From positions 78,852,053 through 78,916,052 of the forward strand of contig OY720344.1 of assembly GCA_963082975.1 (NCBI GenBank): a stretch of DNA of 64,000 nt. The letters are read 5' to 3'. The notes under the pieces are model-generated. The model did no database searches and was not told the origin of the DNA. It saw nothing but the letters and a program-made list of their open reading frames with translations. Made by a program: the position numbers and the translations under genes. This document shows, piece after piece, positions 1 to 64,000 of the stretch; the stretch's first letter is position 1, and every line of letters starts with the position of its first letter. This DNA comes from Labia minor. Taxonomy: Eukaryota; Arthropoda; Insecta; Dermaptera; Spongiphoridae.

Positions 1-600
1 TTCCCCATCATCATAAACTTTGTCTTTTTTTCGTTTATTATTAAGCCTATAACCTCCCTGCGATCTTCATTAGGTTTATTGTTACTTTATTTAGCTCAGC
101 TCTTGATCTAGCCACAATTATCAGGTCGTTCGCGAAGGCTATGCATTGGTTGCCATTCTTAAAGATTGTTAAAATCTTGCTTTTTCTTATTACTCTTTCC
201 AATACTAAGTTAAATAATGTGGTCGATAAAGGGTCTTCCTGTCTCAGTCTATCTCTCACTTCGAATTCCTCAGAATTAGCACCACTCCATTTTACTTCAT
301 TTATTGTTTTTCTTAGCGTCATCATCACCATTCTTCTCAACTTATTGGGTAGTCCCAGATCTTTTAACGCTCTAATCAATTGTTCCCTATTTATTCTGTC
401 ATACGCCTGCTTGAAATCTATGAAGATCGCGAATAACTTCATGTCATATTCATTGGCGCTTGCCTGAATCTCTTTTACTGAGAAGATTTGATCTATCGTT
501 GACCTGTTGTTCCGGAACCCTGCCTGGTGTACTCCCCTATATTCCTCTCAGAAAAGTCTTTTATTCTTCTTATTATAAGCTCAGCTAATATCTTATAGGG
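1..600 (-). pseudogene. LINE reverse transcriptase fragment (RTE-like), frameshifted
   Basis: Read on the minus strand, this is the middle of a non-LTR retrotransposon reverse transcriptase. From about 545 down to 47 one open frame carries the family landmarks: a GFRNNRSTIDQIF block, then FAIFIDFKQAYD (first catalytic Asp), then RLRQEDPLSTTLFN and QCIAFANDLIIVARS. The usual GLRQGDPLS and (Y/F)ADD motifs are altered here to RLRQEDPLS and FAND, so a catalytic Asp is lost. Two frame changes are visible. The upstream piece PYKILAELIIRRIKDFS (near 600-545) and the downstream piece GLIINEKKTKF (near 45-5) are in other frames. It is a dead copy cut by the window edge. The RTE-like assignment is from motif style only. 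Confidence 0.85.
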
Positions 601-2215
601 ACTCTACGCCTTAACTCTTTCAAATAATTCAAATATTAGTAAAATTCTTAACTATTCATATATATATATATAGAGCTGATACTTAACAAATGATATTGAT
701 TTTGGATATTGATATTTGATATCGTTATAATAGATGTAGTATTTATTATTTAAAAAGATTTATCCATGTAAAGCTAGTCAGATGAAATTGTTTCTAGCAT
801 TTGACATTTAAGAATTGAAATTTAAAATGCCATTTAGAAATGAAATAACATGATTCATTATTATCAATCTAAAAATAGTCCTAGCAACAAATATATAAAT
901 TATTTAGTAGATTAGTTGTTTATTATTAAAAAGATTAATTATTTATAAGACAAACTTATAAAGTTTAAAGACAAAGAATAAGAGAAAAGAAATAATTCAA
1001 CTGAGTAATGGCTCAACTACTTCAGTTTTTACTGAAATATCATAGATCTATCATAATAATTTATAGAAGCTGCATGCGTTTCATATGCTATTAGTTGAAA
1101 ATTTGATTACATTATATAATTATTTATTTTTTTTATTACCAATTATATTATCATTTTAAATTTAAATTCATTATTTTTGAAAAAAAAATATATTGTATGT
1201 GTACAAATATAGTTATTCCAAAAATAATACTGAGTTTAATTTTTTTTTCATTGAAACAATCTTTTTCTTTAGGAAGGATCTCTTTTTAAAGTCCTTTAGA
1301 TTTGATTCAAAAACGGTGCTTAAGTGGCCTTGTTCTGAGCTATAGAACTTAACTTTTTAATCCTCAGAAAGTTCAAAAAAAATTTAAATAATAAAATATT
1401 ATAAAATCAATTAAGATCCCAAAAGCTTTAAGAAAAAAAGCGATATAAAAAATATAGAAATATAGATATCTACATTCCACAAATTTGATTTTTTTTCATA
1501 TGAATCTGCAAGTGTTGTGAGTGGTCACAATTTATATCTTAAAGTTTAATCAAATGGAGATGTAATCTAACTGTGAATGACTTTTCTCTCCCCAGGAATT
1601 CATATTCCTATCTCTTGCTGATTGCTTAATGACATTAATTAAATCAATACGACTATTTTACGAGAGATTTGGTTAAGAGATGACAATAATTTCCCACTCT
1701 CACAATCTCTTTACAGACAAATGAGTATGTATTGTGACAGAAAAATGTTATCGCCATTAGGACGCAGTTTTCAAGGAATCGACAGGTTAAGAAAGCCCAT
1801 GGCCGCCAAAAGGGTCCCATGGCATTTATATTTTTTCATCAGGGTATCTGCGTATATATTCTACTATAACTTAATGAACAAATATAAGAAAAAATAAAAT
1901 TTCAACGTAAGATTTACATATAATTATGATTTATAACTTTCTCAAATAAATTTCAATTTATACTTGCATACTATATTTTTTTATTTACATTCACAGATAT
2001 AATCCATTTTAGATAACAAGTATTAGAAAGAAGATAGATCTTTAATGTGTAAAGACATTTCAAGAAAAATATTATCTAAATAAGTTTTATAGAAAAAAAA
2101 ACTGAATACCAAATGTTTTAATGGAAATTGAATACAATTATTTTAGGTATAAACTATATTTTAGAAATTTAAAATTATAAGGTTGTTCAATAAGTTCGAG
2201 GAACGGAAATGAAGA
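601..2215. other. AT-rich spacer, no recognisable gene
   Basis: No long open frame, splice-consistent exon or family motif was seen. Short AT runs and homopolymers dominate. A slightly more GC-rich patch near 1780-1830 has no recognisable coding content. Confidence 0.5.
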
Positions 2216-2848
2216 AACCAATTTTTACAGAACGACGATAGTAAGGGAGGTATTGTTTTCACACCAAATTTCACATGTGGAGATTTTTACATATCTCCAC
2301 GAATCATGCATTTTCTTAACAGAAAAAAGTATTTTTAGCATGATGTCTGTCCGTCTGTCCGTCCGTCCGTATAGATGTGTACCGCCTGAACGGCTGAACG
2401 GATTTTGATGAAATTTGGTATATTTACTTAATGCATCAGTGGGATGAATTGATCAACTTTTGGTGCAAATCCGGAAACCGGAAGTGGTAGTGTTAGCGAT
2501 CGACGATAGAAAGGGAAGGGTTATTTTCATACCAAATTTCACATGAGGAGATTTTTTACATATCATCACGAATCATTCACTTTGCATTGGTTTTATACTC
2601 GAGAAAAATCATCTTTATTAGTTTTTTCTTAATTAAAATTATATGACGTCATCCAGCCATTCATGACGTCACAGCCTGGTCTTACATATATTATAAATAA
2701 AATAAAATTAAAAATATCTATGTTATATCCATATCTGTTTTTTATTACATTAATAGATAAATTAAAATTATTTGAAATTGTTTCTGTATCTGGAAATTAA
2801 TTTACTTCAAACCGTCGGTCGGTTCGGACCTGGCCACAGGTCAACTTA
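2216..2848 (+). repeat. R1 repeat, full-length copy
   Basis: This is one of at least seven copies in the window of a roughly 620-640-bp family that I call R1 (not the R1 LINE). Shared landmarks, in order: a start related to ACCGACCGACGATAGTAAGG (diverged in this copy), a TCCG/TCTG microsatellite (near 2347-2372), two blocks containing CACACCAAATTTCACATG, a pair of TGACGTCA-type sites, and an end GTCGGTCGG, then a small hairpin ACCTGgccaCAGGT, then AACTTATT. No coding capacity is seen, so it is non-autonomous. Its uninterrupted GTCGGTCGG end is the empty-site comparison for the Transib insertion at 36492. Confidence 0.85.
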
Positions 2849-3994
2849 TTAAATTAAATTTGTAAATTAAATAAACAATAATCTATAAATTTTATAACTT
2901 TAAGCCAAAAAAGACAGCAATTAAATAAAGAAATAAACATTAATTAATTGGAATAAACCTTTATTTTTGTGAAACAATTTAACGAAAAAGAATATTTTAC
3001 TTAAATGTTTTCTTTAAAATAAATAAATATATTTTATTTAAAAATGTTTACCCCAGGTTTAATAAAATCTCAATCAATCTAATAAGTGAGATGTATTTTT
3101 CAAAATTAAAATTTTAATTAATTGTGTAATATCATAAAATTAAAAAAAATTTCTCTTTAAATGATAATAATTTTGTTAATTTACTCTTTTTTTTAAAAGC
3201 TCAATTATAATTTATATCTTTTAATTTATGAATGAGTATAAATATTTTAAATTTTTATTTAATATACTAATTGATTATTAAATAATATATATATTCGATA
3301 ACAATTTATTTTTAACTGTAATATTTTCTATAGAAATTAGTAAAATTGAAAAGAAAATATTTTTAGTAAAATGAAAAAAATATTGATATTTTGCATTACA
3401 TATTTATAATCCACAGTTCGACTTGTAAACTTATTACAAAAATAAATATATATTAATATTATTATTAATAATAATATACTAAAGTATTAATATATGAATT
3501 TAATAAACACCAAATTATGTAAAATGATAAATATATAGGGGAGAGTGACTCACCTTGGGACACTTTTTATCAATCTTTTTTTTTAAAAACTTTTTCTATT
3601 AATGAATTATTCACAAAATTTTATCTACCATAGTGAACGCGTTCAATCTTTCTCTCTCTTCATTATTAAATAACTTTCAATACCAAATTTATTATAGAAA
3701 CAAAAAATATAATCATAATATAAACATAATCTTGTCTCGTTATGTATTATTTAATAGCTTATCTTGAAACATTTTAAAATAAATATGATAGTTAAATAAA
3801 TTAATACAATTTACTGAAAATGAAATTGTTTTTTTAAAAAAATATTTCAAGTGATAAAATTATTATAAATTAATATTTTTTAATTTTGTTTTTGATATGT
3901 TTTATTTCTAATCCTTGGTACTGTTAAGCCTAATAAGTTCCTTACAGAAGAAATGATAACTATTAATAAACTGAGGTTGCATAGATTAAATAAA
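2849..3994. other. AT-rich spacer, no recognisable gene
   Basis: Nothing but AT-rich low-complexity DNA was seen here; short poly-A/T and TA runs are common. Confidence 0.5.
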
Positions 3995-5360
3995 AGTACC
4001 TGGTTCACCGAGCCGCGGCTCGCTCATTAAAAAATACATTCCTTATTTTCGGGTTTATTTATACATAAAAACTATCAATCACTTTCTCTGTTTTAATTTA
4101 AATATAAAACATTTTATGAGAATTTATTAAAAGCTGTGCGCTGTTCATTCGAGACTATTATCTCGGTTCATTTATTCACACATGTTCAACACAATGAATA
4201 TAAAATTATTAATATTCTAGCAATTGAAAAATAAAATTATTCAAATATAATTTTTTTTTCTTTTTATTTATAAATATCATTTAAACTATTTAACATAATT
4301 TATTGTAAAAGTTGTCACTTTAATTAAAATAATTTAATATTATTAGGTCAGATTTATTCTTCAATTAATTTGGAATAAGATATTCTTTAATTATCATTTT
4401 AAATTAAAAAAAAAACTTTTCAAGATATAAAGACAGAAAGATAATATAAACTTGTTTGATATAGACTACTAATAACATAAATTTTAAATTAATATATAAA
4501 TTGTAAACTACCAAGAAAATAAAAATAGTAATAGAACATACAGCCCTTAAATGTACATATGCACTGTATGACAGAAAAGTATGGCCTGTGGATTTAACAT
4601 AATATATAATTAGTAATTTGATTTTATTTATATATATAATATTTTATATTTAAGGAACCCCTGTCTGACGTAGTTGCTGACATCATTTAAATTTCCTATT
4701 TTAAATTAAGAAAAAAACTAATAAAGAGGATTTTTCCCGAAGCTGAAACCAATACAGATCGATTTTTCTTTATAAAAATGAGCTGTGGCCAGGCACAGAA
4801 CTGACCGACGATTTGAAATAAATTAATTTTCAAACAACATTATATATATATATATATATATATTTAAAGTATCAAAAAAAATATTTTTAAAATTTGAATT
4901 AAAATGACTAAATTATATTATCTTGGTTTTTATTTTTAGTTTAATTACTTAATTATTAATTACTACTATATTTTAAGAGAAATATTTTCCGACAATGAAT
5001 ATATAATTAATACTTTGTAAACTACCTGTTCCGGTTTTCGAATATCAACAAAAGTTGATGCTACTGATGCATTATGTAAATATACCAAATTTTATCAAAA
5101 TCTGTTGAGCCGTTCAAGAAGTACACGCCTATACGGACACACAACGGACAGACGGGCAGACATCATGCTAAAAATACTTTTTTCTGGAAACAAAATGCTT
5201 GAATCATGGAAATATGTAAAAATTACCACATGTGAAATTTAGTGTGTTAACAATACCTTCCCTTCCTATCGTCGGTAGGTAAAAATTATCTAAGGTGTGT
5301 AATTCATTAAAATCCTTCGAGTGATTTAATATTTAAAATATATATATATATATATTTAGA
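3995..5360 (+). repeat. R3 repeat interrupted by an inverted R1 copy
   Basis: R3 begins with a GC-rich patch containing GGTTCACCGAGCC and a short palindrome (CGAGCCGCGGCTCG). It runs through a block with AGTATGGCCTGTGG (near 4577) and a block with CAATACAGATCGATTTTTC (near 4750). It ends with TCCTTCGAGTG...TTTAATATT (near 5316-5335). The same order occurs at 30955-31570, with partial copies at 17830-18000, 21960-22180 and 60330-60455. Here R3 is split near 4785 by an R1 copy and resumes near 5283. Confidence 0.65.
4785..5283 (-). repeat. R1 repeat, inverted diverged copy nested in R3
   Basis: This reads as R1 on the minus strand: CTGTGGCCAGG at the left is the reverse complement of the R1 tail, and CTATCGTCGGTAGGTAAAAA at the right is the reverse complement of the R1 head. 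The flanks (CTTTATAAAA on the left, TTATCTAAGGTGTG on the right) join into the uninterrupted R3 sequence seen near 31500. R1 therefore inserted into an older R3. Confidence 0.7.
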
Positions 5361-5379
5361 CTGACTTGGAATGGTAATT

Positions 5380-5515
5380 GTAAATATATCTACCTATCTC
5401 TCTAGCTCTACAGAACTCGGTAGTACCTGGTCTCAGTAACCACATTTCTCCAAATGTCCCTATTCCGAGCTATTACCATCCAACTCCTACCCTCTCCTAT
5501 TTCTCTCATGTTAAA
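5380..5515 (-). pseudogene. LINE 3'-end fragment
   Basis: On the minus strand this matches the tail shared by 10500-10640, 16500-16620 and 24430-24560: a GAGAGAAATAGG block, then TTTGGAGAAATGTGGTT, then GAGATAGGTAGATA. It is a 5'-truncated scrap of the RTE-like LINE family. No open frame is left. Confidence 0.6.
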
Positions 5516-6796
5516 GGTAAATACATAAACCTTTATTTTGAAAATAGTGGAAGTGAATATTTTAAAATAATCAGAAATTATGTAATTTTTATTTAATATA
5601 TTATTATTATAAATTTCTTATTTCATACTAATTAATATTTTATTTCTTAAAAATGCTAATGATTTGTTTATCTTTATTGTTTAGCAATTAATTATTAAAG
5701 TGAAGGTTGCTCCAAACAATTGATAATAACTTTCACCACTTTCAAAAGAAGCATCTCTCCTCTCTCTCTGATCTTCATAAAGAAATAAAAACAAAAATTA
5801 AATTTTCCCTATATTTGAAACTTAAATTAGATAAATATTCTTATAAAATAAATAAATTATCAAGCAAGAGATCACCCTTAGATAATAATACTTCACCTGA
5901 AAAACAATATGATATTTTTCTAGTCATATTAATATAAATATTTAATATTTAAAAATTAATGTTTTTAATTCAAAAAATAATATAATTATAGATACTGAAT
6001 ATTAAATATGAAAATTGTGCAAAAGTTAGCAGACTGTACTTAATGAATGAGAGAACAACAAAACAAATCTTTTAACTTATTTTTCAATTAAATCCACTTA
6101 TAAATATAGTTATAGAGGTGTGTAACATTTTCAATTTATTAATAGTTTGCAGGCACGGATGATTACATAATATGAGCCACCTTTTATTCATAGTATTATT
6201 AATAAAATTTTATTTTAATTCATCAAAATTACTAAAATTACACAAGAATAATAACGTTTGAATAAACAAATTCAGTGTAAAAGGGTATGCAATTTATCTT
6301 TAAATAAATGAATTAAATAGAAAAATCTCTCCAAAAATTAATTTTACCCTTTATTTAACAAATTTGTTATTTTATTTTATATAAATTTATTTTGTTTTGT
6401 TTTTATTGGATAAAATAAATAAATAATTCAGTAAAAAAATTATGATAACAAATAATGGATGCCGAATTTATTTTTTTAATAGTGATTAAGACTTGGTTTT
6501 CAATGATCTTTGTGAGAAAAAAGAGGGGTCATTATACCTAACCGGGTAATAAAAGTATGGTAATTTCAATAGACAACTCACTTACCAGTTTCAATACTAG
6601 TTTTCGTAGAAGCCCGAGGTCCCTTGAAATACAGATTAAAAAAAAATAGTTCGATTGATAAGAAGCCCCTGGCATTTTAGCAACCGACCAGCACCAAATT
6701 TAAAATACTTGTAGAATACTAAGATAAAATTGAAAAAATTTTGCACTCTTAAATATTTACATACATACTATTTTTATTATATTTTATTTTGTTTCT
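5516..6796. other. AT-rich spacer, no supported gene
   Basis: A short Lys/Leu/Ser-rich open frame (about 5707-5937) lacks a good start, homology or splice context. I do not call it a gene. Confidence 0.4.
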
Positions 6797-7290
6797 TACT
6801 ATCTCGTCAGAGATTTTGATGTTTTTAAATGTTTTGAATGTTCCTGAGGCATTTTCACTAAGGTTGAAAAAAATGTCTGTATATATGTGTGTGTGTATGT
6901 GTGTAGACAAGATTACGAAAAAACGGTTTAAGCTAGAATAATGAAATATAATTATTCAAAATTCGTAGTTTTATATCGACTTTTGAAAAAAGTAGCTCAT
7001 CCAGTCATTACCTACCACGTAAAAATAATGATCGTTTTTCACATGATTAAAAATTGTATAAAACTGCTATATATATATATATAGCTTTATTGAATCGCTG
7101 AAAGTACCAAAATTAATTTTTTAACACTGCAAATCACGCTCCAACGCTGGTTTAATAAATATTATTTATTAATTTTAATTTATAATTAATTAAATTTAAT
7201 TTAAATATAATATATGTGTTATTTAATTCAATTCAAATTGCGAGATAATCGAGTGGAGACAGTCCAGATTTCTAATATAATAATAAGATT
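6797..7290 (+). repeat. R2 repeat, copy 1
   Basis: R2 starts with ACTATCTCG. A pyrimidine-rich lead precedes the motif CATTTTCACTAAGGTTGA, a GT microsatellite and an ACAAGATTACG block. Its far end has AACACTGCAAATC and GCGAGATAATCGAGTGGAGAC. Other copies are at 19340-19675 (minus), 25671-26045 and 42022-42300. The ACTATCTCG start and the CGAGATA(G/A)TCG end form a subterminal inverted repeat. Confidence 0.65.
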
Positions 7291-7419
7291 AGATTTACAT
7301 TATTTAATTATTTTTATTAATGTAATTTAATATAACACTAGTATATTTATGTATGTATCTGTGAGAGTGTGAAAAGGGTGTGGATTTACATTTGAATAGG
7401 GGTGTTTTTTTCCTGCCAG

Positions 7420-7564
7420 GTGGGCAACACGCTTATCATCGTGGCGGTTTTGACGACCCGTCGACTGCGCACCGTCACCAACTGTTTCGTTACCTCGTTG
7501 GCAGTAGCAGATTGGCTTGTCGGCCTCTGTGTGATGCCACTTGCAGTCGACTACCATTTCAGAG
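7420..7564 (+). CDS. Biogenic-amine GPCR, exon with end of TM1, ICL1 and TM2 (first exon found)
   Basis: First recognised exon of a class A (rhodopsin-type) aminergic receptor, a plasma-membrane protein that couples an extracellular amine to G proteins. It encodes VGNTLIIVAVLTTRRLRTVT and continues through TM2 (SLAVADWLVGLCVMPLAV). It shows the TM1 GN motif (Asn1.50) and the TM2 LAVAD motif (Asp2.50). The acceptor is TCCTGCCAG at 7419 (phase 0) and the donor is AGAG|GTGATT (phase 1). It joins in phase to five downstream exons, giving 368 codons. The N-terminus and start of TM1 must lie in an exon upstream that I could not find, perhaps outside the window. The style (LTTRRLRTVTN, CDIWISLDV, SVDRYLAVTQPL) fits the insect octopamine alpha2-like/tyramine receptor group best. 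A dopamine- or serotonin-type receptor is less likely, and the ligand is inferred only. Confidence 0.9.
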
Positions 7565-8214
7565 GTGATTTTATTTTATTCTCTCTCATTTTTATACATA
7601 TTTTTTTACAATTCTTTTTTATAATAAATATGTATCTCTGACAATCGATGTTATATTTGGTGATTTTGGTTTTCTAACCCAGTTTTTTACCTAATACTAG
7701 AATTTGATTTTCCTTATCTACTAGTAATTAATCAAAGAAATAAACTAAATAGTTTACACGGAGTTTCAGTCGGTCACTTATAAATTATTATTATTCTGGT
7801 GGATTTAATTTCACTTTTATCTTTATTTTGTATGCTCAAGTCGTAATTATTCTATTCTGCAATTAATTTTTACAATAAATTTCTCTATGAACAAATTTAA
7901 CTCTATCCTTCATTCAATCTTTCAAGACACGTGTCCCACCGATCATAACCCTTTCTATTTTATGACTCTAACTCTGTATGGGAATGTATAGAAGTCATGT
8001 AACACATCCACTTTACTATTCCAATCTCTACTATTTCTCAGTGCTATGATCTTTTCCGGTCTATAAATTTTATAAACAACTTATTTTTAAAATACTTTGA
8101 AATTCTTATCTAACAAGGTCGTAGACCACGTCTCCCTTGGATCTTTTAATATATATATATATATATATATATGTTGGTTTAGATTTCCGTGAATTTTATT
8201 ATTATTATTATTAT
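7565..8214. other. Start of receptor intron, no other feature
   Basis: This is the beginning of the 7.3-kb intron after the donor at 7565. An (AT)n microsatellite occupies about 8148-8173. No coding motif was seen. Confidence 0.5.
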
Positions 8215-8590
8215 TAACAGATTTATCCGGGATATATTCACGTATTTTTGTGAGATTGTTTTCTCGACGTTTCGGCATCCATTTTGGCGCCATTTTCAAG
8301 AGGTATTTAGGTGGGAATATTTTGAGAATCTGGGTCTTAGTCTGTGTAACCAAGAGTCGATATCGGGATTTTGGGTTGATAGGTTGGGTGGTTTTGTACT
8401 CACTGCGTTGCTGTGGAGCTCTGCAGAATCCTGGGCACTATCACTGAGACTGACACACGTCTGCACTTGACAACACCCCGAGGCTGATTCAGCTAAATAA
8501 CCTCTTGAAAATGGCGCCAAAATGGGTGCCGAAAAGTCGAGATAACAATCGCACAAAAATACGTGAACATTTATTTATGGAATAAATATG
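8215..8590. repeat. Inverted pair of Penelope-type terminal motifs
   Basis: Two related segments face each other. At 8500-8590 (plus) TTGAAAATGGCGCC, a short spacer and TGCCGAAAAGTCGAG are followed by CACAAAAATACGTGAA. At 8215-8310 the reverse complement of the same series occurs, with CGAAACGTCGAG. Stem-forming GGC...GCC followed by GAAA is the layout of the hammerhead-like motif in Penelope terminal repeats. About 190 bp of GC-richer unique sequence lies between them. No Penelope protein was recognised here, so this is probably a remnant pair of terminal repeats. Confidence 0.5.
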
Positions 8591-8787
8591 TTTTAAAGCA
8601 CTTAAATCGTTTACCCAGGTATGCTCCTCAAAGCTTCCTGAAGTAAACAAGAAAGATTTTTTTTTAAGGAACTGTAATGTTAAGAGTAATGCGTTCCAGA
8701 AAATTGTAACTGTAACGAGTTCCTCAAAAAATGGAAGTAACTTTATCGAGTTTCTTGAAAATTGAGGAACGGCCCAGCCCTCTATAT

Positions 8788-10862
8788 CTTATATATAAAA
8801 TTCTCGTGTCACAAAACTTTGAAATGATACTCCTCCGAAACGGCTGGACCGATTCTTATGAAATTTTTTATGCATATTCAGTAGGTCTCAGGGCATGTCA
8901 GACTTCTTTTATAAAACCGTTATTTGGTAAGGTGTGTTCAGGGGGTGGAATTTAAATAAAATTAGTTTAGTTACAATGCTAGATCATAGAGGCGCTGATG
9001 GCGATAATTTGACATTTGCTCAGAATTTAAAAATTATTGTAATATTTCACTTTTGATTTTAAATTCTAATATTCAAATATCAATTCAATTATATTAAATT
9101 ATTAAAGCTTTGGTGGTTGTTTTTATTTATAACGGAATTTTGTAAATTAAACCACATATTGATATTTGCTACTTCTGCAATCGAAACGTTGTGTATATTT
9201 TTGTATTTTTTGAATAAAATTACAATAACAAATATCAATATTCCGTTATCAATTCAATTAAATAATTTATTCTAAAAGTTCTCATTTAAATAAATCAATA
9301 AAATATTTAGATCATATATAACTTAATTTTTATTTATTCTTTTTATATATTTGAATATTTCTTCTTTTCTATTTGAAAGTGAAAGTTTAAAAAAACAGAA
9401 TATATTATTTTTAATGTTTTATGAATACAAAAATATTTTCAAAACGTCAATTAAAATGACTAAATTATATTATTTTTATTTTTGTTTCAATTATTAATTA
9501 CAACTATATTTTAAGTGAAAAATGATTTCTTGGTTATATAAAAATTAAAATATGATTTTTTAGACATATGATATAAACGAGATGTTTTCAATTTTCAGTA
9601 TTTTTTTAAAATTTGTTTTAAATCAAGATTATTGTATTATATTTATATATTCTATTATATTTTTTTATAATAGGCTTCTTTTTTTATTTTTAATTTTTAA
9701 TAAATTCTCTTTTTTTGATATAATATTAATAAAAAATAATATTAAATTGTATATAAATTTAAAAATTAGAATATTTGAATTTTTTTAAATTTTAACACAT
9801 GTAATCAATCATATGCATAACGAATGGAAAATTTTGAAAATCAACTTGGTATTAAATTCAGAAAAAAATACTGATACATATTAGAATATAATAGACCATT
9901 CGAATATAATTTAAAACTATTTCTCTCTTTCTATTTTAAATTTAAAAAAACGGAGTGTTAAGAAATTAAGATGCCTGGATAGGTAAATGGGCTGGAAGAG
10001 GAGGGAATTTATAATTTTCTTCTAATTCAGATTGAAATTAATGGTGATAAGAAAAAATATTTAGTAACAAAATCTATATACAAAATGTAGAATTTTAATA
10101 TGTAGAAAAATTGAATGTAATCACGAAGGATAATAATATTTGAGAAGAATTTAAATCGAAGTTGTAATCGGGAAACGCCTGTTATCATGCAGTAAAGAGG
10201 CTTATCTCATCAAAATTATTATCAAAAGGAATCAAAATTAAAATATATAAACCTATTGTATTATATGGGTGGGACGCAAGGTCTATGACCCTGGGAGATG
10301 AGAATAGATTCAGAGTATTCTTTCCAGCATTTATTGGCCAAAGAAAGATGAGGTCACCGGGGAATGGGGGAGACTGCATAACAAGAAATTGCATGGCCTC
10401 TCTGCATCTTCAGAAATAGTTAGGGTTATAAAAGGGAAAAAGCTGCGATAGGCAGGGGACGTGGCTAGAATGGGAGAGGAAAAAGATATTGGATTGCATA
10501 ACGCCCTCTTGGAAGACCAAGACGTGTAGGAAGGGACGTAAGAGAGATGGGACAAGGGCTCAGGACACTTGGAGAAATGTGGTTGCTGCGGCCAAGAACT
10601 TTCGAGTTTCTTAGAGTCACAGAGATAGGTAGATATAACATATACAATAATAATATATATAATTAATTTAGTGATTAAATTAAAATATATTTTAAATAAG
10701 AACACAAAAGAAGTGAATGTTTTATGTAATATACTGATTGAAACAAAATGGATGAAAACCTTTTACTACTCTTAACCAAATACTATGTACCACTCGGAGG
10801 GGTACAGGGGGCGGAGCCCCCGTCTAGGTGTGGAGAGCGCCGAAGGCGCTCGGAGCAGCTAG
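8788..10862 (+). mobile_element. Non-autonomous Helitron carrying LINE-derived sequence
   Basis: The left end has the common insect Helitron start: TCTTATATATAAAATTCTCG, then ACTCCTCCGAAACGGCTGGA, then a CGATTCTTATGAAATTTTTT-type block. The right end has the Helitron 3' signature: a perfect 7-bp stem GAGCGCC-gaa-GGCGCTC (10835-10851), seven bases, then CTAG (10859-10862) followed by T. No Rep or helicase frame lies between, so it depends on a partner. The interior includes a degraded LINE segment (9915-10640) that also occurs before the same 3' end at 24777. Linking the 8788 start to the 10862 end as a single element is an inference; the 3' end itself is clear. Confidence 0.7.
9915..10640 (+). 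pseudogene. RTE-like LINE ORF2 C-terminal fragment within the Helitron
   Basis: On the plus strand, around 10230-10330, the translation KIYKPIVLYGWDARSMTLGD followed by ENRFRVF matches the region just after the reverse transcriptase domain of RTE/BovB-type LINEs (family pattern KIYKT.I.P..LYG.E.W.L...LRVFE). Downstream frames hold RW.GDVARMGE-like and ECG-like debris. Stops and frame changes are frequent. The block ends in GAGATAGGTAGATATAA, the tail shared by other copies. Confidence 0.6.
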
Positions 10863-12507
10863 TATATTATATATAATTATTTAATCTCTAGAATATGATT
10901 TATTTTAAAGAGATTAAGCTTTTAGCATATACAAAAATACTTTTGGGAAACTAATAAATATATCTTAGGAACTGTCTAGCACCTGAAAATTTGTTTAAAA
11001 TACATGAGTTAATATTCCAAAACAGGCAAACCATATAGTACTAATATATTATTTTATTTTTTAAAAAATGTATTAACAATTTTATATTATATATTCATAT
11101 TTTATATTTATGTAATTTATCTATACTACATATATAATTCTCTATTCAGTTAATATATTCGTGCCCATTTAATACATTTATGTGGTTATCGTTTCAATGA
11201 ATATTCGTAGCATGATAAATAATACAATTATGTTTTAGGCAGTTTATTTGAAGGAATATCATGCAATAGTGTACATTGTTCAATCATCGTATAATTTAAA
11301 ATGAGTTATATGCTTTCACACAAATCATTTACATACAAATATGCACAAATAAAAAATATTATGTTATAATATTAAATTAATATATAAATTCTTTGAAAAT
11401 ATAATACATTTTTTTGATATTTAAAAATTAAATGAGAGATAATCAATCTATATTATATTTTGGCTTGTAAATAAAATCACTTTGGGTTGTATCTTGAAAT
11501 ATTGTTCATTTTTTTATTTTGTAGCAATGTTCAATAAACGGTAACGTGTAGGCTTTACACATATATATTTTTATGTTATTTATTGATGATGATGAATATC
11601 AAGAAAAGAAAGCAATAAAGTTAGACTTTTTAGTTGCTTTTGAGAAAAACAAAAACCGTAAATGATTTAAACAACGAACAAATTGAGATTTACAGCTCGA
11701 CGTTGATTAAAATAAATATTTAGAATAAGCATAACATTTTTTTCAAATTTTGGACCCATAAAATATCTCTGATGTGTCTAAACTTGAAAATAATTACGAC
11801 AAAATTCAGATTAAAAAAAGACTAAATTTATAAATAAAATTTAAAATATAATGGAGGTTATTTAATCATTTAAATTCATATCACAGAAGAAATTCAAAGA
11901 TTCATAATGTAAAATTATATAACTTCTATGCATTTATAATCATAATAAGAATCATAAATCGTGGAGTTTAGCTCGGATGGTTGGAGAAAACTGTGTCGTG
12001 TCACACTAGTGTCTAATAAAAAAAATCTTTTATCATAAGTTATCATTTGATTTTTTTTTAAATTTGAATGTGAATCCATTTCCGATAAAAAATTGGTTGA
12101 AATTAAACCAACATGTGAAAGATGAGCTGGCCCGAATCCAAAGTAATCAATCACTGAAAAATCAGTTTAATAATAATAATTTTGGATAAAAATAAAAAAA
12201 AATGATTTTCCAAAAATTTATGACATATCTCTAAGAATTATGTTATAATATTTTATATCTTAATTGTGCCAAGAAAGGACTTTCAATATTGAATTAAATT
12301 AAACAAAAGAAAAGAGAACAAGTAAAATCAGTAGAAAAAGGAATTAAGAGTGAACATGACATCGATAAGTTTCCAAATAAAAAAGTTTTCTATATAAGCA
12401 TACACGTGCATATTCTTATTATTAAACTTACTTCAAATAAATAAAAAAAGTATCATTTTTGGGTATTTCCAGGTATAAGCTTAATATTACATTTAGAAAC
12501 TCTAGAA
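10863..12507. other. AT-rich intron sequence, no recognisable feature
   Basis: No family motif or credible exon was seen. The short minus-strand frame at 11915-12154 has no recognisable similarity. Confidence 0.45.
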
Positions 12508-13019
12508 CAGGGGTCGGGAACCAGGTGCCCGCGAAGCCCTTTCAAGTGCCCGCGAAGCCATTTTCAAGTGCCCGCATTCAAAATTACTAAGTATTAAATT
12601 AAAAAAAAAGATAAAATGTTTTTCGACTTTGTTTAAATTTTTTAATATGGTTCTAAAAAATCAAATGTAAATGTTTTTGCGATCACGATTTTTCTCAAAA
12701 TGGCTCCAAGTCTCAGCCAGTGTGCCCACCCCTGTTATATTATTTCAGAAATGTGCCTAGAGGGTTACTTATCCCGGAGTATGTTTGTTCCCGGGAATCG
12801 GGAAATTTAAAAATACATTTCCCGGGAATCCCGGGAAATTATAAAAAAATACTAAATTTGAGGTTGAAATTGTAAAAGTTTTATGAAAAAGTTAAATAAA
12901 TGTTGTTTTTGCCAAAAAATAAAATAAATTTAATTAAAAAAAAAAAAAAAAAAATTCAGAAAGATATAATATAACATAAACATAATTATTTTCTTTTACT
13001 TGTTTAGAAAATAACATTT

Positions 13020-13450
13020 TAGAAAGGCAATCAAGGGAAATGTCGCCTAAAACTGAGATCCTTCATATTAGAGGAGTAACGATTAGTTATTCCTTTTTAT
13101 TTGTTTTTGTTTCTTTGAGTTTTTTTGTTTTGCATTATTTTCGATTTTTTTTTTGCATTATTTTTGTATTTTGTCTTATTTTGGTTTTTCTTTTCTGTAT
13201 ATATCTAAAAAGATGGAAAACTGAAACTCTGAGTCTGTGATTATGTGTGCACTCATTTAAAGACATTTATGATCGCGTTGATTACAGAGTGTTAGTTATT
13301 ATGTAAATATATTTTGCTTTTTTTTTTGTTTTTGTGTGCTTTTTGTATGTTTTTGCTATTTTTTTGTCACCACCCAAAAAGGTGGACTGAAATAACATAC
13401 AGAATAATTGTATATATATTTCTTGAATAAATAAATAATAATATTTATTT
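13020..13450 (+). repeat. LINE 3' untranslated tail-like block inside the hAT
   Basis: This T-rich stretch includes CACCACCCAAAAAGGTGGAC near 13370 and ends in repeated AATAAATAAATAA. Its build is like the 3' end of the LINE at 51259-51650. No protein similarity remains. It is probably a 5'-truncated LINE insertion. Confidence 0.4.
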
Positions 13451-13843
13451 ATTTATCAAAAAATATAATTAGGTCTTTACCTTACTCGCTTATTTATATT
13501 AATTTAAGTTAAGGGGCAGGTTATGGAGAGGGATTAATTTGAAGGGTGTAAGGAAAATTACTCTCTTTCCAAATGGTCAAGTGCAATAGTGTATTTTATT
13601 ATTGTTACCTATTCAAGAACTATTTAATATAGAACCCTTACCAAGGTGTATGGCAATTAAAACAGACCCAAGCTTGTGAAGTCGAATTTTAAGTATATAA
13701 TTTTAAGTATATATATACAAAAAAAAAGTTAAATACAAAATAATTTGGCAATGGCAACTGCCGTCTGCCAGAGTTCACTGTAAAAAAACTCAAAAAATAG
13801 AGAAATTATAAAGAAAAATTAAAGGGAGAGAAAAAAGAAAAGG

Positions 13844-14113
13844 AAAATAAATTTAAGTAAAAAGAAATCTTTTTAAAAAATACACTTTACTTAAAATTGC
13901 ACTAAAAAGTAAAAAATAAAATCACTTTAAAGTGTATTCGCTCAAATTATAATAACACCAAATGGAAGCAAATGTTTTACGGTGTTAAATGTTTTATGGT
14001 CTTATTATAATTTGAGCGCAAACACTTTAAAGTGATTTTATTTTTTACTTTTTAGTGCAATTTTAAGTAAAGTGTATTTTTTAAAAAGATTTCTTTTTAC
14101 TTAAATTTATTTT
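13844..14113. repeat. Near-perfect palindrome, arms about 112 bp, loop 46 bp
   Basis: Arm 13844-13955 is almost the exact reverse complement of 14002-14113. Landmarks are CACTTTAAAGTG-type palindromes, TTGCACTAAAAAGT/ACTTTTTAGTGCAA, and AAATTTAAGTAAAAAG at the outer end with its complement on the other side. The loop (13956-14001) is unique. It could be a fold-back element or a recent inverted duplication inside the hAT. Confidence 0.85.
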
Positions 14114-14842
14114 ATACTTTTTAGTCGTATTCAGCGCCACTAGAACTGCTATTGCCATCTATGATTGAAATAGTGAACTATTCCATATTCCGCACATGAA
14201 AGTTTAGTTAATTAATTACCACTAATAGATAAATAATTCAGTGGATTTTTCAATTGATTCGTGTATTATTAGCAGGAGCAAGCGCGTATGCAAAATTTCA
14301 AGTTGATTGAATGACGGGAAGTTGTTGAAATATCGATTATAAAATGCCGCGGACAAGACGCGTACAACCGAACAGAGTGAGTTAAGTAAAAGTGTATAAA
14401 AATTATAACAAAAGACAAATGTATGTATGTACACTTGTATTTTATATTTATTACGATAATTTCAGTTAATAAATAAAGATTTCGGAATCAGCATCATAAT
14501 CAGCATGAAAAATAATTTGTTTTGTTTTCCCGGGAAATTCGTTTTTTTTCTCAGGAAATAAAAATTGAAATGTGCCCGACTATTTAAAAAGGTTGCCGAC
14601 CCCTGCTCTAGAACTTTATTTTTGACAGTTTTAAATATAATATTTTATATAGCAAATTTGAATATACAGTGAAATTTTTACTTTTAGTGTATCACCAATA
14701 GTTTGATTCTCTTTATAATAATACTTTCAAACAAAACATTGTATTTGTGAGGTTTACAAATAAATAGGATATTTTAATGAAACTTATTCTAAATATTTTG
14801 AATTAATCTTGATTATAAAAACATAATCTCTAATGTCCATAG

Positions 14843-15071
14843 GTGCCTGGTACCTTGGTTCAGCTGTTTGCGATATTTGGATCTCGTTGGATGTCGGTCT
14901 TTGCACAGCATCGATTCTCTCATTGTGTGCAATTAGTGTAGATCGATACTTGGCCGTTACACAACCACTCGTATATTCACGACGACGTCGCAGCAAAAGA
15001 CTCGCTCTTGGAATGATTCTAGTCGTTTGGGTTCTAGCAGCTGCAATTACATGTCCACCAATCTTCGGTTG
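14843..15071 (+). CDS. Biogenic-amine GPCR, exon with ECL1, TM3, ICL2 and TM4
   Basis: Second recognised receptor exon. The acceptor is TGTCCATAG at 14842 and the donor is TTCGGTTG|GTAAGT. It enters in phase 1 and leaves in phase 2. It encodes GAWYLGSAVCDIWISLDVGL and then TASILSLCAISVDRYLAVTQ, and ends in TM4 (WVLAAAITCPPIFGW). The CD.W.SLDV stretch holds the TM3 disulphide Cys and Asp3.32, which binds the amine of the ligand in all aminergic receptors. DRY is intact. The exon is clearly more GC-rich than its surroundings, which supports purifying selection. Confidence 0.93.
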
Positions 15072-16140
15072 GTAAGTAGTCTTAAAAATAATTAATTGAT
15101 AGCTTTAAATGTCTATAAATAATTTGATATTTATTCATAAAGAAAAAATATAATCCAAGTATAATTAATTAAATATTTAAAAAGCATCATAATTCACCTT
15201 TACTTTTTATAATATGACATCCACTAAACTTGAACAAAGAGATTCATTACATGTTTGTATATAATCTTATATTTATATATACCTATAATATATATAACTA
15301 TCATTTAACATTTACTAAATATTTTTTTATGAAATAAATTTAAAACATAAATATTTTAATTAAAAGCTTATAAGTAATATTAATATAAAATACCTATGCT
15401 ATATGTTAAGGAATGTAGGAATGTTGTGTTGTTTTTGTTTTTTATTTTACATTAACCAAGGTAAAATAATATAATCAGATTAAAAAAAAGTTAAGAATAT
15501 GACTAAAAGTGAAACCCCACTTAAAATAACCAGATAATTATTGATTGGAAAGATATTGTTATTAATTTTTTTTGTCTAGATTTATATTTTTTGAATGCTG
15601 GCAAAACAAAAAGTTATTAATTATATTAATGTCGTTTGGTATTTAAATTAATTATATTAATGTCGTTTGGTATTTAAAAGTGCCTCCTACTTCCCACCCT
15701 GAATACTACTTTCAATTTTAAGGGGTATGTATATATGAGTCTGTAGATGAGCGAACACTTAACTTCTACATTATTTTCTTCGCTTGGGTTCATATTTATA
15801 AAGATTTTTAAATTATAATAAAAAAATTTCAATACAAATGTTATTTAAAAATTCAATAGTTGTATATATTTCAACAGTTGTATATTTACTTACTCATTAG
15901 TTCTACAACTCTGGGTGCACGAAGGGTTCTTCTCTACTGTTATATTAGGTTTTTTTTGTATAGTCTTTTCCTAGACAAAAAAAATATTAATAATTAATTT
16001 ACATATTGTAGTTGTAACATTAAAAATAGTTAATAGTGTAAAAAAAAACATTGTATATATAATTACGACCTTGCAGTCACCAATTAAAAAGTCATTTAAT
16101 CCCTTTTATATTTTATGGGAAAAAACAAGAACTTATAATT
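15072..16140. other. AT-rich intron sequence with a short tandem duplication
   Basis: The 5' part of the 14.2-kb intron. A direct duplication with a 31-bp period, containing TTAATGTCGTTTGGTATTTA twice, lies at about 15616-15676. No other feature was seen. Confidence 0.55.
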
Positions 16141-16440
16141 CAGTGATTCTCAACCACTGTGCCGCGGCACTTTTGTGTGTCGCAAGATTTTCAACATGTA
16201 CCTCCAAATTTCACAAATGTAAAGTTCAAAATCAGAAAAAGTACTTATTTAATTTATATGTATGTAAAAAAAGGTAAAATGTTTTTGCGATCAGGTTCTT
16301 AAACATTTTCGAATTTTTTCAAATTTTTCAATATGGTAAATAAGTAAATAACTTATACATTTATCTTTTTCTTTGTGTGCCGCCAAATTTTTAAACTGTT
16401 AAAAGTGTGCCGCGGTAGAAATTATATATTTAAATCAACA
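16141..16440. mobile_element. hAT MITE fragment
   Basis: It starts with CAGTGATTCTCAACC, a typical hAT terminus, followed by CACTGTGCCGCGGCAC. It includes GTGTGCCGCGG again near 16405. No matching right terminus or target duplication was found, so it is truncated. The opposite end of the same family, ending GATTGAGAATCACTG, is at 28595-28632. Confidence 0.55.
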
Positions 16441-16479
16441 TTTTTAGTGTGACCAAAACTTTGGTCATTGTAACATTGG

Positions 16480-16620
16480 GGAATAACGTCCTCTTAGAAG
16501 ACCAAGGACGCGGTAGCTGGATAATGTAGGAAGGGACGTGAGAGAGATGGGAGAGAGTAAGGCTCAGAATAAGGATACTTAGAGAAGTGTGGTTGCCATG
16601 GGAGGGGGGACACTCAAATA
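16480..16620 (+). pseudogene. LINE 3'-end fragment
   Basis: It matches 10500-10600 and 24400-24520: CGTCCTCTTAGAAGACCAAGG, GTAGGAAGGGACGTGAGAGA and GAGAAGTGTGGTTGC. It is a truncated relic of the RTE-like LINE family without an open frame. Confidence 0.55.
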
Positions 16621-17829
16621 GGAGATCTGAAACCGAGTTTTGTTTACTACTTAGAGAAGGTAGTTGGCGCTACTAGCGCTAATTAAGATTTTTTTTGCAA
16701 AGACAATCAGCTGACTAATGAATTGCTCTGTGCATTCGATGATACAACCAATCAATATCGATGTAAACATATTGTCTGCTAGCACGTGGCTGCCCTGTAT
16801 GTTTATTAGTTTCAAATAAATATTATATATTATAAATATTATCTATTCACGTTTGTTTAAAATTTGATATGTTAGGAATTGAAATATGGCGAGAGAAAAA
16901 GTTATCGAAGGTTCTCTGGGTGATCCATGCTATAAAGCCTAGTTTACCCGGGCTTAGTTCTTGCCATTTTTGTGACGTCACACTCCTTGAAGCGTAATAG
17001 AATAGCCAGTAGAGTCGACTAGCGACAAGAAGGTACCCCCCCCCCCACTCCAAAATTTATTCTATTCCCGTTGATTTTTGAACCTAGCAACGAAAATATG
17101 AATCATTTCTATGATTCCTATTTAAGCATTATAAATATTCTTCTTCTGACCCCAAATTTTTATTTTTATCACTTATTTCAATTAATTATTCTAATTATAA
17201 AAACAGTCTATCAACGATACTCGAATATGTGGACAAAATTACCTCATCTGCCAAATGCTACCTGCTTGTATGCTCATATAATCTACTTATATTTATTAAA
17301 TGAAAGAAGATTTAAGATGAATTATATATAAGATTGAATCTAACTTGTAAAATTTAAAAAAAAATTAATCAGCTTTTCTGTTTAAAATAATTAAAATAAA
17401 TGTACGTATATTTATAAATGTTTATACATTATTTAATATTTTCGTTTGTGATTTCAGCTATGAAAGGCAAATGCTTACTATTAATAAGAAATTTTTTCCA
17501 TGGAATGGATACTATTAATAAAACATGTTTAATTGAGTTAAAATATAAAATTAAATACTAATTTAATATAGTATAATTTTATATTAATATTTTAATTTAA
17601 TATCCAGAAATGACAATATTTGAAATATTTTGATTATGTACCAAAATAATCACAATTGTTTTGTAAATTTCGAAAATAAATTTATTAAATTAATATTTAT
17701 ATGTATATTGTTATTTTTTGATCCCTATAAAAAGAAATTAAAAAAAAAGTAAAAAATACATAATAGAGTAGATAATATTAACGATATATCTTATGTATTA
17801 TTATTATGCTAGTTAAAATTGTATATATG

Positions 17830-18000
17830 TATGTATATATATTTGTAAATGGGTTCTCAGAAACCGCTCGATCGATTTTTTTGAAATTCACACCATAGAT
17901 AATATTTATAAATACAAATCGATCTGTATTGGTTTCAACCTGGAGAAAAATCATCTTCATTAGTTTTTTCTAAATTGAAATTTATATATGGATGACGTTA
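17830..18000 (-). repeat. R3 fragment, inverted
   Basis: ATCGATTTTTTTGAAATTCACACC and AAATCGATCTGTATTGGTTT, with AAATCATCTTCATTAGTTTTT, are the reverse complement of the R3 3' part seen at 31440-31550. Confidence 0.6.
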
Positions 18001-18204
18001 CAAATGACAACCATCTTTTTTTTTCTTTAATTGATATTGTATTAATATTTTTTTATATTTAAAATATTTTAAAATTTATTATTTAATTTCGAAATAAAAT
18101 TTAAAATATTTATTTTAATAAAATATATTATATTTATTAATCTCTCAAAAAAACAAAAAAAAACAAAAACAAATATGGTAGTAGTATTGTTATTTTTTCC
18201 TGTT

Positions 18205-18280
18205 AAATATTTAAGACCAACAGTCTAGGGATTTTAGCACTGCCGACACGAGTTCGAGAGATCGAAACTCGCTGAGTGTA
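18205..18280 (+). repeat. tRNA-like SINE head (candidate)
   Basis: CAGTCTAGGGATTTTAGCAC resembles an A box and GAGTTCGAGAGATCGA resembles a degraded B box about 30 bp on. CGAAACTCGCTG-like sequence is shared with the reverse strand at 60165-60245. It is not a functional tRNA: no full cloverleaf could be folded by eye. Confidence 0.35.
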
Positions 18281-18594
18281 TATTTTATTAAATTACTAAT
18301 TTATTTTTATTTATTCATTGTGCTTTTATTAATTAATTAATATTAATATTAATACTAACTACCTCTCCCTGTAAAAAAACATACTAATTACACATGTACA
18401 AAAAGCCTAGGAACCCAGACTGATCAAAAGATGACGACTAAAAGGAAACGATTTAAGAATTGCGAGAGCACTAGGTAGCATAGGCGAAACTCAAAGTGTG
18501 ACTGGGGTTTTAGGGGTGAAAACCTCACACTCTGGCTGGTAGAACTTCCCCCTAACAGACTATATAAAAAAAAAAAAATATATATAATATATAT

Positions 18595-18720
18595 TTATGT
18601 ATTATTGAGGACCACAAGTTCCATTCATTTTAATCAGATTGATCAGTAACATTTAATAATTGTAATAAATAATTAAAGAATTGTATATCAATATTTTTTA
18701 AAGTGTCGAGCGAGGTACTA
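18595..18720 (-). repeat. R4 repeat fragment, inverted
   Basis: It contains the reverse complement of a block shared with 59010-59115 and 59880-59960, with the landmarks ATCAATCTGATTAAAAT, ATTATTTATTACAATTATTA and a GAGCGAGG/CCTCGCTC patch at the edge. Confidence 0.6.
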
Positions 18721-19004
18721 ATATTTATGTATCAATAAATAAATAATTTAGAATTTCTAATAATTTGATTTATATATAATTACTTTCAGAACTTTATTCA
18801 AGTAAAAGAAAAACAATTTTTTACTTTCCTCTCATTTTTATATAGTTAAATTTAAGGGAGATGTATCCTAAAATAGAATATTAGTTAACACAAGTAAAAA
18901 AGAATTAGTTTCTTTGCATTATAATTTTCGAAGAAATTTTATGGTTTTATATATCTACCTAGTGGGTTGAAAGATGAGTGCTAAAACTATAAATATATTT
19001 AGTA

Positions 19005-19215
19005 GCAAAGAGGAATAGTATTAACATACGAAACTTGGAATTTAAAAATGTAGAAAAATTTAAATATTTAGGTCTCTGTAATCACGAAGGATAATAATAT
19101 TCAAAAAGAATTTGAATGGAGGTTGAAATCTGGTAACGACTGTTATTATAAGCAGTAAAGGGGCTAATCTCGTCAAAATTATTATCAAAGGGGATCACAA
19201 TTAAAATATATGAAA
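19005..19215 (+). pseudogene. RTE-like LINE ORF2 fragment
   Basis: The translation LEFKNVEKFKYLGL, then ITKDN-like sequence after a frame change, then a GND.YY stretch matches the FKYLGS.IT.DN.I..EI..RI..GN region of RTE-like LINEs. It parallels 10100-10260 and 23200-23370. It is cut at about 19215. Confidence 0.6.
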
Positions 19216-19339
19216 CAATTGTACCCGATCACGAGTTGATGTGCAAAAAAAAACAAAAAAAAAACAGATAATTGATTCGATATATGATATATTAAACTAT
19301 TAAAGTATTAATGTTGAAATTTATCTTACCTGTTCATTA

Positions 19340-19675
19340 CTTCTCGAGATAAAAATCTGGAGTGTCTCCACTCGACTATCTCGCAAATTTGAATTGGATT
19401 AAATAACATATATTAATTTAAATTAAATTAAATTAATTAAATTATAAATTAAAATTAATAAATAATATTTATTGAACCAGCGCATGTTTGGCTCTTTTTG
19501 ATGCCACCACGTCACGTGTTGGCGTGTGAGATTTGCAGTGTTAAAAAATTAATTCTGGTACTTTCAACGATTCTGGTTACATACATACACACACACACAA
19601 ACAAACGCAAACACACATACATTTTTCTCAACCTTAGTGAAAATGAGTGATGGCGAGATAGTAAAAAATATTCTG
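19340..19675 (-). repeat. R2 repeat, inverted, next to the Helitron helicase tail
   Basis: On the minus strand it begins just after the helicase stop with ACTATCTCGCCATCACTCA and CATTTTCACTAAGGTTGAGA. It continues through AACACTGCAAATCTCAC and ends with GCGAGATAGTCGAGTGGAGA near 19345. The adjacency suggests that R2 may derive from the 3' part of a Helitron or Helentron that encoded this helicase. Confidence 0.6.
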
Positions 19676-19687
19676 CCATTATATTTT

Positions 19688-19960
19688 TTATTGTAGTGCT
19701 TGTAAATATATAAGATTTTTTGTTTTCCTATCTGGTGCAAGAACAAATAAATTTGATGGTTTTCCAACTCGTGAACATCCAACGAACAGCTGTCCACGTG
19801 AGAAGCATGGATTTATCAAATATAATCCACATACTTGCAATGATTGTTCCTGTGCTTTGTAAATGGACATTACAAAGGCTAGTTGTATGGGAAACTGTAG
19901 ACGTTTGAATTCATATAAATTAATTAACTTTCGAATTGAACTGGTGTTATTCTTAAACAC
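19688..19960 (-). pseudogene. Helitron helicase C-terminal fragment
   Basis: This 90-codon minus-strand frame carries the end of a PIF1-like helicase from a Helitron Rep/helicase protein. FKRLQFPIQLAFVMSIYKAQ and EQSLQVCGLYLINPCFSRGQ are followed by LFVGCSRVGKPSNLFVLAPD and KTKN.IY. The family's AxTINKAQGQS motif is altered (MSIYKAQEQS), and upstream sequence (19960-20080) has stops and frame changes. It is an inactive relic, but it shows that autonomous Helitrons have been present in this genome. Confidence 0.88.
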
Positions 19961-20358
19961 TGTCTAAATTCTTATTGATCTTCAATTACTAATTCTCTTA
20001 AAAGTCCTGTTGAACACCCATGCGTATCTCTTCTTAGCAACCAATTCCTAGTCCAAATTCTTTTTTTTTATTTAACTCTTCTTCAAGTTCTTCTATTAAT
20101 GATGATATAATTAGTTTTTTATAATAATTTATAATGCGGCTTTTGACAATCATGCTTTCCATGATGACAGATGCCTGACAGCTTTTCACTAAACAATAAC
20201 ATAACCTGGCCACATGTTGCCTATTGTGTATATACTAACACTAACATAACCTGGCTACATGTAGCGTACGTGTAAACGACTACTAATGACTTAGTTAGCT
20301 ATGCAGAAAGAAAGTGGTCTAGTAATTAATGACAAGAACTAAGCCCGTGTAAACTAGG

Positions 20359-21959
20359 CTTAAAGAAGGCTGGACTACTTGATCTTCATGAACGCTTTTT
20401 TCTGTCATTATTATTTATTACTAGTTTCATTTACTTATCAATAAACAATTTGTTAATTATTTATAGTTGTTATTTATTTTTTTAATAATTTATATTTAAA
20501 TTATAATCATTAATTATTATTTTTAATAGAGATGTGGGTTGTAAAAGGAATAAGGAGGGAAGAGAGATATTAATGTTTATATTTATTTTTTCTACTCCTC
20601 CCAGGCCTAGAAACTTACTGGGGTGAGGAAGCCCTGGAGTGAGGTGTAATGAAAGAGAAAATTGAGAACGCGAACAAATACCCATATAACTTGAATGGGC
20701 ATAGAAAGCTGAATTTTTTTATTAATAAAAATATCAAAATATTATTGTAGAATGACAAGTTGCAGAAATTCTATTAAATGAATATAATAGACAGCCACTG
20801 ATGATGATGAGAGGTCGTAAACTAGTGGCGTTTATCTTTTTAATATAATAATAATATAATTTCAAAATTATGAAGAAAATTTTTTTATATTTTAATAAAT
20901 TTATAAAATTTTTCACTAATAAAAAACGCAAAACTTCCCTATTCAAAAATTCTAAATACAATATTCATAATCAAAATATCATTACTAACAATACATTTGT
21001 GTTTTAAATAATTGTTTAATTTTATTTTTTAATAAATTTTTTCTTAATTAAATCTCATTTTTTTATTATTTGAATAAAAGCTTATTTTTAATGATTTTAA
21101 TTATTTATTTTGATTAAAATTTTAAAAGATATAAAATTCCTTAGTGACATTATAAAAGTAGAAAATAGGAAATGCTTATTTAATATTTTGTTTTTTGCTA
21201 TATTTAAATTTTAGATTATCATTATTTTTTTAAAATATTAATTATGATTAGATTTATATTATGGTATTAAACTTAATTATTATACAATTTTGATTTTGTC
21301 GTAAATGAATGTAGTGTAAAGCTTTCTTAGGGTGGAATATATAATAATAAAATTTTAATTATAAAAGAAAATACTCATAATTTTAAAATTAAAAAAATGT
21401 TATTTATTTTTTTTAATATTATAATAATATAATATACATAATCATTCTCTAAATCCTTCAATTCTTTTATGTCATAGTTTCAGATCTCTACAAAGTGGTG
21501 GGGTAAGCAGAAAAATTAAAAGTAGGCTACTTTCTCTCACTCACACACAACTTCACATCTTTCTATATACAGACACCAAATTTATACATATATGAATATA
21601 ATCACGAAGTTCAATTGATGATTATTTTTGTTCAATGTGAAAGGAGTTAAAAAAAGTTTAGTATAAATGTTGAAAGGTAAAATTAGCAAAATTTTGCGTT
21701 AAAAAATGTCTAAAAGCCCTCCAAAACAGTTTTAGGAGGACCCAAATCCTGACCTTTTTCCAATTATACTCTTAACTCTTAGTCACACTTTGAAAATTAA
21801 AAATTAAATAAACTAATTATAAAATAAATAAATTAAAATATTTTAATAAATAAAATACAGTAATTTTCGATTGTTTGGTGGTAATTAAGAGAATAATTAT
21901 ATTTTAATTATTAAAATATTTATAAAATGTCGTTCACCTTATTATCGGGTTTTGTTTTT
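20359..21959. other. AT-rich intron sequence, no recognisable gene
   Basis: Only scattered low-complexity sequence was seen, with a GC-richer patch near 20595-20660 that has no coding signature. Confidence 0.45.
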
Positions 21960-22180
21960 AATATTAAAACTTGGTTCACCGAGCCGCCGTTCAAATAATT
22001 TAAAAGAACATAAATAATAAAAATAGTCATAAAACGTACCAGCCATTAAACGTACGTATTAATGCACTGAAAGACAGGAAAGTATGGCCTGTGGATATAA
22101 CATAATAATATTATAATAATATTTCGTAATTTGATTTTATTTATATTTATAATATTTTGTATTCAAGTATCAAAATTAGG
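21960..22180 (+). repeat. R3 repeat, partial copy
   Basis: GGTTCACCGAGCCGCCGTTC and AAATAATTTAAAAGAACATAA, then GAAAGTATGGCCTGTGG, match the 5' half of R3 (compare 30958-31150). It is truncated after about 22180. Confidence 0.65.
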
Positions 22181-23393
22181 CATTTGAACAAGATCCACAC
22201 AAATTTTAATGTCGCTAGATACGATAATCAGGCATGTACTACTGGCATGTAACACGGGAACGTGTTAAAACAAAAATGTTCAAATAATTAATTATCTTAA
22301 TTAAATCTCATCTGTAATATATGCTAATATGTGAAGAATTTTCTATATCCAATATAAATATATTAACTATCAATATATAATCACTTATAAGGCAATTTCC
22401 ACAATAATATTAGTAATATATATCTAATTACAACAAATAAAATATAAAATTAAGCTTTGGTAATATTAACGTAATACCTTCGAATTAGAAGGATGGCTCT
22501 AAAAGTATATCATCAATCTATCGGTTCCCAAAATTTTTCTAGTTAATCGTCTTCGTTCAATAGATCCTATTTAAAATTTAATTAAATGAAATAAATTATA
22601 CTATTATATAAAAAAACAATTTTGTTCCTAAATAATAAATAAATAAATTTATGAATGATTTTCGATATTTTTAAGAGTTATATTTTTATATGATATAATC
22701 TATATATTTAATACGATAGTGTCCGTCTGTACGCAAAAAACTCCAGAGCCTAAACTACAAGGAGTAAGGTAACCAAATTTTTCTGAGGTGAAGGGTACCT
22801 CAAATGATGAAAAATAAAAAAGAAATTAGAATCTTAGGTAACTCCTGAGCTGAGCTGCGGGTGTTCCATTTTCCAGAAATATATATAAAGGAGAGCGTTT
22901 GTATGTATGTAATTTGTTTACTTTTTTGCTGTCATAGAAACAGATATATATATATATATATATATATTTAATTAGAACCTTTCTCTCTCTCCCTCTATTT
23001 AAAATTTTAAAAAATGGAGTGTTCTAGCCAAATTAAGAAATTTAAAAGCCTTATGCAACATTGATAGGTAAATGAATTGGACTGGAAGAGGAGACATATG
23101 ATTAGAGAAATTGATGAAAAATCATCCGAAATGTAATTAAACAAAAAAATTCAAGAATTATGATACGGATACGACTTACATACAATTAACATACAAAATG
23201 TAGAATTTGAAAAAGTATAAATATTTAAATACTTAAGATCTCTAATCACGAAAGATAATAATATTCGAGAAGAATTTAAATCGACGTTGTAATTGAGTAA
23301 CGCCTGTTATTATGCAGTAAAGGGGCTTATCTCATCAAAGAGGATCAAAATTAAAATATATAAAACAATTATTTTTCATGTTGATCGATGACT

Positions 23394-24203
23394 AGGGTGA
23401 CCATATTTCGAAAACACCAAACCGGGACAAACGGTATACCTTTTTTACCGACCGACGATAGTAAGGGAGGTATTGTTTTCACACCAAATTTCACATGTGG
23501 AGATTTTTACATATCTCCACGAATCATGCATTTTCTAAACAGAAAAAAGTATTTTTAGCATGTTATCTGTCCGTCCGTCCGTCCGTATAGATGTGTACAG
23601 CCTGAACGGCTCAACCGATTTTGATGAAATTTGGTATATTTACTTAATGCATCAGTGGGATGAATTGATCAACTTTTGGTGCAATTCCGGAAACCGGAAG
23701 TGGTAGTATTAGCGATCGACGATAGGAAGGAAAGGGTTATTTTCACACCAAAGGAGATTTTTTTATATATCACCACGAATCATGCACTTTGTATTGGTTT
23801 TATCCTCGAGAAAAATCAGATTTATCAGTTTTTTCTTGATTTAAAATTATATGACGTCATCCAGCCATTCATGACGTCACAGCCTGGTCTTGCATATATA
23901 TTATAAATAAAATAAAATTAAAAATGTTTATATTTATTATTTATGTATCCATATCTGTTTTTTATTACATTAATAGATATATGAAAATTATTTGAAATTG
24001 TTTCTGTAGCTGGAAATTAATTTATTTCAAACAGTCGGTCGGTTCGGACCTGGCCACAGGTCAACTTATTTTAGAACTAAATTGAAAAAATTTTGAAAAA
24101 AAAAAATTACGAAATGTCCTAAATATTGAAAAAACGGGACAGTAGGGTGTCCCGAAGACATTTTTGGGACATAGCACCTAAAGACGGGACGTTTGGTCAC
24201 CCT
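23394..24203. mobile_element. MITE with GGGTGACCA termini and 10-bp target duplication
   Basis: The left end AGGGTGACCATATTTCGAAA and right end GGGACGTTTGGTCACCCT share an inverted GGGTGACCA terminus. Perfect direct repeats ATCGATGACT flank it (23384-23393 and 24204-24213). The flanks rejoin into the LINE sequence seen uninterrupted at 10290, which confirms the insertion. A 9-10-bp duplication is typical of Mutator-like elements, so a MULE MITE is the best guess. The element proper is only about 185 bp; the rest is the nested R1 copy. Confidence 0.75.
23447..24070 (+). repeat. R1 repeat, full copy nested in the MITE
   Basis: It runs from ACCGACCGACGATAGTAAGG to AACTTATT and carries the TCCG microsatellite (about 23570-23586) and the terminal GTCGGTCGGTTCGG plus hairpin. 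It is very close to the other full copies. Confidence 0.85.
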
Positions 24204-24777
24204 ATCGATGACTCTGGGAGACGAGAGTAGATTTGGAGTATTTGTGAGATTAATATTGTTCGCAGCATTATGGCGGAGATGGCATAACGAGAAATAATGT
24301 CCAGATATAGTTAAGGTTATAAAATCAAGAAGGCTGGGATGGGAAGGGGACGTGGTTGGAATTGGAGAAACTAGAAATTGGGAGAAACCGATTGGGAAAC
24401 ATCCGGTGGAAGACCAAGGACCAAGGTGGGTGGACAATGAAGGAAGGGACATGGGAGAGATGGGACAGGGTAGGATTTGGTTGTAGCTCAGGATAGGGAC
24501 GCTTAGAGAAATGTGGATGCTGCGGCTAAGAACTTTCGAAAACTGTAGAGACAGAGAGTTAGATAAATACAATAATAATATATAATTAATTTACTGATTA
24601 AATTAAAATATATTTTACAAGAAAACAAATAAATGTCTATTTATACTGATTGAAACAAAATGGATGAAAACCTTTTACATACAGAGTTTCAACCAAATAC
24701 TATGTATCACTCGGGGGTACAGGGGGCGGAGCCTCCGTCTAGGTGTGAAGAGCGCCGAAGGCGCTCGGAGCAGCTAG

Positions 24778-25670
24778 TTATATATTATTAATTTTATATT
24801 CTGTTATATTAAAATTAGTTGATATTATTCTCAGAGATGTAAGTACAAATCTTATAAAAAATTCATATTAAACGAGGCTAATTTGAAGGCTATAAATAAA
24901 AATCTCAATTTTTCCCTTGTGATTTATAAATAGACAGAAATAATAGCTATTACTAGTATAAAAGTTATAACAAGAATATTATAAGAATAAGAATAAAAAA
25001 TTCTTATTTTAGCAAGGATATAAACATAAAATCTCGAAATATAGTGAAACTATTTTATTTTATTTACATATTATGATTTATTTATTTATATAATTTGTTA
25101 TATTATTTATAAACTAGGTAGTTTGAAATAATGACGGGTATCGTAATTATGATATAAAATATAATATTTTTTTTATTTAAAAGAGATAATATACTTAATG
25201 TTTTAATAGTAAATCTAAAACTAAAATAAACTAAGAAAATTTATATCAATATAAACCAGATGACAAGAAATAAATAATATACTTAATATAATAAAAATTT
25301 AGATAAAATGGTCATGTTTGTAAAGGGGCTGAATTATTTGTTTATAATAGATTGCAAATTTAGTTAAAACAGAAAATATATTATATACTTAATATATTTG
25401 GTTTCTATATTAATATAGCACATAAATTTTGTATAAGTTTAATATTTAAGAGAGAATTAAATTTAAAAAACATATCTTAAGTTAATGTGATGTTTATTTC
25501 TTCTCAAATAATTTTTATTTATACGAAATTATAATTATTGGTGAGTATCCTGTAAATTAAAAATAGCTAAAATAAAGATTTTTTTATCCATGAAAAGCCT
25601 AAATTAATCAATTAATAATATCTTATGATTTATTTTGATTTCTTATATGAGATGGAGAATAATATACCAC
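24778..25670. other. AT-rich intron sequence, no recognisable feature
   Basis: No motif or exon was seen. Confidence 0.45.
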
Positions 25671-26045
25671 TTTTTACTATCTCGACAGAGATAGTATTGC
25701 GATCACGAAAATTTTCGATGTCGAGATTTTGATGTTTTTATACGTTTTGAAGGTCCCTGAGTCATTTTCACTAAGGTTGAGAAAAATGTCTGGGTTTGGG
25801 GGTGGGGGTGGGGGTGGGTATGTAGACAAGATTACGCAAAAACGGTTTGAGCCAGAATAATGAAATTTGGTACACGGGCATTATTCAAAATTCGTAGTTT
25901 TCTATCAATTTTTGAGAAAAGTTTATTTATCTATCCTTGAAGAAGTGCATTTGGATCGGCATCTCGTGAAATGACCTTAGATATAAAACTGCTATATATA
26001 GAATTTCAGCTGGTATCATCAACAAAGAACCAAACACGCGCTGGT
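25671..26045 (+). repeat. R2 repeat, copy 3
   Basis: The start ACTATCTCGACAGAGATAGT forms a perfect 8-bp stem. TTGCGATCACGAAAATTTTC and CATTTTCACTAAGGTTGAGA follow, then a (GGGGGT)n microsatellite at 25796-25816, an ACAAGATTACGCAAAAACGG block, and a CACGCGCTGGTT end. Confidence 0.7.
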
Positions 26046-26252
26046 TATATATGTATATACCTATATAATACTCTTTGTTTTACAAGATATTTTTTTTAAT
26101 TTATTTTGTATTTCTTCAATTTTATACATATTTTTTTAAAATAATCTAATTAAAACCTAAATAAAAAGAAATTTTAATATCTAAATATACTCTTATTGAA
26201 AATAATATATATTCTATACCCTAAAAATATCCTATTATTTATTAAAAAATAA

Positions 26253-26504
26253 AGAAAAAAAGAGAAGTGGCTGAGAGAGATTTTCAATGATGCTCAAAAT
26301 ATAGATGCTCAAGTAGCTTTCGCGGAGAGGCTTCCAGGTAAAGATATTCTTGACTTTATTAGAAAATTCCAAGTGAGCCCTTATTCTCTGGCTATTCTTA
26401 TTATATATTCTAAAACAAAAGAACTTTTTGCAATCAAGAACGGAGTTTTAAGTTTTCCTCTAATATTTCAAATTGGTATATTGTTTATAATAGTTTATAG
26501 TTAA
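26253..26504 (+). other. Unassigned open frame, possible exon or gene fragment
   Basis: An 83-codon open stretch without ATG, less AT-rich than its surroundings in its first 200 bp. It reads EKWLREIFNDAQNIDAQVAF, then AERLPGKDILDFIRKFQVSP, and ends in a hydrophobic tail before TAA at 26502. The composition looks protein-like, with alternating charged and hydrophobic residues. I do not recognise the family. It is unrelated in strand phase to the receptor exons and no clear splice sites bracket it. Confidence 0.3.
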
Positions 26505-27179
26505 ATCAAAAAATATTTATTTATATATATATTTCATATTATATTTATTTAGGATCTATTTAATTAAAAATTGAATAAAAAATACATTAATTATAAAATT
26601 TTTGTCGATATTATAATATTATAATACGTATGTAGTTATTATGATACCAAATTTAAAAAATTTGAATTTTTTGATATTAAAAAAATGTTTTTTTTTTAAA
26701 TTTATTTTTCTACGTTAAAACGAAACGGCGTTTACCTGTTTTAATAAAGTGAAAAATTTAAATCATTAATAAAAAATATGTTAACACTTTTCTTAAACAT
26801 TGATTTATTTGACTAAACGTCTTGAAAGGTTGCTAAGCATAATAAATCGTGTACTTATACACATTTAATTCGGTTATTCATCATCTCTCTCAGCCAAATA
26901 TAGTGGGTAAATTTATCTACGGACATGTGAATAATATACGTGCATATACATACTTATACGTATATATTCTGTTTATTGAGTTTACTTTATTTTAATTATA
27001 TATTATATTTACAAAATATTTTTCCTCCCAAATCGCCGAATTAAATTGAATTTATTAGAAGCTTGCATATATTCTGATCATTTTTTCACTAAAAAAGCGT
27101 TTATTCAGAAAAATTAGACAATATCTATGAAACAAAATAATTTCCATCATTTTCTACAACTTTTACCTAACTTTCTTGC

Positions 27180-27500
27180 AACATGACGATTCCGTGTCGA
27201 AAGAACGATGGTTTGACAGTGATCCAATCACCGATTCATTTTTGCACTTCTTCAGCATTTCGAAACCGTGTGCCCATGCTGCATAGATCTGAACATATGG
27301 TAATCAGAGGCCCTATGTCTTGTGAGTACGCTGGGTGCAGCAGAACTTCCCAACTGTGTAACCTTCACAATTCTTGCAATGTGTGGCCGAGCGTTGTCAT
27401 GCAAGAGAATGACTTTGCGTCTGTTACTCGCTATAGCTTGTCTTTTTTGCAACAATACGTCGTTCAATTTGTTCAGTTGACGAAGGGTTATTGAACTCAA
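27180..27500 (-). pseudogene. mariner transposase relic
   Basis: The minus strand encodes QLNKLNDVLLQKRQAIASNR, then RKVILLHDNARPHIA, which contains the second catalytic Asp motif of mariner (HDNARPH). After a frame change the region around the third Asp is still readable in two frames: ...ASDYHMFRSMQHG, and TRFRNAEEVQK downstream. Frame changes and a stop mark it as dead. The termini were not identified. Confidence 0.8.
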
Positions 27501-27589
27501 TTGATTTTTTCACTATTTATCTAACATTAAAAATCTATTGTAGATCTATTTTTCCTGAATCCTTGTTGTTTTTCTCGAGGTGTCGTGAA

Positions 27590-27900
27590 ATTAAGAAGTG
27601 CACCTAATATTAATTTAGTGAAAAGTTTTAGTTCGTGTTATTCATAAATGTATTCTCTGGATTCATCTTATCTCCCGTTTTAAAAATTAAAGTAGTGATA
27701 CTGCTTTTCCAATCCTTAGACACATCAGACTTTCTAAGAAATTTGTTAATGGTGAAATCAGTGCTTTACATCCATATTTGATTTCATTTGTGATGTTATC
27801 CGGCCATCTTTCCATTTTTCACTGATTTTATTTATTTTTCTACATCTCCTCTAGATATTTGTAAATTGCTTTCTCCTCCTTTTTCTACTCGAATTATTTC
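27590..27900 (-). pseudogene. LINE reverse transcriptase N-terminal fragment
   Basis: On the minus strand the translation NKFLRKSDVSKDWKSSITTL followed by IFKTGDKMNPEN matches the start of non-LTR reverse transcriptase domains (pattern P..WK.S.I.PIFK.GDK..P.NYR). Upstream, frameshifted GKMAG and I..EI-like sequence fits the preceding AxGPDGI motif. It is a relic. Confidence 0.65.
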
Positions 27901-28594
27901 TTTATTATGTGTAAAATAAAAGTTTATAAAAAGCGTTCCCAATCCTTTTCAATAGTCTCCAAATTTTTCTTTGAGCACCGTGCATATCATTCTCCATAAC
28001 TGCCTTGAAATGTTCCCAATAACTTTCTTTTATATTTCTAATCGTAGTATATTATTTTGTATTTTTGTCAGTTGGATTTTGAATAAATTTTTAATAAGCA
28101 TTTTTTTTTATTTCGTAATTTCTTTTACTTCTGAAGTGTACCACGATTATTGCATTGAGTTGTATTGTTCGTTATCTTATAGCTTCTTCAGTTGCATTCA
28201 GAATTACTTAAATCTATATATAGTATATTAAAATTATTTTTCAAGTTAAAATATTATTGACTCGTTTGCAAATTGCCATGGTGCAGTGGTTGCTGTCACC
28301 ATCTTATGACCGTGAGAACTCAGATGTTGTTTTTCATTCATTTAAGTTTATGTTTCTAAAATAATTATTTCTTCGCAGATACTAAAAGCAAAAAGTAAAT
28401 ATAAAAAAATAACAAAAACATAAACATCAATTTCTTATTTAAGTATTCTTATTATTAATTTATAATTAATCATTTAATAAATATACTATTATTTACTTAT
28501 TATAAACTATTTTATGCAGAGTATCATGGGTAAGTAAAATACTTATAATCTTATTTTATTGTTGGTATATTACAAAATTTTGTAATTTTGTTAA

Positions 28595-28632
28595 AAGTGT
28601 GCCGCCACAAAAAATCAAGATTGAGAATCACT
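28595..28632. mobile_element. hAT MITE right-end fragment
   Basis: AAAGTGTGCCGCCAC and GATTGAGAATCACTG form the right terminus of the family whose left end is at 16141. The left part is missing here. Confidence 0.5.
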
Positions 28633-29314
28633 GATAACTGATAACAAAATAACAAAATAATTATATTATAATTGTATAATAATTAATTTACTTCTTATAA
28701 ACTCTTATTATAATAAATATTGGTATATAAATATAAAACATCATTTTCCTTTTAATATTAATATATATATATATATATAATGTATATATATAATTAATTA
28801 TTTGTTGATTATTTTGATTAATTAAATATTATCATTTGCTATTAATTCTCAAATCCGCAACCTATAAAGTCCTTTAAATTTCTTGAAAATTTGTTTACAT
28901 TGGAATACCATACCCTTAAATATTCCTAAGTACCTTTCTCCTTTCTAGGGTTCAAGGGACAACACTGACTTATATGCATAACAAAAAAAGTTATTTTATG
29001 TAAGTAAATACAATTTGGTTATTACATTGAGTGTCGCTTCAATATTGTTGAAAACTATTTTGTGACAATTTCTGAAATAAACAGCATCTTATGTTAGTTG
29101 ATGTTTAATGAAATTTTCGCTTTTTCAGACGCTTTTTCTGCGATCACTAATCATCATCTTTTGCTTTAATTATTGTTTTTGTTATTTAGTTATTATTTTA
29201 AATTTATACGTGAGTGTTTTTATTAATGAACATTTAGATTTATATATGTATATGTATATAATACATGTAAAAAGATTTTTAAAATAAAATCTCTAATGAC
29301 TTTTTTGAATTCAG

Positions 29315-29501
29315 GTATGAACCTGGACAGCGACGAGGCAACAAATGTAAATACAATCAAAATCCTGGTTATGTTGTCTTCTCGGCGATGGGTTCATTCT
29401 ATTTGCCACTCACCGTCATGCTTTATGTCTATGCAAGGATTTCGTGTGTCGTTGCTAGGCGACATTCCCAATTGGCAGCCGCCGGCGATCCTGCTTCACA
29501 G
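29315..29501 (+). CDS. Biogenic-amine GPCR, exon with ECL2, TM5 and start of ICL3
   Basis: Third recognised receptor exon. The acceptor is TTGAATTCAG at 29314 and the donor is TCACAG|GTGATT. It enters in phase 2 (the split codon makes the Trp that ends TM4) and leaves in phase 0. It encodes WYEPGQRRGNKCKYNQNPGY, then TM5 VVFSAMGSFYLPLTVMLYVY, then ARISCVVARRHSQLAAAGDP. The Cys in NKCKY is the ECL2 disulphide partner. The FSAMGSFYLP stretch holds the TM5 serines that contact catechol or phenol ligands in aminergic receptors. Confidence 0.92.
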
Positions 29502-30334
29502 GTGATTGATAATATTATAAAGAGTTTTTTTTTTCACTCTCCTTTTGATTATTTGAATGGTAACATTAGGGACGGGAACAATCATATGGTATGTTTCGAT
29601 TTGGATGAGAATCTCAAAAGAAATAAAGAAAAAAAAACAAAATCAGGAGAATTCGTTAAAGTGAATTTTTAAATTTAAACAAGGAAATAAAAACGTTATT
29701 ATAAGAAAATTAAAACTTAATTTTTTTATTAATTTTTCTATATATTTATTTAGAATAGAAAACCATCGGTAGTTTAAGTATTTATTCAAAGAGAGTGGAA
29801 CCGGGAATCTAATTTTAAGTTGATAATACTAACCAAAAGTGAAAATAGGTTGCAAAGTCACATTAGCAGGGGAAGTTTACGTTAGTAGCCCTGTTAGTTC
29901 CAAATATGGTTTGGTTTATTCTCAAGATCTATTTTTTTTATATAATGGAGCTTGTTATGTCTTCTTGTTAAGGATAGAAAATTTTCGTCGAAATGGAAGT
30001 GCTTGAACCACACCATGTTTACAAATAACAGGGCTATCGACGTAAACTTACACTGGCACATTAATCCTTTTCTTCACAGTTCCAACTTAATATTAAGGAT
30101 AATTCCCTCCTCCACCCTGTAGAACCTTTCGATTAAGTCGTCAGAATATAATTTTCCGACTTATGAAGAATTTATCTTTAACTTCAATTTAAAAAAAAGT
30201 CAACTTGAAACTCATTGTGATCTCCAACAACTAACAATTTAAAAAAACTTTTAAAATTTATTGAAATCATATATTTTATTATAATTATTTATATTTATTT
30301 TTTTAATGTTATTAATGAAAACAATTATTTTTAG

Positions 30335-30423
30335 AGGCCGGTAAAAAGTCCTCAAGATGAATCTGAAATTGAACGAGGTTCCTCGGATGATGAAAGAGGA
30401 GCTCTTGATAGACAATGTAGCAG
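30335..30423 (+). CDS. Biogenic-amine GPCR, short ICL3 exon
   Basis: An 89-bp exon between TTATTTTTAG (30334) and AG|GTAATG, entering phase 0 and leaving phase 2. It encodes RPVKSPQDESEIERGSSDDE and RGALDRQCS, an acidic, serine-rich part of the third intracellular loop with several possible CK2-type sites (SSDDE). Its assignment rests on phase compatibility, position and canonical splice sites rather than on a conserved motif. Because it is small, it could be alternatively spliced, but skipping it would shift the frame. Confidence 0.75.
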
Positions 30424-30590
30424 GTAATGTAATAAATAAATTGAAATCATATGGAGTATTTAAATAAACAATCATCTTTATTAAATCTTTATATGTTTTA
30501 ATTCAATTAGTTATTTTTAAAAATTAAATTTTATTATATATTTATTTTGATTAAATTACGAATATTGTTTGTTTTTTTTTGTTGGATTAG

Positions 30591-30907
30591 TATTATGGCG
30601 TCTATGGGACCATATGGCGCTGGTGGGCCACCAAACTCAGGTGCCCATCTTCACCAAGACTCATTACGTTCGCATTATGGTCTCCAAATGGGGTCAGGGG
30701 GGGCGTCTGCTAATTCTAGAGCAAGTTATTATGCAGCTTGTGGAGCTGGTAGAGTCAGTTCCCTACGTCGGGAGAGTAAAACTGCCAAGACACTCTCTAT
30801 TGTGGTGGGTGGCTTTGTCGCCTGTTGGCTGCCATTTTTCGTCACGTATCTACTACAGCCGTTTTGTACAGTACCTGAGAAACTTATGGTCTCACTCACC
30901 TGGCTTG
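30591..30907 (+). CDS. Biogenic-amine GPCR, exon with ICL3, TM6, ECL3 and start of TM7
   Basis: The acceptor is TTGGATTAG at 30590 and the donor is GGCTTG|GTAAGT. It enters in phase 2 and leaves in phase 1. The first 60 codons are a Gly/Ser/His-rich ICL3 (GPYGAGGPPNSGAHLH...). A basic juxtamembrane helix follows (SLRRESKTAKTLS), then TM6 IVVGGFVACWLPFFVTYLL with the CWLPFF toggle-switch motif of aminergic receptors, ECL3 (QPFCTVPEKL) and the first turn of TM7 (TWLG). Confidence 0.92.
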
Positions 30908-30954
30908 GTAAGTATTCTTTGAACATAAGGACTTCCTCTTGTTAACACAATACT

Positions 30955-31570
30955 TGGTACCTGGTTCACCGAGCCACCGCTCGGTCATTAAAAAAAAATG
31001 ATTCCTTATTATGGCTGGTAATATTAATACCTTATTCACCGAGCCGCCGTTCAAATAATTTAAAAGAATATAAATTAAAAATAAAATAGTCATAAAACAT
31101 ACAGCCCTTAGACGTACGTATTCTGAAAGCAGAAAAGTGGATATATTATAATATATATTTCGTAATTTGATTTTATTTATATTTATAATATTTTGTATTT
31201 AAGGAAGCGCTGTCTGGCGTAATTGCTAACGTAATTTAAATTTCCTATTTTAAATTAAGAAAAAACTAATAAAAGTTCTGAAATAATTTCAAATAATTTA
31301 AAAGTACGTGTTAATGCACTGAAAGACAGATATGGATTTTACATAAATATTTTAAATTTTATTTTATTTATAATATTTTGTTTTTAAGAAAGCTCTGTCT
31401 GATGTAGTTCTGGCGTCATTTAAATTTCCTATTTTAAATTAAGAAAAAATTAATAAAGATGATTTTTCCCGAGGCTGAAACCAATACAGATCGATTTTTC
31501 TTTATAAAAATTATCTATGGTGTGAATTTCAAAAAATCCTTCGAGTGGTTTAATATTTCAAAAATACAAA
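30955..31570 (+). repeat. R3 repeat with internal duplication
   Basis: It starts 48 bp into the large intron with CCTGGTTCACCGAGCCACCG. A second GAGCCGCCGTTC start follows near 31040. The CTGTCTGGCGTAATTGC/CTGTCTGATGTAGTTC block appears twice (31209 and 31396), so the copy is partly duplicated. It ends with CCTTCGAGTGGTTTAATATT near 31555. Confidence 0.65.
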
Positions 31571-31945
31571 TATATTTTTAATTTTTGTTAGTATGTTGTT
31601 ATTATTAAAGCACTGCTCAATGGCGCTAAATTCCAAATCAGTGTTTGACACTACAGTGTAATAAGATAAGATAAGATAAAATAATAATTATCTATAGTAA
31701 AGTTCGCCTTAGGTCTGCATGGCCTGTTGAGCACTTTAATAATAGTAAAGTTAAATAAACAAAAATAAATTTTAAACTCATAATAAAATAAATAATTAAA
31801 AAAAAATTAAGTTACAGTGTTTTATTTATAAATGCACTAAAAACTAGAAAATAATTTTTCTCTTAGCCTTAATAAGTATATTCTTCTTCATGAGGGGTTG
31901 TATAATGGTCCGCTTTCTTAGCACTTCAACAACAATGGTCTAGAT

Positions 31946-32335
31946 CAGGGGTGGCCAACCCGCGGCCCGCGGGCCGCATGTGGCCCGCCGTAAACATTTT
32001 TGCGGCCCGCGAGATTCATCACACTTTTATATTCTACGCCCTCATGAAACAAATATCGCACTAGTGAAATAAATATGATTTCATTTTTTTTTTATTTTTA
32101 GTATTATATATTTTTTACAATGTGCATTTAGTATCATTATTATTATATTATATATGTTTATATGTAAAAATAATAGTAAACATAATAAAAATTTATTATT
32201 TTTCAATTTGTCACACCAAACAATATCTATAATGGGTCTAAATCGAATATGGGTATGTATAATTTATATGCGGCCCGTGAAGTTATGATGTATTTCCAAA
32301 GTGGCCCGCAAGATCATTTGGGTTGGCCACCTCTG
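31946..32335. mobile_element. hAT MITE, 390 bp, with 8-bp target duplication
   Basis: The left end CAGGGGTGGCCAACCCGCGG and right end GGGTTGGCCACCTCTG are inverted copies with one mismatch over 16 bp. Perfect 8-bp direct repeats GTCTAGAT (31938-31945 and 32336-32343) flank it. Subterminal GGCCCGC blocks occur at both sides. It has no coding capacity. Layout and ends fit the Charlie-like hAT group. Confidence 0.92.
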
Positions 32336-32864
32336 GTCTAGATACTTTGAATAAAGAGCCTAATTAAATGAATTAGTTATTTAATTTTCTAGGGATCTCT
32401 CAAGTAAAACGCTTGCATTTAATTTTTTAATTTTGTCACCATTTTTAATTTAAATGCAATATCATTGCAGCTGTTGTTTCTAATGGAATATTATTTACAA
32501 GGGCACCTATTTTAATTAATTTCCCAGGCCGGGTTAGCAGTTTAAAATCTCGGACTCCTCGTTAGATTCTAACATGTCTTCATTCGTCATAACATTTTAC
32601 ATTTTTGACATTTAAATTTTGATTTGCAATCGATTGTTTTATGATTACTTGCTAGGCACACTTAGATAATTTTAAACTTTTTGCTTTTTCAAGCCTTGAT
32701 TTTGCTGATCCTGAACTACAAAATATTGATTTATCATTTTGTTTGCAGAAAAGACATAAGTTTGATTTCGATGTATTCGAGGAAATATTATTTTTAATTT
32801 TGTTTGTACCATTCATTCCCAATTCTATTTTAAATTTTATTATGTTTCCTAATTAATGTTATGT

Positions 32865-33320
32865 TTGTGGCGTCACACAAGGCGTCCCTATCAATCATGC
32901 TCGAACTCGAACGCTCAAGAATATTCTAGACGCGCGCACTCGAACGCTCGAGAATATTCTAGAAGGTGACGCGCGCATATAGCTCCGCCACCGGACACGC
33001 CCTACAGGGCGGACCAGAGGCAAGCGCTGGGGCTATATAAAGGCAGCTCGACGAGAGTCAAGCACCCATTTCCTTCCTCACCTTCCCGGCTTGCAGAGAG
33101 TAGGCAGATTGAGACTCTGTAAGCCATACCTCCCTTATCCTTTCCGGCTTCCGGGGAGTAGGCAGATAGAGATTCCGCAAGCCACTACTATCCTCCGGTC
33201 CATGGGCATCGTACGCTGACCAATCCACCGGTCAACGCACCTCGTCTACTGACTGTCCCCCGGCTCATCGTCCACTGACCATCCTGAACAATAAATTAAA
33301 TAAATATTTTAGGTATACAA
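32865..33320 (+). promoter_or_regulatory. LTR-like GC-rich promoter block with heat-shock elements
   Basis: A GC-rich island of about 400 bp in AT-rich DNA. It holds two near-identical repeats, each containing ACTCGAACGCTC and the heat-shock-element pattern GAAnnTTCnnGA(A): 32919-32930 GAATATTCTAGA and 32952-32964 GAATATTCTAGAA. TATATAAAG follows at 33034-33042, then an initiator-like GAGTCAAG near 33058. A tandem pair of GAGTAGGCAGAT-containing units (33100 and 33158) follows, and a polyadenylation signal AATAAA at about 33290. Promoter plus poly(A) signal without a gene is the build of a solo LTR. I found no convincing TG...CA ends with a target duplication. Confidence 0.5.
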
Positions 33321-34895
33321 ATACTTGCCTAAATTTTATCCTTTCTTGGTTTTATTTCTTCTTGGTGTTTGAATTTTTTGAAATTTACACTGTAAATATT
33401 TTATATTTATATCATTAAAATAAAGCCTTCAAATATATCCAGTAACAATTCCACTTTTACCTTATTTTAAAACCCATTGTAAAAAATTTGGTGCTTTTAT
33501 AACATCCCAAGAAATTAAAACCCTTTACCTTTTACTGAATTGTCTTCAATACTAGCAAATTAAAATCTCTTACCTTTGATATGAAATTAATATTGAGATT
33601 GAGCATTGTAAAATTTGTTTGTGTTAAAGTTAATCTTTTACCAGTTGATACAGAACTTCATGTTCAGACATTTTTCTATGCTTTTTTTTAACAAACTGAT
33701 AATTAAGAAATAATTAATTAATTAGAACTATTTTTTGAATAAGTATATAATTATTAACATTCCAAAATATTGCACTATTATTAATTTCCCTTATTAAAGT
33801 ATTATTTTATTTCAAGAGAGTACAAAGCGAAATGCATTAAGTCCTCCTGGTTAGAAATTATAATTAATATGAGCCTCAAGTGCATTTATGTATAGTTATT
33901 TGTTAGTTAACTATCATATGACCTAGGAGCCCTGACCGGATTATATCTTAAATATAAAGCCTCAAATTGCCTTGGGCCTACCAATTAGTTAAAAGATAAA
34001 TAGAGCTAAAATGTAAATAATATCTGAATTTGATATATATCTTTAATAATAACAAAAGGCTAATTTCTACAGTGATCAAAGTTCTTTCATAAAACGAATG
34101 GACTATTTATTTTTCTTTTTCCATTTTTTTTAAATAAAGTTTATTCATTGAATTCCCTTTGTTCACATGTGTTCATGAGGTTTATCCCCTTCAAAGATAA
34201 TTATAGATTTGAAATATATAATAATAATAATAGGTATTAATTTCGCTCTCTCTTTCGATCCTACTCTAATTATATCCTCTATCTATCTAATCCTATTCTG
34301 GATTGATGAGTTAATCCAATGTGAAGGCAAGATGTGCTGTAATCACGATTATCTTTATAATATAATTAACACACTGTAGTCTTTAAATTCACCAAATAAA
34401 AATGATCAAATTTAAACTCTAATATTTATTAAATTCTTGAAAATTCAGTTTTTTTTATATAGTTTTCAATTTTGATTACCATTTTTAAAAAACCACATAA
34501 AAAAATAATATATTATATCAAATAAAAAAAAAAAATTGGACTGTTTGAATACTTAATTATGGAGTTATTTTATATCTTCGTCAAATTCTACAAATTTAAA
34601 GTCGAAATGAAATATTTTGAAAAATATTTTGTTTTATTATTTATTTACACTTTATTTATTTTTTTAGGGAATTAAGGCCATTTTATCCTGCCTTCAAATG
34701 TAGAATATTATTTTTTTATTAACCTTATATTAAACTATAAACATAGCCAACTCTGATCCTCAATTTTCATGGACAAAGATTATATTGGTTAAGCCATATT
34801 GTCGTTCAAAATATAGTTTTAGACCTCAACCATTTTTATAATATAAATTTATGTCTATGTTTTAATTATATTTGAAGTAGCAATCATGTAATAAG
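33321..34895. other. AT-rich intron sequence, no recognisable gene
   Basis: No coding or repeat signature was recognised beyond low-complexity runs (for example ATA triplets near 34221). Confidence 0.45.
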
Positions 34896-34950
34896 CAGGG
34901 CCGTCCTAAGATATTCCGCGCCCCTGGGCTCTTAAAATTTTGCGCCCCTT
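34896..34950. mobile_element. hAT-type left terminus fragment
   Basis: CAGGGCCGTCCTAAGATATT, then CGCGCCCCTGGGC and GCGCCCCTTT, is a common hAT left-end sequence. No matching right end or duplication was found. Related GCGCCCCCC sequence is at 62480-62545. Confidence 0.4.
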
Positions 34951-35310
34951 TTCATGACAAATTACACAGAATGGTTAGTAGGAGCGAAATGGTCACATAG
35001 GTATACAAAAGTGTCCGAACTAGAAATTGTAAATTTATTATAATTAGACCAATTCAATAAACTAAAACATAAAAGAAATTAAATCAAGAAACAAGTATTA
35101 TTAATTATGAATTCTGAAAATCTATATAATTCTTTAAAACATAAAATTTATGCAAAATTAAAAAAACAATCTATATGAACAAAAATAAACTATATAGTAT
35201 AAAAAAAGAAAGTTATATATTTATTTTTCTAGCTTTTTCTTTTGCAAATTGATAAATAATATCACCCGTATTTAAGTTATTAAAAGAACTCTATTTCTAC
35301 TTTAATTTTT

Positions 35311-35923
35311 ACCGACCGACGATAGTAAGGGAGGTATTGTTTTCACACCAAATTTCACATGTGGAGATTTTTACATATCTCCACGAATCATGCATTTTCT
35401 TAACAGAAAAAAGTATTTTTAGCATGATGTCTGGCCGACCGTCTGTCCGTCCGTATAGATGAGTACAGCTTGAACGGCTCAACGTATTTTGATAAAATTT
35501 GATATATTTACTTATCGTATCAGTAGAACGAATTCATTGGTGCAAATCCGGAAACCGGAAGTGGTAGTATTAGCGATCGACGATAGGAAGGGAAGGGTTA
35601 TTTTCACACCAAATTTCACATGAGGAGATTTTTTTATATATCACCACGAATCATGCACTTTGTGGTGGTTTTATTCTCGAGAAAAATCATCTTTATTAGT
35701 TTTTTTCTTAATTTAAAATTATATGACGTAATCCAGCCATTCATGACGTCACAGTCTGGTCTAATATATATATTATAAATAAAATAAAATTAAAAATATT
35801 TATGTTCTATCCATATCTGTTTTTTATTACATTAATAGATATATTAAAATTATTTGAAATTGTTTCTGTAGCTTGAAATTAATTTACTTCAAACCGTCAA
35901 ACATGGCCACAGGTCAACTTATT
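35311..35923 (+). repeat. R1 repeat, full copy
   Basis: It runs from ACCGACCGACGATAGTAAGG to AACTTATT. It differs from the others by small changes: a CCGACCGTC variant in the microsatellite, and a terminal segment CCGTCAAACATGGCCACAGG that lacks the GTCGGTCGG motif. Confidence 0.85.
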
Positions 35924-36486
35924 TTCACACCAAATTTCACATGTGGAGATTTTTACATATCTCCACGAATCATGCATTTTCTAAACAGAAAAAAGTATTT
36001 TTAGCATGATGTCTGTCCGTCCGTCTGTCCGTCCGTCCGTCCGTATAGATGTGTACAGCCTGAACGGCTCAACCGATTTTGATGAAATTTGGTATATTTA
36101 CTTAATTCATCAGTGGGATGAATTGATCAACTTTTGGTGTATATCCGGAAACCGGAAGTGGTAGTATTAGCGATCGACGATAGGAAGGAAAGGGTTATTT
36201 TCACACCAAATTTCACATGAGGAGATTTTTTTATATATCACCACCAATCATGCACTTTGTATTGGTTTTATCCTCGAGAAAAATCATATTTATTAGTTTT
36301 TACTTGATTTAAAATTATATGACGTCATCCAGCCATTCATGACGTCACAGCCTGCTCTTACATATATATTATAAATAAAATAAAATTAAAAATATTTGTT
36401 ATATTCATATTTGTTTTTTATTACATTAATAGATATAATAAAATTATTTGAAATTGTTTCTGTAGCTGGAAATTAATTTTTCAAAC

Positions 36487-36491
36487 CGTCG
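36487..36491. repeat. Target-site duplication CGTCG, left
   Basis: Perfect 5-bp duplication with 40139-40143. GC-rich 5-bp duplications are characteristic of Transib and of RAG-mediated transposition. Confidence 0.95.
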
Positions 36492-36529
36492 CACAGTGGT
36501 CTGAAACACCAAAAAAGCTGGCCAAAAAT
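36492..36529 (+). repeat. Transib left terminal inverted repeat with RSS-type heptamer
   Basis: It starts with CACAGTG, identical to the consensus heptamer of V(D)J recombination signals. A 12-bp stretch (GTCTGAAACACC) and then A-rich AAAAAAGCT follow, in the place of a 12-RSS nonamer. Mirrored at 40101-40138. Confidence 0.95.
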
Positions 36530-37051
36530 GTAGATGTTGGTGAAACAGCTTGAAATTTTGTAGGCAATAGTTTTGAGAGTCAGGAAATTTAAATTTGACA
36601 AAAAAAATGGCGAATTCAAAATGGCGGACAGATTTTTAGAAAAGTGACGTCAGATTCGCAATTGTATGTTCTCTGGGATTTTTTGAGCCGAAAATTTCGA
36701 AATTGAAGTTAGATTGTACGAAAAAAAATGATAAATTTCAAATGATGTGTTGATTTTTCAAAAAATGACGTCATGCAGAGAAAATCCGTAAAGCTCACAA
36801 CCATCGAAACTTAGGGGTTTTCATGTTAAGATATTGAAATTAGATGATTTTCTCGATAGTAAAAATATGCCAATTGTGAGTGATGGACTCACTTCAAGAG
36901 AAAGTGCATTTCTGAAAAATATTTTATTATCAGTAAGACAAATAACTAACAGTTACATTTTGGTAAGTACCGTGTTTTATTTCATTTTTATCATTTCGGT
37001 CGTGTTGCAAAAATATATTCTTCTTTTTTATGAAGCTTTATGAATTCACTG

Positions 37052-38869
37052 TTACATTTCATCAGTGCAAGGTGATTCTGGGTCAACATCTTCAATTGTT
37101 GGTGAACAGGCTTGGGACGACATTAGCAATTTGAGTACTTTCGGACTGAGAGGTTCACTTGTTTTCGGCCGCATTTTTTTGAAACTGGATATCACTGGAT
37201 CCGAAGATACCAGTAGCCTTTTGAAAACATCCTCCATTGTTTTTTCACGTGAACATTTCCTTGTATGTTTTTCACGATAATTTCTGATATCCTTGTTCCT
37301 GGCCTCCTGGGCATCTTCGGATAGTTGTCCGATTGGCAAAACAAGAGCATCGATGATTGCATACCCATGAAGTAAAACAATATGCACGGAAGTAGGCATG
37401 GGATACCATTCGTATAAAAGAACATATCTCTCGGCAATTCCCAAGCAAAACTCTTGAAATTTTGGAATATTCACATCGAAGCCGCACGACATCGTTTGCA
37501 AGACAATTTTACAACTCTCCATGATTTCCTCGTCTACTTTTAATATTTTGGCACTTATTGAAACATCCCGGAAAAAACGTAGAGCAGTGTTTCCCTCATT
37601 GGTTGTTCCAGCTCCTGCTTTTGGAATGTCTATGTGCAAACCAAGCTCTTTTTGAAATTTATCTTGAATTTCAAGTTTGCGGGCTGCGACTTTCGCCTTC
37701 ATTTCAACTGAACGTGCCTGCCATTTTTTTTCGCCCTCACTTTCAATGTCTTTATAGGCAAGATGCAAAAACCACTCCATAAATCGGATCCAGGCATGCA
37801 GAGAGCCAATGCCAAATCGAAAATTTTTTTCGTCTACCTCTTTATTGAGAATGAAATCTAAATTGTTGAAATCTTTCGGCGTTGCTTTGCAAATGTAGCA
37901 TCTCATGGCAGGCGAAGTTCCCGTTATAGCGTTTTTCACTTTTCCATCAATCATCGTAAAAGCCAACTGGTAATCTACTTTTATATTGTGTGACGACAAA
38001 ACTGTATTGAATGGCACAAGATTTTCAATCTGTTTTTCGACATATTCTTTTTCAGCCAGAGTGGATTGAACAGTTTCCTTGAGAAATTGGAGTCTCAATG
38101 GCCGGCAAAAACGTGTGGACGAAGGCTTTAAATTGTTCCAAATCAAACAGATATCTTCATTGCCATTTTTTACGAATAATCGCAAAGGAACAACTGATGT
38201 GAAAAAAACGTGAGCATCTGAACTACTGTCATCATGAAATTTTTGTTTGTACTCATCACCAGATGTGCCGTCGCAACCCCATTTCAGAAACAGGGTCAAA
38301 TTGCTGGTTACTTTTGGGTTCAGTGATTCAATAACTTCCTTTTGAGACAATAATAACCTACTTATAGTGTGGTCTAGCAGGGATTGCAATGGGATTTCCG
38401 CACTTGTTTCAGAAATTATCATTTCCGACGTTGGAGGGTAACAACGACTCTTAGCTTCCAAGATTTTTTCATAAGCTGGATAAACAGAGTCGCGACGGTT
38501 TTCATTCGTCATCGATCTTACCAACAAATATGTCTCTTTTGTCATCTTGCCCGTAATAATTAAATATAAAGCAGAGTCAGCAGATATCTCTTTCAGAGGC
38601 TCGTTCAAAGAAACTCTGTAAGCGGCCTGATATTTTCTAGCCCTCCGTGGAGATTTTAACGTCACCTCTTTTAGAATAGTTGACGCTTGTGGGGCTCCAG
38701 ATGCACGCAAACTCATTTGTGTGGCGTACGCTAACTCAGAGGTCGTGTATGAAGATCGCAAGAACTCGGTCTTCCTTCTTTTGCTCCTTTCACTGCAGGT
38801 TTCGAAGTCCGATGAATGGCGACCGCGACTTGTTGATGGTTGATCGTTTGTTGATTTTTCTCGTTGTAT
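37052..38869 (-). CDS. Transib transposase, exon 3 (catalytic core)
   Basis: Encodes residues 99-703 of a predicted 703-residue Transib transposase, the DDE enzyme family from which vertebrate RAG1 derives. It cuts at the terminal repeats through a hairpin mechanism in the nucleus. Visible landmarks: GCDGTSGDEYKQKF (catalytic D298), SSTRFCRPLRLQF, MIDGKV (D406), CYIC zinc cysteines C422/C425, SLHAWIRFMEWFLH, NEGNTALRFF, SVHIVLLHGY with zinc histidines H594/H599, and LPIGQLSEDAQEARNK (E616). Then HTRKCSREKTMEDVFKRLL. The D-to-D distance is 108, the same as D600-D708 of RAG1, and the Cys and His spacings (3 and 5) also match RAG1. The acceptor is ATTTTCAG before 38869 in phase 0; the stop is at 37052. 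Length and motif order fit an intact enzyme. Confidence 0.95.
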   Translation of the reverse strand: MQREKSTNDQPSTSRGRHSSDFETCSERSKRRKTEFLRSSYTTSELAYATQMSLRASGAPQASTILKEVTLKSPRRARKYQAAYRVSLNEPLKEISADSALYLIITGKMTKETYLLVRSMTNENRRDSVYPAYEKILEAKSRCYPPTSEMIISETSAEIPLQSLLDHTISRLLLSQKEVIESLNPKVTSNLTLFLKWGCDGTSGDEYKQKFHDDSSSDAHVFFTSVVPLRLFVKNGNEDICLIWNNLKPSSTRFCRPLRLQFLKETVQSTLAEKEYVEKQIENLVPFNTVLSSHNIKVDYQLAFTMIDGKVKNAITGTSPAMRCYICKATPKDFNNLDFILNKEVDEKNFRFGIGSLHAWIRFMEWFLHLAYKDIESEGEKKWQARSVEMKAKVAARKLEIQDKFQKELGLHIDIPKAGAGTTNEGNTALRFFRDVSISAKILKVDEEIMESCKIVLQTMSCGFDVNIPKFQEFCLGIAERYVLLYEWYPMPTSVHIVLLHGYAIIDALVLPIGQLSEDAQEARNKDIRNYREKHTRKCSREKTMEDVFKRLLVSSDPVISSFKKMRPKTSEPLSPKVLKLLMSSQACSPTIEDVDPESPCTDEM

Positions 38870-39145
38870 CTGAAAATTGAGGTACAAATTTTATAACACT
38901 TGTTTTGGAAAAAATTGTATAATTTGATTGAAAAAAACTGTAAAAGAATGAAAGAATGTACTGTAATTTCACGAAATTTCGAACAAGTTAGTAAAGTACT
39001 CAAGTTTCAGCCTTGATGCGCGCTTGTGTAATAAATAATCATAAAATGTAGAAAAAAAATCGTGATGACTTGCAACGAAAAAGAATTTTGGATAAAACTC
39101 TAAATATTGATTTGTTTTATTCAACGCCACATGTATAATACTCAC

Positions 39146-39420
39146 TGCAATATTAATACTTGAATTCAGCCACTTCTCGTTCTTTTTTAGAAATCTATCT
39201 AAAAATCTGTGAGATTCCTTCCATTTAATTTCAAACTGCGAAAGTAAATTTTTCAGTTTTTGTCTTTCATCTGAATCTATTGAAGCTGACTCGATTTTCT
39301 TAGTGGAAAATAATTTCTTTTCCAAAATTGCAATTTTCTCATCCTGGCTTGACTTCGAAAACTCTCTTAGTGTCTCGAAAATTTCTTTCCGAGTACACTG
39401 TATTACGGTAGGCTGTGACT
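39146..39420 (-). CDS. Transib transposase, exon 2 (N-terminal region)
   Basis: Encodes residues 7-98, starting ESQPTVIQCTRKEIF. It is rich in Lys/Glu and predicted helical (LREFSKSSQDEKIAILEKKL, KLKNLLSQFEIKWKES). The acceptor is TTTTTTTTCAG before 39420 (phase 1 entry) and the donor is ATTGCA|GTGAGT after 39146 (phase 0). Phases match exon 1 and exon 3 exactly. No known N-terminal domain is recognisable; Transib proteins lack the RAG1 RING region. Confidence 0.85.
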
Positions 39421-39850
39421 CTGAAAAAAAAATGCACATTTACACATAATGAGAGTCACATGAATTCGAAGGAGAACAACTATATTATGCATCTAAAATA
39501 GGCGACGGAATTCGAGAAAAGGTGAGCTGTTACATTGATTTTACTTCAAATATCTTTCCTTCTTTTGAAAAGTGACAGGTGCACCTTAACGAGATATTAA
39601 TCAAAAAATTCATAGGAACAAATGGGGCAAAAAGGAGCAATTTTTTCTTCATGATTCTTTATCTATAGACCTTTATCTTTATGTTTCAAATGAGATTGTC
39701 ACCAATGGTCACCAATGTAAAAAATGCGGAATGTTTTTTGAAAAGTTTTTCGTCAGGTTACATTTTCTGACACAAGCGGTTTAAATCAGCCAATATCAAT
39801 ATAATACATGCATTTCTAGCAAACAAAATAAAAAAAGTCCATGTACGTAC

Positions 39851-39869
39851 CTCCAGCAACAGTTTCCAT
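39851..39869 (-). CDS. Transib transposase, exon 1 (start codon)
   Basis: A 19-nt coding exon giving METVAG plus one base. The donor is GGAG|GTACGT (phase 1), which joins the two bases AG at 39420 to make Glu7. It is the only upstream ATG I found with a strong donor in the needed phase, 269 bp inside the right terminus. The exon is so short that RNA evidence is needed; the phase fit and the near-consensus donor are good support. Confidence 0.75.
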
Positions 39870-40100
39870 GTCGCAAGTTGCAAATGAAACTTTTCTATGA
39901 AACGAAACACCAATTTTGACTGAGCTCGAATTTCAGACGTTTTGGGAAATCTCTGGAGAAAGTAAAAACAGTTGACTTTGAGATGTTCGGAAAACTCGTA
40001 GAGTCATGGTAGTGCTCTACTTTTTCAGCTTTTCGTACATAAATATGTCTTCAACAAAATACCATAAACGACATGCAAAAAAAAATTTTTTCAATTTTCG

Positions 40101-40138
40101 ATTTTTGGCCAGCTTTTTTGGCGTTTCAGACCACTGTG
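40101..40138 (-). repeat. Transib right terminal inverted repeat with RSS-type heptamer
   Basis: Read inward, it is CACAGTG, then GTCTGAAACGCC, then AAAAAAGCT. It is identical to the left repeat except for one A/G change at position 17. Confidence 0.95.
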
Positions 40139-40143
40139 CGTCG
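40139..40143. repeat. Target-site duplication CGTCG, right
   Basis: Identical to 36487-36491. Confidence 0.95.
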
Positions 40144-40457
40144 GTCGGTTCGGACCTGGCCACAGGTCAACTTATTTTTTTCTTATTCTTGTTTTTATTT
40201 TATAGTTTCACAAAATAAGATATACCTTATAGTTAAAAATAATTTCTATCTATGTTAATAAACAAAATTATCGAATTGGGGAATCCATAAATTCAAAAAT
40301 GATTTTAAAAAAAATTAGAGGATATAATACGAGGTGTGGCTATTAATTAACGAGACTGCTTACAAAAAATGGTTTAATTAAAAAAATTATGGTACAATCG
40401 AACTTTCCCCCTCAATATACTCCCCTCCACTCGCCACACACCGCTTCATCCTTTTTT

Positions 40458-41090
40458 ACCGACCGACGATAGTAAGGGAGGTATTGTTTTCACACCAAAT
40501 TTCACATGTGGAGATTTTTACATATCTCCACGAATCATGCATTTTCTTAACAGAAAAAAGTATTTTTAGCATGATGTCTGTCCGTCCGTCCGTATAGATG
40601 TGTACAGCCTGAACGGCTTAACGGATTTTGATGAAATTTGGTATATTTACTTAATGCATCAGTGGGATGAATTGATCAACTTTTGGTGCAAATCCGGAAA
40701 CCGGAAGTGGTAGTATTATCGATCGACGATAAGAAGGGAAGAGTTATTTTCGCACCAAATTTCACATAAGGAGATTTTTTTACATATCACCACGAATGTA
40801 TTGGTTTTATCCTCGGGAAAAATCATCTTCATTATGTTTTTCTTAATTTAAAATTATATGACGTCACCCAGCTCTTCATGACGTCACAGCCTCGGGTAAC
40901 GCCGGCAACGCCGGCTACTTCAGCTATATATTATAAATAAAATAAAATTAAAAATATTTATGTTATATCCATATCTGTTTTTTATTACATTAATAGATAT
41001 ATTAAAATTATTTGAAATTGTTTCTGTAGCTGGAAATTAATTTATTTCAAACAGTCGGTCGGTTCGGACCTGGCCACAGGTCAACTTATT
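40458..41090 (+). repeat. R1 repeat, full copy nested in mariner
   Basis: It starts ACCGACCGACGATAGTAAGG after a run of six T and ends AACTTATT. The mariner reading frame is cut right at the FEQWK/RMKRCVASGGEY boundary, so the insertion point falls within a T-run of the target. Small differences include TAACGCCGGCAACGCCGGC-like sequence near 40897. Confidence 0.88.
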
Positions 41091-41480
41091 TCCACTGCTC
41101 AAAGCAGTGTTCGAAGTCGTTTTTTGTTAGGCCTTTCAGAATCTCCGCCGTTTTTATTTTCACCTCTTCTATCGACTCGAATCGGATTCCCTTTAGTGCG
41201 GACTTGATTATCGGAAACAGGTAGAAGTCGCAGGGTGCTAGATCAGGGGAGTAAGGAGTGTGTTCCAGCACTGGAGTTGAAATGGAAACAGGACGGCCCG
41301 GACGCTGATCATCTTTGGTGCTCTCTCGACTCTCAGAAAATTTTTTGTGCCACTCAAAAACACACACACGTGATAAAGAACTTTACCGTAAGCCTCTTTT
41401 AATAATTTATAGCACTCGGTCGGGGTTGATACGTTGTTCGTGTTTTTCGTCACACATCGTTTTCGGCGTAGGAACAAAAA
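41091..41480 (-). pseudogene. mariner transposase, internally deleted and frameshifted
   Basis: On the minus strand, ECYKLLKEAYG (one frame) and then CVFEWHKKFSESRESTKDDQ and RPGRPVSIST (next frame) give the N-terminal DNA-binding region. This is fused in frame to YSPDLAPCDFYLFPIIKSAL, KGIRFESIEEVK and DFEHCFEQWK, the C-terminal region with the third catalytic Asp (CDF). The block with the first two catalytic Asp residues is missing. The last residues (RMKRCVASGGEYIEG) lie beyond the R1 insertion, near 40457-40400. It is inactive. Confidence 0.9.
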
Positions 41481-42021
41481 CACGTTTTAAACCACTACAG
41501 AAAAAAAAACTACTTCACCGCCAAAAATGTGTTCTCGTGCTGGAATAGTAGACCCTTCCAGCTGTACAACGGCGCATTAGGTTCCCGCCTACCCTCTCCT
41601 GGAGGCCTTCTGCGCGCGGAGTCTCGTTATTTAATAGCCACACCTCGTACAAGACCTTTTCTTATTACGCGATTGCTACTTCAAATATAATTAAAACGTA
41701 AATTAATAATTAATAAGTAATAAAAAAATACTACAAATATAAATAGAGAAGTTTTCATAACGGGAAATTGCAATGCATCTCTACTTAATCAAACAGTCCG
41801 AAATGGTCAGAAAAGGTGACTTGAATGTAAGACTATAAGAGTTTGAAATTGGTAAACCGGGACACCAATGACGGTGGGGGGGAGCAACAAAAATGTTCAT
41901 AAAAAGTAAAAATAGTATCATTATATATTTTTTAAATATCGGCATAAATACAATTTAAAAACAAAATAAAAAATATATAATATTATTTTATTCTTTGGCA
42001 AAGTTCTCATTTGAGTGAATT

Positions 42022-42300
42022 TTTTGAATCTCGCCAGAAATAGTATTGCGATCACGAAAATTTTCGATGTCGAGATTTTAATGTTTTTGTACGTTTTGAA
42101 GGTTCCTGAATCATTTTCACTAAGGTTGAGAAAAATGTCTGTGTGTATGGGTGTATGTAGACAAGATTATGCAAAAACGGTTTGAGCTGCAATAATAAAT
42201 AATAATATTGGTACACGGGCATTATTCAAAATTTGTAGTTTTCTATCAACTTTTGAGAAATGTAACTCATTCAGAAGGGGACCATTACCTACCACGTTTT
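42022..42300 (+). repeat. R2 repeat, copy 4
   Basis: It has AGTATTGCGATCACGAAAAT, CATTTTCACTAAGGTTGAGA, GTAGACAAGATTATGCAAAA and TTGGTACACGGGCATTATTC. It is truncated at the far end; CAGAAGGGGACCATTACCTA marks the stop of similarity with copy 1. Confidence 0.65.
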
Positions 42301-42607
42301 CATTTTTTTTTTCCTCTAAACTGACCGTAAAAATAAAGATATGTTATTTTTGGCAGTTTAAAAAAAATTAAAAATATTAATAAAATTTATCAAAATAATA
42401 AGTTGAAAAGATTTCCAATTATTTTTATTTATTTATTGTAAATTTTTCAATGTAACCATGGTAACCATAAATAGACTTTTACCAAAATATTACTATTTAA
42501 ATCAATTTTGGATAAATTAATTTTGGATTTAACTACACTAAAACCTTCCCTGGGAGGCCCACAACAATCCCTGAAAGTTTCATCGCAATCGGGCGGGTAG
42601 TTTTTGA

Positions 42608-42660
42608 GTATTTGACAGACACACAGACAGACAGACAGACAGACACATATATATATATTC
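42608..42660. repeat. CAGA/CACATA microsatellite
   Basis: (ACAG)n merges into CACATATATATAT. Another (AT)n run is at 42730-42748. The neighbouring CTCGTGAAGCTGGTGCGCAT and CGCAGTCCCACGACTGCCAA block (42770-42830) recurs inverted near 59262-59345. Confidence 0.7.
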
Positions 42661-43329
42661 ATACACATCGTATTTTTAATATTTTTGTAATAATAATCAG
42701 TTTGCTGAAAAAAATAATTATGAATTTTATATATATATATATATATACGTATATAAATTTCATTTTTCTCGTGAAGCTGGTGCGCATTCCGTCTGCTTTC
42801 AAATTTCTTACGCAGTCCCACGACTGCCAATTCGACTTTTTTTTTTTAAATAAAACTAAATGGGAAATGAGAATGAGTGGTCTAAGGATAGTAGATATTA
42901 AAAGAAATAATGTAAAAGAATTGAGAAAAAGAAAAACTCTCTCTACCTGGATGAAGGTGACTAAGTTACTCGAGGAATGTTGTTGCGACCAAGAACTTCG
43001 AATTAGTAAATAACCCATATATCTATTTTCTTTCTATATCGTCATGAACCATCTTTTATATTCATTATATAATACCAGAAAAATAATTTTTATATTTTAA
43101 TTTAGCACTAGTTGAAACATTTTAATAAGTTATGTAAACTAAAATGAAAACAATATTATATTTTAATTAAAACTTGAGAGATGTTTTTTGATATATTTGT
43201 TTTACTTTTATTAAGTTTTATATTTTTTAAATTAATAAATTCTACCAATTATTGATGAAATGAGCTTTATATAAAAGTAAAAAACAAAAAGTGTTATTTT
43301 TCATATTTATTGTATTCAATTGAAATAAC

Positions 43330-43760
43330 TTCCAAGCACCTTTTTGCAAACGATTGGGCAAGCCATATAGGCCTTTAACACGGCTTATAGCCCTTATTAC
43401 GACCCGAAAGGGAAATAATTTGGAACTAGAAGCTGTTGGGAGGGGATTTAAAGATAACTAGCCAATGGAAAGTTATCTTAGATTGGAATGACCGTGATAT
43501 GGAAGGAAAATAAGGATAGGTATATAAAAGAGTAAGTCGCCAGTCGTATTTTGTTCAGAACACGACAAAACTGTATTGAAATTAATTAATGAAATATAAA
43601 AAGGGGTGTGCCTAATGGAAAAGCGAAAATCGGATCTTGTTAACTCAACAAAGATGCTTTAGGTACCTTTAAATCGAAATTATTCCCTTCTAAATTTCTG
43701 GAAAGAAACAATGAAATAAAAAGATGGATTGATTAAATAAAACAGAATGTTTTATGCAAC
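43330..43760 (+). promoter_or_regulatory. Possible LTR or promoter fragment
   Basis: A GC-richer stretch with TATAAAAG (43523-43530), an initiator-like TTCAGAA about 30 bp on (43552-43558), and an AATAAA at about 43716. It has no coding frame. An LTR fragment is the best guess; the ends were not found. Confidence 0.25.
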
Positions 43761-45088
43761 TGAATATAGAATTTAATAAATGAACAAATAACAATGCTTA
43801 AAATTAAAATTTTAGATATAATATAAAGTTAAAGATTTTTTGATATTAAGCTGATATCAAATGAGACAAATTGTTAAAAATTAAATATAATTATATCAAC
43901 AGTATTGAATATAATTATAATGAGAAAATTAAATATGATTTTACAAACGTAAAAATAACAAACAATTGTTCTGGATAATAATTAATTAATAGTTATATAA
44001 AGAATTAATTGGATAAATTAATAAATTATAATGAAAACTGTTTGTAAATACAAACAGTATATATATCAATCCAATTGGTAAATTATGAATGAATATAGAA
44101 TTTCCGAAAGGATTACCCAAAAATGGAAATATAAAAATAATTAGTATAAAGAAAAGATTTATACAATACCAAATTGGGTGATAAAAATAAATATATATCC
44201 TGCAAGCCTGTTAGAATCAGAAGCAACCCGACATGAGTACTTTCTTCGAAGAAACATATGGCAAGCAAGCTACTAGCGAGGCGTTGTGTGTTGCATGAAG
44301 GTTTTTCCAGAAGTGGGGTTGTAGTGAAGCCGAGTTGGCTTACCCACGCTATGTCCAACATGCCAAGTCAAAAGAGCTTCTTGACATTTGGAATTATAAA
44401 CTATTTAATTATAAAACCAAGTGAACAGGTAACAAAAAAGGTTCCCTTGATTTTATAAATATTAAATATAAATACTTATACAATTAATACAAAGAAATTA
44501 AAAATATTTACAAACATCAAAACTATGTTTCAAAAGGGGGGAAATTCAAAAATTTATTTCTACTAATTAAAAAATGCAAGGCGCTTGCGCCGACAGCCTT
44601 TATGAAAAAATCTTAATTTTTAGGGTAAGAAATAAATTAAAAGTTTTTAATATTATTTTGATTAAAAATTAAATTAAAATTAAATTTTAAAAATTAATGA
44701 TAATTTTGAAATATCTGGAGAATATGTAGGATGCGGTTGAGATCAATTGAAGCCTTTTAAGGTCGTGCATTATCATGTATCAATATTACTTTTTACCTTT
44801 TACTTTTATACTAATTTAGATCCAAGATTACGAATATTGTGTATGGATAAGATTTCATAGTCATTTTTAATCAAGATGAGTCAGAAGTCTTCTTCAAAGC
44901 TCGTTAACAACACTCACATTACCAGACCAAAATTTTTGGAACAAATATAGAGATTTTCATTAGTGGATCGATTTATGAATATGGAATTAATGGTCCACTA
45001 CACTCTTACAAAAATAAAATTTAAAAAAAAAACTCTTTTCTTTTTAATAATAAAATAAATAAGTTAATTTTTCTTTACTATTTTTTAG
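43761..45088. other. End of the large receptor intron, no supported gene
   Basis: The GC-richer patch 44235-44385 gives only short frames without recognisable motifs. The polypyrimidine tract TTCTTTACTATTTTTTAG before 45089 is the receptor's last acceptor. Confidence 0.45.
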
Positions 45089-45228
45089 GATGGATCAACT
45101 CAGCCATCAATCCATTCATCTATTCCTTCTACAGTCCCGATTTCCGGATCGCATTTTGGCGACTGACACTACGCCACTGCCGCTGCACGAGACCTCCTAT
45201 GGATCCGTCAGCCAGTTCCCAACATTAA
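45089..45228 (+). CDS. Biogenic-amine GPCR, last exon (TM7 and C-terminus)
   Basis: The acceptor is CTATTTTTTAG at 45088. The exon enters in phase 1, so the split Gly codon of TWLG|WINS is restored. It encodes GWINSAINPFIYSFYSPDFR with the TM7 NPxxY motif (NPFIY), then helix 8 (IAFWRLTLRHCRC, with cysteines suited to palmitoylation) and a short tail ending at TAA (45226-45228). The summed length of the six exons is 1107 nt, an exact multiple of three. The very short C-terminal tail is usual for insect octopamine/tyramine-type receptors. Confidence 0.93.
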
Positions 45229-48200
45229 ACCATCGATAATTAATTGAAAATTTCAATGTCAGACTCTCTATATTTTAAAGACATTTCTTCCTCTCTTCCC
45301 ATTCTCAATCTCATTTGATGTATAGATTAACTTATAAAACTTAAAAAAATTTTAATATTACCATTTTTAAACGAAACTATAAACACAACTTTTGTTTTTG
45401 ATTACTTACTTTCCCCGAAATTAAACACTTGATAAATACTCTAAATTAACGAAATGAGTTTTTTATTTTTTTAAATTTGAAACTATCGTATTTATAAATA
45501 TTTTATAATCAGGGCAAATTTTTGAGTTTAAACACTAATAATTCCTTAAAGAGTAGGTATTAAAAAAAAATTTCATAATTAATATTTTATTGAATGAATA
45601 GGAATATATTTTAAAATTAAATTAAATTTAACAAAAATAAAAAGAGGATACTAGATTACTTGCCCAAAAATAATCAATTATATATTATTATATTGCACTG
45701 GTTATAACATATAAATATATTTATACATCCATTGACTGATGATTTATAAAACATTGTTTGTGACACTATAAGTAATATATTAAATTATTTCTCTAAAAAT
45801 TATAAAAATCATATAAAATTAATTTAATTTAAAATAATTCTTCTATTTTATATAAAACAATTTTAATTTTGTACTATATAATATTATAATTTTATTGTAT
45901 ATATTTATAAATATATGTTTATGTTAAGAAATCTTTGTACTGATCCAATTTTTCCGAAATGTTTTTAAATATATCCTTAGGGAAACAACTTTAACAATAA
46001 CATTTTCTTTAAACAAATCCCTTTTTGAAATATCTCATTAGTCTTAAATGGATTGAAAGCAATTCAGACTTCCTCAACATCAAAACAAGTTCATGCATGT
46101 TATTAGTATATGAAACAAGAAAACGATATTAGTAAACCACGTGACATAAAGCCAAATAAATTGCAACTGAACCTTGAATTTTCTACAAATACAATATAAA
46201 TATTTCAACTCAGTATTAATTCTTTTTTGTTCATAATTTGCTAATCTGAATGATGAATGTGTAATTAGGGTCAGCGTTAGACATTTTGTATAAAAATCTC
46301 AAAAAAAAAAAAAATATTTAAAATAATATTAGTAGCCTATTATTTCATAATCAATCCTCAAACACCAACATTACATAAATTCATCCAACATAATAATTTT
46401 AATTTAATTAATTTTTTTTACAATATTAAATTTATTAACAAATATACCAAATATATATAATACGGAATATTTTAATTTTTATTTTTCAAGTGAAATTTTA
46501 AGAAAATTAATATAATCACAATAATAAAAATATATAGTAAATTGTTTTATTATTTTTATTTTATTATTGTAATTTATCACAAATTAACCCATATCATAGA
46601 AATACCTTAAATAAATGATATCAGTTTTATTGTAAATATCATCAATAGCAGGGGTAGGCAACTACCGGGGTTTGATGTTAAAAAAACAAATGAAAATATT
46701 ATAACATTTAGTTTGAGAAAACTTAATTTACGTTAATGAAACAAACAGGGAGTAAAATCAGATCAAGATTCATAAATGAAAATTATTATTAATTAAATTA
46801 ATAAAAAGAGTCATTATAATTTTTTATTTTTATCTATATTAATATCAATTGTTAGTTATTTTCATTGATATATTATGTTATTTGCATTGCATTTATGTTA
46901 TTTGCCTATTTAAATGAAACTATTTAATTTGTTTTGATCCGGGTTGTGTTATGAAAATTGAAATTGGCTCTGCTAATATATATAAAAGAAGTTGCTCACC
47001 TCTTCTATTTCCTCTTGAGGGCAATTATTTTAAGCTTAGATTATTCTGGTAGACTAAATAGATTAGTCATCATTTAATATCATATGTGAACATTAAAAAT
47101 AATAGTAATAAATAAATTATAACTTAAATAGTTGAATATTTTTAAAAAACAATCTAAAATTTAGAAATGTTTGCCTATTTTGGTTCTAAATAACTTATTG
47201 TAAAATGTAAGTATGGAGGTAAATGTTGATCTATGAAACAAGAATGATCTATTTAGTGAAATGTATATAATTTTATAAAACTATATTAACAAAAAAAATT
47301 TAAATAAGAAATATTCATTCTTTTTAATTTCATCGTGAATCAATTTTTATAGATAGACGGTTTATATGCATTGTATTTGTTTATCACTAGATAAAATTAT
47401 TCATTTAATAAAAATTTTAAAAAAATCCAAAAACTAACAATTTTTTTTTGTTAAATATTTCTTAAACAATATAGTTTTTAAAAAAATGAACATTTCTTGG
47501 CCCAAATATAAGTATATCATCTTGATTGTTAAATGAATGAATAACGAGTATTAATTACTTTAATACTACTTTTGAATAAATTGAAAAATATATATAGCTA
47601 ATAAGAACATTAAATAGATCAGTATCACTTCTGAAAATACTTATACCTGATTTATTATATGAATTATGGTTTTTGTAACTTAATTTCAGTAAAATCCGCT
47701 ATTATTTATTATTTAGTATCCACTATTCTTCAGAAACTATTAACAGTTATTTGTGTTATATAATTATTATACTATATTAAATTTTATCCCAAAACTTGGT
47801 ATTTATCCAAATAAATCAATTATTATGTAATTATATATTTCTTAACAATTTTTTTTATTTAATATGTGAATTGAGAATTTTTATTTATAAAAAAAATCAT
47901 AAATACATATAATAGTTTCATTAATTTTTAGAACGATATTATTTTTCCGTCTAATAAAATAATAGATGGATCAGAAGCAATTGAAAGAACAGATTTGATC
48001 AAATATTTATTTATTTTCAAAAAGGCAATGAATGAATGAACTTTTTTATTATTTTTTTTTTTTTTTTTACTTTAAAAAATTTATTAATAGCCATTTGGGA
48101 TCATTAGATTTAAATCATAAATTATACTTATTTATTTAAAATCTGAAAGGAATTATATACAATTGAAATTGATTCGTTTATTTTATAATTTCACACACTC

Positions 48201-50582
48201 TTTTAATTTCTAAGAATATTATCTCAATTTATAATTAAATGATGGTTTCTTAAATAGAGCGAGAATAGTGTGCTTTTGTCGAATTTATTTATTTAATAAA
48301 TTTGTCGTAGTATTTTTCAATTATCTAGTTAAATGATTGGTAAGACAGAAACATAGAGTGACAATCTTTATTCAATAAATGGAAATTGAAACTATTGATA
48401 TAAAGCTACAACTTGATGCCTTTTTAAATATTTATAAAATTCAGTATGGTCCTTCTTACAAAAAAAAAGTTGATTCAACTCAACTAATATATGTTCTCCC
48501 ACTTAAATGTTGAAACAAATTGTTTAAAACGATTTTTTCTATATAAACTTCATTTTTCTATAATTCCCTTCCACTATGTTTATTTAAATTTCTGAATAAA
48601 CTTACTTTCATATATTTTCATCTCATTAAATTTAATAAAAAAAATAAATGTTAATATATAAAAAAATGATACATTATTTTATTTAATATAATTGTATTAA
48701 TTATATGAACCATTTATAAATTTGATAAATGACTGTTTATTCAAAAATATTTCACATTGATTAATAAATATTTTTCCACCTTTCTTACAAAATATAGATA
48801 ACTTGTATGGTTTTGAATAAAAATCATCCCTCTATTTTTCACTTCATACTTTTTGAAAACAAATGATAATTAGAGTGATTTAAATTGTTTAATTAGTTTC
48901 ATTTTATCTACTGTATATGAAAGATGGGCTAATAAATTCTCAGAAATTGAGTCCAATCTGAACACTGTTTTATTTTTTGAATGGTTTTGGCATTAAATGA
49001 AATTAGTTTATTTGTGGCTCAATCTAATTGTTTTTTTGTTGATGTCATAATTAAAGTGAAGTTACATATTTTTTTAAATTAGTTATTAACGAACGAAATC
49101 TTCATATGTATAGATTAAATAAATTAAATTTAAATTGTTTCTTATTATTTTGATCAATTTGATGGTCAACAAAAGAAAATCTACATTCCTATAATAAAAT
49201 CCAATGTTAATAACAATCGGGTATATTTAATAGAATATGTGTGTAGTATTTTAAATTAAATCTTAACATTCAATCATTATTGTTTATCATTATATACTGA
49301 GAAATCTTGTGATAAATCAATGTAACTATTGTAATGCATAATATGCATTTATTATTTAATAAATAATATAGAATATTAGTAAACTATATTTTTTAAAAAG
49401 TGATTTTTATTTGATTAATTATGTTTCTAAGTTTTGATAATTAAAAAACGTGATTATATTTAAAAAAAACTAATTTCATATCAACAATAATTAAATTATC
49501 TATTTTAATAATGAGTGAGATTAAACCTTTATCAAAATGAAAGTTTGAATACCTTATTATATTAAACTTATTTATAATTATTACAAATTTAACTTTATTT
49601 AAAATGTAATTAAAGTGTAACTAAATATCAATCACTTTTCCAAAAGACATTTAAACATATAATATTACCCACCTTTAAATATAATAAATAAATTATGTCA
49701 TTGAGATTGTAATATATATAATGCTTATAAACAGTGTCATTTAAAGCATTTCAAGTCATTGTTATCCAGAATCATCTCACCAAGACATTAAAACATACAT
49801 TTTTATTTTAGGCAAAATATAATTTTATATTTTGAAACAAAATGAGTTCAAAGGTGTATGTAATCAACCCTGAATGTATTAATATTTAAAAAAGACAATT
49901 TTATATAATTTAATAATATAATTTATATAAAAATATTATATTTACACTTTGTTTTATTTTTTTCTTTTATTAGTATATATGTTTATTTATTATTTAATTT
50001 ATATTTTTCGATTATAATATCATAGATACATTTATTTGAAAATTTACACCAAATTAAGATTAACAATTAAAACATTACTTTTATTTTAAATATAGACAAA
50101 TGATTATTAATATATTTTTAATTTAATCTGGCAGCAATTATGAAATCAAAGAAAAATTTGTTATTAATTTTAAAATAATTATTTTACACCTGTATTTATC
50201 ATGTTTTATATATATAATTCTCTTGATATAACTAGTCTGTCTATTTATTTTTAATAATATATAAAAAATATTAATGAATTCATTCCAAAAAGAATATATT
50301 TAATGTACTTATTATTATTTATAAATATGAAAATGATATATCAAAAAACATGTATTTATTGTTTGTTAAAAAGAATAAATAAATAAAAATATACTCTAGT
50401 GCAATAGATGATTCTTAAATATTTTATTTTCATGTAAAATTCTATTTAAAAATATCAACTAACAATGATAAATTAATTATGTTGTTTATTAGAAAATTTA
50501 ATAAAAAATAATATTTAAAATATTTATAGATTTAAACATAAGCCTTCCCTTCCCCTTCCAATTAAATTAATTTTTATTTCAC
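45229..50582. other. 5.3-kb gene-free AT-rich region
   Basis: The first few hundred bases should include the receptor 3' untranslated region, but no single poly(A) site can be chosen in such AT-rich DNA. A hAT-like terminus CAGGGGTAGGCAACTACC lies at about 46650 without a partner. Otherwise no coding or repeat signature was seen. Confidence 0.5.
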
Positions 50583-51650
50583 TCGGGGTGCATAATAAGG
50601 AACGAATTCAGGTTAACACCCATTTCTATACTTGTTTTCAGGAGAGCTTTAAAATGGCTATGTAAAATTCTAAATATGCCAATGATTAGACTCCCTCGTG
50701 TATGCTATAACAGGCTCCTTAATTTATGTGATATCTCCGACCCAACATACAACTGGGTAACCCAAATGAAAAATATATTTTATGAACTTGGGGAGGGCCC
50801 AGAAAGCCAAGATCATTCCTCAATAAAAACCAAAATTCAATATTTGACCGATAAATTGTTAGATGTGTAGGTATAGGACACGGGATTTCAATAAGATCAT
50901 AGAATCCACCTACTGTCCAAACTATAAAAAACTAAAAGAAAACGACTATTTTTACAATTATTGTGGTTCATTGTCCAAGATAAAATTGATTTGCCAATGC
51001 AGAGTAGCGAACGAAAGAATACTTCTCCTCGTCTCTAGTGGGAATATACATAGGGTTGAACAAGAACAACTGTGCACTATATGTAACAGGCAAGAAAGAG
51101 AGACCCTAGATCACTTGGTGTTACGATGTCCAATATATGAGAACCTTAGGGAACACTACCTGGTGAGATCCAACCGAGAGAGTGTTATGAGGGCAGATAG
51201 CGAGGACAAAATAAATGGTCTATTCTATTACTTAAATGGAATGTTAAGAATGAGATAATTTATGCTGAATGAATGATTTGATTTGAATATTCTAATATTA
51301 TTTTTTTTTTATTTTTATTTTTTTGTGTGTTTTTTCTGTTACCCCTTTTGGATGTATGAGTTTTTTAAGATTCTTTGGTTTGATTTCTGTTTTACGTTGG
51401 ATTTTTTTTTTCTCTTTTCACATCTTACTTATATGGACATTTGTTTTTGTTTTTTTTTCTTTTTTTTGTATTCTTTCTGTTTCTATTTTTAGATTCATAG
51501 ATTTTTAAATAAAATTTAATTTCTGTTATGTTAAATTTTTCTTTGTTTTTGTTTTTGTTTATTTTTTGTAAATCCTCTACCCCAAATAGGGAGAGGATAG
51601 AGATATACTGGGTTGTATATAATCTCTTTAATTAAATAAATAAATAATTT
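50583..51650 (+). pseudogene. 5'-truncated LINE: ORF2 C-terminus and 3' tail
   Basis: An open frame from about 50583 (with no proper start) reads FRRALKWLCKILNMPMIRLP and RVCYNRLLNLCDISDPTYNW to a stop at 50868. It continues in another frame to 51258 with CGSLSKIKLICQCRVANERI, then a zinc-knuckle-like CTICNRQERETLDHLVLRCP. This CxxC...H...C ending is typical of Jockey/I/R1-group LINE ORF2 proteins. The 390-bp T-rich 3' region ends in AAATAAATAAATAA. A frameshift and 5' truncation make it a dead insertion. Confidence 0.75.
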
Positions 51651-51680
51651 CATAAATTTATTAATATTCGTATATTTTTT

Positions 51681-51710
51681 ACCGACCGACGATAGTAAGG
51701 AAGGTATTGT
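51681..51710 (+). repeat. R1 repeat, 5' fragment
   Basis: ACCGACCGACGATAGTAAGG and AAGGTATTG only. The rest of R1 is absent. Confidence 0.7.
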
Positions 51711-51949
51711 TCTCTATTATTATTTACTATTTAAAATTGAGTTTGAATTAAAACATTAATTTTTAAAAATTTTTATTAAAGAATACGATAGAAATGTTTA
51801 TATTAGATATATGGATTATATTTTATTGTTTTTACCAAATTAGAGATGTTTTTTTATAAGTACATATACTATTTACCATTAATTTTCAGATCAGAATTAA
51901 TATATTTCTATTTAAATGTTTTTTTTGACTAAATACCTTCCAACAAAAC

Positions 51950-52620
51950 TTGAAATCAATTGCTATTTTCATCTGAATGAATTAATAAATGTGTATTTAA
52001 ATAAGATTTTACACTAAATTTATTTTTACAAGTATTACATTCAAAAGGCTTTTCCCCTGTATGAATTATTAAATGTAAATTTAAGTGAGATTTTAGACAT
52101 AACATATTTTTACAATAATTACATTCAAATGACTTTTTACCTGTTTGAGTTAATAAATGATTATTTAAAGTAGATTTGAAATTAAATTTTTTCTGGCAAT
52201 AGTTACATTTTCTTCAGAATGCAATAATAAGTGTGTATTTAAAGAAGATTTATTTTTAAATATCTTCTTGCAATAATCACATTCTAAATACCTCTCATTG
52301 GTATGAATTATTAAATGTGATTTACGTTTAAATTTCAGTTTTTGAAAAAAGATACATTCAAAAAATTTTTCGCCTGTATGAATTTTTAAAAGACTATTTA
52401 AATCAGATTTTTGTGTAATTGGCTTTTTACAAAAGTTACAATCAAAAGGTTTTTCACCAGTGAATTGAGTGTGAATTTAAGTGTCTATTTAAATGTGATT
52501 TTATATAAAAAATTTTCTTACAATAATTACATTCAAAGGGTTTTTCTTCAGTATGAAATAATAAATGTGTATTTAAAAAAGATTTATGTTTAAATATCTT
52601 GTGGCATTCACAAAGGCTTT
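51950..52620 (-). pseudogene. Decayed C2H2 zinc-finger array
   Basis: Minus-strand frames hold at least six finger units joined by TGEKPF-type linkers: KPFECNYCKKIFYIKSHLNR, ERYLECDYCKKIFKNKSSLN, KSFECNYCKNMLCLKSHLNL and KPFECNTCKNKFSVKSYLNT. The last finger ends THLLIHSDENSN and a stop. At least two frame changes occur (near 52210 and 52465), and several fingers lack a Cys or His (for example ECIFFQKLKF). The repeated N-HL spacing and the strong bias to AT-rich codons suggest an old zinc-finger gene fragment. A functional gene with sequencing errors is less likely. Confidence 0.75.
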
Positions 52621-52772
52621 GTATTTTTGTGTTGAATTAGAATCTTCATGGTTTTTCTTTCTTCTGTATTCCTTGGAATTATTTAATGAGTAATTTTTAA
52701 ATTTTATTTTATTTTTTAAAAATGAATTTATCTCTTTGAGAATACACTTAATTAAATGTTTAGATAAAAAAG

Positions 52773-53253
52773 TATATATACTATCGCCCCTACACCTCGC
52801 AGAATTTGATGAAACTTCGCCAGTTGATTCTTTGATTAATTCTAAGAAACTTTTTCCTTATGCAATTCTTGGGTAAACTTCTAGTTTTCGAGATAAAAAG
52901 GATTAAATTTTAGCTATTGACAGCATCCCAACTGACAGATATTTAGGTATCAATGCATGCAGCGGTAGAGGGCACCCTCAGCTTTGTTTATGTTTTTCAT
53001 TAAGTATTAGCGGTATAATCAATTTATATTTAAATAAAAGAAACAATATATATATTATTAATTTAACTATTTACATAAAAAAACACAGTCTATTTACTAT
53101 TTACATAAAAAAACACAGTCTATTTACTATTTACATAAAAAACAGGCTATTTATTAATTCATCATTAAAATATTAAATAAAAAAATTTCAAATAGTTAAA
53201 AATTATAAGTTTCATCAAATTCTGCGAGGTGTAGGGGCGATAGTATATATACC
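52773..53253. mobile_element. MITE with about 42-bp inverted repeats
   Basis: Left TATATACTATCGCCCCTACA then CCTCGCAGAATTTGATGAAA is mirrored at the right end by TTTCATCAAATTCTGCGAGG then TGTAGGGGCGATAGTATATA, perfectly over about 42 bp. Flanking TA-rich sequence makes a TA target likely (Tc1/mariner-type), but the exact duplication is ambiguous. The interior has three 30-bp tandem units and no coding frame. Confidence 0.8.
53067..53150. repeat. 30-bp tandem repeat, about 2.8 units
   Basis: Units containing CTATTTACATAAAAAAACAC and AGTCTATTTA recur at 53067, 53097 and 53127, inside the MITE. Confidence 0.85.
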
Positions 53254-55788
53254 GTATGAAGGTTTAAATTTTCCTGAAATTCCATAAATAATGATATTTA
53301 TTTATATAATGAACTTCAGATGTTGGTAAAAACAGGTGGCACTGCTGATGCTATCAAAATAATTGGTTGCAACGATGATAGATGGCAATATAAATCAATA
53401 AATATTTTTTAATCACTTTTAAATTATAAATAGAAACTCTTTAGAATTGTCTGTAACAAAGTTTTTGGCGCCACCATGCGAAAAATCGGGCTTGTGTGTA
53501 TGTACGCGTGTTTTTTTTTTATTTTATTTTATTGGGAATTTAAATATTATAGATTACCAAGTTAAGTGAAAAATTATTTTTTCAGAAATAAAACTAACAT
53601 TTAAGAAATCAATTAGATAAATAAATAAGTTTTCGCTTAGCTGGAAATCCTACAATCTTTTATGTCATTTACATATCTAAAATAAACGATTAATGTTCTA
53701 TGTAATATATAAGATTTATTTGAAAATAAATTAAAATTATAAAATGCTATTTACAAAATATATTATGAGTAAACACTAGTTAACATATCTTTTTCACACA
53801 TTGTTTTGTCATATATTTGAATTTCATTTTCGCAATAAATTAATTGCTCAGTATTTTAATACATTTTTACTCAGTAAAAAATTCCAAATGACCAGTATTT
53901 TATTATTTTTTTGCACGATAAAATATTTTAAATTGCTCTGTAATTCATGCCTAGTAAAATAAATAAAATCGTTCAGTATTTTATGTTCAGTGTAAATATG
54001 ACTGATTGATATTAAAATAATTGCAATGCATTCAAGAGATGATCTGTGGTGGTGATGGTTCGTGTTTTGCGGGTCTCCTCGAGATTTATCGGACGCCTGT
54101 AGAGCCATCTATCGTGGCGCCAAAAACTTTGTTACAGCAAAGACCAAACACACACACCACAGAGCATCCATACACACATACAAGTCCGATTTTTATTAAT
54201 CGTTACTGATCGTTACTATAAAAAGTGCAAAAATAAGTTTTAGACATTTTTGCGTTAAAAAGAAATTAGATTATTATAGTTGATAATTGTAAAATGCCTT
54301 CCACTGAAGAAAATAAAAAGCTAACCATCTTGATCTTAATAAAACTTTTTTTTTGTCACACAGTTGTTAAATAATTTGAAATTAATCCAACATAATTTCT
54401 TCAAGATATTTTACTAAACCAATATCTTTTTTTAATAAATGTAATATAATCTCAGTTGAAAAGAAACCAAAAGAAACAATATAAATATAAAATATACACC
54501 ACAGACCATCACTAAACACTAACAAAAAAGGCATTGCACAGCTTTTAAAATAGACGGCTTATTTACTAGTGTCAAAAACAAAATAATGACACTTGGAAGA
54601 TATAAATAAATCAAAATATTTTATTTATTTAATTGAAATATATAAACTAGAATCAATAACTGAATTTCCAAAGGAAAATTTCAATTTAAAAATTTGAGTT
54701 TATAATTTATACTGGATAAGAAAATCGAATCTTGTATTTTAAATGATATTTAATTCCCAAACTTTTTCTAATTTTAGTTTATATTAACAATACAAGATAT
54801 AGTTCATAATCGGCATATTTTATAATAAACTAAGAAATTCACCATTCCTATAATTGTATATATCCTTGTATAATATGATATTAATGACTCACAATCTCCT
54901 CCTAATATAAAATTATAATATAGCTATTGAGTTAAAACAATAAAATTTATTTATATTTAAAATTAGTCTTTAAATTAATAAAAATAATTTTTAAAATTAT
55001 AATATAACTAATTGAGATTAAAAACTGATATAAGATAAATATTTTAAAAGTATATATATATATATATATATATATTTACCAGAATTAAAAAAATAATCTA
55101 ATTTTATATGTTTTAATTATATTATATTATTTGCATAAATAGCATTTTCAGCTTATTAAACTTTTGTTATGAATCTTACTATTAAACAAAGTAAAAAAAA
55201 ATATCATAGATAAAATTCTAATAATAAATTCAAGTATTAAATAAAATGTTTTAATAAGAAAACCTTTATAAGAGAATCAAATCCATAGTTGAAGAAATCT
55301 ATTGTTTCTTTTATCCAAGAAATTGATCATCATTCGAATCAAACAAAGAATAAAAAATTATTAGTAATGCAATGAAACTGAATGCAGAAACAAACTGTAG
55401 AATGAAGCCATTAAATTATGTGAAAGTGACGAATTCTTTATCAAACATTGATGAAAACAATTATCTTAATTGAATATTATATATTTTTGGAAATGTGTAA
55501 TTAATAATAAAACTTACAATAATGAATTGAAACCACAAATTTTTTGTAAAATAATTATTTTTATAAAATGAAATAATAAAACAATTATTCAAGTGTTATG
55601 AAATGTGAAATTAAAAAAAAATGAAAAAATAGTTACAATGCACATCACATTCTTTATTAATTTATAGTAGTTATATAAGAGTGCTTATTTATTGATAAAT
55701 TCGTATTCTTTTTTTCCTTTATATTTATGAGACATAATTTAAACAAGAAGGAGAGAGGAAGTGGAATAGAGGTAGTTGATTCCAAATT
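53254..55788. other. AT-rich spacer with a loose inverted repeat
   Basis: TGTAACAAAGTTTTTGGCGC (53452) is inverted at GCGCCAAAAACTTTGTTACA (54117), and an AAAAATCGGGCTTGT patch is also mirrored near 54183. These may be the ends of a degraded 0.75-kb element. The TCTTTTATGTCATTTACATA block near 53656 recurs near 62435. An (AT)n run sits at 55050-55074. No gene was seen. Confidence 0.45.
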
Positions 55789-56616
55789 TCAATCTTTGTA
55801 CTGTTCATGATTTTCTATTGTTGGTGGAGGTGGTAAAAGGACGTATTCAAGGATTAAAGAGTCGCCATCAATAAGTTTTTCTTCTGCCAAAAGATCACCA
55901 AGACGTGTGTCCATTGTGCCAGGGACAAGTTGTCCATCGGAACGTACATACAAACGCAAATGTTGTTCTGCTTTTGCTCCCGATTGATTAGGTACTTCAA
56001 GATGTTCTGCAAATGCATCAATACATCTACCAAGGCTCCAGTCTTTTGATACGAATATAGCAAGGCTTTTACGATTACTACTAAGTGGCGAGTGAACATG
56101 GAAATATGCTCTGTTATCCACTGGAATCTTCTTCAAGCCTATAGCTTTTCCTTTTAATCGCATTAATTGTATTTTTAGTGCTGTTTTACATTTAGAATCC
56201 TTTTTTTTTGCTTTGTTAATTCTTTCATCCACTTGACGATTAGCTTCCGCTTTAGCTTCTTCAAATTGTTTTTTAATAGCAAGGGAATGTTCGCGTGCCT
56301 TGCGTCGTCGCTCTTTGGCATTCAATGAATGATCCTCATGGTGTCTATGATCTAAACAAAAGTGCTGACTACATTGTGAACAAAGCATCTGATGGATACT
56401 CTTCGATGTACAACCTTCATGAGAACATGCAAATTTTTCTTCACCTTCCATGACTTTTTGTATCTCTTTTGGAGTGACTTTATCACAATCATGTTTATTT
56501 ATGGGAAAATGCTCCTTACAAAATTGTAGTTGACAATGAGTGCAAGTAAAAGGGAGGAAATCCAATTTTTTACATTCTTTATGAGCGCAATGCTCTCCTA
56601 ATTTTGGCATCTCCAT
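55789..56616 (-). CDS. ZFAND1: AN1-type zinc finger protein 1 (ZFAND1)
   Basis: Single-exon 275-residue protein. In the family, ZFAND1 links p97/VCP and the 26S proteasome to stress granules and helps clear them. First AN1 finger: C10, C15, C25, C28, C33, H36, H42, C44 (complete). Second: C64, C69, C79, C82, C87, H90, H96, but the last expected Cys is Leu98. A charged helical linker (residues 100-150, KERRRKAREHS...) follows, then the ubiquitin-like C-terminal domain (about 165-262, YFHVHSPLSSNRKSLAIFVS to GDSLILEYVLL). Length matches the usual 260-290 residues. The start is the first ATG after an in-frame stop, in CAAAATGG context. ANAPC13 ends only 27 nt upstream on the same strand. Plus-strand TTTATT at 55687-55692 reads as AATAAA downstream of the stop. 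Confidence 0.95.
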   Translation of the reverse strand: MEMPKLGEHCAHKECKKLDFLPFTCTHCQLQFCKEHFPINKHDCDKVTPKEIQKVMEGEEKFACSHEGCTSKSIHQMLCSQCSQHFCLDHRHHEDHSLNAKERRRKAREHSLAIKKQFEEAKAEANRQVDERINKAKKKDSKCKTALKIQLMRLKGKAIGLKKIPVDNRAYFHVHSPLSSNRKSLAIFVSKDWSLGRCIDAFAEHLEVPNQSGAKAEQHLRLYVRSDGQLVPGTMDTRLGDLLAEEKLIDGDSLILEYVLLPPPPTIENHEQYKD

Positions 56617-56643
56617 TTTGTTTTGTATTAAATAGTTACGTAT

Positions 56644-56874
56644 TTAATTTCCCAGCTCGAGAAGGATTGATAGACCAATATCTCCCCACTTTTGTTCTTG
56701 TTCACGAAGCGTTAAATGAGAATCTCCGTTATCAGCTTCTGGGTCAGGTAATTCGTTAATCGGAACACTAATATCCTCGTGAGGAAGGGTGTCTTTTTTC
56801 CATTCAACGTCTACGATATCTATGAGTCGGCCCACAGTCGTAACGTGACTATCACGAAGACCATTACTGTCCAT
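56644..56874 (-). CDS. ANAPC13: Anaphase-promoting complex subunit 13
   Basis: A 76-residue small subunit of the APC/C ubiquitin ligase, which stabilises the TPR arm of the complex during mitosis. Hallmarks in order: start MDSNGLRDSH; GRLIDIVDVEWKKDTLPHED; ISVPINELPDPEADNG; a C-terminal REQEQKWGDIGL segment; and the ending ELGN. The length equals the animal family (about 74 residues). I chose the ATG at 56874: an upstream in-frame ATG (56898) lies in TTTTCTTTTTATTTCAAG, which looks like the polypyrimidine tract and acceptor of a 5'-UTR intron ending 3-5 nt before the start. Strand and spacing with ZFAND1 suggest co-transcription. Confidence 0.95.
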   Translation of the reverse strand: MDSNGLRDSHVTTVGRLIDIVDVEWKKDTLPHEDISVPINELPDPEADNGDSHLTLREQEQKWGDIGLSILLELGN

Positions 56875-58900
56875 ACTCTTGAAATAAAAAGAAAACAAAA
56901 ATAAATAAAATTATATTTTTAAAAAGCTAGTATATACACATAGAAATTCAAATGAAATATTTATATATCAGTTATTCATAGTTTGGATCTTTGGAAAATT
57001 AATTTTGTCTAAAAACTTGTTAAGTGAAATAAAATCTTAATTAAATTAATTAATTTAAATCAGAATATAAAGTATTAAAATTTACATTTAGAAATAACAA
57101 AATGTAGGTATATGGTGGAGAAAATGATAATAAATAAACTTAAAATTGAAATCTACAAAAATTTTAATTTAAAGAAAAGATAATTAATTAAATAGGAAAT
57201 ATTAATTAATTTATTCTTAAAGTAATATTTTATATCAAACATTAAAATGAATCAAATTAATATAAATATATATATATATGAGAGAGCATCGATATTAACG
57301 GGAAAGTTTATTATTAATAATTACATTAATATTACTTAAGTTTTACTAGGTGAAAATTCTGTTAATTCAAATCAAAATATATTGAAAACACAAAATGAGT
57401 GAGAGTAGAACTTAGAATTTTAAAATAATATATTTAATAATTTTCCTAGAATAAAATTTTTTTATATTTAGAATATTGTATGAAAAATATGACTATATTA
57501 TATACATTATTTAAATATACTTTATTCATATATTTATTAAAATTAAAGAATTGTTTTTTGGTATACTTAATCGATGGTAATGAAAATTGTTTTGTTAATG
57601 AATGTATTATATTCAATATGAGATTATATTAGTTAATCATAAAATCTTAATAGATATAATTGAAACTTAAAATTAAAATCCAAACAAAATTTAAATAGTG
57701 TATTAATTAGTAGTCATAAAACAAAATATTTTTTATGTTAATAGAAATTACTTTATAAATAATTTCTTAACATTTAGAAATGTCAAAGTTCTTTTTTAAA
57801 ATTTATATGGGTGAATAATATATAAATTTTGTGTATATGAATATACATTTAGAGTTTAAATTATTTAAATTAGGGATTTTTGCTGTAACATACAGTTAGA
57901 AAAAATTTAAAATATTAATTATTATAATGGTGATAAAAATTATAGTGTATATTTTTCATATATTTTTAATGGTTCTATAAATAAAACATTTTTCTTTTTT
58001 AATATAATATTGAAAAAACGATTAAAAGTAAAATGTCAGAATCCTAACCAATATCTATATTAAAAAATTAACAAACGAGGATTAACCAAAGTGAAAATTT
58101 ATCTCACCTGAAGAAATTTTTGTGTATTTCAAAAATATATACGTATAAACTTATTTCTTCCAAAATTAATAAATAATATTGTCTTATAATATAATATTTA
58201 AAAAAATTTAAATAAATAATGTTAATATTTGAAAAAAATTGTTTTTAAAAAAAAATAAAAAACTTTATTTTTCTAATATATTGGATTAAGCCTTAAGAGG
58301 CGCTGATAGTGTAGAACAGGAATGCCATCTATCTGTTTAATTTAAAATTTAAATCTTATAAGTGAGTGTGTGTATCGTTTTAATAATAAAATACCTTATT
58401 TGTAAAATTTAATTATTATTGTTATTAATTTAATATTTTATAAAAAAATTAATAATAAAGTAAATTTCTAGTTCAATTATGAGGCACTCTATTGCGAATA
58501 CCATATATTTGCTTTCAATTACTATGTTTCTAGGTTTTAATTTATAAGAAAAAATAATTTATCTACAACAATATTTTTTTCTATTGAAACATAATTATAA
58601 GTTGTTAAATTAAAAAAAAATAATAAATTGATTTTAATTTTAGTTGTTTTTAAAAAAATAAACAAAATTTGTCACCTAAAGTAATTTGTAAGAGGATGTT
58701 TACACAACCACAATGTGATCAATCTGATCAAAGTTCGCAAAAGAAGATTAGTCCTGGGCTAGGCAATCTAGAATCCCAGGGTAGAGATCACAGACCATCC
58801 GTGGTAGAGATGTATGGTCAGTGCCCCGGGTAATCAAATGAGACATTTTGTAATTTTAAGTGACCCACGAAAGATTCGAAAGTAATGTTTTAAATATAAA
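56875..58900. other. AT-rich region upstream of ANAPC13
   Basis: It starts with the probable 5'-UTR intron acceptor (TTTTTATTTCAAG on the minus strand). The promoter and first non-coding exon should lie in this interval but cannot be placed. The GC-richer patch 58690-58835 (ATCACAGACCATCCGTGGTA) shares a motif with 62310 and has no coding signal. Confidence 0.45.
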
Positions 58901-59140
58901 GTACCGGGACCCCGAGCCTCGGCTCGGTACTTAAGTTAAAAAAAATGATTCATTATTATTGGATTTGGCTGGTAATATTAATACCTGGGACACCGAGCTC
59001 TCGCTCTACCCTTTAAAAAATATTGATACACAATTCTTTAATTATTTATTACAATTATTAAATGTTACACATTTGCATCAATCTGATTAAAATTAATGAA
59101 CTTGTGCTCCTCAATAATACATAAATATATAATATATAGG
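58900..59140 (+). repeat. R4 repeat
   Basis: GACCCCGAGCCTCGGCTCGG (palindromic) and ACACCGAGCTCTCGCTC are followed by AATTATTTATTACAATTATT and CATCAATCTGATTAAAAT. The start resembles R3, but the body is shared with 18595-18720 (inverted) and 59880-59960. Confidence 0.6.
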
Positions 59141-59159
59141 TACATATATTTTTTTTCTA

Positions 59160-59400
59160 TAGTGTTTTTTTGAAAAACTGTTTAGCGCCCCAAGTGGTTA
59201 TAAAACAAACTAAAGACAAAAAAACGTGCTTTGCAGCTTTTCGGAATTAAAAAAGCAAAATTGGCAGTCGTGGGACTGGCCGACAGAAGTGAAAACTTCT
59301 GCGTAAGAAATTTTAAAACAGACGAAATTCGCGCTATTTCACGAGAAAGATGAATTTCATATGCATGTATATATATATAACTTATATATTATTTTAAACA
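59160..59400. repeat. GC-richer repeat shared with 42755-42840
   Basis: TTGGCAGTCGTGGGACTGGC, CTTCTGCGTAAGAAATTT and TTTCACGAGAAAGATGAA are the inverted counterpart of the block near 42760-42835. Related AGAAATTTGAAAGCAGATGG occurs again near 59660. No open frame. Confidence 0.5.
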
Positions 59401-59474
59401 TATATTTTAAACAAATTTGTAACTTATATTTATATATATATAAATACACAACTTTGTTTAAAATATTGCAATAC

Positions 59475-59635
59475 GAACTGTTTTATAATTCTTATCTCTA
59501 ACATAAAATATATATTTATTATGTGAAGTTCATTTCGTATAATTTTGATTATATATGTATATATGAAATGAACTTTACATAATAAATATATATTTATATG
59601 TTAGAGATAATTTATAAAACAGTTCTAATGACAAT
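59475..59635. repeat. Fold-back palindrome, arms about 70 bp
   Basis: Arm 59475-59540 (GAACTGTTTTATAATTCTTA, then ATCTCTAACATA, then GTGAAGTTCATTTC) is inverted at 59561-59635 (GAAATGAACTTTACATAA ... TTAGAGATAATTTATAAAAC). A few mismatches; the loop is about 20 bp. Confidence 0.75.
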
Positions 59636-59879
59636 TCAAATTTCGCGCTCTGTTATAAGAAATTTGAAAGCAGATGGTTTCATGGTGTTGGTCACGATCA
59701 CGCGAGTTCTATACTTTTTCCCCATCCCGCAAAAGTGCTCAACGCCGCTAAAGAAGTTTTCACTTCAAAAATTATTTAATATTTGGAAATATATCTGACT
59801 TATAGAAAAAATGAATATTAATTAAAGAAAGAAATAGTTTTTAAAATATCCTGAATAATATGTAACAATTTTCAAGATA

Positions 59880-59965
59880 GAAATTTATTACAATATTACA
59901 ATTATTAACTGTTGCATCATTGCATCAATCTGATTAAAATGAATGGAACTTCGGGTACTCAATAA
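59880..59965 (+). repeat. R4 repeat fragment
   Basis: ATTACAATTATTAACTGTTG and GCATCAATCTGATTAAAATG match the R4 3' half. Confidence 0.6.
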
Positions 59966-60164
59966 TAATAAATAAAATAATATTAATAAATATATTGAAT
60001 AATATTTTATTGAAAAAATATTAAAACTTATAAAACTATCTAAAACTTTATTAATAAAAGAACAATGAATAAATAAATATAGAATAGTAATAATTTATTA
60101 AAAAGTAAACAATAGATAAAAAGAAAAAAAAATAACAAAATCATTATTTTCATTTTTAAATAAC

Positions 60165-60245
60165 GATTCACCCGGCGAGTTTCGAACCGACGAAATCCAC
60201 TCGTTAAAACATCAGTCCAACCGCTGGACTATATGTATTTAGATA
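60165..60245 (-). repeat. tRNA-like SINE head (candidate)
   Basis: On the minus strand, TAGTCCAGCGGTTGGACT resembles an RNA polymerase III A box. GTCGGTTCGAAACTCGCCGG about 40 bp on fits a B box (GGTTCGAAnCC) quite well. It lacks a clear full cloverleaf and CCA context. Together with the degraded relative at 18205-18280 it suggests a tRNA-derived SINE; a tRNA pseudogene is the alternative. Confidence 0.4.
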
Positions 60246-60329
60246 AAAAATTGTCATTTTTTTACTGTCTTAGCAGGCAGTATTAAAAATTTTGACGTTT
60301 TCCATATATAATTTTCAATTAAGAAATTA

Positions 60330-60455
60330 ATAATGAAGCTGTATGTTTCAAGAGATATCATCAATAAAACTTAATTTTTCTTTATAAATACTATATCTAG
60401 TGTGAATTTGAAAAAAATCGTTAGAGCGGTTTTTGAGAACCAATATATATAGATA
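60330..60455 (+). repeat. R3 fragment
   Basis: TTTTTCTTTATAAATACTAT, AGTGTGAATTTGAAAAAAAT and GTTAGAGCGGTTTTTGAGAA match the R3 3' region, read against 17840-17920 (inverted) and 31490-31550. Confidence 0.55.
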
Positions 60456-60638
60456 AATACATATATACAATTTTAGCTAGCATAATAAGATAAGATATGA
60501 AAATTGTAATCAAAAAATAAATAAATAAAAAATAGTAATATATTATATATTATATCATATATATATATCATATAATATTAATTAAAACACATTCTTAGAT
60601 ATTAGAATGAATAGTTGAAACCAGTGAAATTAGACAAA

Positions 60639-60919
60639 TGTAAAGAAAAAAGTAAACATTTTTGAAAAAATTATATAGTACCACAGAACACGCGAGATGG
60701 CGCTACACCAACGGCTAGGGATCTGGTGATTAATAACAAAAATAGACAATTGTATATATGTAAATATCAGTTCCGATCCAGTAAGGATCTCCTGATATAG
60801 ATAGACAATATAATAAATATTATTATTTATAAGTCTCTGTATCATATTTTCTCAACCTTGTGTCTCCTACCGTTCCAATCACCATCCCTACACTCGGACT
60901 CCACATTGGTGACCCCGAC
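60639..60919 (+). mobile_element. LTR 3' end with tRNA-Trp-type primer-binding site
   Basis: The sequence ends CTCCACA, then T, then TGGTGACCCCGAC (60907-60919). That is complementary to the conserved 3' end of tRNA-Trp plus CCA and is the primer site used by CsRn1-type Gypsy elements. A polyadenylation AATAAA lies near 60812. The TG start is uncertain (about 60639). No gag or pol follows; Penelope sequence starts about 15 bp later, so this is the broken front of an LTR element. Confidence 0.55.
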
Positions 60920-60929
60920 AGACTCCACA

Positions 60930-61773
60930 AAATCAATGAATAAAATTAAACATAAAAATATAAAACTAACCGTTGAATGGGAAATAAATGAAGAGTTACC
61001 GTTTCTTGATATATTTATAAAAAAGAAACAGAATAGATTAAATTTTGATATTTTCAGGAAAACAACTCATACCAACAGATATATCGACGCAGATTCCCAC
61101 CACCATCCATCACAAAAATATGGAGTGATAAAAACACTGCACAAAAGAGCCGAAGAGATATGCTCAAATGAAAACATTAAAAAAGAAAAACAACGATTGA
61201 AGGAAGCTTTCATAAACAATGTCTTCTCGGAATATGAAATTAGGAAATTCAGAAAAACACACAAAAAAGACAGAAATCAAAAATGAAAATGAAAAACCAA
61301 TATACAGATCACAAATAACATTACCTTATATAAAAGGAACAACAGAAAAAATAGCGTCAAAATTGAGGAAACACAACATCAGAGTAACATATAAACCACA
61401 TAAACAAATGTCTTCTCTCACCTCAAATATAAAAGACAAAATTAAAAACGAAAATAATGGAGTTTATAAGGTAACTTGTGAATGTAAAAAAGTATACATT
61501 GGTGAAACAAGTAGTAAGATTTCTACAAAACTGTCTGAACATGAGAGAGCCATTGGATTGAAACATCCAAATCAATCAGCAATTGCAGAACATGCCTTAA
61601 CAACAGGACATAAAATAAATTTAGATAATGTAGAAAAACTTCATATTGAAAATAATTGGTGGAAAATAAAAATAAAAGAATCTATAGAAATGAATAATCA
61701 TCCCAATAATATTAATAAAGAGGATAGATATAGACTTAATAAGATGTGGAACATAGTGTTGGATGAGTAAAAT
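60930..61773 (+). pseudogene. Penelope-like retroelement, RT end plus GIY-YIG endonuclease, frameshifted
   Basis: The first frame (to 61286) reads KLTVEWEINEELPFLDIFIK, then FDIFRKTTHTNRYIDADSHH and YGVIKTLHKRAEEICS, the standard C-terminal part of Penelope reverse transcriptases. Near 61240-61280 the frame changes. The second frame continues with RKHNIRVTYKPHKQMSSL, NGVYKVTCECKKVYIGETSS (the GIY-YIG core), KLSEHERAIG and SAIAEHALTTGHKI, and ends at 61770. It is truncated at the 5' side because the catalytic RT motifs are missing. The endonuclease frame alone is intact. The element's 3' terminal region continues to about 62160. Confidence 0.9.
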
Positions 61774-62160
61774 TTGTCATATTGAATGAAATATAATTAA
61801 TCTAATGTGTATTTATGTATATATCTTGATTATAGAAATATATATAATTTACTATCTTTTTATTATAGAGACATAATGCACTATCATACTTCTTGATTGT
61901 AAACGCTTGCTTTGACAATTGCTGCTGACTTCATGTTGAGATTAAGAATTGGCGGCAAAAATTGGAGCCAAAAATTGGCGCCAATATCACTGCCTATATA
62001 AGACGTGACGTGTCCCAACATGCATCAGTCCGCTTGAATCGGAGCAAGCGTACGGTTACTTGAAAACGACTGCAGAATAAGCAGTTGAAACGTTGTACAA
62101 TTATTTTAATTTAATAAATAATTTTATACAAATAATGTGGTCTTTTAATAAAAATTCCCT
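61774..62160 (+). repeat. Penelope 3' terminal region with hammerhead-like motif
   Basis: It follows the endonuclease stop. It contains GGCGCCAATATCACTGCC, then TATATAAGACGTGACG (promoter-like), then ACTGCagaataaGCAGTtGAAAC (62069-62091), a short stem followed by GAAAC. This resembles the stem II plus GAAA core of the hammerhead ribozymes reported in Penelope terminal repeats. The complementary CUGAUGA core is not obvious, so the ribozyme call is weak. Confidence 0.45.
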
Positions 62161-62780
62161 TAATAATTATCAAAATAACCACAAAAGCTTTAATAAATAA
62201 AATTAAACATCAAAAAACCTTACAAATGTAACATGTGGCTAACTGACATATGTTAGATGTTCTGTAACTAATACCAGAATTATAGATATCAAGTATAAGC
62301 TGGTAATCACAGACCATCCGTATCAGACGTGGACACTTAATGTTATTTCGTGAAATATTGCCACCATGCGGCATTTTAGTTTTATATCCAAATAAATAAT
62401 TTTTAACTTAACGGGAAATTCTACCATCTTTTATGTAATTTACATAAATAAAAGAAACGAATAATGTTCTTGTTAATATTTAACAGAGAGGGCCGGCGCT
62501 AGGGTCCTCCGCGTCCGCATGCAATTTTTATCCTAGCGCCCCCCTCCTATATTATTTTAAAACTTTTTTAACTGTTTTTTATCATCTTTTTTTTATATAG
62601 TAGGTGAAATGCTTTTACGCACAAAGTGTCGGGCTCCGACGATCTACCGACTAAAACACCTACTCCTATTTTATTTTACAATCCGGTTTCCACGGTAGGA
62701 ATCGCCTTTCGGCATAGCATCTATCGTAGATTTGAGGATTATTTCTTCGTCTTCAACTGCTTTTCTTTTGATTCAATTAT
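62161..62780. other. Repeat debris, including a hAT-like GGCGCCCCCC end
   Basis: ATCACAGACCATCCGTATCA (62307), TGCCACCATGCGGCATTTTA (62359) and TCTTTTATGTAATTTACATA (62427) recur elsewhere in the window. GAGGGCCGGCGCTAGGGTCC and CCTAGCGCCCCCCTCC (62489-62547) resemble the hAT-type end at 34896. No gene was seen. Confidence 0.4.
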
Positions 62781-63065
62781 TTATTTTATTAAATGGTTAA
62801 TAAGTCCCCACTTCTCTATTTGTTATCAATTGGTCGATTAAATTTTCTAAGGAGATCTCAATACCCAAACGATTTTTTAGATCCTCCCTCTTCGATTTCC
62901 ATCTTTCACAGATAAACAAGGTTCCGCGTTGTCTACAATTCGGACAAGTTGTCGTTTCTGCCCTTCCAACTTTATGGAAGTAGCTTTTGAAGCAACCATG
63001 GCCCGACAGTGCTTGTGTGAGATAATAATTTATCTCTAGTTTCTTATCGTTAAAATTATATATAA
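62780..63065 (-). pseudogene. R1-type LINE ORF2 C-terminal fragment
   Basis: The minus-strand frame reads NDKKLEINYYLTQALSGHGC, then FKSYFHKVGRAETTTCPNCR and RWKSKREDLKNRLGIEI, ending ENLIDQLITN. The sequence YLTQ.LSGHGCF..Y.H..GRAE...C..C is the diagnostic C-terminal region of R1-clade LINEs. Stops follow. It abuts the hAT transposase end, so one inserted beside or into the other. Confidence 0.85.
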
Positions 63066-63067
63066 AA

Positions 63068-63700
63068 TTACATTAAATATTTATTAAATCTGGATTTAGT
63101 ACACAAAAAATTGGATATAATGGTTTTAACATCTAATTCTGCACATATATCATTCTCAATGCTAATTAACGCCAAACTATATAGCCTATCTTGTGACATA
63201 TTTGTTCTTAAGTAAGTTTTAATCAATTTCAATTTAGAAAAACTACATTCGCCACTTGCTACACTAACAGGTAAAGTTAACAGTATTCTTAAGGTAATTG
63301 AAAGGTTAGGGAAAGCTAAATTATTAGATACACTATAATTAAGTATATCAAAAGGTTTTCGAATATTAAAATCATCTTTCTGAAAAATATCCCGGAAAGC
63401 ACACAACTCATCAAATAACTCTATTGCATTAACATCTTTACTGTCGCCGTCCTTTAAAATAACTCTAAATCGTTACAATATTTTCTTAAAGATTCATTAT
63501 TAATTTCCGGTAATTTATTAAAAAAATCGAAATTTTCAAAATATGTCTTTAATTGTTCAAAACGATCGTTTGTTGAACACATTGCAACATCTAAAAGCGT
63601 ATAAAATACATTGATTTTAAATTTATCTAGTGGAGATCGAGGCGATTCGTCGGGTTGCTCATAATCAAATTGTCGTGTCTTCTTTCGTTGTCGCACTTCC
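63068..63700 (-). pseudogene. hAT transposase C-terminus, frameshifted
   Basis: The upstream frame (63696-63454) ends SLRKYCNDLELF and a stop. The next frame resumes without a gap, with ILKDGDSKDVNAIELFDELC, CAFRDIFQKDDF, FPNLSITLRILLTLPVSVAS, GECSFSKLKLIKTYLRTNMS and RLYSLALISIENDI. The last part is the hAT dimerisation domain, in the version found in ZMYM-type/TTF-domain hAT transposases. One frameshift near 63455 breaks it. The catalytic Asp residues lie upstream and are not present. Confidence 0.88.
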
Positions 63701-64000
63701 GAACTATTTATTATGGAAATATATTATTTTTCTTTCGAGAATTTATATAATTTAATTAATACAACAACTCTTTATATAAAATATTTATTATTTATTAACA
63801 TCTTCTAAAAATCATTTCTCTATTTAAAAATTTTTCTTTTTTTATTTATTTAATTATTTATTTGTGATTCTTTCCTATTTTTATTACTTTCCATTTTTTA
63901 AGGGATATTAATCTAATCAATGCCGAGGTTTCAGAAGGGATTTTTTTTGTCTAATCCTCTACTTTATTTATAGCTCCGTTTAAGCTTCAAAAAAATTTTA
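63701..64000. other. AT-rich edge, no recognisable feature
   Basis: The hAT frame is not readable beyond about 63700, and low-complexity sequence follows to the window end. Confidence 0.4.

Follow-up and report, generated by a model that had tools for sequence, protein, structure and literature searches.

A Transib transposon of Labia minor with copies almost only at a palindrome in the end of a Helentron-like repeat

Nearly all of the copies seen of a Transib element in the genome of Labia minor sit at the 9-bp palindrome ACCGWCGGT, the central CGWCG of which is duplicated. This palindrome is supplied by the 3' subterminal repeats of thousands of copies of a host repeat. The superfamily is known, and the near-strict target choice is a new aspect of the Labia minor Transib. 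Judging from the sequence, we consider it about 85% probable that this is a cut-and-paste element that targets ACCGWCGGT of a Helentron-like repeat and is excised through hairpins, leaving CGTCG scars. No earlier report of a Transib with such a target or such scars was found in the part of the literature that was covered.

Structure and gene of the element

The features of the element and its surroundings in the window, which is the whole 64-kb stretch of DNA analysed, are listed in Table 1. As an earlier note on this DNA had claimed, the 38-bp inverted repeats differ at one position only (position 17), the 5-bp duplication CGTCG is perfect, and the RSS-type heptamer CACAGTG is present in its exact form at both element ends. 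With both strands counted, this 7-mer occurs three times in the window, and two of these occurrences are the element ends. That some Transibs have heptamers identical to those of the RSS is already known from the available parts of PMC6941560 and PMC8355894. A reading of the ends as 12/23 signals was rejected, because the same repeat is present at both ends and the 12/23 asymmetry is absent. The RSS nonamer is matched at spacer 23 at 6/9 positions at the left end and 7/9 at the right end, and at spacer 12 at 6/9 positions at both ends; the left end also gives 6/9 at spacers 9-11.

Table 1. Positions of the Transib element, its gene and the host-repeat copies in the window
Feature	Positions	Strand	Evidence or remark
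Transib element, 3,647 bp	36492..40138	gene on -	TIRs, TSD, HzTransib protein match
Left TIR, 38 bp, starts CACAGTGG	36492..36529	+	37/38 identical to right TIR
Right TIR, 38 bp	40101..40138	-	37/38 identical to left TIR
Left TSD copy CGTCG	36487..36491	.	with preceding AC, left half of palindrome, ACCGTCG (36485-36491)
Right TSD copy CGTCG	40139..40143	.	followed by GT: CGTCGGT (40139-40145)
Exon 1, coding part, ATG at 39869	39851..39869	-	splice and frame reading
Exon 2	39146..39420	-	GT/AG borders, open frame
Exon 3, entire DDE transposase core (D298, D406, E620) and stop	37052..38869	-	
Host repeat, part 5' of insertion, with (GTCY)n microsatellite (36011-36044)	35924..36491	+	
Host repeat 3' end: remaining 3' subTIR, stem-loop GACCTGGCCACAGGTC, terminus AACTTATT	40139..40176	+	
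Empty host-repeat copy, intact target ACCGTCGGT at 2811-2819	2224..2850	+	5' limit by eye
Second, tandem host-repeat copy, 5' subTIR ACCGACCGACG	35310..35923	+	limits by eye

The three-exon minus-strand gene proposed earlier is upheld as a prediction. Its predicted splices, 39851/39420 and 39146/38869, have GT..AG borders, and its 703 codons run from the ATG to the stop ending at 37052 without an inner stop. The predicted transposase matches HzTransib (6pqn_A) over residues 193-666 with an E value of 7.8e-105, in agreement with the earlier identification of a complete Transib (RAG1-family) element with an open gene. The catalytic residues of HzTransib given in the available part of PMC6941560, D126, D225 and E436, lie at chain positions 109, 208 and 419, all shifted by 17; their counterparts in the alignment are D298, D406 and E620. 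All of the residues named in the earlier note (D298, D406, C422, C425, H594, H599 and E616) are present, but E616 does not align with the catalytic Glu, which is E620. For that residue the refutation foreseen in the earlier note has thus come about, but the Transib identity survives, because a Glu occupies the right place. The D-D spacing of 108 (D298-D406) is also confirmed in its residues, but is not a mark of the family, because it is 99 in HzTransib (D126-D225), and was rejected as a mark of RAG1 as well. The resemblance to RAG1 is weak: the direct RAG1 match in the PDB has a value of 7e-4, and the RAG1 family profile PF12940 gives 22.9 bits, below the cut-off of 25. No RAG2-like convergent gene was found; beyond the exon 2 and exon 3 ORFs, the element has no ORF of at least 120 aa with bacterial start codons.

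In the upstream exons, the element in the window differs from the copy on C2 at 10 codons, 6 of which change the residue, and from an older copy on C10 by 6 silent and 16 changing codons (one a stop), with a 4-base gap in the C10 copy. Purifying selection on these exons could not be demonstrated, so that the N-terminal exons are predicted from the open frame and the splice sites. The structure of exon 3 predicted from one sequence has a very low mean pLDDT of 31.5.

The 30-base terminus (three mismatches or fewer) has 242 matches genome-wide and its reversed pattern has none, so that the element ends are not due to chance. These ends represent about 120 copies. A second full-length copy (C2:88561419-88565064) is 99.4% identical, and its frame is likewise open and its splice sites are intact. 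The element is young, as had been proposed. Two intact full-length copies were found in all, and 24 of the 26 fetched two-ended copies are internally deleted. A single 1.1-kb copy is present, in one orientation. A 605-aa protein query gives 29 matches in the genome, all of which are copies of the same Transib family when their positions are compared by eye. The element is an ordinary Transib by membership: a homologous transposase, the DDE register, CAC termini and a 5-bp TSD are all present. It is apparently an intact and recently active cut-and-paste transposon, and, as one of the two intact copies, is probably the source of transposase for the about 120 related copies.

Host repeat and target site

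The host repeat has subterminal inverted repeats (ACCGACCGACG and CGTCGGTCGGT), a 3' stem-loop, a (GTCY)n microsatellite and a fixed 3' end. Its likeness to the Helentron-derived DINE-1/HINE elements is structural; subTIRs, a 3' stem-loop and a microsatellite are described for these elements in the available part of PMC4067079, and in both cases a subTIR is located some 40 bp inside the 3' end. The end GTCAACTTATT is present in 38 of the 40 fetched host copies, and of the other two, one is cut by the stretch limit and one is changed. When the two flanks of the insertion are joined, the empty copy in the window is 95.1% identical to them (565/594). The tandem copy has a damaged tail and lacks the target site.

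Among the flanks listed, 167 of 174 ends lie at a single spot of the host repeat, the palindrome ACCGTCGGT in its 3' subterminal repeat, and the exact sequence ACCGWCG adjoins the element at 165 of the 174. The 174 ends consist of 100 listed of 234 matches (98 in the site by a script recount) and all of another 74 (69 in the site); each flank covers 16 bases on one side, and one element may contribute both of its ends, which do not count as independent. The sixteenth base was required to be A or T, which is near-universal in host sites, so that other sites are somewhat under-listed. The flank is the host repeat in 30 of 31 fetched stretches. The 26 complete elements lie in both orientations relative to it (12 and 14), and CG[A/T]CG is alike on both sides in 25 of them; in the exception, C2:37175664, one side is changed. 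Seven copies outside the host repeat are known, and five of these have the 5-bp TSDs CGGCG, CGACC, TACCG, CGCCG and CGATG. Nearly all listed copies occupy one position of a multicopy sequence, as in a target-specific DNA transposon. Exact empty sites number 18,910 genome-wide (9,455 per strand, an exact equality that has no independent check), and 20 of 20 fetched ones are host-repeat tails. Two transposase subunits arranged with two-fold symmetry would read the palindrome, and such a reading would allow the element to enter in either orientation.

The common flank and the great abundance of the host repeat might also be explained if a few Transib-bearing Helentron-like repeats had been multiplied by rolling circle, so that the flank was inherited. 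However, host flanks are more diverged than the Transibs that they carry in 114 of 114 pairs of the same size class, with medians of 7.5% and 0.35% for pairs in the same orientation and of 6.1% and 0.40% for pairs in opposite orientations. This result indicates that the insertions are independent. When only the last 220 alignment columns are compared, the median identity of host flanks is 97.8%, which exceeds the 450-base value but does not reach the 99.6% of the Transib ends. The size classes occur in both orientations (8 and 8 for 1.2 kb, 3 and 4 for 1.4 kb, 1 and 1 for full length), and accounting for the 29 occupied host copies on the host tree takes 19 changes, of which at least 5 are forced. 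Composite amplification was rejected on the pairwise divergence and is highly improbable. As to what an independently inserting Transib recognises, it is rather likely that only the 9-bp palindrome is read and that the host repeat merely holds most of the sites in an AT-rich genome, because the exact host context AAACCGTCGGTCGG accounts for 18,910 of the 20,883 ACCGWCGGT sites (90.6%). According to the available part of PMC3276498, hopper and transib2 of Drosophila melanogaster likewise have a 5-bp TSD within a longer palindromic motif, which is CCANTGG, whereas ACCGWCGGT is concentrated in one repeat family. Against recognition of the palindrome only, neither the 174 ends listed nor the 31 stretches fetched include a copy at ACCGWCGGT or CCGWCGG outside the repeat, but this absence is a weak test, because many of the 25,458 CCGWCGG sites are probably altered repeat copies. 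A preference of the transposase for extruded hairpins at the 3' end of the host repeat, which forms two stem-loops, is improbable. The 45-base tail does fold as single-stranded DNA (-10.1 kcal/mol, z=-4.1), but the centre of the 5-bp stagger is the palindrome ACCGTCGGT and not the stem-loop AACCG-TCGGT-CGGTT, and copies elsewhere lie in other CG-rich sequence.

Extra bases at target sites

Target sites with 3-17 extra bases number 165, and the reversed control gives none. At a control position within the tail of this repeat, there are 2 insertions of that size. Of 40 host copies fetched, 27 have the control tail in its exact form, so that this position had somewhat fewer chances than the target. 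Among 100 scars listed of the 165, the bare CGTCG duplication forms the majority. The complete list of those beyond the bare duplication (n=24) contains +C (8), +G (9), +CGACG (3, one with a substitution) and others (4); the classes of both scar lists, as well as those of the 74-end flank listing, were counted by eye. The +C and +G additions are also readable as one-base duplications.

These 165 sites look like excision scars of the Transib. On leaving, the element would be cut out as by RAG or HzTransib, with the flanks forming hairpins. These hairpins would be opened at the tip or one base away from it and joined, giving CGTCG twice, sometimes with C, G or CGACG between the two copies.

Ordinary variation or slippage of the host repeat, which is able to multiply a variant, could produce extra bases as well, and 17 of the 100 listed scars fit slippage of GGTC (AAACCGTCGGTCGGTCGG). 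This explanation is unlikely, given the 2 insertions at the control position against 165 at the target. In addition, the five extra bases are exactly the Transib TSD, and each of the 17 single-base additions is one of the two bases, C or G, that hairpin repair predicts (P nucleotides). Scar-bearing host copies are also scattered on the host tree, with 15 changes for 20 rows, at least 4 of which are forced by strongly supported branches, in a weakly resolved tree that has long branches and 42 of 66 inner branches open. The sample consists of 20 of the 165 scar copies (18 duplications and 2 ambiguous) and 20 intact copies; the intact ones all lie within the initial 0.7 Mb of C1. The labels are slightly clustered, a scar-label value as low being reached in 45 of 500 shuffles, so that amplification of the host repeat may have copied some of the scars along with it.

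Relation to known systems and significance

HzTransib of Helicoverpa zea (6pqn and five further entries) has the same transposase core, with the DDE residues equally placed. Its solved chain has 497 residues, as compared with 703 in the Labia minor protein, which has about 185 more N-terminal residues. HzTransib has a TIR beginning with CAC and a 5-bp TSD, as the Labia minor element has, and its heptamer is CACGGTG rather than CACAGTG. HzTransib is not known to have a near-strict target choice. RAG1, the antibody-shuffling enzyme, descends from the Transib family. RAG1 and ProtoRAG, the latter likened by description, share with the Labia minor element the relationship of the DDE core, the heptamer and probably the chemistry of hairpin excision. 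They differ from it in that the direct RAG1 match is weak and the Labia minor element is a transposon in which no RAG2-like gene is seen. Dada and Pokey are likewise DNA transposons confined to a single position within a multicopy sequence, but, according to the available part of PMC3706591, they belong to other superfamilies and target RNA genes, whereas the target of the Labia minor Transib is the end of a mobile repeat.

It seems fairly probable that this element represents the first target-specific RAG/Transib lineage, with a palindrome of a Helentron-type repeat as its target (possibly read over more than 9 bp) and more than 100 RAG-like scars with P-nucleotide additions. If this is true, pre-immune hairpin processing is readable from the germline. 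RAG is dangerous because its relatives are able to reinsert DNA widely. A RAG relative confined almost to one palindrome would show how the target choice of the family narrows. The thousands of equal empty sites and up to 165 scar sites would document both insertion and RAG-like excision in a setting outside immunity. The Labia minor Transib would be a mobile element that lands in the end of a different one, where harm to host genes is unlikely.

Structure, family and copies of the element

The element is flanked on each side by CGTCG, which is the target duplication, and both of its 38-bp terminal inverted repeats, which differ by one mismatch, start with CACAGTG. These features, and the three-exon minus-strand gene of 703 codons claimed with them in the earlier note, are confirmed in the sequence. 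Residues 193-666 of the element protein match the solved HzTransib transposase (E=7.8e-105). With this protein as a query, RAG1 chains are matched only weakly (E=7e-4 and 2e-3), and the Pfam RAG1 profile gives 22.9 bits, under its cut-off of 25. As judged by a sequence-based test of membership, the element is a Transib; it is not a RAG1-RAG2 transposon.

The catalytic residues of HzTransib are given in sections of a review as D126, D225 and E436 (PMC6941560). These residues are at positions 109, 208 and 419 of the aligned chain (constant offset 17), and are paired with D298, D406 and E620 of the element in the protein alignment. In the RAG1 alignment, E620, not E616, is located opposite the glutamate of NESGNK, which is E962 in mouse. 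Both aspartates of the proposed triad D298, D406 and E616 are therefore retained, but E616 is four residues off and is replaced by E620. The D298-D406 spacing is indeed the same as that of RAG1, but is not a mark of the family, because the spacing in HzTransib is 99. Heptamers identical to those of the RSS have already been published for some Transibs, according to parts of two papers (PMC6941560, PMC8355894).

A search of the 604-Mb assembly that allows up to three mismatches gives 242 matches to the 30-base terminus and, as a control, 0 to the reversed terminus; about 120 copies are therefore present. Both ends are detected in 26 of the 31 merged stretches fetched. Two of these copies are full-length (3,647 and 3,646 bp), and the other 24 are 1.1-1.4 kb long with internal deletions. 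The second full-length copy, at 99.4% identity, has kept its frame open and its splice sites intact. Two more copies, diverged by ~2% across much of their length, are damaged. The near-identity of the copies and the two intact genes suggest that the element may be active at present. A 3.6-kb copy (L068, C6:54826600-54829760) consists of a 1.24-kb Transib derivative and an unrelated insert of ~2.35 kb containing a 134-aa open frame. One end is CACAGTGGTATG in place of CACAGTGGTCTG in many copies genome-wide (74 listed), which perhaps form a subfamily of ends.

Features of the window
Feature	Position	Strand	Description
Transib element	36492-40138	gene on minus	3,647 bp; inverted ends and flanking CGTCG
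Element gene	ATG 39869; borders 39851/39420 and 39146/38869; stop ending 37052	minus	three exons, 703 codons, predicted from sequence
Empty host-repeat copy	2224-2850		95.1% identity (565/594) to joined insertion flanks
Tandem pair of host repeats	35310-36491		target site lost from tail of first
AN1/ZFAND1-like frame	55789-56616		open, 275 aa; AN1 zinc finger and ZFAND1-like ubiquitin-like domain
7tm_1 frame	30547-30945		partial rhodopsin-family receptor domain; probably an exon
Reverse-transcriptase-related fragment	47-442
Reverse-transcriptase-related fragment	50863-51258		zf-RVT, under its cut-off

Target site in the host repeat

The abundant host repeat has ACCGACCGACG and CGTCGGTCGGT as its inverted subterminal repeats; its other features are a 3' stem-loop, a fixed terminus AACTTATT and a (GTCY)n microsatellite. 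Subterminal repeats, microsatellite, stem-loop and fixed end are the marks given, in parts of one paper, for HINE and DINE-1, non-autonomous Helentrons (PMC4067079), and the Labia minor repeat has the same marks. The target starts 40 bp from its 3' end.

In 30 of the 31 stretches, ACCG[A/T]CG precedes the copy or CG[A/T]CGGT follows it, with one side altered in one copy, and host repeat in either orientation lies beyond this sequence in the same 30; the exception is on contig C51. Genome-wide, when the 16 bases beside the element ends are read, with A or T required at the sixteenth base (a slight bias toward the host site), 98 of the 100 matches listed (of 234) in the first listing are in the host-repeat site, 96 exactly and two with one change, and two are elsewhere, while the second listing (all 74 matches) places 69 in this site and five elsewhere. 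Seven copies, including that on C51, are known outside this site: five have 5-bp TSDs (CGGCG, CGACC, TACCG, CGCCG and CGATG), one has none, and the second end of one is not found inside the fetched stretch. Thus, from the flank counts in and outside the host-repeat site, the preferred target is the palindrome ACCGWCGGT. The copy with the CGACC TSD (L070, C2:28310840-28311750) is located in the 5' end of another host-repeat copy, not at the usual 3' site.

Exact empty sites AAACCGTCGGTCGG account for 18,910 of the 20,883 ACCGWCGGT sequences in the genome (CCGWCGG, 25,458), so that most of the concentration is explained if the palindrome is all that is read. It is possible that the transposase reads more of the host repeat. 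The 26 complete elements are oriented 12 one way and 14 the other. In every one of the 114 pairs matched for size class, the host flanks diverge more than the Transibs (medians of 7.5% vs 0.35% for same-orientation pairs and 6.1% vs 0.40% for opposite-orientation pairs). Inheritance of a shared flank with the element is ruled out by this result; the flank is therefore chosen.

Extra bases at target sites without the element

Target sites with 3-17 extra bases number 165 in host repeats genome-wide, and the reversed control gives 0. Among the 100 of these 165 sites listed, 70 contain an exact CGTCG duplication, 17 contain AAACCGTCGGTCGGTCGG, perhaps because of slippage, and 13 are of other types. 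In the complete list of sites with bases beyond the bare duplication (n=24), C is added at eight sites, G at nine and CGACG at three (one with a substitution), and the remaining four comprise two with an 11-base addition, a GGTC slippage and an unrelated chimera. The two 11-base additions (C9:23403986 and C9:23787911) are identical, GATACTCTGTG, and their end resembles the element's own CTGTG end; these sites perhaps represent incomplete excision, duplicated afterwards.

HzTransib is known, from sections of a review, to make hairpins on the flanks (PMC6941560). A single P nucleotide, C or G, would be added if such a hairpin were opened one base off its tip, and the CGACG addition is the whole duplication in inverted form. 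Most of the scar sites are read as excision scars. A control position in the host-repeat tail has two insertions of 3-17 bases; of 40 host copies fetched, 27 carry this control tail exactly. Some scars may instead have been multiplied together with the host repeat by amplification. A tree was built from 69 host copies, of which 20 bear scars, 20 are intact and 29 are occupied. The scar label needs 15 changes on it, as compared with a mean of 17.6 when shuffled, and 45 of 500 shuffles give a count as low; at least four of the 15 changes are forced by strongly supported branches. Ten changes are obtained with the scar-bearing and intact copies alone.

The element is unusual in its near-strict choice of target, the palindromic end of a rolling-circle-type repeat, together with a genomic record of both entry and exit.
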